Positions 1 through 47,542 of a stretch of DNA of 47,542 nt are shown in pieces. This DNA comes from Spirochaetaceae bacterium (GTDB taxonomy: Bacteria; Spirochaetota; Spirochaetia; Treponematales; Rectinemataceae). How positions within the stretch are numbered: position 1 is the stretch's first letter; every line of letters starts with the position of its first letter. Below the pieces are notes generated by a model. That model ran no database searches and had not been told where the DNA came from. It worked only from the letters and a program-made list of their open reading frames with translations. Where the stretch lies: contig JAOABY010000012.1 in assembly GCA_026418115.1 (NCBI GenBank), forward strand, positions 1-47,542, given 5' to 3'. A program made the translations under genes and the position numbers.

Positions 1-2
1 GA

Positions 3-128
3 CCCATGCAGTATGGGACTACTCAGGAATTTCTCAGATATTTCAGACTAAATTCGCTTGAAGTCCTTCCACAGCTCGATGAAATAGAACAGGCAAGATT
101 CTTCAAGCCTGAGACACCTGAAGGATGA
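3..128 (+). CDS. scpB: ScpB, C-terminal fragment (chromosome segregation)
   Basis: The frame is open from base 3 to a TGA at 126-128. It encodes about 41 residues that begin PMQYGTTQEFLRYF and continue LNSLEVLP. The YGTT-x-EFL-x-x-F-x-LxSLxxLP pattern is typical of the end of the second winged-helix domain of ScpB, the kleisin-associated subunit of the SMC-ScpAB condensin. The rest of the gene lies upstream of the window. The stop overlaps the next gene as ATGA. The scpB, pseudouridine synthase, cmk order is common in bacteria and supports the call. Only the tail is visible, so the call rests on one motif plus context. Confidence 0.8.
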   Translation, partial: PMQYGTTQEFLRYFRLNSLEVLPQLDEIEQARFFKPETPEG

Positions 129-898
129 GGGACGCCATGGAACACGTACGACCGCTTCGCCTGCACGCATTCCTTGCATCTGCCGGTATTGCTTCGAGAA
201 GAGCCTGCGAGGATCTCATCAGGCAGGGGCGCGTCACGGTAAATGGAAAATTGGCTGCAATCGGCTGCAAAGTTCTGGGGACGGAAGACATTCGTGTGGA
301 TGGTCAGGTCGTGCAAGGTTTGCCCTCCCATTTTCGCTATATTTTACTTAACAAACCGGAAGGCTATCTCTCTTCCATGACGGACCCCCAACAGCGCCCC
401 TGTGCAATCGATATACTGCGCAAAGGGGGTGTGTCTGAACGAGTCTATAACGTCGGGCGCCTGGATCAATGGTCCTGCGGCCTGCTGCTTTTCACGAATG
501 ATGGAGAACTCGCAGCCCGGATGGTCCATCCATCTGGAGGTTTCGACAAAGAATACCTTGTCGAAACCGACCTGCCCATCCCCCATGATTTTGCCGTTTC
601 TTTCACAAGAGGAATTCTGGTAGAAGGCGTACGATACAGAGCTTCCAGGGTGAAGCTGATAGATCCCACCCACGCGAACATTGTGCTGATCGAAGGCAAG
701 AACCGAGAGATTCGCAAGGTGTTGGCTCACTTTGGTCTGCGCGCCATGAAACTCCAGAGAATACGTATTGGCCCTCTCTCCGACCCGGATCTTCCTTCAG
801 GCGCATGGCGCGACCTCACTTCTGATGAAGTGGCATCGCTCAGAAATTGGAACAGCGCAGCATCCAGCATTCGTGACAGGGGAGGTGCACGCAAATGA
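125..898 (+). CDS. rluB: 16S/23S rRNA pseudouridine synthase, RsuA/RluB family
   Basis: The 257-residue protein isomerises a uridine in rRNA to pseudouridine. An S4 RNA-binding domain occupies about residues 10-70 (LRLHAFLASAGIASRRACED). The catalytic domain follows, with the family motif GRLDQWSCGLLLF at 111-123; Asp114 is the expected catalytic aspartate. The C-terminal part carries the usual NREIRKVLAHFG block. The ATG at 125 overlaps the scpB stop. A second ATG at 137 has a better Shine-Dalgarno (gaggg, about 7 nt upstream) and may be the real start. The stop overlaps the cmk ATG by 4 nt, so the two are translationally coupled. RluB and RsuA cannot be separated by eye. Confidence 0.9.
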   Translation: MRDAMEHVRPLRLHAFLASAGIASRRACEDLIRQGRVTVNGKLAAIGCKVLGTEDIRVDGQVVQGLPSHFRYILLNKPEGYLSSMTDPQQRPCAIDILRKGGVSERVYNVGRLDQWSCGLLLFTNDGELAARMVHPSGGFDKEYLVETDLPIPHDFAVSFTRGILVEGVRYRASRVKLIDPTHANIVLIEGKNREIRKVLAHFGLRAMKLQRIRIGPLSDPDLPSGAWRDLTSDEVASLRNWNSAASSIRDRGGARK

Positions 899-1578
899 AA
901 GTGGCCATCGATGGACCGGCCGGCTGCGGCAAGTCGACCATTGCCCGGATGATCGCAGAAAATCTTGGATTTCTGTATATCAACTCGGGCAATCTCTACA
1001 GAGCTGCTGCATGGCTCTGCATTCAGCATGGCGTGGACTGGCACGATGCAGATGCTGTAGTACAGGAAGTCAATCGACATCATTTTGAGTATCATGAGGA
1101 CGGCTCTGTATCGATAGATGGCATTCGCCTCTCAACCGAGCTGAGAACGCCTGAAGTCGATGCAATAGTTTCCCAGGTTTCAGCAATCCCCGCAGTTCGT
1201 GAAGAAGTCAATGCCATCATTCGAGCCATTGCTGAAGGGAGGGATGTGGTGAGTGAGGGGCGAGATATCACCACCATTGTATTTCCTGACGCTGAAGTAA
1301 AATTCTACCTGGACGCGTCAACGGAAGTACGAGCGATGCGACGTTATCGGGAACATGCTCACTCTGCAGAACAGAGTGAAGAAGCTGTCAGGAACCTGGA
1401 GCGCATTCGAAGAAATATCGAAATGCGAGATGTGCTGGACAGCTCAAAAGCAATTGGTGCACTCAAAATCGCACCCGATGCTCAGTATTTGGATACTTCT
1501 GACTTGACCATAGGGCAAGTTTATGAGAAAGTATACAACACAATTCTCCGTATAAGGAAAGCACATGGCAGAGAATAG
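895..1578 (+). CDS. cmk: Cytidylate kinase
   Basis: The 227-residue protein phosphorylates CMP and dCMP with ATP to give the diphosphates. A P-loop GPAGCGKST lies at residues 7-15. The NMP-kinase fold continues with INSGNLYRAAA (substrate-binding loop) and SEGRDITTIVFPDAEVKFYL, the conserved GRDI block. An arginine-rich LID, RAMRRYREHA, follows. Length is normal. The gene begins in the stop of the pseudouridine synthase (ATGA). Its last 14 nt overlap the start of rpsA, an unusually deep overlap. Some bacteria, including Treponema species as I recall, are annotated with Cmk fused to ribosomal protein S1; here the two are separate frames. Confidence 0.95.
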   Translation: MKVAIDGPAGCGKSTIARMIAENLGFLYINSGNLYRAAAWLCIQHGVDWHDADAVVQEVNRHHFEYHEDGSVSIDGIRLSTELRTPEVDAIVSQVSAIPAVREEVNAIIRAIAEGRDVVSEGRDITTIVFPDAEVKFYLDASTEVRAMRRYREHAHSAEQSEEAVRNLERIRRNIEMRDVLDSSKAIGALKIAPDAQYLDTSDLTIGQVYEKVYNTILRIRKAHGRE

Positions 1579-3292
1579 GGAAGTGGAAATGGACGTCTCT
1601 GGCCCCTCCCAGGACGGTTTCCAGACACAATTGCAGGAGCAGTACCTCAAGACGCTCGAGGCGCTGGAGGAGGGGGAAATTATCGAAGGCAAAGTCGTCC
1701 AGGTAAATGGCGACACGGTCTTCATCGATGTCGGATACAAGTCCGAAGGTAAAGTGAAGCTCGAGGAATTCGGGGACAATCCTCCCCGTGCCGGCGATAT
1801 CGTAAAAGTCGTCGTGGTCAAGAAAGAAACGGCGTCGGGAGACATAGTGATTTCCAAGAAAAAAGCGGATGAGCGCATTTTCTGGAAATCCGTTGCGGTC
1901 GCTTTCAAGGATCATGTACCTGTAGAAGGCACCATTGTAAAGGAAGTCAAGGGCGGCTTTGAAGTCGATCTGGGCCACGGACTTACAGGCTTCCTGCCTG
2001 CCAGCAAGGCTGATATTCAGCGCGTGGAAAAAGGCGACGCTCTGATTGGTGTCAGAGGAAGGTTCTATCTTGAACGCCTCTATGCCGACAGGAAAATCAA
2101 TATCATCCTCAACAGGCGCAAGCTGATGGAAGAGGAAATCGAACACCGACGGAATGAGTTCTTCCAGACCGTGCAGATCGGTGACACAGTCAAGGGCGTC
2201 GTGAAAAGCTTTACCAGCTTTGGCGCGTTTATCGATCTTGGCGGATTCGATGGCCTTCTCCATATCAACGACATGAGCTGGGGCCATGTTACGAGGCCCA
2301 AGGATTTTGTCCGCAAGGGCCAGGAAATTGAGCTGAAAGTCATCAGACTCGATCCGGAAGAGAAGCGTATCAACCTTTCGCTCAAGCATTTCACCCCCGA
2401 TCCATGGAACAGCTTCGAGGAAAAGTACCACGTCAATGACATCGTCAAGGGGAAGGTCACCAAACTGACAGACTATGGTGCCTTTATCGAGCTTGAGGAA
2501 GGCATTGAAGGTCTTGCCCACATTTCTGAGTTCTCATGGGTCAAGAAGGTCCGCAAGCCCGAAGACATGCTCAAACCCGGTGATGTGGTGGACTGCATGA
2601 TCCTTGGCTATGATATTCCGGCAGGTAAGGTTTCTCTCGGTCTCAAGCAGGTCATGCCCAACCCCTGGGATACCATCGATCAGACCTATCCTGTCGGCAC
2701 TCGCCTGAAACGAAAGATCGTCAAGGTTACCAATGCCGGAGCCTTCATCGAGCTCGAAGAAGGAATAGATGGTTTCCTGCATATCGATGACTATTCGTGG
2801 ACCCAGAAAATCAAGAATCCTTCTTCTGTCCTGCACGAGGGCGATGAAATTGAAGTAATCGTGCTTGAAAGCAATCCTGAGGAAAGAAACATCAGGCTCG
2901 GCGTCAAGCAGCTCAGCGAAGATCCCTGGAAATCTTTCGCAAAGACCTACAGGGTCGGGTCGATTGTGGAAGGAACCGTGTCCAATGTGACGGATTTCGG
3001 CGTCTTCGTGAAAGTCCCTGGTGACATTGAAGGTCTCATCAAGAAGCAGGATCTCGTGTCCGACAGGTCCGAATCCTATGAAGATGCCCTGAAGAAGTAT
3101 CAGTCTGGCATGCAGGTCAAGGCTGTGGTGGTAGATCTCAATGCGGATCGCCAGAAGCTCGGCCTTTCCATTCGCGACCTTGTCCAGAGGCAGCAGCGTG
3201 AGGAACTTTCGCGCTTCATGCAGGAAGACGAGAACGAATCAGGCTATACGCTTGGTGACCTCCTGAAGGCGAAAGACAAGGGCAACGACTGA
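1565..3292 (+). CDS. rpsA: 30S ribosomal protein S1
   Basis: The 575-residue protein helps the 30S subunit bind mRNA leaders. Six S1 (OB-fold) repeats are visible. They start near residues 37 (GEIIEGKVVQVNGDTVFIDV), 119, 206 (GDTVKGVVKSFTSFGAFIDL), 292, 378 and 465. Repeats 3 to 6 carry the strong FGAFI/LLHI RNA-binding pattern and the first two are divergent, as usual in S1. An acidic C-terminal tail follows. The ATG lies inside the end of cmk, in a different frame. The preceding aaggaaagcac supplies a Shine-Dalgarno. A sigma-54 activator gene starts 25 nt downstream. Confidence 0.96.
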   Translation: MAENREVEMDVSGPSQDGFQTQLQEQYLKTLEALEEGEIIEGKVVQVNGDTVFIDVGYKSEGKVKLEEFGDNPPRAGDIVKVVVVKKETASGDIVISKKKADERIFWKSVAVAFKDHVPVEGTIVKEVKGGFEVDLGHGLTGFLPASKADIQRVEKGDALIGVRGRFYLERLYADRKINIILNRRKLMEEEIEHRRNEFFQTVQIGDTVKGVVKSFTSFGAFIDLGGFDGLLHINDMSWGHVTRPKDFVRKGQEIELKVIRLDPEEKRINLSLKHFTPDPWNSFEEKYHVNDIVKGKVTKLTDYGAFIELEEGIEGLAHISEFSWVKKVRKPEDMLKPGDVVDCMILGYDIPAGKVSLGLKQVMPNPWDTIDQTYPVGTRLKRKIVKVTNAGAFIELEEGIDGFLHIDDYSWTQKIKNPSSVLHEGDEIEVIVLESNPEERNIRLGVKQLSEDPWKSFAKTYRVGSIVEGTVSNVTDFGVFVKVPGDIEGLIKKQDLVSDRSESYEDALKKYQSGMQVKAVVVDLNADRQKLGLSIRDLVQRQQREELSRFMQEDENESGYTLGDLLKAKDKGND

Positions 3293-3317
3293 TCCATCTG
3301 CGACCGATGGACCCAGC

Positions 3318-4838
3318 ATGATGACAATGGTTACTGTGGTCGATCCTGAGAAATTCCGCGCTCTGATTGATATCAATGCGCGTCTGAACTCGAGCGTAAC
3401 CGACTACAGAGCCCTGCTTGAAACAATTGTAGACTCTGCAGCGAGGCTGGCCGATGCTGAAGCGGCGAGCCTCGCGCTTTTTGACCCCAGGGGAGCTGTG
3501 CTCAGATTCGTGATTGCTACAGGCCCCAAGGCAAAAGAACTCAGAGGGATGGAAATACCTTCCAATGAAGGCATCGCCGGCTGGGTATTCTCGAATGCGA
3601 GACCGCTGATGGTCAACGATGCTGCTGCCGACAGCCGTTTCTCACCATCGGTTGGCAACGAAATCTCTTATGCCACCAGATCGATCCTTGCAGTACCCCT
3701 CAAGATTCGTGACAGGGTGGAAGGCGTAATCGAGCTGGTGAACAAGAAGGCTGGCGGTATCTTTACCGGAGATGATCTTTCGTGGCTCGAGATATTCGCA
3801 GTACAGGCTGGAATAGCGCTGGATAATGCCCGCGTGTATGATAAAGCCAGAAATGAACTGGATTATCTTCAGCAGCGAACGATGGAGCAGCAAGGTTGGC
3901 ATCCGCTTGTCTATGCATCGAAAATAATGCAGGACCGACTCGATCTCGTGAAAAGGGTAGCCCCCAGCGAGGCATCAGTTCTGATCCTCGGTGAGAGCGG
4001 AGTTGGCAAGGAGCTCATTGCGGAACAGATACACCTGCTTTCAAAGCGTGCTGGCAAACCATTTGTACGCGTCAATTGTGCTGCCTTGCCGGAATCATTG
4101 CTGGAGAGTGAACTCTTCGGGCATGTACGAGGGGCTTTTACCGATGCGGTACAGGACAGGGCAGGGCGTTTCGAGGCAGCTGAAGGCGGGACAATCTTTC
4201 TTGATGAGATAGCTGAACTGCCTCTGCGGCTTCAGGCAAAACTGCTCAGAGTAATTCAGCAGAAAACCTTCGAAAGAGTAGGGTCCTCGACTACCAGACA
4301 TGCCGATGTAAGAATCCTTGCAGCGACCAACAGAGACGTCGAGGCAATGGTAAAAGCTCAGCAATTCAGGAACGATCTCTACTACAGGCTGAATGTGCTT
4401 CCGATCCATATACCTCCTCTCAGAGAGAGGGTCGAAGACATCCCCGTCCTGGCCAACCATTTTTTGCGAATGTATGCACGAGAGATGAACAGGCCTGGCA
4501 TGACCTTCTCTGATGAAGCGATGCAGCACATGCTTTCCTATGCGTGGCCGGGCAATATACGGGAGCTGGAGAACGCTATAGAGAGAGCTGTGCTCATTGC
4601 AAAGTCCTCCTGTATCGGCGTTGCCGATCTCATGCTGGGTAATGCACCTGCTGCTACGAGTGCGATGGGAGAGCAGGATCTCCGTGAAGCAGTGACACAA
4701 TTCAAGCGACAGTTCATTCTTTCTGCGCTTGAACGCAATCGGTGGAATCAGACAAGGACCGCGCATAAGCTGAATATCCAGCGCACCTACTTGTCACGCT
4801 TGATAAAAGAGCTCAATATTCTTCAAACCAAGGAGTGA
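3318..4838 (+). CDS. GAF-domain sigma-54-dependent transcriptional activator
   Basis: The 506-residue enhancer-binding protein has three parts. A GAF sensory domain occupies about residues 20-175 (DAEAASLALFD, GIAGWVFSNARPLMVND). A sigma-54 AAA+ ATPase domain occupies about 190-430, with Walker A GESGVGKE at 225-232 and Walker B GGTIFLDE at 290-297. A Fis-type helix-turn-helix ends the protein (NRWNQTRTAHKLNIQRTYLSRL). The loop that contacts sigma-54 reads GAFTDA (272-277) instead of the consensus GAFTGA. There is no receiver domain, so it probably senses a small ligand rather than a phosphorelay. It sits behind rpsA and 3 nt before a membrane TPR gene. The targets and the signal are not visible here. 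Confidence 0.93.
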   Translation: MMTMVTVVDPEKFRALIDINARLNSSVTDYRALLETIVDSAARLADAEAASLALFDPRGAVLRFVIATGPKAKELRGMEIPSNEGIAGWVFSNARPLMVNDAAADSRFSPSVGNEISYATRSILAVPLKIRDRVEGVIELVNKKAGGIFTGDDLSWLEIFAVQAGIALDNARVYDKARNELDYLQQRTMEQQGWHPLVYASKIMQDRLDLVKRVAPSEASVLILGESGVGKELIAEQIHLLSKRAGKPFVRVNCAALPESLLESELFGHVRGAFTDAVQDRAGRFEAAEGGTIFLDEIAELPLRLQAKLLRVIQQKTFERVGSSTTRHADVRILAATNRDVEAMVKAQQFRNDLYYRLNVLPIHIPPLRERVEDIPVLANHFLRMYAREMNRPGMTFSDEAMQHMLSYAWPGNIRELENAIERAVLIAKSSCIGVADLMLGNAPAATSAMGEQDLREAVTQFKRQFILSALERNRWNQTRTAHKLNIQRTYLSRLIKELNILQTKE

Positions 4839-4841
4839 TCC

Positions 4842-5570
4842 GTGAATCAGAAACAGACAGACACAAGGGATATGACTGCATCGAGGGAAACAACGGAAAA
4901 TAAAACCTTTGCAGAACGGCTTGGCGAATACATCGCTTCCCACCGCATGCTCATACTGGGTATCGCAATTGGCATCGCGCTTGCACTTGCAGGCGTGGGG
5001 ATATACTCTGCGGTATCCGAGAATGCAGCAGCGGCTTCTTCCCGCGCAATGGAATCTGTAGAAACAAAGCTGGAAGAGTGGTCCAAGGAGACCGATGAGA
5101 CCAAGAAAGCGGACCTTGAGAAGACCATTCTTGCAGATATTGAAGCTCTCTCAAAACGATGGCCGCGTTCGATTGCCGCACAGCGTGCACTGCTCAGAAA
5201 GGCGGGCATTCTGTCGCAGAAAAAGGAATGGCCTGATGCTGAGCAAGCTGCGCTCGACGCTTTTGGAAGAAACAAATCGTCGTATGCCGCACCAGTGGCA
5301 CTTTCGCTGGCTGCGGTTGCTGCAGAGGAGTCAGGTAATATTGATGCAGCAATAGGGCATTATGAGACGCTCGCCAAGGATTATATCAAGGATAATCCGC
5401 TTGCAGCCAATGCCCTGTTCAATCTCGGCCGGCTCTATGAGTCCAAAGGGGACTATGCGAAGGCCAAAACTACCTATGAGAAGCTGGTTGCAGAGATAGG
5501 TACTTCCGAATGGGCTCTGCTCGCCAAGAATAGATTGATATTCATGGTTTCAGCCGGACTTGCCAAGTAG
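4842..5570 (+). CDS. Membrane-anchored TPR protein, YfgM-like topology
   Basis: The 242-residue protein starts at a GTG, 6 nt after an AGGAG Shine-Dalgarno that overlaps the preceding stop codon. A hydrophilic N-terminus of about 33 residues precedes one transmembrane helix (MLILGIAIGIALALAGVGIY, about 36-55). The rest is extracytoplasmic and alanine-rich. It contains tetratricopeptide-type repeats near the end, such as ANALFNLGRLYESKGDYAKA. This layout resembles YfgM/BamD-type periplasmic scaffold proteins, but sequence similarity is not decisive. It is almost certainly co-transcribed with the sigma-54 activator. Confidence 0.8.
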   Translation: MNQKQTDTRDMTASRETTENKTFAERLGEYIASHRMLILGIAIGIALALAGVGIYSAVSENAAAASSRAMESVETKLEEWSKETDETKKADLEKTILADIEALSKRWPRSIAAQRALLRKAGILSQKKEWPDAEQAALDAFGRNKSSYAAPVALSLAAVAAEESGNIDAAIGHYETLAKDYIKDNPLAANALFNLGRLYESKGDYAKAKTTYEKLVAEIGTSEWALLAKNRLIFMVSAGLAK

Positions 5571-5599
5571 CAGGGCAATTGGATTGAAGCTGCTGATAA

Positions 5600-5638
5600 G
5601 GCGTTCCTTCGGTACGGTGTGAGTGCAGGGGGAACGCC
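5600..5638 (+). terminator. Possible weak hairpin after the TPR gene
   Basis: GGCGTTCC at 5600-5607 pairs perfectly with GGAACGCC at 5631-5638 across a 23-nt loop. It lies in the 102-nt gap before the lipoprotein gene. The following bases (aaatttgttg) form only a poor U tract. It could be a weak terminator or a leader structure. I see no convincing promoter in the gap. Confidence 0.3.
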
Positions 5639-5672
5639 AAATTTGTTGTGAAAAGTAGGAAGGTTTGCCGTA

Positions 5673-6419
5673 ATGAGCGCCGAAATTGTGAAAAAGCTGA
5701 ATATTTCCTTAACTGGAATGATATTACTGCTTTTTTTCCGGTCCTGCGGCATGCCATCTTCCGAATATCTCTATCCACCGGTAGCATTTGAAGATCTTGG
5801 AGGCGCACTCAAACTCACCCATGATGAGAGAAATCTCCAGGATGCACTCATTCAGACTCTGTTCAGAGGCTATGAGTTTTACTACCGCTGTTTTGCTTCA
5901 GAGCAGGATGCACAGAATTCCAGGCAGCGTCTGGATTCTCTGGCTTCTACCTATGAATACTCACCTGAAACCTTCATTCGGCAGATTGCGGCTTCCGGTT
6001 ATGTAAGGCTTCCCAGATTGCTGGATGATTTGACCACCACTGACAACTCGATGCCACCTTTGATAAGGAAGAGTTATCTTTCAGATTTGGGAGCTACAGA
6101 ATTTACCTTGCATCTCTATCCCAATCGAAGATGGACGATTTCATCCGACAGGGACCTCTCTGAAGAAGCACCATTGATTCAGGGTATTGTCAGAAACAAA
6201 AATACAGAAGGCCAGGTTGCATGGTCAGATTTCAGCCAGAGAGACAGCTACGCTGTTGGAGATTCCGATTTTTCTTCGAATGCGGCTCTTGTTCCCGGGC
6301 AACCTGTATACCTCCTGCTGTGTGCGGTATCGTATGGTACTTCACAGGAATCCCTTGGCGTAATTCTTTACAGTGAGCCCCGTATCCTGGGACCGATAGC
6401 ATATTATCCTGAAGGTTAG
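5673..6419 (+). CDS. Putative lipoprotein of unknown function
   Basis: The 248-residue protein starts at an ATG preceded by an AGGAAGG Shine-Dalgarno. The N-terminus has charged residues (VKKLN), a hydrophobic core (TGMILLLFF) and then RSC at 23-25. Cys25 is a likely lipidation site; spirochaete lipoboxes are looser than the E. coli consensus. The mature part is polar, beta-rich in appearance and has no motif I recognise. Expected location is the periplasmic face of a membrane. It ends convergently with the radical SAM gene across a 184-nt gap (6420-6603), where I see neither a gene nor a clear terminator. Confidence 0.75.
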   Translation: MSAEIVKKLNISLTGMILLLFFRSCGMPSSEYLYPPVAFEDLGGALKLTHDERNLQDALIQTLFRGYEFYYRCFASEQDAQNSRQRLDSLASTYEYSPETFIRQIAASGYVRLPRLLDDLTTTDNSMPPLIRKSYLSDLGATEFTLHLYPNRRWTISSDRDLSEEAPLIQGIVRNKNTEGQVAWSDFSQRDSYAVGDSDFSSNAALVPGQPVYLLLCAVSYGTSQESLGVILYSEPRILGPIAYYPEG

Positions 6420-6603
6420 CTACGTTTGGCTTTCCGCATGGATTCTCATTCGGCAGCCCCAAAAAACATTCTGTAGAGAAGGGGATAAATGTGGAATATT
6501 ATGTAAAGATTCTTCTGAAAAAAGACATTTCTGGCAGTTCGCATAATGTATATTCTGTCTACCATAAGGCATGAAAACCATTGAAGGATTCCTGCACACC
6601 TCT

Positions 6604-9156
6604 TTAGAGTGCCTCCTCCAGCGGGATAAGAGATCCTGATGCGGCATCCAATGAGAGACAGGCAATTCTCGTTGCCTTGAAGGAGGTTTCAGAGATTTGG
6701 CTCGTGGAAAAATGCTCTCTGAGTTTTTTCAGCACATTGAAGACCTTTCTGTCTGGAGCCGGCGCATGTTCTACAATGCTCAAAGTTCTCAGAGACTCAT
6801 CGGAAATTTTCCATGAGATAAGATCCTCTGCATGCTGTTTCAGTAATTTCATGGCTTCCTTCCAGCTTTGGTCTTCAAAGAACATGAAAGACCATTCGGC
6901 TGCATGAAAATAAGAATGTAATGAACGTCTTTTCTCATCTTTCATTAGAGGCTTCAACCTGAGACTCTCAATTCTCAACCCCTGGGGAAGTCTGCTATTG
7001 ATAGATTCGACAATTGATAAGATATCAACAAAAGATAGAGAATCCTTTACAAGAATGACTGCTTTGAGAACCTCTCCATAACCTTCTATGCCAAGTGGCA
7101 AAGGAGGTGTAAGCTCGATTTTGGGTTGAGGGTTGAATCCTTCTGTATATGCCATTTCTAGGCCAGACATCTGGAAAGCTCTGGAGAACGCAAAAGATAC
7201 TGCATGCAAAGGATAATAGACAGCTTTGCCCGTTTTCGACCATTTTGCAACAAGAATCGTCTCAATGAAGGATTCTTCCGACGCATATGGTACTGACCGC
7301 AAGACCCCATCCATGGAATTCACTATATTATGTATACTATCAGATACTACTACTGTTTCTTTGTTGCACACTCCGCATGGTTCCGTACATAATACATTAC
7401 ATGCTGAAGTAATCTTTTCGAGCCTTGCATTTGTCTGCTGCTTTTCCAGCCATCTTTTACTTATGCCAAGAGAGATATCATTCCATGGCAAGGATAGTGC
7501 CTGGTTCTTTTCTGCAAGATACAGTTCCCATGCGCTCTCCCCTGCTCTCATATTGAAATCCTGCAGCACCTTGCGCCAGAGATCCCAATCGCAATGCTCC
7601 TCCCATGCATCGAGTCTTGCACCTCTGGCATATGCCATTTCGATGATTTCACCAACCCTGTCATCTCCTCTGGAAAGAATACCTTCAAGAACAGATAGAA
7701 ATGGAGGATGATACGAAAGGGAGATGTTTCGGAATGACCTCAATTTGCTCTTGAGGGCTTTGATTGTTTCCAGAGCATCCTGTTCGCCAAGCTGGCTCTC
7801 TCTTTCGAAGGGTGTATGGGGTTTGGGAACGAAGGTTCCTATGTTTACATGCAGCGTCATTTTCGATGACTTTGCTATGCGAGCGAGGTATGCAGCAATC
7901 TCTTCAGCTTCTCTCAACCCTCTTCCCGGAACAGGAAGACCAATCATGAAGTAGAATTTGGCAGAGCGGAATCCCTTTCTGGCGGCCTCTTCGATGATTC
8001 CAAGAACTTTTTCAAGCGGCACATCCTTGTTCATGGAGTGCTGCCATTCCTTTACGGGTGTTTCAACGGCAAAAGTCAGGCCTGATTTTCTGACTTCTGA
8101 AATTTTTTCAAGCAATGGCAAGGTAAAACTTTCCACTTTCAGGCTTGGAAGCTGGAATGATATTCGTTTTTCACTCCATCTTTTATTCAGCCTTTCAAAC
8201 AGATCGAGAATGCCAGGATAATCACCCGAAGAAAGTGAAGCAAGCGTGATTTCCCTGTATCCTTTGCGCTGAACCAGCATTTCGACCTCTTGTTCAATAA
8301 TTGCTGCTGGCTTTGCACGCTGGGGACGATAGAAATAGCCCGCATGGCAGAAGCGGCAACCATTGGGACAGCCGCGCATGATCTCTACTGTTCCATGACT
8401 CTGCACCGGGTTGAGAACAGGAATAGGAAACAATGGCTCATAGAGGGTATATGAAAAATCACTAAATACTGATCTTCTGACTCTGTGATCATCCCGGATA
8501 TTCAGCTTCTTTCTTATGGCAGGAGAAATCCATACCGATGGATGCTCGGCAAGCGCAGAGAGCAGCTGAAGTCGGGACGCACCTGATTGTTTCAACCCTG
8601 CAAGCTTCTCAATGACTTCAAAGAATCCGGCTTCCGCTTCTCCGATCCACGCAGCATCTATGAACGCTCCAAAAGGATGAGGGTTGGACATGGCAGGACC
8701 GCCGGCAATAACGAGAGGAGCCTCATCACCACGGTCTTCCGCATGAAGCGGGATTTTGCCACAGTCAAGCACTGCAAGCATATTTGTGGCAAGCAATTCA
8801 TATCCCACAGAAAAAGCAATCATATCGCACTGGTGCAGGGGGATACCGCTTTCCAACGTGTACAGAGGGATATTTCTTTTTCTTAAAAGAGCTTCAAAAT
8901 CAGGAGCCGGTGCAAACACTCGCTCGCAAACGACTTTGTCCCTCAAGGTCATCATCTTGGAATACAGAATTCTCAAGGCATTGTTGGACATTCCGATTTC
9001 GTAGAGATCGGGAAAGCATAGTGCGATACGCAACCTTGTATCTTCAGGTTCAATGGGCGGGACAGCATCGACTTCGCCGCCAATGTATCGGGCGGGTTTT
9101 TCAATGGCAGCGAGCTCATTGCCGAATATCCTTACAGGATCTAGAAAGGCTTTCAT
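6604..9156 (-). CDS. B12-binding-like radical SAM protein fused to DUF2344
   Basis: The 850-residue protein has two parts. The N-terminal part matches the TIGR03960-type radical SAM family: a Rossmann-like region resembling a B12-binding fold (about 30-180), then the radical SAM core with GCPNGCRFCHAG, where Cys263, Cys267 and Cys270 should bind the [4Fe-4S] cluster. The C-terminal part, about 600-850, matches DUF2344/TIGR03936 (FAFSRAFQMSGLEMAYTEGF, NPQPKIELTPPLPLG). The parts are separate genes in some bacteria. I chose the ATG at 9154-9156 because it overlaps the rodA stop (ATGA) and follows an AGAAGG Shine-Dalgarno. A longer frame to 9216 lies inside rodA. The substrate is unknown. Confidence 0.9.
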   Translation of the reverse strand: MKAFLDPVRIFGNELAAIEKPARYIGGEVDAVPPIEPEDTRLRIALCFPDLYEIGMSNNALRILYSKMMTLRDKVVCERVFAPAPDFEALLRKRNIPLYTLESGIPLHQCDMIAFSVGYELLATNMLAVLDCGKIPLHAEDRGDEAPLVIAGGPAMSNPHPFGAFIDAAWIGEAEAGFFEVIEKLAGLKQSGASRLQLLSALAEHPSVWISPAIRKKLNIRDDHRVRRSVFSDFSYTLYEPLFPIPVLNPVQSHGTVEIMRGCPNGCRFCHAGYFYRPQRAKPAAIIEQEVEMLVQRKGYREITLASLSSGDYPGILDLFERLNKRWSEKRISFQLPSLKVESFTLPLLEKISEVRKSGLTFAVETPVKEWQHSMNKDVPLEKVLGIIEEAARKGFRSAKFYFMIGLPVPGRGLREAEEIAAYLARIAKSSKMTLHVNIGTFVPKPHTPFERESQLGEQDALETIKALKSKLRSFRNISLSYHPPFLSVLEGILSRGDDRVGEIIEMAYARGARLDAWEEHCDWDLWRKVLQDFNMRAGESAWELYLAEKNQALSLPWNDISLGISKRWLEKQQTNARLEKITSACNVLCTEPCGVCNKETVVVSDSIHNIVNSMDGVLRSVPYASEESFIETILVAKWSKTGKAVYYPLHAVSFAFSRAFQMSGLEMAYTEGFNPQPKIELTPPLPLGIEGYGEVLKAVILVKDSLSFVDILSIVESINSRLPQGLRIESLRLKPLMKDEKRRSLHSYFHAAEWSFMFFEDQSWKEAMKLLKQHAEDLISWKISDESLRTLSIVEHAPAPDRKVFNVLKKLREHFSTSQISETSFKATRIACLSLDAASGSLIPLEEAL

Positions 9157-10472
9157 GTGGCGTACCTTCTGGCAGAAATGCCCATGAGAATTCCTGTAGA
9201 AGCCATGGCTATCCACATTGAGGAACCACCATACGAGATGAAAAACAGTGGTATTCCGGTTACAGGCATGATTCCCATGGCCATTCCTACATTGATCATG
9301 AAATGAAATACGAAGATACCGAGCAGACCAGCCGTCACATAGCTCGCGTATCTATCCTTGAGGGTCTCTATCAGGACTATGCAGCGCATGAAATACAGAA
9401 GAAACAGGCCCAGTACCGCTGCAACACCAACAAACCCGAATTCTTCTGCAATGATGGAAAAGATAAAATCCGTACTCTGCTGGGGAATGAATCTTGCATG
9501 ACTGTGTGTTCCCCGCAGAAAGCCTTTTCCGGTCAATCCGCCGGAACCTATTGCGGTAATGCTCTGCAGGATGTTCCATCCGGATCCGCGAGGATCGATC
9601 TGTGGGTCGATAAAGACCAGGAGCCTCGCAAGCTGATAAGGCTTGAGTACTTTCTGGGCGATGAATGCTCCAGCCATGGAAAAGGCGACAAGCGCAAAAA
9701 CATATGAAATCCAGAAATAGAATCTCTTTTTATAGATGATCCATCCAGCTGAAGCAGCAAGAGCCACAAGTGCGACTACAATAAACAGGAGTATTGCAAG
9801 TCGCTGATCCGAGGCAAAAATTCTGAGAATGCTCTCGGGGTTGTCAGCAGATGATGCAGAGAGCGGCAGGCTCAGAAACACAAAGATGCCCAGCACTCCA
9901 AAAACCCCGAATAGAATATAACGAACGTCTACATCGGCGATTGTCAGCATCATGAGCACTGCCGGGAAAAACACGAGGGCAGATCCGAAATCCGGTTGCG
10001 ACAGTATCAGAAGGACTGGAATACCAGCAATAACCGCACTCGTCACCAGCTTTCTGAAACTGGTTGCAAACTCGGCAGCATCCAGATAGCGTGCGAGGGC
10101 AAGTACAGTCGCAATCTTTGCAAACTCTGCCGGCTGAATACCGAGAGAGCCAATCCCCAGCCACGATTTGGCGCCATTCACTACTCTGCCAAACAGCCTT
10201 GTCAGAATCAGAAGCACGATCGCAAGGACATAGAAAAGCCAGCTGCTGTCCTTGAAACGTGAAAAATCGAAAAGGGCTGCTGCCAGCATGATGGCAATAC
10301 CGCTTGCGATCCAGAATATCTGTTTGAGGTATTCTTTTGAAACAAGATTGCCTTCTGCATCGACGCCAGATGAATAGATTGCGGCCACTCCGATCGCGGC
10401 AAGCACGAGAGAGGTGAAAAGCAGAAAGTAGTCAATATTGCCAAACAGCCGCCTGATTGAAGCAAGTTTCAT
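9153..10472 (-). CDS. rodA: RodA, SEDS-family peptidoglycan polymerase
   Basis: The 439-residue integral membrane protein polymerises lipid II into glycan strands for side-wall growth, with PBP2 as cross-linking partner. It has about ten hydrophobic helices from DYFLLFTSLVLAAIGVAAIY onward. SEDS-family signatures include GSGGLTGKGFLRGTHSHARF and IPQQSTDFIFSIIAEEFGF. The C-terminus holds the GIPLFFISYGGSS pattern. At 439 residues it is slightly longer than E. coli RodA because of extra helices in the middle. The start overlaps the mrdA stop by 4 nt and its stop overlaps the radical SAM start, so the three are coupled. Confidence 0.96.
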   Translation of the reverse strand: MKLASIRRLFGNIDYFLLFTSLVLAAIGVAAIYSSGVDAEGNLVSKEYLKQIFWIASGIAIMLAAALFDFSRFKDSSWLFYVLAIVLLILTRLFGRVVNGAKSWLGIGSLGIQPAEFAKIATVLALARYLDAAEFATSFRKLVTSAVIAGIPVLLILSQPDFGSALVFFPAVLMMLTIADVDVRYILFGVFGVLGIFVFLSLPLSASSADNPESILRIFASDQRLAILLFIVVALVALAASAGWIIYKKRFYFWISYVFALVAFSMAGAFIAQKVLKPYQLARLLVFIDPQIDPRGSGWNILQSITAIGSGGLTGKGFLRGTHSHARFIPQQSTDFIFSIIAEEFGFVGVAAVLGLFLLYFMRCIVLIETLKDRYASYVTAGLLGIFVFHFMINVGMAMGIMPVTGIPLFFISYGGSSMWIAMASTGILMGISARRYAT

Positions 10473-12328
10473 TCTCTCCTCCCTGCGAGGCCGCTTCCTT
10501 CAAGCTTCACTCCTACTGTCGCTGCCGCAGTTCTCGGGTCCTGTCCGGAAAAAATAGACTGATAGATGACATTTGCCGAATAGGGAGCCCACCATTCCCA
10601 AGGGTTGCTGGCCTCAATCATGGTGACCACCACAATCTGATCTTCCGGCCTGGCATCGTAAGGCCCATAAGAGGCAAACCATGAATGCCAGCGATTCTTG
10701 AGACCAACCTCTGCTGTTCCGGTCTTGCCCGCCACCTGAACCGCCTTAGTGTTGACGGGTACGCGCGCGGTGCCATGCACAATGACACCACGCAGATAGG
10801 AGCGCAGTGTCGCAAAGGTGGTTCTGGAAATTGATGACTTGTGGAGCACCTCCGGAGTGATTTCCCTGACGAGGGAGCCAGTCTGAGGATCACGAATTTC
10901 CTTGACGACATGAGGCTTGTAGAGCACACCGTCATTCACGATCATTGCCATCATGTTGGCGACCTGGAGAGGTGTTGCGAGCATGTAGCCCTGCCCTATC
11001 GAAAGATTCATGGTGTCACCAGGTGTCCATGGTTCATTGAAGGTGCGCTCTTTCCATGAAGGTGTCGGCACCAGACCTGCATTTTCCGACGGGAGATCAA
11101 TTCCTGTGGCCTTGCCATATCCAAAATCCCTGGTGTAGCTCACAATATTCTCAATCCCAAGAAAATCACGGCCCACGGTCCAGTAGTATATGTCACACGA
11201 TTGCGCAAGTGCTTCAGGCAGATTCACAGGCCCATGCCCCGGTCGCTTGATGTGGCAGCTCCAGGTTCTTCCACCGTAATCAAGTTCACCGGCACAATAC
11301 ACTGTCCGGTCGGGAGAGATGGGTTTTTCCTCCAAAAGTGCCGCTGTGAGAACTGTCTTGAAAGTTGATGCAGGCGGGTAGGAAGACTGATATGCGCGGT
11401 TCAGAAGAGGGTTCTGCGGATCCTGCAGCAGTTTCATGTATTCCGTACCTGCATTATCCGAGAGAAACAGGTTGGGATCATACCATGGATACGAAACCAT
11501 GGCGAGAATTTCACCTGTAGATGGCTTGAGCACCACAACCGAGCCAGTCCGTTTCCCCAGCGCAACCTCAGCCGCTTTCTGAATCGCGAGATCGATTGAA
11601 AGCACCAGCTTCCTGCCGGGTTCAGCAGGGGTCATTTTCTGCTCAATACTCTTGATGTCACGACCCTTGACATCGACGGCTTTCGCAATCCAGCCATCTT
11701 TACCTTTCAGATACTCTTCATAGGTCAGCTCTACGCCTGTCTTCCCTGTAATGTCATCTGATGCATAGCCTTTATTGTAGAGCAATTTGTACTCGTCTCT
11801 CGTAATGGTCCCGACATATCCCAGAATCCCGGCCAGAGAGCCTACATCGCCATAGACACGGAGAGGGCGAACTGTCCATGAGACTCCTGGGAATTCTTCC
11901 ACACGGCTGGCTATGGTTGCTATCACCTGGAAGGTGGTGTTCGACGCAAGCGTGATTTTCCCATAGCCTCCAGCAGTTCCGGCCGGCATTTTTCTGGCCA
12001 GGTCTTCCTTGGGAATGCCAAGCAGATTCGACAGTTTTTCCAGCACCTCATCTCTTTGGGCAGGTGGAATTTCCGATGGCGTAATCTGGACCGAATAGGC
12101 ATCTCTATTGCCGGCAAGCAGCGTCTGGCCGGTTCTGTCGTAGATTTCTCCACGCGGCGCCCGTATCCTTATGGATTGCATCGAAATTCGTTCTGCTTCG
12201 GACACGAAGACTTCACGTCTGAGAATCTGGAGCGAGAAAAGATTGACAGCATATGCCACTACTATTCCCACAACAATGGTCCTGAGCACCCGAATTCGTG
12301 TCGTGATCTTTTTTCTGAGCACCGCCAT
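10469..12328 (-). CDS. mrdA: Penicillin-binding protein 2 (MrdA)
   Basis: The 619-residue class B PBP is the transpeptidase that cross-links side-wall peptidoglycan with RodA. One N-terminal membrane anchor (about 14-35) is followed by the dimerisation/pedestal domain (APRGEIYDRTGQTLLAGN, 57-74). The transpeptidase domain carries STFK at 321-324 (nucleophile Ser321), SCD at 377-379 and KTG at 535-537. The ATG is preceded by CAGGAG at suitable spacing. It sits 31 nt after mreD and overlaps the rodA start, as in many rod-shape operons. Confidence 0.96.
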   Translation of the reverse strand: MAVLRKKITTRIRVLRTIVVGIVVAYAVNLFSLQILRREVFVSEAERISMQSIRIRAPRGEIYDRTGQTLLAGNRDAYSVQITPSEIPPAQRDEVLEKLSNLLGIPKEDLARKMPAGTAGGYGKITLASNTTFQVIATIASRVEEFPGVSWTVRPLRVYGDVGSLAGILGYVGTITRDEYKLLYNKGYASDDITGKTGVELTYEEYLKGKDGWIAKAVDVKGRDIKSIEQKMTPAEPGRKLVLSIDLAIQKAAEVALGKRTGSVVVLKPSTGEILAMVSYPWYDPNLFLSDNAGTEYMKLLQDPQNPLLNRAYQSSYPPASTFKTVLTAALLEEKPISPDRTVYCAGELDYGGRTWSCHIKRPGHGPVNLPEALAQSCDIYYWTVGRDFLGIENIVSYTRDFGYGKATGIDLPSENAGLVPTPSWKERTFNEPWTPGDTMNLSIGQGYMLATPLQVANMMAMIVNDGVLYKPHVVKEIRDPQTGSLVREITPEVLHKSSISRTTFATLRSYLRGVIVHGTARVPVNTKAVQVAGKTGTAEVGLKNRWHSWFASYGPYDARPEDQIVVVTMIEASNPWEWWAPYSANVIYQSIFSGQDPRTAAATVGVKLEGSGLAGRRE

Positions 12329-12359
12329 CAGTCAGTCTCCTGCAACCTATCCGAAGCAC

Positions 12360-12869
12360 TCACGGACGTTCGCTCTTTCTGTGTTCAGTGAAGAGGTATT
12401 TGAACTTATCCAGTGCCAGGAACAGCGGAACAGCCAGAATACCATTCGCCAGCATCTCAAGTGCAAATGGTACACTGAGGATGACTGAAGCCTGCGTCGC
12501 ATCCCCTGAAAGAAAAGCCAGCAGATGCGAGAGGATGCCTTTCAGAAGCGTACCTCCACTCGCCACAAGAAAGGGGATGACCAGCCGATCGAGCGCTGCC
12601 ACTTCATGCAGCATTGCAGCGCCGTAAGCTATCGCCGTATAGAGAAAGGTATAATACCCCATGGGCGTGCTGCTCAGCGCATCGGCGACCAGCCCTGTGA
12701 TGCAGGCGCTTATGATTCCTGATCCAGCCTGGTTATGATAGGAGGCAAAGATTAGAATGACAAGCGCAAGATCGGGCACCACACCATATGCCAATCCATG
12801 AGCAAGCCATACGGATTGCACAAAGAGCATGGGTACGGCGAACAGCACTCCTGCGAGTACACTTCTCAT
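12360..12869 (-). CDS. mreD: Rod shape-determining protein MreD
   Basis: This 169-residue, very hydrophobic protein has about five membrane helices (SVLAGVLFAVPMLFVQSVWL, VVPDLALVILIFASYH). The family is poorly conserved in sequence. The call rests on size, topology, the ADALSSTPMGYYTFLYTAIA segment typical of MreD, and its place between mreC and mrdA. The start overlaps the mreC stop by 4 nt. In the rod complex MreD links MreC to the membrane and modulates PBP2 activation. Confidence 0.9.
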   Translation of the reverse strand: MRSVLAGVLFAVPMLFVQSVWLAHGLAYGVVPDLALVILIFASYHNQAGSGIISACITGLVADALSSTPMGYYTFLYTAIAYGAAMLHEVAALDRLVIPFLVASGGTLLKGILSHLLAFLSGDATQASVILSVPFALEMLANGILAVPLFLALDKFKYLFTEHRKSERP

Positions 12870-13750
12870 TGCTGACCTCGAGTGACACTGTCTGGTTCGC
12901 TCCTGCCGACTCCTGTCTCAAGCATGAATACATACTCTAATCTGCCCATGTCTATTGTAGGCAGGAGATCAATTCTGAGCGAGCCTGTTGTTTCATCCAC
13001 AGCTACCCTGTCCACCCGTCCTACCATGATTTCAGGAGGGTAGATGCCATCGAGTCCGCTGGTGAGTGCAATATCGCCACGGGCAATCTGGGAATAATCG
13101 GATTTTGGCACATAGAGCAAGGTCAGCGGCAAATCTCTTGCCCCATTGCCTTCGACAAGCCCTTCGGACCTTGTGCTGGCAAGTCGCACTGCCGCATGAA
13201 ATTTCCTGTCATGGAGCGGCTGTACGACACTGGTTGTGGCGCGAACTTCAATGATTCTGCCCACGAGCCCCTCTGAGCCTTTCTGGAATGCGATTACAGG
13301 CATATTCTTTCTGACTCCATCGTATTCGCCTTTATCCAGCACCAGAGAGGGATAGATATTGCCAGGATCTCGAGCGATGATCTTTGCAGCAATTTTCTTT
13401 GGGGCTATGACGGATGCAAGCCCGAGCTGTTCCCGCAATCTTGCATTTTCCTCTTTCAACATGCTGTATTCGCGCTCTCGGGATTCAAGCTCCTGGACTT
13501 TTTTCAGAAGCAGTTCATATTCGTTCCTGAGTGTGCCGAGTTCGCGGGCAGCGTCTATGGTTTGTCCTATGAAGCCACCTATTGCAGCAAAGCCCTTCTG
13601 GATGCCCCCAAGTACGTATCCCTTGAAGAATGCAGGAACTCTCATCAATGTTCGAGTGGAAAACAGAAAAAGAAGCAGCGAGAGCGCCAGCAGGAGAGCT
13701 GCTTTTCGATGCAGCTGTCCTCCTGATCGAGGCATCCTGGAATTCCGCAT
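12866..13750 (-). CDS. mreC: Rod shape-determining protein MreC
   Basis: The 294-residue bitopic protein has one membrane helix (AALLLALSLLLFLFSTRTLM, about 18-37) and then a coiled coil at about 65-115 (LRNEYELLLKKVQELESRER). The two-lobed beta domain includes KIIARDPGNIYPSLVLDKGE, GLVGRIIEV and the late DIALTSGLDGIYPPEIMVG segment. MreC forms periplasmic filaments that activate PBP2. The Shine-Dalgarno gaggaaggg precedes the ATG. It starts 8 nt after mreB and overlaps mreD by 4 nt. Confidence 0.95.
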   Translation of the reverse strand: MRNSRMPRSGGQLHRKAALLLALSLLLFLFSTRTLMRVPAFFKGYVLGGIQKGFAAIGGFIGQTIDAARELGTLRNEYELLLKKVQELESREREYSMLKEENARLREQLGLASVIAPKKIAAKIIARDPGNIYPSLVLDKGEYDGVRKNMPVIAFQKGSEGLVGRIIEVRATTSVVQPLHDRKFHAAVRLASTRSEGLVEGNGARDLPLTLLYVPKSDYSQIARGDIALTSGLDGIYPPEIMVGRVDRVAVDETTGSLRIDLLPTIDMGRLEYVFMLETGVGRSEPDSVTRGQQ

Positions 13751-13758
13751 GCCCTTCC

Positions 13759-14802
13759 TCAGAGATTCAGGCTTTCATACACACTGTCGCTGCCGACATG
13801 CTTCTGCATCACTTCAAAATATCTTCCGGCGCCAATCGCCACACATTCGAGAGGCCGTTCGGCGAGAATGACAGGGACACCGGTTTCCTTTGCGATGAGC
13901 TTGGGAAGCCCTTTCAGCAAAGCGCCTCCACCAGACAGTACAATGCCTCTCTCCACGATATCGGCAGCAAGCTCAGGAGGTGTTCTTCCGAGAGTTTTCT
14001 TCACTTCTTCTACAATCTTGCTGACTGAGTCCATGAGGGCTTCCCTGATCTCAACAGAGTCTACTTCGAATCTGCGAGGCAGGCCTGTAATTGCGTCTGT
14101 TCCCTTGATTTCCATTTTTTCGATCGTGCGTTCCGGACTCGCATTGCCGATTTCTATTTTCAGCCTCTCGGCAGTCTGCTCGCCAATGATGAGGTTATGG
14201 ATGCTCCTTATATGGCGCATGATCGCTTCATCAAATTCATCTCCACCGACACGGATGGCACTCGTGACAACCATACCTTTCAGGGAGATCACCGAAATTT
14301 CGGTTGTTCCTCCACCGATGTCACAGATCATGTGGCCAGCCGGTTCCGTTATGGGGATGCCGGCGCCGATGGCTGCTGCAAGCGATTCAGCGATGACCTT
14401 TACGCTTCGCGCACCAGCTTTATAGGTGGAGTCGATGACAGCATTTTCTTCGACCTTGGTAATGCAGGTTGGTACACCTACCACAACCCTCGGCTTGATG
14501 AACATGCTTTTGGGGAACACTGTCTGGATGAAATACTTGATCATCTTCTCGGTCATATCAGGATCGGCGATCACCCCATCGCGGAGAGGCCGTTTGGCAA
14601 TGATATCGGTAGGCGTTCTCGAGAGCATGTTCTTTGCCTCTGTACCTACGGCAACGATTCTGTTGGTGCCTCTCTCTACAGCGACTACCGAGGGCTCGTT
14701 CAGTACTATTCCCTTTCCTCTCACATAGATGAGAGTATTGCATGTTCCGAGATCAATGCCGATATCAGGTGTGAATGCATTGAAAAGATTGCCGAATTTC
14801 AT
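13759..14802 (-). CDS. mreB: MreB, actin-like cell-shape protein
   Basis: The 347-residue actin-fold ATPase positions the side-wall synthesis complex. Nucleotide-binding motifs are intact: phosphate 1 DIGIDLGTCNTLIYV (13-27), phosphate 2 MICDIGGGTTEISVI and the adenosine motif IVLSGGGALLKGLP. FGNLFNAFT at the N-terminus resembles the amphipathic membrane-binding end of other MreBs. The Shine-Dalgarno AAGGAGT precedes the ATG. It is the first mre gene after the TPR gene, with a 13-nt gap. Confidence 0.97.
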   Translation of the reverse strand: MKFGNLFNAFTPDIGIDLGTCNTLIYVRGKGIVLNEPSVVAVERGTNRIVAVGTEAKNMLSRTPTDIIAKRPLRDGVIADPDMTEKMIKYFIQTVFPKSMFIKPRVVVGVPTCITKVEENAVIDSTYKAGARSVKVIAESLAAAIGAGIPITEPAGHMICDIGGGTTEISVISLKGMVVTSAIRVGGDEFDEAIMRHIRSIHNLIIGEQTAERLKIEIGNASPERTIEKMEIKGTDAITGLPRRFEVDSVEIREALMDSVSKIVEEVKKTLGRTPPELAADIVERGIVLSGGGALLKGLPKLIAKETGVPVILAERPLECVAIGAGRYFEVMQKHVGSDSVYESLNL

Positions 14803-14815
14803 CGCGGGTTACTCC

Positions 14816-15766
14816 TTACAGCTTCTCCGCAAGCTTTCTGCGGGCATCAATATGGTTGGGGTCAATCTGCACGGCTTTTCTGAAGGCAGATCTTGCCCTT
14901 AAAGTATCCTTGTTTTCTGCATATACCAGTCCAAGGCCATACCATGCATCAGCATTGAGCGGATCCTGCTCAATTACCTTCTGGAACATTCCCTCAGCGT
15001 CTCTGAAAGAACGTTGTCGCAAATATTCCTGGCCAAGCATCAGCATGGCTCTGGATCTGATTTTGGGATCGGTCGCGTTCTCCAGGATCTTTTTCAGAAG
15101 CTCGGTAGCCTTTTCGAGGTTGCCAAGCTCCCGATAGCTGACAGCAGCGCTCATCATGACAAGATCCGAAGCATTCTGTTGCAGTGCGCGCTCAAAAAAG
15201 GTGGCTGCCTTGGCATAGTCTTTCTTCCAGGTACTGATGATACCCATATAGGAAGACAGGTCGGGATCATGAATGCCGGCCTTCTCCGCTTCAATGAAAT
15301 ACCGCTCAGCCAGATCATACCACGGCTGGCCTTTCTGGAAATAGGTTTTGGCAAGCACAAAATCGATCTGACCCTTCAGCGGATTGGAACTTTTGACTGC
15401 AAGGGCCTTTCTCAACGATATCAGCGCCTCGTCGAGCAGACTCTGCCGCTGGCCATCATCCTCGGTACTGTCAAAACTGCTGTAATAGGCTGCAATACCT
15501 CGCATCCCCAGAAAGAAGGGATCAAGAGGCATCGTTTCACAGGCCTTTCTTGCCATTTCCAGCGTTTGCTGTCTGTCCCCTGTATTCCAGAGAGAGAGAA
15601 TTTCCTTCTTCATCGCCGGCACAGCAAGGGTATGCCTGTTTGCTCGAAGCGAAGTATAGGCTGCTGCACCAATTGCTGTTGCAATGATGAACACGGAGAA
15701 CACCAGGAAAACCTTCCGCCACGGCGAGATATGGCGGCGTCTGGAGAAAAGCTGTCTGATGCGCAT
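14816..15766 (-). CDS. Membrane-anchored TPR protein leading the mre operon
   Basis: The 316-residue protein has a basic N-terminus (RIRQLFSRRRH) and one membrane helix (KVFLVFSVFIIATAIGAAAY, about 18-37). A TPR array fills the rest and is clearest at 165-200 and 235-316 (ADAWYGLGLVYAENKDTLRA). The N-in topology puts the repeats in the periplasm. Its place directly before mreB suggests a scaffold for the elongation complex, which is inference. The ATG lies only 17 nt after the T tract of the RNase P RNA gene. The Shine-Dalgarno (aagag) is weak and very close to the ATG. Confidence 0.85.
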   Translation of the reverse strand: MRIRQLFSRRRHISPWRKVFLVFSVFIIATAIGAAAYTSLRANRHTLAVPAMKKEILSLWNTGDRQQTLEMARKACETMPLDPFFLGMRGIAAYYSSFDSTEDDGQRQSLLDEALISLRKALAVKSSNPLKGQIDFVLAKTYFQKGQPWYDLAERYFIEAEKAGIHDPDLSSYMGIISTWKKDYAKAATFFERALQQNASDLVMMSAAVSYRELGNLEKATELLKKILENATDPKIRSRAMLMLGQEYLRQRSFRDAEGMFQKVIEQDPLNADAWYGLGLVYAENKDTLRARSAFRKAVQIDPNHIDARRKLAEKL

Positions 15767-15787
15767 CTCTTGCAGAGTGTATCAAAA

Positions 15788-16199
15788 AAAGGCGGGCCTG
15801 TAAGCCGGGTTCTGTACATCCAGAGAGTTTTGCCCCCTGAATGCGATCGCCATCTCTCTCGTCGAACTGTTGCCAGTTCGATCAAGCAGTCCACCCGCGA
15901 TTTCTCCACACCTCGCGGTGTGGGTTGGACGGGTAATCCATCGCTGTTCGACCTTGCTCGCGATGAGGTTTGCCGTGCCATCCCCGTTACCGGGGATGCG
16001 GTGAGCTCTTACCTCGCCTTTTCACCCTTGCCGCCAAAGGCGGCGGTATATTTTCTGTGGCACTCTCTGTGCGACACAGGCTTGGCTCCCGCACAAGGCG
16101 TTCACCGTTCCTGTATCGCCCCGGAAGTTATCCGGCATCGCACCCTGCCGAGCCCGGACTTTCCTCAGGCACAGGAGCCTGCGACGATCCGGCCCGCCT
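15788..16199 (-). ncRNA. rnpB: RNase P RNA, bacterial class A
   Basis: This is the catalytic RNA that matures tRNA 5' ends. Read on the minus strand it shows the conserved blocks: GAGGAAAGTCCGGGCTC near the 5' end, GGTAAGAGCTCACCGC in the middle, and ACAGAACCCGGCTTACAGG near the 3' end. Helix P1 pairs 16191-16199 (AGGCGGGCC) with 15790-15798 (GGCCCGCCT) and runs straight into seven T residues (15784-15790). P1 may therefore double as the terminator stem. The first P1 base is the last base of the preceding gene's TGA stop. Ends are accurate to a few nucleotides. Confidence 0.97.
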
Positions 16200-17113
16200 C
16201 AATTCTCGTAATCATCCTCAATAAGATCAAAATCAATCTTTTCCTGCGTGACCTTGCGCCTCTTTTTGCTGCTCTTGCGTCCCGACACACCGTTACCGAA
16301 GTCTTCACCCTCTTCAGACTCGACACCTTCGGATTCTTCGCCTTCCATGACGAGATCCGAAAGCGCTCCTGCTACGATATCTTCAAAAATGGTGTCCTCT
16401 TCTGACTGTTCATAATAGATGATTCTCGAACAATAGGGGCAGAAGCTTATATCCTCCGTACTTCGTACCTGATTGACGAAGCTTGCCGGCAATATCATGT
16501 GGCATCCCATGCAGACAGCACCACGAAGCGGCACGATGCCTTCGCCAGGCTTGTGTTTGATGATTCGTTCGAGCCTGAACTTGATATCTGCGCCAATTCT
16601 GTTGGCGATCTCCTCTTCCTCGGTCGCAATCGCCTGAATCTGTGCCAGCTTTTCGGCGCTCTTTTCGTTGATTTCCGCTCTCTTCTCAGCTATCTGGCGC
16701 TCAAGATCCTCAATCGACTTTTCTACCCTGTTCAGCCTGTCAGCCACTTCGGCGAATATCCTTTCCTGTTCCTGGATACGCTTACGATACTCGTCTTCCT
16801 TCTGCTGAGCTTCCTTGATTTCCTTGCTTACGGCCTCATACTCGCGCTGATTGGTAATGCCATCCATCTGATGCTCAGCCTTCTCGCGGGCCATTTCGGC
16901 CTCTGTGAAAGACTGGCGAAGCATGCGCAGATTTTCTTCGATTTTATCGTACTCCTGTCTGATGTCCGCATGATTCTTCTTTTCACGGGCAAGCATCTGA
17001 GTTTCGAGTATTTCCAGCGTCCTGGGCATCTCTTTAAGTTCATTTTCAAGCTGGACGCGTTCCTTGAGAAGGTCGTGATAAGTTCTCAGGTCATTGAGCA
17101 AGGCTTCATTCAT
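16199..17113 (-). CDS. Coiled-coil zinc-ribbon protein, CT398/CdsZ-like
   Basis: The 304-residue protein starts with a long charged coiled coil (about 10-185). A C4 zinc ribbon follows with Cys201-x2-Cys204 and Cys225-x2-Cys228 (AVCMGCHMILP, ISFCPYCSRIIYY). This matches the zf-RING_7/DUF164 family, whose chlamydial member CT398 (CdsZ) is reported to bind sigma-54. After the ribbon comes an unusual tail of about 70 residues, first acidic (EGEESEGVESEEGEDFG), then basic (GRKSSKKRRK), then acidic again. The Shine-Dalgarno gaggt precedes the ATG. It follows rpoD by 13 nt, and its stop codon touches rnpB. Function is unproven in spirochaetes. Confidence 0.88.
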   Translation of the reverse strand: MNEALLNDLRTYHDLLKERVQLENELKEMPRTLEILETQMLAREKKNHADIRQEYDKIEENLRMLRQSFTEAEMAREKAEHQMDGITNQREYEAVSKEIKEAQQKEDEYRKRIQEQERIFAEVADRLNRVEKSIEDLERQIAEKRAEINEKSAEKLAQIQAIATEEEEIANRIGADIKFRLERIIKHKPGEGIVPLRGAVCMGCHMILPASFVNQVRSTEDISFCPYCSRIIYYEQSEEDTIFEDIVAGALSDLVMEGEESEGVESEEGEDFGNGVSGRKSSKKRRKVTQEKIDFDLIEDDYEN

Positions 17114-17126
17114 GGTAGTACCTCGA

Positions 17127-18860
17127 TTAATTGTCTATGTAATCGCGAAGTTTCTGGCTTCGCTTGAACTGGCGCAGCTTCTTGAGAGCTTTTGCTTCAA
17201 TCTGTCTGATGCGTTCGCGCGTGACATTAAAATACAGGCCAACCTCCTCGAGTGTCAACGAATAGCCTTCGTCAAGGCCGAAACGCATGCGCAGAACCTC
17301 CTGCTCTCTGGGCGGCAGCGTCGAGAGCACCATCCTGATCTGTTCCTGCAGCAGCTTGTAGTCGGTGATGATGGAGGGATTCTCCACATCCTTGTCCTCA
17401 ATGAAATCCTGCAACAGGGAATCCTCATCTTCTCCTATGGGCGTATCCAGCGAGACAGGTTCGCGGGCAACGTTCTTGACTGCCTTGACTTTCTCAACTT
17501 CCCAGCCAAGCTGTTCGGCTATTTCGTCATCCGTGGGTTCACGCCCAAGTTTCTGCATGAGCTGGCGCTGCTCACGTACCACTTTGTTGATCTGCTCGAT
17601 CATGTGAACGGGGACGCGGATGGTTCTCGCCTGGTCGGAAATCGAGCGGGTGATGGCCTGGCGAATCCACCATGTAGCATAGGTCGAGAACTTGTACCCC
17701 TTGCGATACTCGAATTTCTCGACAGCCTTGATGAGTCCTATATTGCCTTCCTGTACGAGATCAAAGAACTGCATGCCTCGGTTGGTGTATTTCTTGGCTA
17801 TCGAGACGACGAGCCTGAGATTGGCCTTGATGAGTCTGTCTTTGGCGCTCTTCATCATCTTGCGCCCGCGGTTGACTTCCTTGGCCATGGCAATGATTTT
17901 TTCGGCTGGCGTCTCAAAATTGTTTTCAATATCCTTGAGCTTTTTCTCGTTTACCTGGAGCTGGCGGATTTTTTCCTTGATTTCTTCGGCAGTGAGACCG
18001 AGCTGGCGTTCGATTTCCTCACGCTTTTCCCTGATGGTGAGGTTTCTTCCCAGTGTGCGCAGTTCCTTGGGAGATGCTACCCGCAGCAGTCCTTCAATTC
18101 TGTCCTGTTCCTTGCGATACCGGATGATCTTCCTTGCGGCGAGAATGAATCGTTCCGAGAACGAGCTGATTTCCTCCGGGTGGATGTCGATCTGATCAAT
18201 TTCCTTATGGATTTTTTCCCTCATGCTGCAGAGCTCGGGATCGGCAAAGATATCGCCGCCCTTGGCCAGCACACGCTTTTTCAGATCGATGTATTCCTTG
18301 AGGTCGCTTCCACAGTTGTCAATTAGATCCTTGTAGAACTGGTTCAGCCTTCTTCGTTCCGCAATCTTTTCGGTATTCTCTTTCTTCTGGCTGTTTGCAT
18401 CCTTCGGTTCCTTGCGGGATGCCTTCAGGACAATCTGATGGAATTCCGGGATCAGCATGCCTGACTTGCGCAGAGTGTTCTTGATGATGTTTTCACCCTG
18501 CTCCATCGTGCGCGACAGTTCAACTTCCTGTTCAGCAGTCAGCAAGTGCTCCTTGCCGATGTCCCGCAGATAGAGACGCACCGGATCATCACTGGCTGAT
18601 TCCTTGTCTCCCGATACACTGCTTTTCTGTTTGCCAGGTACGGCAACAAGCTTGTTGAGCGCGATATCTTCGAGAGGGAGCTGTTCTTCGACAATTTCAA
18701 CTTTGTTCGATTCGAGCAGCGTGAGAATCCCTTCGATTTTTTCGCTGTTGAGAATTGAATCTGGCAGAAATTCTGAAAGTTCGTCAAAGGTGATCTTTTT
18801 TTTCTCTTTGGCGTATTCCAGAAGTCGCGCGATGGAAGGATCAAGTTCCATATCACTCAT
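17127..18860 (-). CDS. rpoD: RNA polymerase sigma factor RpoD (sigma-70)
   Basis: This 577-residue primary sigma factor has a short region 1.1 (about 5-60) and region 1.2 at [21 protein letters not shown] non-conserved spacer of about 250 residues follows. Region 2 is intact ([38 protein letters not shown]). Region 3 begins [12 protein letters not shown]. Region 4.2 contains [20 protein letters not shown]. These regions predict -10 and -35 preferences like those of E. coli sigma-70, in line with the promoters seen in this window. The start overlaps dnaG by 8 nt, with GGGAGG upstream. The dnaG-rpoD order is the classical macromolecular-synthesis arrangement. Confidence 0.98.
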
Positions 18861-20661
18861 CGAGGCTGCCTCCCGAGTGCTTCAACTCTGCGTCGATGCG
18901 CATGATTGTTTCCATTGTTTCCTGTATCTTCGCGGGATCGGCTTCGCCGCCTGCTGTGGCAAGCGAATCGATCAGGGCCTGCTTCCTGCGCTGCAGTGTA
19001 CGTTTCCTGATGCGCCATGTACCATCCAGTATCAGTCTGTCTCTCTCGCCTGCCAGCTCGCCTGAAGCAGCTATTGCAGCAACGGATTCTACTGTCGAAC
19101 TGTCGGTGCAGTGGGTCAGGATTCCTGCCAGATCATGCACCCCTTCTACCTCTGCTTCTTCAAGTGCTTCGAATAGATCACGCGCCCTCGGATCGTCGAG
19201 GTCGTACTTTCCTACATGGGCTCTCACGGTGTTGAAGAATTCCGGCTGCAGGGCCACTGCTGTCATGAACAGGAGATCAGCTGTTCTCACCCGCGACTGG
19301 CCTTGCCCTGGTGTCTGCGCAATCTGTTCAGAAGCGGTACGGCGCACCTGATCTCCAAGACCTCCTGCAAGTTTCGCCTTGGCAAAATCCGAAGCTATCG
19401 CATGTGCGCTGACACCCGTAGCCATGCTGATGTCCCGGAAGAAATCCTGTCGTTTCACATCCGAGTCGAGCGCATCGAGATAGGGGAACAGAAAGGATAT
19501 CGCTTTCGCTTTGCCCTCCATGGTAGAGACATCGAAAAGCTTCCTGGCGCGAGTGAGCAGAAAAGTTCCAGCGTTTATAGTATTTTTCAATATTTGTGTC
19601 AATACCCCAGGCCCTTGCTTCTCGAGTATTTCCGATGCATCCTTGCCGCCTTCCAGCATCAGAACCGATACCTCAAGGCCTGCTGCAGTCGCCACCACAC
19701 AGGCTCTCTCTGCAGCCCGTACTCCTGCTTCGTCGCCGTCAAAACAGAGAAGTACTCTGGCCGCCCGCCGCCTGAGCATCAAAGCCTGCCGGGCGGTGAA
19801 TGCAGTTCCCAGTGGTGCCACAGCATGAGTTATCCCTGCCTGGTGGAAAGACAGCGCATCCATGTAGCCCTCGCATACCAGAGCCGCATCCTGGTTCGCA
19901 ATGCTCTCCAGCGCCTGGGGCAGGGCAAAAAGCGTTTCCTGTTTTCGATACAGCAGCGTGTCGGGGCTGTTCAGGTATTTGGGGCCATCGTCCGACATGC
20001 AACGTCCGCCAAAGGCCACCACTCTGCCCTTGGCATCCATTATGGGGAACATGATTCTATCGGCAAATAGCGGCCAGGTAGGATTATTCCCTGAGAACAG
20101 ACCGCTTTTTGCAAGAAATTCATCCGAGTACCCCTTGGAACGAAGAAAGGCGTGCAGCCATCCGCGATCAGCAGGGGCGTATCCAAGCCTGAATTTTTCT
20201 ATCAGCGTATCATCAATGCCTCGTCTGTGAAGCACATCAAGAGCGTTTCTTCCGTGAGGGGTGTTCGTAAGAAACCAGTTGAAAGTCGTGGCAAGCCTTT
20301 CATGAAGGTCGAGCAGATCACGGCGGTCTTTTTCCTCGTTCTGGATTTCTTCAGGCTTGCGATCATCGAAGCTCAGGGGTACGCCTGCTCTGCGGGCAAG
20401 TTCGATCATCGTTTCATGGTAGGTGAGCTTTTCCATTTCCATGAGAAACTGGACAATCGATCCTCCCTTATGACAGCCGAAGCAGTAGAAGAGCCCTGTT
20501 TCAGCATTGACTGAAAAGGATGGTGTTTTTTCGGTGTGGAACGGGCACAGCCCCCAATAGGACGAACCCTTGCGCACAAGACGAACATGCTCCTGATATA
20601 CCGCAAGAAAATCGGTTTTCTCGAGGATTGCCTGCCGCGTCTCAGACGATATGCGTCCCAT
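18853..20661 (-). CDS. dnaG: DNA primase DnaG
   Basis: The 602-residue primase synthesises RNA primers at the replication fork. A CHC2 zinc finger lies at 35-66, with Cys39, His42, Cys60 and Cys63 ([21 protein letters not shown]). The RNA polymerase core and Toprim domain follow, with [13 protein letters not shown] and the DGDEAG metal-binding motif. The C-terminal helicase-binding region is less conserved. The Shine-Dalgarno AGAAGG precedes the ATG. It starts 8 nt after mltG and its end overlaps rpoD. Confidence 0.97.
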
Positions 20662-20669
20662 GTGACCTT

Positions 20670-21668
20670 CTACAAGCCTTTGGTTCTGATAGGTGCACCG
20701 GTATGTTCTTCAAAAGTCCTTGAGAAACGGTGCACACCATTTCCATCATCCAGCAATCTAAAATACAGAAAATCCGTCTCTGCAGGAAAGAGTGCAGCAC
20801 GCAATGCCACTTCACCAGGGTTCGAAATCGGACCCGGCGGCAGGCCCTTGTATCGATAGGTATTGTAGGGATCATCAATCTGAAGATCGCTATAGAAAAT
20901 CTGAGATGGATGAGGTTTGCCCTGGTGTTCGGTCAGCACGTAGGCCACGGTGGCACATGACTGCAGAGGCATGCCTGATGCCAGCCTGTTGTAGAACACC
21001 GAGGCAATCAAGGGAGCCTCATCAGCCTTCCGATATTCCCGCTCCACGATTGATGCAATGATGACTGCTCGATGGAGTGCTTCTGGCGAAACAGACTTGC
21101 CTAATGAAGCCGTAACCTCGAAGAAACGGCGGGTCATCATTGCAACAACGTCTCTGGCACTGGAATCAGGCTCGAGCAGATAGGTATCGGGAAACAGATA
21201 GCCTTCAAAATTGCCATGGGGAATGCCTGCCTCACGGGCAGCAACCTCATCCTTCGCCGCCGCGAGAAAATCTTCAGCTCCTGTTATGCCCTCACTGGCC
21301 AGAATGTCTGCGATCTGGCGCATGGTCCTGCCCTCTGGAATGAGGACCTTTCGCGCAATGGTCTGCCCCTTCGAGATCATGTTCGCGGCCTGCAATGTCG
21401 ATATTCCGGCAGGGAAACTGTAGGTCCCAGCCTTGATCATACGGTCGCGGCCCCCGATCTTCATAATGAGTCGAAATACATTGGTGCTTGTTATGACTTT
21501 CTGGTCTCGCAGCTGGATGGCAATCTGTGAAAGTGTCGATCCGCGTTCAATCCTCAGCATTACAGCCTCCCGTCTTGCGGGAGGAAGCACGAGCAGCAGC
21601 GCGGTAAACATCAGAGCGAGCAGTACAAGCAGTATGGTGGCACGCAACGTCATTGATGCGTATTTCAT
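20670..21668 (-). CDS. mltG: Endolytic murein transglycosylase MltG
   Basis: The 332-residue membrane-anchored lytic transglycosylase cleaves nascent glycan strands and helps set their length. One N-terminal membrane helix (TILLVLLALMFTALLLVLPP, 11-30) is followed by a LysM-like region (RIERGSTLSQIAIQLRDQKV). The YceG catalytic domain contains IASIVEREY, with Glu209 as the expected catalytic acid. Its C-terminal signature is GLPPGPISNPG. Its ATG overlaps the stop of the YkgJ-like gene. Placement directly before dnaG-rpoD ties wall synthesis genes to replication and transcription genes in one transcript. Confidence 0.95.
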   Translation of the reverse strand: MKYASMTLRATILLVLLALMFTALLLVLPPARREAVMLRIERGSTLSQIAIQLRDQKVITSTNVFRLIMKIGGRDRMIKAGTYSFPAGISTLQAANMISKGQTIARKVLIPEGRTMRQIADILASEGITGAEDFLAAAKDEVAAREAGIPHGNFEGYLFPDTYLLEPDSSARDVVAMMTRRFFEVTASLGKSVSPEALHRAVIIASIVEREYRKADEAPLIASVFYNRLASGMPLQSCATVAYVLTEHQGKPHPSQIFYSDLQIDDPYNTYRYKGLPPGPISNPGEVALRAALFPAETDFLYFRLLDDGNGVHRFSRTFEEHTGAPIRTKGL

Positions 21669-22141
21669 GCATGTAATCCAGGTATCATATCGGACAGTTC
21701 AGGTATTTCCTTGAGGGAGAGAGGCGGATTGGCTCTTCTCTCAAGTATGGCATCGAGTATGCTCTCAGAAGGTACTGGCACGCCCTTTCCTATTCCAGGA
21801 CAGTACTGCCCTTCCGCTTCCCAGGATCGGCGGCTTTCAATGATGGATTCCCAGAAAGGATAGGTTCTGCACTGTGCAGGTCTTGCATCGTAGACGCAGC
21901 ATCCTGTTTTTTCAAGGAAAATGCAGTCGAAATTTTCTTTTTCCCTGAGGCTGAGTGTTGTCAGGGCACCGAGATCCACAACCCTGCAATAGGCTTCCGC
22001 GAACTCTCTCCGTGAAAGACCGGTTCTTCTGCAGAGCGCTTCCAGATCACCGATTGAGAGCCATACGAAACCCGGGGATCCGCTGCAGCAGGAATTGCAG
22101 CGCGTGCAGGAAAATCGAAGCGATTGCATCTCATACGCCAT
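21665..22141 (-). CDS. YkgJ-like cysteine-cluster protein
   Basis: The 158-residue protein contains the Fe-S/zinc cysteine-cluster pattern CTRCNSCCSG near the N-terminus. Further cysteines follow (FLEKTGCCVYDARPAQCRTY, YCPGIG). This is the YkgJ/CxxCxxCC family, whose function is unknown. I start it at the ATG at 22139-22141 because GGAG lies 7 nt upstream. The frame remains open to 22351, but that extension would translate both tRNA genes and is rejected. The gene lies just past the tRNA terminator. It overlaps mltG by 4 nt and leads the mltG-dnaG-rpoD run. Confidence 0.85.
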   Translation of the reverse strand: MAYEMQSLRFSCTRCNSCCSGSPGFVWLSIGDLEALCRRTGLSRREFAEAYCRVVDLGALTTLSLREKENFDCIFLEKTGCCVYDARPAQCRTYPFWESIIESRRSWEAEGQYCPGIGKGVPVPSESILDAILERRANPPLSLKEIPELSDMIPGLHA

Positions 22142-22160
22142 GATGATCTCCGGCCCTGAT

Positions 22161-22187
22161 AAAAAAACCTCCTCTTGCGAGGAGGTT
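22161..22187 (-). terminator. Rho-independent terminator of the tRNA unit
   Basis: Read on the minus strand, AACCTCCTC (22187-22179) pairs perfectly with GAGGAGGTT (22174-22166) across a TTGC-complement tetraloop and is followed by seven T residues (22167-22161). It begins 2 nt after the tRNA-Tyr gene and lies ahead of the YkgJ-like gene. The YkgJ-like gene must therefore use read-through or a promoter I cannot identify. Confidence 0.92.
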
Positions 22188-22188
22188 G

Positions 22189-22271
22189 TGGGGAGAGAAG
22201 GATTTGAACCTTCGAAGGCGAAAGCCAACAGATTTACAGTCTGCCCCCTTTGACCGCTCGGGAATCTCCCC
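22189..22271 (-). tRNA. tRNA-Tyr (GTA)
   Basis: The 83-nt gene has a 7-bp acceptor stem GGGGAGA/TCTCCCC with discriminator A. The anticodon loop is CTGTAAA (anticodon GTA). A long variable arm (TTGGCTTTCGCCTTCGA region) marks it as class II, as expected for bacterial tRNA-Tyr. The T loop GGTTCAAATCC is standard. CCA is not encoded (ACAA follows on the minus strand), so CCA must be added after transcription. Confidence 0.97.
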
Positions 22272-22293
22272 AATATTGGACATATGTCCCTCG

Positions 22294-22366
22294 AGCCATC
22301 TCCCGGAATCGAACCGGGGACCCCGAGATTACAAGTCACGTGCTCTGCCAACTGAGCTAAGATGGC
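22294..22366 (-). tRNA. tRNA-Thr (TGT)
   Basis: The 73-nt gene has acceptor stem GCCATCT/AGATGGC with discriminator T. Its D arm is AGCTCAGTTGGCAGAGC, its anticodon loop CTTGTAA (anticodon TGT), and its T arm GGTTCGATTCC. CCA is not encoded. It is the first gene of a two-tRNA unit, 22 nt before tRNA-Tyr. Confidence 0.97.
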
Positions 22367-22382
22367 GTGTGGAGCGAGTCAG

Positions 22383-22411
22383 ACTATACAAAAACGTGGC
22401 TCATTGGTCAA
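22383..22411 (-). promoter_or_regulatory. Sigma-70 promoter for the tRNA-Thr/tRNA-Tyr unit
   Basis: On the minus strand, -35 TTGACC (22411-22406), a 17-nt spacer and -10 TATAGT (22388-22383) match the consensus at 5/6 positions each. The predicted start is near 22376, about 10 nt before tRNA-Thr. The -35 box lies inside the last codons of surE. Confidence 0.85.
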
Positions 22412-23183
22412 TACCTTTTGGGAAAAAGACCGGGCTTCCATTGAGAGCGGAGTCATGTGCTGCACGTGGATGGACTTCTATGAGGCTGAGGGCAATCGCG
22501 CCAAGTCCTACTGCATGATGATCCGAGAGCTCATCCGGTGTCCGTTCATGTCTTCCTTCTGTCAGAAAACAGTAGGTATAGCCATCAGCTCCTTCGAAAC
22601 ATCTGAGCTTGTCTATGTATCGATTCTTTCCGGGTACGGTCCAGACTGCCTGGAGATCTCTGCATTTCGTAGGTGGACCATTGATATTGAGAAAGGTATC
22701 TGGCTTCCACAGTGCAACCAGTGCCTCGAGATGATCGGCGATAAAGCCTGCCAAACCCGAATATTCAAGTGGCTGGGCGAAGGACGCACAGGAGACTGCG
22801 ATAGCGGGTATGCCTTCCAGTGCGGCCTGTCGTGCGGCTCCGCACGTTCCCGAGTAAATGATGTCGGTACCCAGATTGGGACCGAAATTGATTCCGCTGA
22901 TCACCACATCGGGGGCCTCTTCGAGCACTGCAAGTCCGGCGATGATGATACAGTCCGCAGGTGTACCGGAACAGCTGTATCGGCGTAGCCCAAGATGTCT
23001 GAGTTTCGTTGGTTTCTTGAGAGTCATCGCATGGCTCACTCCCGAACGCTCATGTTCAGGTGCAACGATCCATACTTCATGGAGGGAGGAGCCGTCTTCC
23101 TTGCGAAGGTCGTTCAGCGCTGCGGCAAGGGCCTGCAGGCCGTCAGAGTCTATACCGTCATCGTTGGTGAGCAGAATTCTCAT
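22401..23183 (-). CDS. surE: 5'/3'-nucleotidase SurE
   Basis: The 260-residue metal-dependent phosphatase removes phosphate from nucleoside monophosphates. The N-terminal MRILLTNDDGIDSDGLQAL contains the metal-binding NDD. SGVSHAMTLKKP and VVISGINFGPNLGTDIIYSG are the other family blocks. The length is normal. AAAAGGAAA just before the ATG acts as the ribosome site. It lies 51 nt downstream of the galactokinase-like gene on the same strand. Its 3' end carries the tRNA promoter. Confidence 0.95.
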   Translation of the reverse strand: MRILLTNDDGIDSDGLQALAAALNDLRKEDGSSLHEVWIVAPEHERSGVSHAMTLKKPTKLRHLGLRRYSCSGTPADCIIIAGLAVLEEAPDVVISGINFGPNLGTDIIYSGTCGAARQAALEGIPAIAVSCASFAQPLEYSGLAGFIADHLEALVALWKPDTFLNINGPPTKCRDLQAVWTVPGKNRYIDKLRCFEGADGYTYCFLTEGRHERTPDELSDHHAVGLGAIALSLIEVHPRAAHDSALNGSPVFFPKGIDQ

Positions 23184-23234
23184 TGCGTTTCCTTTTCATG
23201 TGGATGTTCTGGCATTCAGACTGGACATGGAGGC

Positions 23235-24383
23235 TCAATGATCGAGCATTCTCAAGCCTTCGCCTGTTGCAACTTCATGAACTACCGGCCTGAATCCAAA
23301 GATCCTCTCGTATTCTTCAAGCTGCGCACGGTAGGCGGGCATCGCCTCTCTCTTCAGAATCGTCATTGTACTTCCACCGAATCCCGGACCTACCAGTCTG
23401 GAACACAGCACGCCTTCGATGCTGCCTGATCTTCGGACCAGCCAGTCTATTTCAGGGCATGAGATTTCATAGAGATTGACGAGCGAAGCATGTGACTTGG
23501 CGATGATACGGGCAAATGCAGGATAGTCCTGTCTGTTCAGTGCTTCCTCCGCCTCTGCCACACGTTTGATTTCCTCAACTATATGGATGCAGCGCCTTCT
23601 TTTGCGCTCAGGTACAGCGCCCATGATCTCATCAAGATCTCGCAAGGTGAAATGGCGAAGCGTCTTCTTGCCTTCATGATCAAGCACCGCCAGACAGGCG
23701 CGGCAGTCTTCTCTTCGCAATTCAAGCTCATTCTCTACGGGAACGCGGGGTACCTTCGAATCCGTAATCAGCAGCATCCATGGTTCAGGCAGGAAGGGCG
23801 CGCTTCTTCTTTTGCCGGATCTCAGATCGAGTATGGAAACAGTTCGGCCGGCTGGCGCTGTCATTGCCAGATAGTTTGTAAAGGATACAGGCTTTTCAAA
23901 AAATTGAGATTGCGCCCGGCATGCATGCTCGGCGAGCTGCTCGTGCTCGAGATTGAGTCCGAAGGCAGTGTTCAGGGCAAGCGCCGTAGCCATGTTGATT
24001 GCGGCAGAGACTCCCAGTCCGAGGGCAGGCGGCACATTGCTCTGTATGGTGACGTTCAAACCCCTGGGTTCCAGATCAAAATTCTTCAGGAAATAATCAT
24101 AGACGCTTTTGGCGTGGTTGGCCCATCGATCTTCTTTCTTGTATTTCAACGTAGCAAGATTGCTGCGCTTTCTCTCATTGAAATCAGCAGCGTGAAACCT
24201 CAGTGCGCTGTCTTTTCTGAAAGATATGGCCACTCTCACGTCAAGCGACAGCGAAGCGGCCATCACGAGCCCCTGGCTGAAATCGGTATGCTCTCCAAGC
24301 ATTTTCAGCACTGCAGGAGCTGACGCGACCGATAACGGAGGAGTTTCGTATTCCGTTGCGTGAATGGCGAAGATATCTTTCAT
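23235..24383 (-). CDS. Galactokinase-like GHMP protein with substituted catalytic residues
   Basis: The 382-residue protein follows the GalK layout. It has an N-terminal GEHTD block (30-34), the GHMP nucleotide loop NVPPALGLGVSAA and a late GPGFGGSTMTIL block. Two catalytic positions differ from active galactokinases. APGRVNLIGEHTD is APAVLKMLGEHTD here, so the conserved Arg is Val25. The CGIMDQ segment aligns with VSFTNY, so the catalytic Asp is Asn170. The nucleotide loop and fold look intact. It may be a sugar-binding regulator, a kinase for another substrate, or inactive. I start it at the ATG at 24381-24383; a TTG 13 codons upstream lies over the promoter. Confidence 0.8.
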   Translation of the reverse strand: MKDIFAIHATEYETPPLSVASAPAVLKMLGEHTDFSQGLVMAASLSLDVRVAISFRKDSALRFHAADFNERKRSNLATLKYKKEDRWANHAKSVYDYFLKNFDLEPRGLNVTIQSNVPPALGLGVSAAINMATALALNTAFGLNLEHEQLAEHACRAQSQFFEKPVSFTNYLAMTAPAGRTVSILDLRSGKRRSAPFLPEPWMLLITDSKVPRVPVENELELRREDCRACLAVLDHEGKKTLRHFTLRDLDEIMGAVPERKRRRCIHIVEEIKRVAEAEEALNRQDYPAFARIIAKSHASLVNLYEISCPEIDWLVRRSGSIEGVLCSRLVGPGFGGSTMTILKREAMPAYRAQLEEYERIFGFRPVVHEVATGEGLRMLDH

Positions 24384-24390
24384 CCGCTTT

Positions 24391-24419
24391 ATTGTATACC
24401 AGCATTGGCCTGCCTTCAA
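24391..24419 (-). promoter_or_regulatory. Promoter of the galactokinase-like gene, predicted leaderless
   Basis: On the minus strand, -35 TTGAAG (24419-24414), a 17-nt spacer and -10 TACAAT (24396-24391) form a good sigma-70 promoter. Only 7 nt (AAAGCGG) separate the -10 box from the ATG. The transcript should therefore start at or next to the start codon. Confidence 0.7.
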
Positions 24420-24472
24420 CAATGATTTTCAAGTATTGCAGGCCACATTACTTCGAATGGTATCGATGCTGT

Positions 24473-24500
24473 TTGCATTTGAGCGATCCATGCATATACT
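24473..24500 (+). promoter_or_regulatory. Candidate promoter of the Memo/AMMECR1 pair
   Basis: TTGCAT (24473-24478), a 16-nt spacer and TATACT (24495-24500). The -10 box matches the consensus at 5/6 and the -35 box only at 3/6. The start would be near 24507, giving a 34-nt leader before the ATG at 24541. Confidence 0.5.
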
Positions 24501-24540
24501 TTTCAGTAGGTCAGCAGAAAATTATGCCAATGGAGCTGTA

Positions 24541-25350
24541 ATGATCAGGAGCCCGCTCGTATCAGGAATATTCTACCCATCTGACGGCAATGTGCTGAAG
24601 CAGCAGATAGATGATCTCCTGACCAGGGCGATTGCTCACGCCGGATACTGCAATGCTGTAATGGCTCCCCATGGCAGCCTGACATACAGTGGGGTCATGG
24701 CTGCTGCTGCATGGAAGGCCATGGAAGGCAGTATGCCTTCTTTGGTCATCGTGGTTGGTCCCTCACACTCTGGATTCGATGAAGGCATATTTCTGCCGGA
24801 ATCATCGCAATTTGCCATGCCGGATTTCAGGGTACAGGTAGACATGACCCTATGCGAATATTTGCTCAGGAAAATATCCGGCCTTACACGATCAGATATT
24901 CCTCATCTTGAAGAACACTCCATAGAAATGCAGCTCCCCTTCCTGCATGCCGTATTCCCCGGTGTTCCCATGTTACCTGTTATCGTATCCGGAAGACTGG
25001 AATCATATGCCGAACTATTATCAGAGATTTTCAGCGAAATCAGATCGAGCGTTGCCGGAACCGTGAATATTGTCATATCCTCGAATCTCGCCATGGCCGA
25101 AGATGAAGAAGCCTGTGATGCATCGTCCCTGTCCTATCTGGACGCCATCATGAGGCGAGACTATGAAGCCATGCAGCGTATGCGAGCCGGCTCAACCTCT
25201 TTCTGTGGCAGCATAGTTGAAGAGGCATTTCTTCGCTCGTTTCCGGAACTGCAAGCGGAAGTCATCACCTATGGCAATTCCGCTGGTCGAAGAACAAGCC
25301 CGGAAGAACTTGTCGTAGGCTATGCAGCGGTTCGCTTCAGGAAGGCATGA
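24541..25350 (+). CDS. MEMO-family protein (AmmeMemoRadiSam system B)
   Basis: The 269-residue protein matches the Memo fold, which is related to class III extradiol dioxygenases. APHGSLTYSG contains His44 and VVGPSHSGF contains His76, both at the positions of Memo metal ligands. LEEHSIEMQLPFLH and the closing VVGYAAVRF are also typical. The usual SSDxxHY segment reads SSNLAMA at 180-186, so its Asp and His are replaced by Asn182 and Met185. I chose the ATG at 24541, preceded by GGAG; the frame is open further upstream over the promoter. The AMMECR1 gene follows 1 nt after the stop. The biochemical role of the family is unsettled. Confidence 0.9.
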   Translation: MIRSPLVSGIFYPSDGNVLKQQIDDLLTRAIAHAGYCNAVMAPHGSLTYSGVMAAAAWKAMEGSMPSLVIVVGPSHSGFDEGIFLPESSQFAMPDFRVQVDMTLCEYLLRKISGLTRSDIPHLEEHSIEMQLPFLHAVFPGVPMLPVIVSGRLESYAELLSEIFSEIRSSVAGTVNIVISSNLAMAEDEEACDASSLSYLDAIMRRDYEAMQRMRAGSTSFCGSIVEEAFLRSFPELQAEVITYGNSAGRRTSPEELVVGYAAVRFRKA

Positions 25351-25351
25351 T

Positions 25352-25906
25352 ATGAAGTTCGATATTCCTTCTGCCGACAGGAAAGCATTACTCGCTCTTG
25401 CCAGAGAATCAATTGCCACCGCCTTCGACAGCAGGCAGCCAGAAATGCCTTCATTGCAGGATGATATCCGGTGCGGTGCCTTCGTGACACTCCGCATTGA
25501 CGGCAATCTGAGAGGCTGTATCGGGAGAATGCACAGTAACGATCTGCTTCCCATCACAATAGCGGAAATGGCCAGAGCCGCAGCGTTCGAGGATCCTCGT
25601 TTTCCCCCACTCTCCTCTGATGAGCTTGACCGGATTGAAATTGAAATCACTTTACTCTCACCGCTCAGACCGGTCAGGCCGGAAGAAGTGCAGCCAGGCA
25701 TCCATGGAATTCTGATCAGCGCATATGGCCGTTCGGGAGTATTACTTCCCCAGGTTGCGCTTGAGTATGGATGGGACAGAGAGACTTTTCTCTCTCAGGT
25801 ATGCCGAAAGGCGGGTCTTCCTCCTGACACCTGGCGCAGCGATGCAGCACAGCTCTATGCTTTTGAGGGACTGGTGTTTTCCGAGTCGGTATCTGAAGGT
25901 GCATGA
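25352..25906 (+). CDS. AMMECR1 domain protein (AmmeMemoRadiSam system A)
   Basis: The 184-residue protein carries the AMMECR1 signature LRGCIGRM. It also has AAFEDPRFPPLSSDEL, IEIEITLLSPLRPV and GVLLPQVALEYGWDRETFL, which are diagnostic. The start at 25352 has AGGAAGG at good spacing and lies 1 nt after the Memo stop. These two families commonly sit next to a radical SAM partner; no such gene is adjacent here. The last 52 nt of the coding region overlap the end of the FemAB-type gene on the opposite strand. Confidence 0.92.
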   Translation: MKFDIPSADRKALLALARESIATAFDSRQPEMPSLQDDIRCGAFVTLRIDGNLRGCIGRMHSNDLLPITIAEMARAAAFEDPRFPPLSSDELDRIEIEITLLSPLRPVRPEEVQPGIHGILISAYGRSGVLLPQVALEYGWDRETFLSQVCRKAGLPPDTWRSDAAQLYAFEGLVFSESVSEGA

Positions 25907-27102
25907 CTGGATTGCATGCCGATCATCGCAAGTTTTTTTCTGATTCGCTTGTGCCAGATCTGGCGTAGGATTTCTGCCGAATGGAACAGAAAATATCCAG
26001 GGCTCTGTAGCGGGAAATCCCATGCTCCCATGCGGCGCACGATGGTCCCACCGAACCCTGTCTTGAATCGATAGAGCCCAGCCATGGGATGGTTCTGGTC
26101 GTCTCCATTCGGGGGAATCCCGAAGAAATCATAATATGCACATCCCATGGATCTTGCCAGTCGAATGGCATGCCACTGGAGTGCATAGGCAGGCATAAGA
26201 TTTCTTTTCTCGGAGGAAGAAGCACCATACAGATAGACCGCTTCCTTTCCGAAAAAGAATACGATTATGCCTGCCAGAGCCCTTCCTTCATGCTTTGCCA
26301 GCAGAAGGGAAATGCGCGGCAGTGCATGCTCTGGTATTCCCTTCTGCCGCATGAGATTGGCGACTTCATAAACTGTATCAAAAAGCTTCTCATAGTAGGA
26401 TGCGGGATGAATGGCAATTCTGTCTCGTGCAGCAGTCTCGCGATAGAGCGACATGAAGGTAGCAAGGTCCTGCTTTCCCGCTTCCTCAACCTGTACACCT
26501 TTCTTTTCAGCCAGACGGATGTTGTACCGCCACTTTGGTTTCATCCCCGCGAGCAAAGCAGATTCTTCGGGAGCCAGATCAAGGATAACGGTATCAGGCA
26601 CCTGCACGGCAATGCCTGGCTGCAAGCCTGCCTGGCGCATTCGCGCAGCTTCTGGTTGCAGTTCAACTTTCTGCAATGCATTGGTTTTCGATGGGCTGAT
26701 CTGCCAGGGTACATCAAGACGAATGAAAAGATCTCTACTGCCGAGTGCCGCACCGGTCTGACGCAGCAATTCTACTGCAAGATGTTCACGATCCTGTACA
26801 TGTTCGAGGCATGACAGCCCAAAAGGAACATAGAGAAAGGAAACTCTGCCGGCGATACTGCGGCGAAGTACCAGAATCTCTGCATCGGCTGGCAGCGACC
26901 CTACCGATGCTCTGCAGATGAATGATTCCCAGCCGGTTCTTGCCTTGAAGAGGCCCCAGAGTCGCGATTGCAGAAAGCTTCCTCTGGAGCGATCCTCAAC
27001 GCACTGGACAGGCTCGGAAATTCGCTCGATATGAATTTCCATTCGATTCATGAGCGGCGATTGCCGCATTCCCTTCTGAGCATCAGGGCAAGACTCATCC
27101 AA
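25855..27102 (-). CDS. FemAB/FemX-type aminoacyltransferase
   Basis: The 415-residue protein resembles FemABX transferases, which add amino acids from aminoacyl-tRNA to the peptidoglycan stem peptide. Key segments are FLQSRLWGLFKARTGW, the KPKWRYNIRLAEKKGVQVEE block of the GNAT-like fold, ALAGIIVFFFGKEAVYLYGA, and YDFFGIPPNGDDQNHPMAGL followed by RFKTGFGG. The start at 27102 is a TTG that follows GAAGG and overlaps the metG stop. ATG codons at 27069, 27051 and 27042 are alternatives without a better ribosome site. It is translationally coupled to metG. Confidence 0.88.
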   Translation of the reverse strand: MDESCPDAQKGMRQSPLMNRMEIHIERISEPVQCVEDRSRGSFLQSRLWGLFKARTGWESFICRASVGSLPADAEILVLRRSIAGRVSFLYVPFGLSCLEHVQDREHLAVELLRQTGAALGSRDLFIRLDVPWQISPSKTNALQKVELQPEAARMRQAGLQPGIAVQVPDTVILDLAPEESALLAGMKPKWRYNIRLAEKKGVQVEEAGKQDLATFMSLYRETAARDRIAIHPASYYEKLFDTVYEVANLMRQKGIPEHALPRISLLLAKHEGRALAGIIVFFFGKEAVYLYGASSSEKRNLMPAYALQWHAIRLARSMGCAYYDFFGIPPNGDDQNHPMAGLYRFKTGFGGTIVRRMGAWDFPLQSPGYFLFHSAEILRQIWHKRIRKKLAMIGMQSSHAPSDTDSENTSPSKA

Positions 27103-29368
27103 TCTCGCCTTCGGTGACAGCCGAGAGCTCCAGGGCGCGCCCCATCACCACAAGCCTTTTGCCATCCACCCAGGCTTGCCCTTCCTTTGCCATAATCGGC
27201 ATGGAGAAGAAGGTATCGATGTCAATCATATTCGCTGGAACGGGCGAACTCTCGGCACCTTCGAGGCATACTCTTGTTCCTGGCTCTGCCCACGGAGCTG
27301 TCAGTACTTCCACGGTTTCTGTGCCGTCAGCATTCTTTCTGGAAGCTGCCAGCAGCATCCCTGCACTCTCCACTCCTCTGAGTTTGGCAGGTTTGAGGTT
27401 GTTCACAAGTACAATATGCTTGCCCAGCAGCTCTTCTTCCGTATAGTAAGGAACAAGCCCCGAAACAATTACGCGTTCCCTGCTGCTGCCATCATCAAGT
27501 GTTTCTATATAGAGCTTGTCTGCCTTGGGATGCCGTTCGATTCTGATGATTCGGGCAACCTTCAAGTCGACCAGGCTTGCAAATTTCTCAGCAGGAGAAA
27601 GTTCCTGTTTCACCGGCTCCGCGGCCTGTGCAATCTCTGATGCCGGAACCTGTACCGCATTTCTGATCTCTTCCTGCATGGCAGCACGTTCCTCCCTCTG
27701 TTTCTGTGATCCGGAATACCGCTCACGAAGCTCGGCAATGAAATCATCTTCAAGCCTGCTAAAGAGCACTTCCGGTTTCCTGACCGTGGTGAGCTGGAAA
27801 TCAGGACCAAGCATGGACCAGTCCAGAGACCCCGGCCCAACCGCAAGAGAGAGGAAGGCAGCAATTCTGCGGGAAGTTGCAGGCAGATAAGGATAGAGCA
27901 TGATCGCAAGATCTTTCAGCACAAGGCAGAGATCGTGCAGAAGCGATGCTGCCTTCGCCGGATCGGTGGTACGGGTTTTCCATGGTTCTTCATCCTGGAA
28001 GCGTTTGTTCGCCAGATCCGCAAGTGCGAATATGGTTCGAAGGCCATCTCGGAGATCAGCCTTTTCAAGATGATCAGCCACGGCATGCTCAAGTTCGAGC
28101 ACCTTCTGCCAGAATGCAGCATTGGGCTCTCCGTGAGGTATTACTCCATCATAGTAGCGAGACACGAACGTAAGCGTCCTGTTGACCAGATTTCCGAGGT
28201 TGCCTATGAGCTCCCCATTGACCTTTTCCTGGAAATCGGTCCATGTGAAGGTGTAGTCTGATGTCTCTGGACGATTCCAGAAAATGTAGAATCTCCATAC
28301 ATCCGCCGGAATACCTGAGGCAACCGCATCATTTCCGAATACTCCGACACCTTTGGATTTGGAAAATTTTCCCGCCTCGTAGTTCAGGTATTCTGTGCTG
28401 GACATGTGATGCAGCATGGTCCATTTCTTGCCCGTACCCAGCAGGCTGGAAGGGAAAATCACCGTATGGAAGGGAATGTTGTCTTTCCCGATGAACTGGA
28501 ACAATTCTACTTCTTCGGGGTTATGCCACCAGGTTTTCCAGTCAAAATTCTTCTCTTCGGCTAGGCAGGCTGTCATGGAGATATAGCCGATTGGTGCATC
28601 GAACCACACATAGAAAACCTTGTCCTCATAGCCTGGCTTCGGCACAGGAATGCCCCATTTCAGGTCGCGTGTAATGGCACGGGGATGCAGACCGTCCCGA
28701 ATCCATGCCTGCGTCATCTGAATCGCATTGTTCGCCCAGAAACCACGCACGCTTGCCTCTTTGATCCACTGCTCGAGCCTGGGGAGAATCGCTGGCAGAT
28801 CGATATACAGATGTGTCGTGGATCTCGGTTTGGGGGTAGCCCCACAGGTTGAGCATTTGGGCTCCTTGAGCTCCATGGGGTCAAGAAGCTTGCCGCAGTT
28901 TTCACACTGGTCGCCCCTGGCTCCATCATAGCCGCAATGCGGACATATGCCGCGGACATAGCGATCGGCGAGGAAACGCCTGCAGGAATCGCAGTACAAT
29001 TGCTCAATGGTCTGGCTTGTAATGTAGCCATTGCGGTCGAGATCAAGGAAAATTGATTGGGTGATCTCGGTATGTTGTGGGGTGGAGGTTCGGCCGAATT
29101 TGTCAAATTCGATCTCGAACCATGAGTATATGTCGCGGTGTACGGCATGGAAGCGGTCACAGAGTTCTCTGGGGCTTATGCCCTCTTCCAGTGCCCTGGT
29201 TTCGGTAGCAGTGCCATATTCGTCGGTGCCGCAGATGTAGAGTGTTTCATAACCACGCATCCGGCAGAAGCGGGCGAATACATCAGCAGAAAGAACCTGG
29301 ATCAGATTGCCGAGGTGAGGTACGTTGTTGACGTAAGGAAGAGCAGATGTCACGAGTCTTCGTTTCAT
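27095..29368 (-). CDS. metG: Methionyl-tRNA synthetase with C-terminal tRNA-binding domain
   Basis: The 757-residue class I synthetase charges tRNA-Met. The HIGH-type motif is PHLGNL (17-22) and the KMSKS-type motif is KFSKS (334-338). The connective peptide has a two-knuckle zinc region with cysteines 126, 129, 142, 145, 155, 158, 172 and 175, as in the four-CxxC group. An anticodon-binding helical domain is followed by an EMAPII/Trbp111-type OB domain at about 645-757 (VDLKVARIIRIERHPKADKL). I start at the ATG at 29366-29368, where the conserved MKRRLVTSALPYVNN begins. A longer frame to 29536 runs into the divergent gene and is rejected. Confidence 0.97.
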   Translation of the reverse strand: MKRRLVTSALPYVNNVPHLGNLIQVLSADVFARFCRMRGYETLYICGTDEYGTATETRALEEGISPRELCDRFHAVHRDIYSWFEIEFDKFGRTSTPQHTEITQSIFLDLDRNGYITSQTIEQLYCDSCRRFLADRYVRGICPHCGYDGARGDQCENCGKLLDPMELKEPKCSTCGATPKPRSTTHLYIDLPAILPRLEQWIKEASVRGFWANNAIQMTQAWIRDGLHPRAITRDLKWGIPVPKPGYEDKVFYVWFDAPIGYISMTACLAEEKNFDWKTWWHNPEEVELFQFIGKDNIPFHTVIFPSSLLGTGKKWTMLHHMSSTEYLNYEAGKFSKSKGVGVFGNDAVASGIPADVWRFYIFWNRPETSDYTFTWTDFQEKVNGELIGNLGNLVNRTLTFVSRYYDGVIPHGEPNAAFWQKVLELEHAVADHLEKADLRDGLRTIFALADLANKRFQDEEPWKTRTTDPAKAASLLHDLCLVLKDLAIMLYPYLPATSRRIAAFLSLAVGPGSLDWSMLGPDFQLTTVRKPEVLFSRLEDDFIAELRERYSGSQKQREERAAMQEEIRNAVQVPASEIAQAAEPVKQELSPAEKFASLVDLKVARIIRIERHPKADKLYIETLDDGSSRERVIVSGLVPYYTEEELLGKHIVLVNNLKPAKLRGVESAGMLLAASRKNADGTETVEVLTAPWAEPGTRVCLEGAESSPVPANMIDIDTFFSMPIMAKEGQAWVDGKRLVVMGRALELSAVTEGEIG

Positions 29369-29375
29369 GTGTCCG

Positions 29376-29404
29376 ACAATATAACCGGCGCCGGGGGCTG
29401 TCAA
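29376..29404 (-). promoter_or_regulatory. metG promoter, predicted leaderless
   Basis: On the minus strand, a perfect -35 TTGACA (29404-29399), a 17-nt G+C-rich spacer and -10 TATTGT (29381-29376). Only CGGACAC (7 nt) lies between the -10 box and the ATG, so transcription should start at or just before the start codon. No Shine-Dalgarno is present. On the other strand, TATAAC (29380-29385) could be the -10 box of the divergent DUF503 gene. Confidence 0.8.
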
Positions 29405-29416
29405 GGATGAGGCGCC

Positions 29417-29725
29417 GTGATAGTATTGAAGATAATGGTTGTCTCTATGCTCCTGCTCGTCCTCAGACTTGGAGAGGCGACTACGCTCAAGGATAAGCGC
29501 AGAATAGTCTCCGCCATCAAGCAGAAGCTGCACCATCGTTACCGGCTTTCATGTGCTGAAGTTGATCTTCAGGATTCCATAGGATATGCCGAACTTGGAG
29601 CAGCACTTGTTTCGAATTCACCCGAGTATGGCGACAGAGTGCTGAGGGACGCCATCGTCTTTGTTGAAGACAATTTTCCTGTAGAGCTGTACGAGGTGCA
29701 GACACATCATGAAGTATTCGGTTGA
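29417..29725 (+). CDS. DUF503 family protein
   Basis: The 102-residue protein has the DUF503 hallmark LRLGEATTLKDKRRIVSAIK, then RYRLSCAEVDLQD and RDAIVFVEDN. Related proteins are annotated YlxP-like and, in some bacteria, lie near ribosome-maturation genes. The role is unknown here. The GTG at 29417 has GGATGAGG upstream. An ATG at 29435 would give a protein closer to the usual family start (MVVSMLLL). The gene diverges from metG and its end overlaps the first possible start of the next gene. Confidence 0.88.
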   Translation: MIVLKIMVVSMLLLVLRLGEATTLKDKRRIVSAIKQKLHHRYRLSCAEVDLQDSIGYAELGAALVSNSPEYGDRVLRDAIVFVEDNFPVELYEVQTHHEVFG

Positions 29726-29744
29726 GAGAGGGAGAACCGGGACC

Positions 29745-30377
29745 ATGCCGCAGAGGGTCGCGTTGCTGTTCATTATGATTGTTGCCGGAGTGCTGCTGGT
29801 TTCCTGTCTGGGAGTGGATGTCACCGTATCCTTTGGAAAGGATGGCGCAGGAACTATAACGCAAACCTATACATTGTCTCCCGAACTGGCCGGATTTGGC
29901 TCCTCGGCCTATGATACCCCGCAACTCGCCCTTCCGCTCACGAAAGCGGAAATCGAGGCAGGTCTCAATGGTTTTGGCAATCTGAAGCTTACCTCGTATA
30001 CAAGGAAAGACTCTTCAAAAAATACTGTCATCACTTTCTCCATATCGTTTGACTCTCCTGATGCGCTCGCCGCCTACCTCGATGCGGGATCCTCCATGGT
30101 ACGTTATGCCCGTGAAGGCGATATGCATCGCATCTCGTTTGCTGCCGGATCTGCGATACCTCTTCTTGACAGCCGGACAATCGAAGAGGCAAAAACCGGA
30201 CTGGAGGGATATGTATTCAGACTTGCAGTATCGGCTCCGGTACAGGCAACGGCATCAGTGGAAGGAGCAGGCAATATCACCGTAAGGAACAATGGGAACA
30301 GAGCTGAAATTTCTGCTGCAATGAAGGATATTCTGCTCTCTCCAACGCCCATGTCTGCTTCAATCATCTGGAAATAA
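29745..30377 (+). CDS. Putative lipoprotein of unknown function
   Basis: From the ATG at 29745 the protein has 210 residues and a textbook signal, MPQRVALLFIMIVAGVLLVSC, ending in a lipobox LVSC with Cys21. An in-frame ATG at 29709 would add 12 residues and overlap DUF503. The mature protein begins GVDVTVSFGKDGAGTIT, followed by a polar, beta-rich domain of about 190 residues that I do not recognise. It somewhat recalls secreted domains with a membrane-proximal beta sandwich. It is probably co-transcribed with DUF503. The gap before ppdK carries a promoter. Confidence 0.75.
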   Translation: MPQRVALLFIMIVAGVLLVSCLGVDVTVSFGKDGAGTITQTYTLSPELAGFGSSAYDTPQLALPLTKAEIEAGLNGFGNLKLTSYTRKDSSKNTVITFSISFDSPDALAAYLDAGSSMVRYAREGDMHRISFAAGSAIPLLDSRTIEEAKTGLEGYVFRLAVSAPVQATASVEGAGNITVRNNGNRAEISAAMKDILLSPTPMSASIIWK

Positions 30378-30421
30378 TTTCGTATAACTTGATATTTTCA
30401 TATGGCCGTGATAATTGCAGC

Positions 30422-30450
30422 TTGACATGAAATATTGTTTTCGCTAATTT
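30422..30450 (+). promoter_or_regulatory. ppdK promoter
   Basis: A perfect -35 TTGACA (30422-30427), a 17-nt spacer and -10 TAATTT (30445-30450). The start would be near 30457, giving a leader of about 63 nt that ends with the GGAGG Shine-Dalgarno before the ATG at 30520. The surrounding sequence is A+T-rich compared with the genes. Confidence 0.8.
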
Positions 30451-30519
30451 TCTGTAATCGGCGAAACCTGGTTTTTCGCTATGCCTCGAGATACCAGTTC
30501 ATGTTGGAGGAAAAGCCTC

Positions 30520-33371
30520 ATGGCCAGGAAAAAGTATGTATATTCTTTTGGGGCCGGCATCGCTGAAGGCGACGGCACCATGAAGGAACTGCTGGGCGGC
30601 AAAGGTGCCGGACTGCATGAAATGACCAAAATCGGCCTGCCTGTACCCGCTGGTTTTACCATTACCACTGAGGTCTGCGAACTCTACTACAAGAATGGAA
30701 AGAAATGGCCGGAAGGACTCGAGAAAGAAGTACAGAAACATCTCAAGCTTCTCGAGAAAACGACAGGGAAAGTGCTCGGCGACCCACAGGATCCATTGCT
30801 TGTATCGGTTCGCTCTGGAGCACCGGTCTCAATGCCTGGCATGATGGAGACCATCCTCAATCTCGGCCTTACTGATGCTTCTGTCGAAGGTCTGGCTGCC
30901 AAGACCGGCAATCGTCGTTTTGCACTTGATGCCTACCGCCGCTTCATCATGATGTATGGCTCAACCGCAATGGGAATCGACAGGGAAGAATTCGACAAGG
31001 CGTTCGACTCCATTAAGGAAAAGAAAACGCGTGCCCGTCTCGGAATTCCTTCCGACAGAAAGGTCAACGATACTGAAGTCGACGAGAATGAACTTTCCGA
31101 ACTCATTGTAGAATTCAAGAAAATCTACCGTGAGCACATCAAGTCAGAATTCCCCCAGGATCCATGGGAACAGCTCAAGGGTGCGATTGATGCTGTCTTC
31201 AATTCCTGGATGGCAGATAAAGCCGTCACCTATCGCAAAGTAGAAAAACTGGTTGGTGTCAAGGGAACTGCTGTCAACGTAGTCCAGATGGTGTTCGGTA
31301 ACAAGGGAGAGACCTCCGGTACCGGCGTGTGCTTCACCCGCGATCCCAATACCGGTGAAAATGTGTTCTATGGTGATTATCTCGTCAATGCGCAGGGCGA
31401 GGATGTCGTGGCCGGCATTCGCACTCCCATCAAGCTGGCTGAGCTCGAGAAGCGCGATCCCAATGTCTACAAGCAGCTTGTAGCCATCCGCAAGAAGCTG
31501 GAAAAGCACTATCGAGACATGCAGGATCTCGAATTCACCGTAGAAGAAGGCAAGCTCTACATGCTGCAGTGCCGCACCGGCAAGCGCAGCCCCATTGCTG
31601 CATTCAAGATTGCGGTGGATATGGTGAAAGAAAAGCTCATCACCAGGGAAGAAGCGATCATGCGCATCAAGGCATCGGATATTGAAGGCATTTTCTATCC
31701 GATGATTGACAAGTCCAATCCTGCTGAGCTCAAGAAGGCTTTCCTGGTGCAGGGTATTGATGCAGTACCGGGTGCTGCTTCCGGCAAGGTGGTGTTCAAT
31801 GCCAAGACAGCCGAAGAGTGGGCTGACCTCGGTGAAAAAGTCATTCTGGTGCGCAAGGAAACCAGCCCCGAAGACGTTGGTGGCATGCACGCTGCACAGG
31901 GTATTCTGACTGCTACCGGTGGCAAGACGAGCCATGCTGCAGTTGTTGCCCGAGGGTGGGGAAAGTGCTGCATAGTCGGATGTGAAAAGCTCAACATCGA
32001 CTATGAAAAGGGCCTGTTCTCAGTCGGCGATACGGTGGTAAAGGAAGGCGATTATATTACTCTCGATGGCTCAAGCGGCAATGTCTACGTTGGCCAGCTC
32101 AAGCTCATCAAACCCGAGCCTCCTGCTGCCTACAAGACCCTCATGTCATGGGTTGACAAGATTCGCGAGCTGAAGGTTCGCACCAACGCAGACACTCCCT
32201 ATGATGCCGAAAAGGCTCGCGAGCTTGGTGCCGAAGGTATCGGCCTCTGCCGCACCGAGCACATGTTTTTTGATTCCGAGGAGCGCATTCTCGCCATCCG
32301 CGAAATGATCATCGCCGATGATCTTGAGTCACGCAAGAAAGCGCTCGACAAACTCCTCCCCTTCCAGACAAGGGATTTTGAGGGCATTTTCAAGGCCATG
32401 GATGGGCTTCCCGTCACCATTCGCCTCATCGATCCGCCGCTTCACGAGTTTGTGCCACATGATGAGGAAGGCCAGCGTGCGCTCGCCAAGGCGTCAGGAG
32501 TACCCTTCGAGAAGGTAGTGCAGCGCGTCAATCAGCTGCATGAAGCTACCCCATGCTCGGTCACCGCGGCTGCCGTCTGACCATTACCTATCCCGAGATC
32601 CTTGACATGCAGGTGACTGCCATCATCACTGCTGCATGCAATATGACCAAACAGGGAGTCAAGGTTCTTCCTGAAATCATGATTCCTCTTGTCATCGATA
32701 CCAAGGAACTCAAAATACTTGAGACTCGTGCCCGCCAGGTAGCCGATGCCATCATTGAAAAGTCGGGTGTCAAAGTGAGCTACATGATCGGAACCATGAT
32801 TGAGGTTCCCCGCGCTGCTCTTCTGGCAGACAGGATTGCCGAGGTTGCTGAATTCTTCTCCTTCGGCACCAATGACCTTACCCAGATGACGCTTGGACTC
32901 TCCCGCGATGATGCCGGCAAATTCCTGCCCGATTATGTCGATGAGAAAAAGACCGGCATTTTCAAGGCGGATCCGTTCCAGAGCCTTGATCAGGATGGTG
33001 TTGGCATGCTGGTGCGCATGGGAATCGAGAAAGGCCGCAGCACCAGGGCCAGACTTAAGGTTGGTATCTGCGGTGAGCATGGTGGTGATCCGGCATCTGT
33101 CAAATTCTGCCATCGCGTCGGCATGAATTATGTCTCCTCTTCTCCATTCCGCGTGCCCATTTCGAGGCTCGCTGCTGCTCAGGCTGTTATAGAAGACAAG
33201 ATGGCAGCAAGCAAGGCCAAGGCTGCCCCTGCAGCAAAACGCGGCAGACCTGCAAAGGCTGCAGCAGAGAAAAAGACAACCCGCGCAGCCACTACGAGAA
33301 AGAGCGCAGTTGCTACACCTGTGAAGCGCTCTCCCGGGAGACCCAAGGGATCAACCAAAAAGGCCAAATAA
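30520..33371 (+). CDS. ppdK: Pyruvate, phosphate dikinase, split by a one-base frameshift
   Basis: PPDK interconverts pyruvate + ATP + Pi and PEP + AMP + PPi. The first frame runs from 30520 (GGAGG before the ATG) to a TGA at 32578-32580, and the second from about 32553 to 33371. The ATP-grasp domain starts [20 protein letters not shown]. The swivelling histidine domain has [13 protein letters not shown] with His472. The PEP-binding barrel is cut at [16 protein letters not shown], where one base is missing after ACCCC. Joined, the protein would be about 950 residues. Two further oddities: [10 protein letters not shown] has Ser at the usual catalytic Cys (joined residue 874), and a basic tail of 57 residues follows the normal end. 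It may be a sequencing error or real decay. Confidence 0.9.
33198..33368 (+). other. AT-hook-like basic C-terminal extension of ppdK
   Basis: After the normal PPDK end ([11 protein letters not shown]) the frame continues for 57 residues rich in Lys, Ala, Pro, Arg and Thr, like a histone H1 tail. It contains AKRGRPAK (33234-33257) and SPGRPKGS (33330-33353). Both have the GRP core flanked by basic residues that defines AT-hooks, which bind the minor groove of A+T-rich DNA. It ends TKKAK at the stop. Codon use looks like the rest of the gene. Confidence 0.8.
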
Positions 33372-33389
33372 AATCGACATAGCCTCATA

Positions 33390-33429
33390 AACAAAGAGGG
33401 GACCGTCGCGGTACGGTCCCCTCTTTGTT
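33390..33429. terminator. Bidirectional terminator between ppdK and dtd
   Basis: A perfect 17-bp inverted repeat, AACAAAGAGGGGACCGT (33390-33406) and its complement (33413-33429), with a 6-nt loop. CTCTTTGTT ends each arm, giving a T-rich flank in both directions. It sits between the convergent genes ppdK and dtd. Confidence 0.9.
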
Positions 33430-33444
33430 GAAAGCATGCAGAAC

Positions 33445-33906
33445 CTAGAACATCTTTGCGGAATCAAGCAGAATCGTTACAGGACCTTCATTGATATAGC
33501 TGACACGCATGATCTCCTGGAATCTGCCGGTCTGCACATGTACCCCAAGTTTTCTCAGTTCATGACAGAAGAATTCGTAAAGACGCTGCGCCATTGCGGG
33601 GTCAGCCGCTGCAGAATAGGAGGGACGCCTGCCTTTGCGTGCATCTGCAAGCAGCGTGAACTGAGAAACAACCAATGCGTCGTATCCCAGATCTTTTATT
33701 GAAAGATTCATTTTTTCCTGGTCATCCATGAAAATTCTGAGATAGGAAACTTTTTCGGCCAGATAGCTTGCATCCTGTTCAGTATCGTTGGCGGCTACTC
33801 CCAGATAGACAATGATGCCCTGCGATATGGAACCAGCAAGGACTTCAGTGGCTCCCTGCAGGAACGTGACGCTTGCATTGGAGACTCTCTGAACAACGGC
33901 ACGCAT
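33445..33906 (-). CDS. dtd: D-aminoacyl-tRNA deacylase
   Basis: The 153-residue protein hydrolyses D-amino acids and glycine from mischarged tRNA. It starts MRAVVQRVSNASV, as the family does. It has the catalytic SQFTLLAD block and the NEGPVT version of the cross-subunit Gly-cisPro motif. I chose the ATG at 33904-33906, with AGGGAG 8 nt upstream, over a GTG three codons earlier. It begins 2 nt after the rpe stop, so the two genes are coupled. Confidence 0.95.
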   Translation of the reverse strand: MRAVVQRVSNASVTFLQGATEVLAGSISQGIIVYLGVAANDTEQDASYLAEKVSYLRIFMDDQEKMNLSIKDLGYDALVVSQFTLLADARKGRRPSYSAAADPAMAQRLYEFFCHELRKLGVHVQTGRFQEIMRVSYINEGPVTILLDSAKMF

Positions 33907-33908
33907 CT

Positions 33909-34598
33909 TCAGCACTCCCTCTGCCCGGAAGGGCTGTTGCGCCGGAATTCCTCACGCATCCTTTCAACAAAATGCCTCTTGTTTTCGGCAGAAAAAAAGG
34001 CACTGCCGGCTACCAGTACATCAGGACCGTGGGAGGCCAGTTCTGAGATGGTAGTGGCGTTCACGCCACCGTCAACTGAAATGCGATACGAAAGCCCGTG
34101 CTGTTCTCTGAATGTTCTCAGTTCATCGATTTTCCCAAGGCAGAATGGCAGCAGTTTCTGGCCACCGTATCCAGGATTCACTGTCATGACCAGTACAATG
34201 TCCGCGGATTCCAGGAGCGGCGCAATGGTATTGACAGCTGTTGATGGTATCAGAGAAATGCCAGCAAGTATGCCATGGTTTCGTATTGTCTGCAGCGCAC
34301 GATGCGAATGGATGCATGCCTCAGGATGAATCGTGATTGCATGCACGCCCGCTTCAATGAAATCGTGCAGATGACGTTCAGGCTCCATTACCATGAGATG
34401 AGCATCCAGGAAGAGTGAAGTTCTCTTTTTGATGTCTCCGGCCATCTTTGCGCCGAAGGTAATTGGAGGAACGAACCTGCCGTCCATGACATCAAGATGA
34501 ATCCACTGGGCCCCTGCTTCTTCTATTGCATGCACAGCGCCGGCTATATCCGCAAAATCCGCTGAGAGTATGGATGGTGCAAGAATGGGACGACTCAT
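33909..34598 (-). CDS. rpe: Ribulose-phosphate 3-epimerase
   Basis: The 229-residue TIM barrel interconverts ribulose 5-phosphate and xylulose 5-phosphate in the pentose phosphate pathway. Signatures are LAPSILSADFADI, IHLDVMDGRFVPPITFG (HxDxMDxxFVP), LVMTVNPGYGGQKLLP and ISVDGGVN. The metal-binding His and Asp residues are in place. I start it at MSRPILAPS (34598). A longer frame to 34706 lacks family similarity and would cover the promoter. It is followed directly by dtd. Confidence 0.96.
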   Translation of the reverse strand: MSRPILAPSILSADFADIAGAVHAIEEAGAQWIHLDVMDGRFVPPITFGAKMAGDIKKRTSLFLDAHLMVMEPERHLHDFIEAGVHAITIHPEACIHSHRALQTIRNHGILAGISLIPSTAVNTIAPLLESADIVLVMTVNPGYGGQKLLPFCLGKIDELRTFREQHGLSYRISVDGGVNATTISELASHGPDVLVAGSAFFSAENKRHFVERMREEFRRNSPSGQREC

Positions 34599-34608
34599 GA
34601 TGGCAGAA

Positions 34609-34638
34609 ATAATACCGTTTTTCTCCCCTTCCTGCCAG
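34609..34638 (-). promoter_or_regulatory. Candidate rpe promoter
   Basis: On the minus strand, CTGGCA (34638-34633), an 18-nt spacer and TATTAT (34614-34609). The -10 box is good and the -35 box moderate. It ends 10 nt before the ATG, so the leader would be only about 3 nt. Confidence 0.4.
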
Positions 34639-34724
34639 ACACTCCAGAGGCTATCTCTCCTCCTGATCTGAATGGAACATACACCTAAAATGACACCTTT
34701 GTGCATCAGTCAGTCTTCGCAGCA

Positions 34725-34753
34725 TTGACGATCCTTTCCGTACCACGTAGTAT
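34725..34753 (+). promoter_or_regulatory. Promoter of the TPR-greA operon
   Basis: TTGACG (34725-34730), a 17-nt spacer and TAGTAT (34748-34753), each 5/6 to consensus. The start would be near 34760, just before the AGGAAAGG Shine-Dalgarno of the TPR gene at 34775. Confidence 0.75.
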
Positions 34754-34774
34754 AGGATAACCAGGAAAGGCACA

Positions 34775-35731
34775 ATGCCATCAATGGACAGAGCAATTCC
34801 CCCATCACCGCCCTCCGATCTTCTCAAGGCCTACGAGTGCCTGAAGAACGCTGATTTTGCATCGGCAGAACGATTCCTGGAAGCAGCGCTGCATGAGAAC
34901 TACGAGCATGAGGAAGTGCTGTTTGCGCTTAAATCTCTGCATTTCTGGCGTGAACCTCTGCTCAACCTCGACAGCATGAAAAATCTTGTTGATCGAGGTG
35001 ATTTTCTCATGGAGTCATGGAAGCGGTACTGTGCTTTCCTTTTACACGTGGGAGGCAACTTTGAGACCGCGCGCTATGCATTCAGAAGAGCCGTATTCGG
35101 TCTGGCGCTGGATCTCTATCTGGCACTTCCCGATGCCACAAAGGATCAGATGGGGCCCGATCTGGACTTTCGTCTGGGACGTGCAAGAAAAGCTTCAGGC
35201 GACCTTGAGTTGGCGCAGCAGCATCTTGAAAGAGCTGCGAAAAGCCGAAAACAGGATGCTGCAATCATGGCAGAACTGGCTGATACTCTTGCGCTGGCTG
35301 GCGAAATGCGCATGGCCAAGGCCCTTTTCAGGGAAGCCTTTTTTCTCGACCCCAGGGCGGTTGATCTTGAATATCTGGAATCGGATTTGATTCGCAAGAT
35401 CATTGAAAATGTAAGGAAATTGGGATATTCTGGTGAAGTTGTTGCAGAGTGGATACCGGTGTACGGAGAAATCCTGCATGTGCTTGATGTCAAACGTCTG
35501 CTCACACAGGGTGAATTCACCAACCTGCAGTCATCGGTAGCCAGACTGGAACAGGAATTATTGAACTCTCCCAGGCGCCGCGAGGTGCTGGTGCCTCGCC
35601 TGCTGACGCGATACTTCTGGATAGTATCCCAGCTCCAGGCAACGGAAGGCGATGGGGCAAAACTGGGAAAGGTTCTGATCAAGATAAAGACACTTGATCC
35701 GGAAATCCATGCCCGATACACGGAAACTTGA
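34775..35731 (+). CDS. Helical-repeat (TPR-like) protein upstream of greA
   Basis: The 318-residue protein is probably cytoplasmic, with no signal peptide or membrane helix. Repeated helical pairs of TPR type are visible: LLKAYECLKNADFASAERFL, LDFRLGRARKASGDLELAQQ and MAELADTLALAGEMRMAKAL. I recognise no catalytic motif. AGGAAAGG precedes the ATG. The greA fusion gene starts 10 nt downstream, so the two form one operon and may act together. The function is unknown. Confidence 0.8.
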   Translation: MPSMDRAIPPSPPSDLLKAYECLKNADFASAERFLEAALHENYEHEEVLFALKSLHFWREPLLNLDSMKNLVDRGDFLMESWKRYCAFLLHVGGNFETARYAFRRAVFGLALDLYLALPDATKDQMGPDLDFRLGRARKASGDLELAQQHLERAAKSRKQDAAIMAELADTLALAGEMRMAKALFREAFFLDPRAVDLEYLESDLIRKIIENVRKLGYSGEVVAEWIPVYGEILHVLDVKRLLTQGEFTNLQSSVARLEQELLNSPRRREVLVPRLLTRYFWIVSQLQATEGDGAKLGKVLIKIKTLDPEIHARYTET

Positions 35732-35741
35732 GGAGACGATA

Positions 35742-38432
35742 ATGGCCGAATCTCCAATGACTGAGCAGCTTCAGCTCATGCTGAATGAAGAAAAGTGGAC
35801 AAGAACCCTCATTGCATCCTACACAAAGGCAGAACTCGAGAGCCTCGACCGCTTTATCGAAGAGGCCGAGATGCAGAATCTCTCGGAGGATTTCCGAAAA
35901 ATCTGCGTTGATCATCTTGAACATTCGAGAAACAGCGTCAAGGCGCTCTACATCCTTGGCATGCTCAGCATGCGACAGCAGCCGGCAGATGAATCCTATC
36001 TGCTGCAACTCATGGATCAGTTCCAGGAAGCGAAGAAATTCACCATTGTCGAGCATATCTGCAACCGGATTCTTGACCATGGAGAAAACCGTATCGCGCT
36101 TGCTCGCCTGGCAGAGTGCTATACCGAAGAAGGCAAGCTCGATCAGCGTTTTGAGATCTGGCTCAGGCTTGTACGCATTGATCCTGAAGAGGCGGATCTG
36201 GCAAAGCTTATTGCCGAAAAATATGAAGAAGACGGCGAGATCGAGAGTGCCATTGAATACTACAAGAAGGCTCTTCTGCGTTTCATCAACAAGGGGCTTT
36301 TCTCGAATGTCAAGGAAGTTTGGAACCGCCTCATCGAACTGGCTCCCGATGAGATCGATTTTTTCTTCCATGCACAAAAGAAAATTGCCAAGCAGATCTC
36401 TCCTGAAAAGGCATCCCTGCTGCTCATGAGCCTCTACGAGTTCTACAAGAAAGGCAGCAAGTGGACAACGGCGCTCGATATTCTCAAGACCATAATCGAG
36501 TACGACGAGCGACTGCCACAGCTCAGAAAAGAGCTTCTTGATTGCTATACCGCTCTCTATGGCGGACACTCCATGTTCGACGAATGTGTACGACTCTCCA
36601 ATATCAATCAGTCCTACCGTTCGCTCCACGAGGCGATGGAAGACTTTGAGAAGCGCATTGCGTTCGACAAGGGAAATTTCGTATTTCACAGGGCATGGAG
36701 CATCGGGCGGATCGCCAACATTTCCAATGACGAAATTATAATTGATTTCGTGAAGTCCAGAGGACATCGAATGTCACTCAAGATGGCATTCGACAGTCTC
36801 CAGACTCTCTCCAGGGAACATATCTGGGTACTCAAGGCAATCTGGCCAAAAGAAAAACTCAGGGACAAAGTCAAGAACGATCCTGCCTGGGCACTCAAAA
36901 CCATCATCAAGAGTTTTGACAACAAGGCAGACATGAAGCGCATCAAGGCGGAGCTGGTGCCTGCCGTACTGTCTGCATCCGAGTGGAATACCTGGAGTGC
37001 AAAGGCAAAGGAAGTACTCAAGACCGATCCGATGTTTGGCAATGCCGAGGATGATATCGGTACGTTCATAGTGAGAGACCGGCCTCTGTCATTTGAAGAA
37101 AAGATCTACGCCCAGTTCAAGGCTGAAAAGAATTTCTTCTCTCGCGTGCACTTCTTCAGAGAATATATCGAGATCAAGGGACTCGACGACCTGGACAACG
37201 ATTACTTCAACGACATGCTCACCTATTTCTCATCATTCCTCAAACAGGGTCAGGCAGTCACCGAATTTGTTATCGGATCATACCTGCTCTTCAAGGATCT
37301 GGCTTCCCAGTACCCCAAGTTCCAGGAATTCCTCACCACGAGCTTCTCTGAACTTTTCACCCAGATCGAGAATCCTGTTGAAGTGTTCCTGGGCCTCAAG
37401 GATACTGAACTGAAGAATCGCTTCATTAGAGAGATCAAGCTGCTGCCTCAGTGGACTACCATCTATCTCATGCTCCTCCCCCACGCCCGCCTGAAGAGCA
37501 TGATCGAAGATCTCAAGTCGGCAGGTGAAGTTGACAAGATCAAGCAGCTTGCCATCTTCATTGTCGAGAACTATAAGGACATGAGGGAGGCTTTCATCTG
37601 GATTGCAAAGGATCTCCGCGAGGAAGAGTGGTTCAGGGAGCTTGGCATTCTTCAGGAAAAGATCATCCTCACGCTCCTGCACATACTCGATATATCTTTC
37701 AAGGAAATCGAGAACCATAAGGATACGACTGAAAACCGCAAGATCAATCGTCTTGTGCAGAATATTCTGTTCAAGGAAAAGTGGCTGGAAACATTCCTCG
37801 AGAGCTGTGAGCCGAATGTTGCCGAGCGGGTGTACTCCATGCTTGCCGACATAAAGGATCTGGATCCTGCAATCAGAATTGATATCCGCAAGAAACTGTC
37901 AGAGCGGCTGCCGTCACTCAAGTTCTATGATGTTGATGAAAAGCTCACCGTCTCCCGAGGACTCATGGTGACTGCCACGAAGTATCAGGAGAAGGTGCAA
38001 CTGCTCAACCACATCATGGAAGTTGAAGTTCCTGCGAACCAGCGTGAGATTGATGAAGCCCGCCAGCTTGGCGACCTCAGAGAGAACGCAGAATACAAGG
38101 CGGCGCGCGAGCGTCAGGATGAACTCAATGCCAAAGTTGGCAAGCTCAAGAACGAGCTGGAGAGGGCGCGCATTGTCGATCCCGAAAGCATCACTACCGG
38201 CAAGATCGGATTTGGCACTATTGCGAAGCTTCTGAATCTAGAAACGCAGGAAACGGAAACCTATACCATTTTTGGGCCCTGGGAATCTGATCCTGATAAC
38301 AGAATCATCAGCTATCTCTCCCCATTTGGAAAACATCTGATGAATCACAAGGTGGGAGATATCATAAGCTTTACCATCAATGAACGTTCTTTCAGGTTCA
38401 GGGTTGAATCAATAGAAAAGGCTCCATTCTGA
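35742..38432 (+). CDS. greA: Large fusion protein: helical-repeat N-terminus plus GreA
   Basis: The 896-residue protein ends in a complete GreA factor (about 741-896), which rescues backtracked RNA polymerase by stimulating transcript cleavage. The GreA coiled-coil tip reads GDLRENAEYKAARE; Asp778 and Glu781 match the acidic pair needed for cleavage. The FKBP-like C-terminal domain follows. The first 740 residues are charged helical repeats with TPR-like units (CNRILDHGENRIALARLAEC, YEEDGEIESAIEYYKKALLR) and no catalytic motif I recognise. Borrelia and Treponema have similar fusions as I recall. I start it at the ATG at 35742, after GAGGAG; a frame from 35694 overlaps the upstream gene. Confidence 0.93.
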   Translation: MAESPMTEQLQLMLNEEKWTRTLIASYTKAELESLDRFIEEAEMQNLSEDFRKICVDHLEHSRNSVKALYILGMLSMRQQPADESYLLQLMDQFQEAKKFTIVEHICNRILDHGENRIALARLAECYTEEGKLDQRFEIWLRLVRIDPEEADLAKLIAEKYEEDGEIESAIEYYKKALLRFINKGLFSNVKEVWNRLIELAPDEIDFFFHAQKKIAKQISPEKASLLLMSLYEFYKKGSKWTTALDILKTIIEYDERLPQLRKELLDCYTALYGGHSMFDECVRLSNINQSYRSLHEAMEDFEKRIAFDKGNFVFHRAWSIGRIANISNDEIIIDFVKSRGHRMSLKMAFDSLQTLSREHIWVLKAIWPKEKLRDKVKNDPAWALKTIIKSFDNKADMKRIKAELVPAVLSASEWNTWSAKAKEVLKTDPMFGNAEDDIGTFIVRDRPLSFEEKIYAQFKAEKNFFSRVHFFREYIEIKGLDDLDNDYFNDMLTYFSSFLKQGQAVTEFVIGSYLLFKDLASQYPKFQEFLTTSFSELFTQIENPVEVFLGLKDTELKNRFIREIKLLPQWTTIYLMLLPHARLKSMIEDLKSAGEVDKIKQLAIFIVENYKDMREAFIWIAKDLREEEWFRELGILQEKIILTLLHILDISFKEIENHKDTTENRKINRLVQNILFKEKWLETFLESCEPNVAERVYSMLADIKDLDPAIRIDIRKKLSERLPSLKFYDVDEKLTVSRGLMVTATKYQEKVQLLNHIMEVEVPANQREIDEARQLGDLRENAEYKAARERQDELNAKVGKLKNELERARIVDPESITTGKIGFGTIAKLLNLETQETETYTIFGPWESDPDNRIISYLSPFGKHLMNHKVGDIISFTINERSFRFRVESIEKAPF

Positions 38433-38433
38433 A

Positions 38434-38473
38434 AAAGGAGAAGGCGCGGGCATGGTTCCGCGCCTTCTCCTTT
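38434..38473. terminator. Bidirectional terminator between greA and tgt
   Basis: A perfect 16-bp inverted repeat, AAAGGAGAAGGCGCGG (38434-38449) and its complement (38458-38473), with an 8-nt loop. It begins 1 nt after the greA stop. The arms end in CTCCTTT or its mirror, so it can stop both convergent operons. Confidence 0.88.
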
Positions 38474-38511
38474 CCGTATGCTGCATCCTGCGGCATGCAC
38501 GCCGATAAAAT

Positions 38512-39666
38512 TCAATTTTCACCTGTCTCTTCGGAAGCATTCCCTTCATATAGGGACAGCCAGTCTTTTGCGAAGGAAGCAAATCGATCCTGCCTGATGG
38601 CCTCCCGCACCTGTCGCATGAAATCCGCCATGAAATGCAGATTATGACGCGTGGCCAGCATTGCATAGAGAATTTCATTGTTCCTGAAGAGATGGTGCAG
38701 GTAGGCCCTGCTGTAGGTACTGCAGACAGAACAGCTGCACTTTGCATCAATTGGACGGAAATCGGTTCTGAACTGTGCCTTTTTGATGACGATCTGGCCT
38801 TCTGAGGTAAACAGAAGACCATTGCGGGCAGTTCTGGTGGGATAGACACAGTCGAACATGTCAATTCCGTTTCGAACTGCTTCGATGATGTAATCGGGCG
38901 TGCCGATGCCCATGACATAGCGGGGTTTTTCTGCCGGCAGCATGGCGGCCGTATAGGCGAGGAATTCCTTATATGCTTCTGCCGGTTCGCCTATTGAAAG
39001 GCCGCCGATGGCAAGACCCGGCAAATCGAGAGAAACAATCTGTTCCACGCTAATCTTTCTGAGCTCGTGATAGAAATTACCCTGAATGATGCCAAAAAGA
39101 TTGCCAAGGTAGCCTTGCTCGCGCTTTTCGAGCCAACGGGCCCGGGCTCTCTTTGCCCATTCAAATGTGAGCATGGTTGCCCGGTATGCTCTTTTCTCGC
39201 TCTCTCCCCACGGAGGGCAGATGTCGAGTGCCATCTGGATATCTGAATTGAAGGCAGTCTGAATGTCGACAACATGTTCGGGAGTCAGAAGGTGCGAGGA
39301 ACCATCTATGTGCGATTTGAATCGCACGCCTTCATCAAGGATTTTTCTGAATTGCGCAAGAGAGAATACCTGAAATCCACCTGAATCAGTCAGGAAATTG
39401 CCTTTCCACCCGGAAAAGCCATGGAGGCCTCCAGCCTGGCGAATAATGTCAGGGCCTGGTCTGAGATAGAGATGATAGGTGTTTGCCAGAATGATATCAT
39501 AGCCCATTCCCTCAAGATCTCGAGGTTCAATTGCCTTGACCGTGGCATTGGTACCTACTGGCATGAACACCGGTGTTTCTACTGTACCATGAGGAAGATG
39601 GAGGATGCCGGTCCTCGCTCTTGAGGTAGTATCCGCGTGTGTCTCGGTAAAAATTCTATGCTGCAT
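38512..39666 (-). CDS. tgt: tRNA-guanine transglycosylase
   Basis: The 384-residue enzyme exchanges guanine-34 for the queuosine precursor preQ1 in tRNAs with GUN anticodons. Asp94 in LTDSGGFQVFSL is the general base and Asp272 in FDCVYPTRTARNG the nucleophile. Zinc ligands are Cys310, Cys312, Cys315 and His341. I start it at MQHRIFTETH (39666), which fits the family N-terminus. A longer frame to 39732 lies 3 nt from the lptG stop and has no better ribosome site. It is the last gene of the truB-to-tgt run. Confidence 0.95.
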   Translation of the reverse strand: MQHRIFTETHADTTSRARTGILHLPHGTVETPVFMPVGTNATVKAIEPRDLEGMGYDIILANTYHLYLRPGPDIIRQAGGLHGFSGWKGNFLTDSGGFQVFSLAQFRKILDEGVRFKSHIDGSSHLLTPEHVVDIQTAFNSDIQMALDICPPWGESEKRAYRATMLTFEWAKRARARWLEKREQGYLGNLFGIIQGNFYHELRKISVEQIVSLDLPGLAIGGLSIGEPAEAYKEFLAYTAAMLPAEKPRYVMGIGTPDYIIEAVRNGIDMFDCVYPTRTARNGLLFTSEGQIVIKKAQFRTDFRPIDAKCSCSVCSTYSRAYLHHLFRNNEILYAMLATRHNLHFMADFMRQVREAIRQDRFASFAKDWLSLYEGNASEETGEN

Positions 39667-39735
39667 GGCCCGCGCATCATAGTCCAGAAAATGGCAAATT
39701 GGCAAGCTGGTATGCGGACAGCTCCCTGACATGAA

Positions 39736-40866
39736 TCATGTTTTGGCCTTGGCAAAAGCGAGCAATGAAACAACGCTGAAGAGAATCATCACCGACCAGA
39801 GCGCAAGTGAAGGATCGATCAGCAATGCCCGAGCCGCAAGAGAAGCCAGCATCTGTCCTACATAGTACATTGTGGCAGTCACCAGGCTGAGCACAAGGCT
39901 GATAAGGAAGGTGCTTCTCCTGTAGCGACCCGCAAAAGCCGCGGCAAGTCCTACGACTACAAGAGGAGTCAGAAGAAAGGAGAATCTCCTATGGTATTCT
40001 ACTTGCGCCTCAACGACTGGAATGCCGGTCTGTCGCAGAAAATCCATAAAGGATCGCAGCTCTCCCATTCTCATCTGGCGTGCATCCTGAGTTGGTTTGG
40101 TAAAACTGGAGGGTGGTTCATTCATGAGAGGATCGGACCACCTGTCAAACGGTTCCCACTGCCAGCCCTGGCCTGTTGAGGTATAGATATCTCCCTGCAA
40201 AAAAATCCAGATACCCTCCTCATGCCGCGCTTCCTGTGCTGATATCCTACGAATTATTTTACCTTCCGCATCCCGTTCCACTACAACCGGATTGAGAAGT
40301 CTTTGCCGCTTTTCATCAAAAAATGAATAGGAATAGACAAGTCTTCCGGCTCGCAGCATCAGTGCAGGTGGCACAGTCGCTGAACCTGTCTCCTGCAGCA
40401 ATCTGTTGCGCAGTTCGTTTCTTGCTCTTCCAAGGGGAATTGCCGCAACATCCTGGACCAGGAATTCCGTGCCACACAGTATGAGTGCAAGGAGAACTAC
40501 TGGAGCAAGAAAGCGCTGGAGAGAGAGCCCGGCACTGAATACAGCAGCCAGTTCGTGATTCGCGTGCCATTCTGCCAGGGTAAAGGAGAGCGCAAACAGA
40601 AAGCCAACCGGCAGTACGTTGATTATATTGCCCGGCATTCCGTAGATTACCCATGCAGCAATTTCAAGGATGTTTGCATTTCTGGCAAGAAACTTCCAAA
40701 GTACGGAAAACAATTCTGCAAGAGAAAGGATAAGAGCCAGGAAAATCGTGGAGCCAGCAGTCCACCGCCCTACCTGACGCCAGAGTGAGTTCCACAGTAT
40801 GAGCGGAAATCCTCCCTTTCTGCGATTTGCCTGAAACGCTGCCGCATCATTGGATTTGCCATTCAT
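39736..40866 (-). CDS. lptG: LptG-like permease of the LPS export ABC transporter
   Basis: The 376-residue YjgP/YjgQ family protein has membrane helices at the N-terminus (TAGSTIFLALILSLAELFSV, IINVLPVGFLFALSFTLAEW), a periplasmic beta-jellyroll in the middle, and three C-terminal helices (FLLTPLVVVGLAAAFAGRYR). LptF and LptG form the membrane part of the LptB2FG extractor. The ATG at 40864-40866 overlaps the lptF stop. A frame open to 40944 lies inside lptF and is rejected. LptF/LptG assignment is by order, since the two are similar. Confidence 0.88.
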   Translation of the reverse strand: MNGKSNDAAAFQANRRKGGFPLILWNSLWRQVGRWTAGSTIFLALILSLAELFSVLWKFLARNANILEIAAWVIYGMPGNIINVLPVGFLFALSFTLAEWHANHELAAVFSAGLSLQRFLAPVVLLALILCGTEFLVQDVAAIPLGRARNELRNRLLQETGSATVPPALMLRAGRLVYSYSFFDEKRQRLLNPVVVERDAEGKIIRRISAQEARHEEGIWIFLQGDIYTSTGQGWQWEPFDRWSDPLMNEPPSSFTKPTQDARQMRMGELRSFMDFLRQTGIPVVEAQVEYHRRFSFLLTPLVVVGLAAAFAGRYRRSTFLISLVLSLVTATMYYVGQMLASLAARALLIDPSLALWSVMILFSVVSLLAFAKAKT

Positions 40867-42170
40867 AACCAATGTCCGGTTCTGATTCTTCTCACCAGCC
40901 ACAGCAGCACTCCCGCAGCTCCCATTACGAGATCGGGCAGCCATACAGCAGCCATGGCATTGAATCCCTGTCGATATCCCATTGTCTGTCCGGCAAACAG
41001 CAGTGCCCAGTATATCACGCAGAAGAACAGTGCAAGCCCGAATCCCGCTGCCCTGCCAGCCTTTCTTGAGCCAAGCCCCAGTGGAAGTGCAAGGAAGGTA
41101 AAGAAAAAGGCCGCAGCAGGAATTGAGTATTTCTTGTAATACTCAAGTTTGTAGACTTGCAGCGATACATCCGTAATATTTCTGGTCCGAATCGAGCGAA
41201 GACTTGTGACAAGATCCCCCACTTTCTGAGCATGATTGCCATCTGGTGCACGCACGGATCCTGAGGGAGAATCTGCCTGCCAGGCATGATAGGCAAGCCG
41301 TAGAGCGTCCTCAGACTGGCGCTGCTGACGTTCCAGATCCTTTTTCCTCTGATCATGGTTGGCCTGTCTTTCCGCAATTCTTGCGCGTATCTGAGCCACA
41401 GACATTTCAGAAGGCGACATGCCGGAAAAGGATTCAATCTGATTTCTGATGCTGAATCTGAGTGTGGCCGTGTCGGCGCTGGTGACTACAAACGCTCCCC
41501 TTCCTTCTGCCGGCAAGGGACGCTGTTCAAGAATGCCCTGCATGGTGAAGAGTGCCGAAAGCCCATCAGGTTCAAATGCAAGCTGCACATCTCTGGCTGA
41601 AAGCACTGATACTGCAGCAGGGTTTTCCTTGTCCAGCATAAGCATGCTGTCGATTATGCTTCCCCGCGCATCGCCGGTCACAATAACCCGCTCGCCATAT
41701 TTCGTCATGCTGTTTGGCCTGAGCTCAATGGTTGCCGATTTTCTGAGAAGCTCGGCATAAACCTTCTGAAAATTCCTTGCCCCTGAAGGCATGAAATTAT
41801 CATTCACCATGAAGGAGAGCACAGAGATGAGCAAGCCCAGTAGGAGAAAAGGGAAATACAGTTCGCCCGGCTTCATGCCAAGGGTGCCCGCAGCAATGAT
41901 TTCATTATCGGCGCTCATGCGCGAAGCCGTCATCAGCGAACCGGCAAGCACGGAAAAAGGAACCGCAATGGCGATTATCGTGGGAAGTGAATAGAAAAGA
42001 AGCCGTGCTACGCTTGCAAGATCTGCTCCTCTGGAGAGAATGTCCTCGGCAAAGAGGAGTATCTGGTTCACCAGAAACACAACAAAGAAAAAGGCGAACG
42101 ATGCGGCGCATGAAAGAAGGATTTCTCCGGCTGTCTTTCTCCATAGAATTGAAGGGATGCTCATGTTCAT
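40863..42170 (-). CDS. lptF: LptF-like permease of the LPS export ABC transporter
   Basis: The 435-residue protein is the paralogue of the next gene. N-terminal helices ([40 protein letters not shown]) are followed by [20 protein letters not shown], the coupling-helix segment that contacts LptB. The jellyroll carries an unusually long charged insertion (about 270-320, [20 protein letters not shown]) that looks like a coiled coil. C-terminal helices end the protein. The ATG at 42168-42170 overlaps the dut stop. Some treponemes lack classical LPS, so the cargo may be another glycolipid (inference). Confidence 0.88.
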
Positions 42171-42625
42171 ATGCCAGTTGAACCGAACCCACCTTCCCCT
42201 CGCTCTGAGGGGGGAAGATCCTTGCATGGAGAGAAGCGAGCCTGCACCACAGGAGCAATCACCATCTGTGCGATTCTGTCCCCATGCTCGACAGTGAAAG
42301 GTGCATCGCCGAAATTGGCCAGAATGACTTTGATTTCTCCTCTGTAATCCGCATCAATTGTCCCAGGAGTGTTGAGGCAGGTAATGCCATGGCGCGCGGC
42401 AAGTCCTGATCGAGGCCGTATCTGTGCTTCATACCCTGCGGGCAATGCCATGCGGATACCTGTGGGAATAAGCGCACGGCCACCTGGTGGTATGGTGACA
42501 GGCATATCGAGGCAGGCACAGACATCTGCTCCAGCAGCCTGTTCGGTCGCATATGCAGGCAGGGTGGCACTCCCGTCAAGCACAACTGCAACATTCACAG
42601 GGGCGACTTCATTCCGGTGGCTCAT
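42167..42625 (-). CDS. dut: dUTP pyrophosphatase
   Basis: The 152-residue trimeric dUTPase hydrolyses dUTP to dUMP and PPi, keeping uracil out of DNA and feeding thymidylate synthesis. All five motifs are visible: AGADVCA (1), [11 protein letters not shown] (2), [15 protein letters not shown] (3), GDRIAQMVI (4) and [10 protein letters not shown] (5, C-terminal arm). The ATG lies 14 nt inside the end of the M16 peptidase gene. The stop overlaps the lptF start. Confidence 0.96.
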
Positions 42626-43931
42626 ACCTGCGGTATCCTTTCAATCGGAGGTGTGCAGCAGAAAGTGCACCATGTACGAATCGCGCTCGTGGAAGACTGA
42701 ACCAGCGTTCTGCTTCCAGCTTCAATTCATCGTATCCCAAGGATGCCGGCACCGCAAGGTACTCCTGCATATCAACAAGAGCACCAGTTGCTGCATATTC
42801 GCGGTACATGCGTCGCTGTCTGAAATCCGTATCTTCAGCTTCAAGCTCGAACATGCCCTGCAGCCTGTCAATGACGAATGCATGTTCTTCCCTGCTAATG
42901 CCTTGCCGTGTGAGCCTTTCAAGTTCCTGTTCCAGTGTCTCCAGGGCGGGTAGCAAGGTTGCCTGCTCAGTCTGGAAGTGCACCAGCCAGAGTGCCTCAA
43001 GGGCTTCCGCTGAATAGGTCGATCCTATTGCATAACACAGACCGGTCTCTTCCCTGAGCCTTGCAAAGAGCCTCGAAACAAAGGAGCCACCAGCAAGTTC
43101 GTTGATTGCGGAGCCCATATGGAAAGCACGCAGGGTGCGTGGTACTGACGGCTGACATGCCTGATACACATAGGCGATTGCTGCCTGGCTCTTGTCGTGC
43201 CAGGCGAGTGGAAGCAGTCGTGCAGGAACGGATGGCAGCATAGCGGGTACAGCTGGGGCAACACCCCTTGCTGTCGCATCCCTGAAAAAAGCTTTTCTTT
43301 CTCTGACTATCGAATCTACTGAACTGATGATGAATTCTCTGGCTGCACCCGCATCAACTGCCCCTGCGAGGCATATGAATGCATGTTCAGGCAGAAAATG
43401 CCTGCGATAGAATTCCATGACATCGCAGCGCTGCATCCGCTCCACATCCGAGGCTGTTCCCGCAATTTCCCGACCATATGACTGCCCCTGAAACATTGCA
43501 AGAAAACACCGCTCTGCAGAGCGCTCTTCAGGATCATCTCCTGCCTGCATCAGTTCAGCGGTAATGACATGCTTTTCACGAGAGAACTCTTCTTCTGGAA
43601 AGACAGCAAGAAACACCATCTCAAGCAGAGTTTCCAGAGCATCACGCCAGCAGTGTCTGGGTACGGTGCAGTGAAAGCATATTGAAGAACGTTCCGTGAA
43701 GGCATTCACAATACCGCCGGTTCTTTCGAACGAGCGCAGAATGTCTGCAGCTCTGCGTCGGGCAGTTCCTTTGAATACGAGGTGTTCAATAGCATGAAAA
43801 AAGCCCCGCACGGGGGCTTCTTCATTTCGCGAGCCGAAGGGGAACCATATACCGATCGACACACTGGATGCATATGGCATCACATCGATGGCAAGCCTGG
43901 GCCCTCCAGCGAGCTGCTCAAGCAAGGGCAT
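42609..43931 (-). CDS. M16-family zinc metallopeptidase
   Basis: The 440-residue protein has the inverted zinc motif HxxEH as HAIEH (46-50), in [13 protein letters not shown], and the following [11 protein letters not shown] block of the active half. The second, non-catalytic half is present (about 220-440). It is thus a single-chain pitrilysin/PqqL/YmxG-type peptidase of normal length. GAGG precedes the ATG. Being next to pnp, it resembles the pnp-ymxG arrangement of Bacillus. The substrate is unknown; no signal peptide is seen, so it is probably cytoplasmic. Confidence 0.92.
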
Positions 43932-43940
43932 CCATGTACC

Positions 43941-46139
43941 TCAGCGATGGCTGGAATCTCGCCTCGGCGGCCTGCCGTCACGCCTGTCTTCCCTCTGGCG
44001 ATCAGGCGAAGGCCGTGGCTCACCGCGTCGCGGCATGGAGCGATCGGGGCTTTCGCCATTTTCATCGAGAGAATCCACCGCAGCAAGGTTGAGACGGCCA
44101 AGATGATCAATCTCCATCAGTTTTACCTGGATGGTATCGCCCTCTCTGAGGATATCGGTGACCTTTTCCACCCTGCCCTTCGCAAGCCTGGAAATATGGC
44201 AGAGTCCTTCCTTGCCGGGAAGTATTTCTACGAACGCTCCAAAATCCATGATGCGTTTCACGGTGCCGGTATAGATACGGCCAACCTCGGGCTCCTCTAC
44301 CATTGCCAGTACTGCATCCCGGGCATCATATGCAGATTTCTGGTTCTTGCCGTAAATGGTAACATTGCCATCTTCTTCGATATTGATCTGCACATCAAAC
44401 CGTTCGGAGAGTGCCTTGATGTTCTTTCCGGCAGGACCGATCACCATGCCTATCTTTTCCGCATCGATACGGAGGCTGACAACCTGTGGAGCAAACTGGG
44501 AAATCTCGCTCTGAGGTGCGGCTATCGTCTTTTCCATTATTGAAAGAATATGCAGTCTTCCCTTGCGTGCCTGTTCAAGCGCTTTGCGGAGTATTTCCGT
44601 AGAGACACTCGAAATCTTGATGTCCATCTGGAAGCCTGTGATGCCGTCTTTCGTACCCGCAACCTTGAAATCCATATCGCCCAGATGATCCTCATCTCCG
44701 AGAATATCCGACAGTACTGCATAGCGGGTCTCATCGGTGATCAAACCCATGGCAATGCCGGCGACAGGCTTCATGACGGGCACTCCAGCATGCATGAGCG
44801 ACATTGAGGAAGAGCATACTGTGGCCATCGAAGATGAACCATTCGACTCCAGAACCTCTGCTACGACTCGAATGGTATAGGGGAATTTCTCCTTGGGAGG
44901 CAGCATCGGTTCAATTGAGCGCCGTGCGAGGTCGCCATGACCAATTTCACGACGGCCTGTGCTGAGCCTGCCAACTTCACCTACTGAGAAAGGCGGAAAA
45001 TTGTAATGGAGCATGAACCGTTCGCGCCGGTCGCCTTCGATGTCGTCAAAAATCTGCTCATCAAAGACTGTTCCCAGTGTAGTGACCGCAAGCACCTGAG
45101 TTTCGCCACGTGTGAACATGGCGGAACCATGGGTTCTCGGCAGCAATCCTACCTCGCAGGTGATGGGACGGATATCTTCCAGACCACGGCCATCGACTCT
45201 AAGCCCCTTGTCGAGAATTGAGGATCGAAGAATTTCGTACTGAAGATCATCCATCAGTTTGGAGAAAAGCTTCTTCTGGATATCATCAGTCAGGGCATCC
45301 TGGAATTTTTCCTCAACCTGTGCTATAGCCTGCGCGACCGCCTTCGCACGTTCCTGCTTGATCCTGGTAAAGAGTGCCTTTGAGAGAAGTTCATGGGCAT
45401 ACTGTCTGATTTCTTCTTTCCGGTTGAGTTCAACCTGCAGCGGCGCCAGCGGGAGCTTTTCCTTACCGACCAGGCGGCGGAGCTCTTCAATCGTTGCACA
45501 TATTCGCGCGATCGGCCCTTTTGCGGTTTCGATTGCCTGGATCATCTCCTCTTCAGAGGCTTCATGAGAGCCTCCTTCCACCATGGTGATGCCCCTGGCA
45601 GTACCTGCGACGACAATCTCCAGTTTCGCGCGCTCTATCTGTTCATAGGTGGGATTGATGACGTACTCGCCATCAACAAGACCGATACGTACACAGCCAA
45701 TAGGACCATCAAAGGGGATGTCCGAAATATGGACCGCTGCACTTGCAGCATTTGCTGCTATGACATCGGGCGGATTGATCTGGTCTGCCGAGATGCAGGT
45801 GGGGACGATCTGGATTTCACGACCGAAGGCTTTGTCGAACAAAGGCCTCATCGGCCTGTCGATAATGCGTGATACGAGAATCTCACGGTCCTTGGGTCTT
45901 GTTTCTCTTTTTATGAAACCGCCTGGTATCTTGCCGGCTGCATAGTACTTTTCCGAGTATTCCACGGTGAGCGGCACGAAATCGAGCCCTTCCACGGGAG
46001 TTGAAGCACAGCAGACGGTCGCTATGACGGCCGAACCGCCATAGGTGGCAAATATTGATCCGTTTGCCTGCTTGGCCATTCTGCCAGTTTCAAACACCAG
46101 CACTTCGTTGCCGACCTGACATTCTAGCTTTGTGATCAT
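43941..46139 (-). CDS. pnp: Polyribonucleotide nucleotidyltransferase (PNPase)
   Basis: This 732-residue 3'-5' phosphorolytic exonuclease is a main mRNA-decay enzyme. It has two RNase PH domains (MAKQANGSIFATYGGSAVIA near the start; MFTRGETQVLAVTTLGT and the MEKTIAAPQSEI region in the second). A KH domain (IGMVIGPAGKNIKALSERF) and an S1 domain (GRIYTGTVKRIMDFGAFVEI) follow. The last 40 or so residues are Arg/Asp/Pro-rich (PRRGEPRPSPDRQREDRRDG), a flexible RNA-binding-type tail. GGGAAGGA precedes the ATG. It lies 75 nt downstream of rpsO with a hairpin between. Confidence 0.97.
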   Translation of the reverse strand: MITKLECQVGNEVLVFETGRMAKQANGSIFATYGGSAVIATVCCASTPVEGLDFVPLTVEYSEKYYAAGKIPGGFIKRETRPKDREILVSRIIDRPMRPLFDKAFGREIQIVPTCISADQINPPDVIAANAASAAVHISDIPFDGPIGCVRIGLVDGEYVINPTYEQIERAKLEIVVAGTARGITMVEGGSHEASEEEMIQAIETAKGPIARICATIEELRRLVGKEKLPLAPLQVELNRKEEIRQYAHELLSKALFTRIKQERAKAVAQAIAQVEEKFQDALTDDIQKKLFSKLMDDLQYEILRSSILDKGLRVDGRGLEDIRPITCEVGLLPRTHGSAMFTRGETQVLAVTTLGTVFDEQIFDDIEGDRRERFMLHYNFPPFSVGEVGRLSTGRREIGHGDLARRSIEPMLPPKEKFPYTIRVVAEVLESNGSSSMATVCSSSMSLMHAGVPVMKPVAGIAMGLITDETRYAVLSDILGDEDHLGDMDFKVAGTKDGITGFQMDIKISSVSTEILRKALEQARKGRLHILSIMEKTIAAPQSEISQFAPQVVSLRIDAEKIGMVIGPAGKNIKALSERFDVQINIEEDGNVTIYGKNQKSAYDARDAVLAMVEEPEVGRIYTGTVKRIMDFGAFVEILPGKEGLCHISRLAKGRVEKVTDILREGDTIQVKLMEIDHLGRLNLAAVDSLDENGESPDRSMPRRGEPRPSPDRQREDRRDGRPPRRDSSHR

Positions 46140-46177
46140 TCCTTCCCTTCTTTGTTGTTGTTCGATGGAGAAATGTA

Positions 46178-46203
46178 CCGCGGCATGCTTGCGGCTGCCG
46201 CGG
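46178..46203 (-). promoter_or_regulatory. Hairpin in the rpsO-pnp intergenic region
   Basis: CCGCGGCA (46178-46185) pairs perfectly with TGCCGCGG (46196-46203) across a 10-nt loop, and no T tract follows. In E. coli a hairpin at the same place, between rpsO and pnp, is cut by RNase III and allows PNPase to repress its own synthesis. This one is shorter, so it may be a processing site, an attenuator, or a simple stabiliser of rpsO mRNA. Confidence 0.6.
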
Positions 46204-46214
46204 CTTCTGCACCA

Positions 46215-46484
46215 TTACTTGCGAATCTGGAGTTTCTCCATGATCTGACGATAGGACTCGAGGTTCGTTCTCTGGAGGTACTTCAGAAGCTTTCGGCGCT
46301 GTCCTACGAGCTTCAGGAGACCGCGTCGCGAATTCGTGTCCTTCTTGTGCTCCTTGAAGTGCTCGGTGAGATAGGCAATCCGGGCAGAGATAAGAGCGAT
46401 CTGTGTTTCGATCGATCCAGTGTTCTTCGGATCTCCGCCAAACTCGAGCACGATACGGGCCTTGTCTTCTTTGGTCAAAGCCAT
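46215..46484 (-). CDS. rpsO: 30S ribosomal protein S15
   Basis: The 89-residue primary 16S rRNA-binding protein is of normal length. It shows [20 protein letters not shown] and [20 protein letters not shown], the conserved four-helix pattern. GGAG precedes the ATG, which lies 10 nt inside the end of ribF. The truB-ribF-rpsO-pnp order is widespread in bacteria. Confidence 0.98.
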
Positions 46485-47293
46485 ACTTGAATCTCCTTCT
46501 CCTGTTCCTGTTGCACTGTATCAGTGAACGCAGCCCGGATGACGTCCGACTGCATGCGTACTCCAAATTTCAGCATCCGGCCTTCCAGAACAACCCAGCA
46601 GGTGCGCACTGTCTGGCCATCATGAATCACTGTGGCATAGGCTCCATCGGGAGGCAGCACCTGATCATCTTCCGCAATTGCACAGTCCGACTCCCCATTC
46701 GGCCCTCCGAAGTTATGGCAGACTCTGGCATAGATCTCATAAGGCCTTCCCAGCATGACTGCCGCGTCATGCAGCCTTCCTTCCAGGATCGCCGTGCGAA
46801 TGCGGCTTGAGCTGACAGGATGCCCGTTGTATTGAATGCTTTTCACAATCACAGCATCGATACCCATTGTCGGACCGAGATTCTGCAACAGTGCCGCATC
46901 CGAATCAAGCCTGTAGCCAAATCTGAAATTTTCTCCAACAGCAATCACACGAACCTTCCGGGAGTGCATTGCCGAGAGAAAATCCCTTCCGGAAAGTGTA
47001 GCGAAATTTCGAGAAAAGTCAATCAGCACGCAGTATTCCACACCTGATTCTGCGAGCATTTCGAGCTTTCGCTCGAGTGTCAGCAGGCAGCCGCGATAGG
47101 TTGCAGGATGCAGCGTCTTTTTGGGGTTCTCCCTGAAAGTAAAGACCGCTGGCACCAGCTCCGGCCTGCGGTGCAGAATAGCCTCCAGTAGGGCGCGATG
47201 TCCTCGATGCAAGCCATCGAATACACCTATAGTCGCGGCTATGTCATGCTGGATTGCACCATCAAGAAATTCCTGCCACGTGAGGATCTTCAT
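46475..47293 (-). CDS. ribF: Bifunctional riboflavin kinase/FAD synthetase
   Basis: The 272-residue protein makes FMN from riboflavin and then FAD. The N-terminal nucleotidyltransferase domain has [16 protein letters not shown] (GxFDGxHxGH) and [33 protein letters not shown] follows. The C-terminal kinase domain has a short flavin-binding region (about 180-272) that lacks some typical kinase motifs, such as the PTAN segment. The protein is about 40 residues shorter than common RibF, so riboflavin-kinase activity is less certain than FAD synthesis. The ATG at 47291-47293 overlaps the truB stop. Confidence 0.87.
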
Positions 47294-47542
47294 TCCGTTC
47301 GCCTTTCCGCCAGCATGGCGCGGTGCACCCATTTTGACCCTTTGCGTTCCATGATACCGAGGAACACCAGGTCATCACTGAAGACACTGAGCAGAGGAGC
47401 ATCCCCTTCCACAAACCTGATGGCGCGCAGAGGCAGCACGGCACCATGGAGATACCGCTCCAGAAATGCAGTATCAAGCTTCCCCGTGGCCAGCCCCAGG
47501 CTATGTGCTGTGGCTATATCCATCATCCGCAGAGTCTTATGC
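47290..47542 (-). CDS. truB: TruB, tRNA pseudouridine-55 synthase, C-terminal fragment
   Basis: The frame is open to the window edge and encodes about 83 C-terminal residues, ending [11 protein letters not shown]. Identification relies on position: its stop overlaps the ribF start in a truB-ribF-rpsO-pnp run. The visible part (LERYLHGAVLPLRAIRFVEG, VFSDDLVFLGIMERKG) fits the weakly conserved PUA-like end of TruB. The catalytic domain lies outside the window. An internal ATG at 47526 should not be taken as the start. Confidence 0.75.
   Translation of the reverse strand, partial: HKTLRMMDIATAHSLGLATGKLDTAFLERYLHGAVLPLRAIRFVEGDAPLLSVFSDDLVFLGIMERKGSKWVHRAMLAERRTE

Follow-up and report, generated by a model that had tools for sequence, protein, structure and literature searches.

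A GreA factor fused to a scaffold with a PcrA/UvrD-type Tudor barrel in spirochaetes and chlamydiae: a candidate polymerase-docked cleavage factor

Introduction

Free GreA is a protein of about 158 amino acids, without a scaffold or Tudor domain. In a Spirochaetaceae bacterium (assembly GCA_026418115.1) GreA instead forms the tail of a protein of 896 amino acids, which raises the question of what the 740 residues in front of it are and what they do for a transcript cleavage factor. The gene lies on the forward strand at 35742..38432 of the window, meaning here the whole stretch of 47,542 nucleotides that was analysed (contig JAOABY010000012.1), and its open reading frame runs from an ATG at 35742 to a stop at 38432. 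The product is made up, in order, of a helical scaffold, a Tudor barrel, a tryptophan-rich conserved segment, a further helical region and GreA. An initial annotation of this DNA proposed that the fusion couples the rescue of backtracked polymerase to another machine. Docking on RNA polymerase itself is a rival to that proposal and, being simpler, is to be weighed first.

Family and occurrence of the fusion

The GreA fusion is not new, because it is already catalogued in NCBIfam; what is new is the naming of its N-terminal content. The window protein is a member, end to end, of NF011309 (PRK14720, 'transcription elongation factor GreA', about 906 aa), which it matches over residues 7-894 with 954.4 bits against a curated cut-off of 714. 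The family name is silent on the N-terminal 740 residues and on the Tudor. A second family, PRK06330 (NF004969, 'transcript cleavage factor/unknown domain fusion protein'), is chlamydial, with members of about 718 aa that are shorter by about 180 residues at the N-terminus, and the window protein scores below its cut-off. PRK06330 matches the N-terminal part alone (E 1.3e-17 for the window protein, down to 1.1e-34 for relatives), so the two families have more than GreA in common.

Such fusions, annotated in spirochaetes according to the earlier statement, are not spirochaetal only. In a cross-phylum sample that was picked by a 16S-like DNA pattern, favours Chlamydiota and is uneven over the bacteria, all 16 genomes that clearly belong to Chlamydiota carry the fusion, as do some of Planctomycetota and Kiritimatiellae (one genome in the sample, labelled Verrucomicrobiota, scores like a chlamydia). 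Conservation is given below for an alignment of 54 full-length fusions from Spirochaetota, Chlamydiota, Planctomycetota and Kiritimatiellae. No functional account of GreA fusions or of the scaffold was found in the literature searched, which largely excludes subscription journals, in agreement with the earlier remark that the N-terminal part has no assigned function.

The GreA tail

Residues 741-894 (37962..38423, forward strand) form a complete GreA, with a coiled coil followed by the C-terminal domain. Both Pfam domains score over their cut-offs (PF03449, 63.8 against 24.5 bits; PF01272, 73.1 against 26.9 bits), and the fold in the AlphaFold2 model matches E. coli GreA (1grj) with a target-normalised TM-score of 0.82. 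The two-domain architecture and the acidic pair are the same as in E. coli GreA and in free bacterial GreA/GreB. The LGDLRENAEY motif at the tip of the coiled coil sets this pair as Asp778 and Glu781 (38073..38084, forward strand), each of which is invariant in the alignment (54/54). Judged by its sequence the tail is a complete, cleavage-competent GreA, just as the initial annotation had described it, down to the positions of the two residues.

Two observations had been named that would speak against the fusion still acting in transcription, namely a separate GreA elsewhere in the genome and loss of the acidic pair in relatives. Across the genome (2.17 Mb, 95.9% complete) the only GreA C-terminal domain is that of the fusion, and none of the 54 full-length fusions has lost the pair. 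Within the class, 69 genomes were sampled and 68 of them likewise gave a single GreA match; the matches that were inspected or tabulated with their frames are fusions of around 900 aa. Both outcomes mostly favour a fusion that still acts in transcription.

Architecture of the scaffold

The AlphaFold2 model of the fusion has a mean pLDDT of 87.7 and a pTM of 0.57, and because of the latter its domain arrangement is to be taken as tentative. Residues 1-306 (35742..36659, forward strand) appear as a TPR-like helical superhelix. Residues 1-300 are all helical in the model and are matched by several TPR models, every one below its Pfam cut-off; designed TPR chains match residues ~120-178, and natural TPR chains match the helical N-terminus too. 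The description of all 740 residues as TPR-like is fair for about the first 300, on single matches below cut-off, and does not hold for the rest. The further claim that this region lacks a recognised motif was mistaken, as a Tudor barrel is found at about 308-357.

Behind the barrel lies a segment (residues 370-450, 36849..37091, forward strand) whose conservation nearly equals that of the Tudor, with K402 in 53/54, W415 in 54/54 and W418 in 52/54 fusions across four phyla. It is predicted to form helices followed by two strands. This predicted secondary structure suggested a winged helix, an identity to which Pfam and the PDB give no support; neither source gives a convincing match to any known family. 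A second helical region follows in the model (residues 451-730, 37092..37931, forward strand), then a flexible linker (residues 731-739, 37932..37958, forward strand), the only stretch with a pLDDT below 50.

Such a linker in the model is consistent with a scaffold that restrains GreA, hiding the tip of the coiled coil or limiting access to the secondary channel until a signal or partner releases it, and a sole GreA might need restraining. However, the linker has no conserved switch residue, and restraint of this kind seems to us very improbable.

A Tudor barrel of the PcrA/UvrD type

The barrel (residues 308-357, 36663..36812, forward strand) was identified by profile, profile-profile and structure comparison, and no other part of the N-terminal region is as well conserved in the 54 proteins. 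In the AlphaFold2 model (pLDDT 86.6 for the barrel) five strands, at 313-316, 320-328, 331-336, 342-345 and 354-356, form an SH3-like barrel.

Among 53 barrels, the Pfam profile PcrA_UvrD_tudor matches 30 at E <=0.1, CarD_TRCF_RID 23 and DUF3553 20. The CarD_TRCF_RID matches are weak, the best single one among the barrels having an E of 1.5e-4, and the window barrel alone scores 15.4 bits against the PcrA/UvrD Tudor, below the cut-off of 23.9. When a profile of the barrels was compared with all PDB sequences, UvrD and PcrA ranked first (best E 3.8e-4). In hhalign, the barrels match UvrD Tudors from the analysed genomes and E. coli at 96.3% (E 1.9e-9), and chance resemblance is ruled out by reversed, column-shuffled and other-slice controls, all of which stay below 1%. 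Against the RNA polymerase-interaction domain (RID) of spirochaete Mfd the whole set reaches ~88-90%, with controls for both comparisons below 4%, and the chlamydial and other non-spirochaete barrels alone reach 24%.

Structural comparison points the same way. The top Foldseek match of the barrel is 5dma (E 7e-3), and VIA-align gives a Z of 6.7 to 7egt (rmsd 1.2 over 47 residues) and of 6.2 to 5dma (rmsd 1.4 over 48 residues); each of these scores is modest by itself, a Z below 8 being weak alone, and agrees with the sequence result. The top matches include 7egs, in which the UvrD C-terminal domain is bound to an RNA polymerase lobe, and 7egt, in which UvrD is bound to UvrB. The agreement of independent methods, in sequence and in the model, is strong evidence that the barrel is a Tudor of the PcrA/UvrD type.

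The C-terminal Tudor of PcrA/UvrD (5dma, 7egs, 7egt; PF21196) is the closest match, sharing an H-x-x-W/F pattern and a phenylalanine position with the fusions. The RID of Mfd and CarD (PF02559) has the same barrel and comes second. In PcrA and UvrD the Tudor stands at the end of the helicase, whereas in the fusion it lies in the middle of the scaffold. Profile searches with Pfam and NCBIfam detected no SF1 helicase domain in the fusion protein, so the fusion is no UvrD, and its Tudor is a related domain that has a new context.

Contact residues and a possible docking site

RNA polymerase binding is a common property of the Tudor domains in PcrA/UvrD, Mfd and CarD (PMC5397179; PMC8318588; PMC7585439). 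In PcrA, the mutants H681A, W684A, K712A and L714A have been made to test this binding, which is weakened when H681 or W684 is mutated (PMC5397179). In a HMMER alignment to 5dma, PcrA H681 and W684 correspond to the ends of H316-R-A-W319 (36687..36698, forward strand) and PcrA F705 to F336 (36747..36749, forward strand; PMC5397179). These positions are kept across the 54 fusions (H316 in 52, W319 in 53, F336 in all 54), and G322 is near-invariant. K712 and L714 of PcrA align with H343 and M345 of the window protein, and many chlamydial members have K-x-L at these two positions. Since the surface positions are kept across phyla and the fused factor acts only on RNA polymerase, the most straightforward reading is that the Tudor holds GreA on the polymerase, and we infer from the sequences that it is a docking domain for this enzyme.

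On RpoB, the docking site of the PcrA Tudor is a [VIL]DxxTGE[VIL] motif within the SI1 insert (PMC8318588). No exact copy of it occurs in RpoB of the window's genome or of the class members sampled, so any docking site of the fusion on the polymerase must differ from that of PcrA; a few distant lineages have the motif or a near match to it. As a target of the Tudor in the window's genome and class, the PcrA-type motif can thus be set aside. By analogy with Mfd and CarD, the fusion may instead dock on the beta1 lobe, to which these proteins bind.

The only nearby candidate in the RpoB of the window's genome (L253) is a stretch TGEIRQKE at beta ~123, which recurs with small variations in most class members. 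Judged by E. coli RpoB, it lies near the site used by Mfd and CarD. The window's genome (G000) has a single match to a CarD/Mfd RID, in a CarD-sized frame (contig C130, 3245-3421). A match to Mfd is absent there and present in most relatives, perhaps owing to an incomplete assembly. We also considered that spirochaete UvrD might have lost its Tudor, with the fusion as compensation, and do not claim this: the best UvrD match lacks a Tudor in several class members, but three relatives have one (one best match was taken per genome, and paralogues were read in part).

DNA and other proteins are also among the ligands of Tudor folds (PMC7585439), and the UvrD Tudor binds UvrB as well (PMC8318588; structure 7egt). 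As an adaptor, the fusion might use its Tudor and TPR arms to bind a second machine, with GreA as the contact to the polymerase. Nucleotide-excision repair, reached by way of UvrB, is one candidate, and a partner brought in by the TPR protein encoded upstream is another. That 7egt is the best structural match to the barrel favours such an adaptor, but a coarse pattern test found no exact helicase-interaction motif in UvrB of the window's genome, which speaks against UvrB as a target by way of the same motif.

The upstream TPR gene

A TPR-like gene of 318 aa (34775..35731, forward strand) is the first of the two-gene operon and, as had been noted at the outset, ends 10 nt before the fusion begins. 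Its TPR_14 match (25.0 bits against a cut-off of 23.5) is the sole TPR match over cut-off. The gene was considered as a paralogue of the scaffold and this was set aside, the BLASTP match having an E of 0.007 over 80 residues only. Further upstream in the window, a pyruvate phosphate dikinase gene (30481-33371, forward strand) is split over two overlapping frames (30481-32580 and 32553-33371), which suggests a frameshift or an error in the assembly. The protein ends in a Lys/Ala-rich tail that resembles an AT-hook tail and contains two GRP motifs (KRGRPAK and SPGRPKG).

The co-occurrence of TPR gene and scaffold across spirochaetes, proposed earlier as a check, is confirmed, with homologues of the upstream gene in 239 and the scaffold region in 234 of 247 genomes of the phylum (180 of the 182 of high quality for the scaffold). 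The upstream gene stands directly 5' of the fusion in most class members and is not adjacent in several distant families; in f26, f36 and f43 (family labels are those of the genome set used; loci L046, L050, L053, L063, L064 and L065) ~930-1060 bp lie between the two. The TPR protein is probably a partner of the scaffold.

This co-conservation also speaks for an adaptor, and so does the common role of TPR superhelices in protein binding. Against it, 20 genomes from other phyla, the tested genomes with the PRK06330 form among them, yielded no full-length homologue of the upstream gene, and the gene was not detected in the sampled family f12, which belongs to the same class and has the fusion. 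Overall, we regard the adaptor as an unlikely explanation.

Scaffolds without GreA

Stand-alone scaffolds of ~725-745 aa that lack GreA immediately follow the TPR gene in families f15, f21, f24, f32, f37 and f49, and f23 has a similar scaffold in a longer frame, about seven such families in all. Most keep a recognisable barrel; in some, the best-scoring stretch is another part of the protein. A free GreA is found elsewhere in the genome in f21. In genomes G012, G163 and G044 (L300, L303 and L306; the G044 assembly is only 80% complete), which have the scaffold and the upstream TPR gene, no GreA domain was detected. Because the scaffold stands alone and yet follows the TPR gene, the TPR gene with the Tudor scaffold makes up the conserved unit, to which GreA is joined as a detachable tail. 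Since some lineages keep the scaffold without a fused GreA, it must have a use that is independent of the tail.

In a phylogenetic tree the free spirochaete GreAs cluster with the free forms from other phyla and not with the fused ones (support 88-89), which suggests that they are replacements; with this moderate support, the tree does not favour an origin as split-off tails of fusions. Where a lineage has both forms of GreA, fused and free, it is the fused tail that diverges more, with GDVRENVEYNAL in place of GDLRENAEYKAA, and this tail retains the acidic pair. At loci L044, L048, L051, L055 and L061, where a free GreA is also present, the fused tip shifts from GDLRENAEYKAA to [GA]D[VLIM]RENV[ED]YN-like forms. 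The altered tip points to a possible change of function.

The GreA-less forms make a scaffold with a main job other than GreA a serious alternative. The scaffold would then be the core of a complex with the TPR protein that binds RNA polymerase or nucleic acid, and GreA an optional tail, prone to loss or decay after a free GreA is gained, in keeping with the replacement of GreA and the divergence of tails just described. The window's class, however, has no GreA besides the fusion, which is well conserved there, and the Asp and Glu are invariant even in divergent tails. As an account of the fusion at this locus we judge it improbable, about on a par with the adaptor.

A proposed polymerase-docked GreA

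The explanation that we prefer, to which we would give an even chance of being right, is a Gre factor with built-in polymerase docking, in which the sole GreA is tethered to a scaffold that bears a Tudor. Sequence and model together provide its parts: a GreA with its acidic pair, conserved contact residues on the Tudor, a scaffold found in several phyla and linkage to the TPR gene. By analogy with UvrD/PcrA, Mfd and CarD, the Tudor would grip the outside of RNA polymerase, most likely at the beta subunit, and so keep the GreA tail close to the secondary channel. The helical arms would bridge the Tudor to the tail over the flexible linker at 731-739 and, probably with the upstream TPR protein, position both ends or receive other partners. 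On backtracking, the tail would enter the secondary channel and stimulate RNA cleavage.

On a wider reading, which we offer tentatively and hold to be a good deal less probable than tethering, the TPR protein and the Tudor scaffold could form an undescribed RNA-polymerase-associated complex that is phylum-wide in spirochaetes, with an ancient scaffold subunit that also occurs in Chlamydiota and their relatives and works with or without GreA. Such a complex would loosely resemble the elongation complexes of eukaryotes, where a cleavage factor works alongside TPR scaffolds.

For a family long annotated as an 'unknown domain fusion', there is now a named domain with residues to mutate (H316 and W319). 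If the proposal is true, two bacterial groups with major pathogens use a polymerase-anchored GreA and not a free diffusing one, and views of backtracking rescue, transcription fidelity and competition with UvrD and Mfd in both groups would change.
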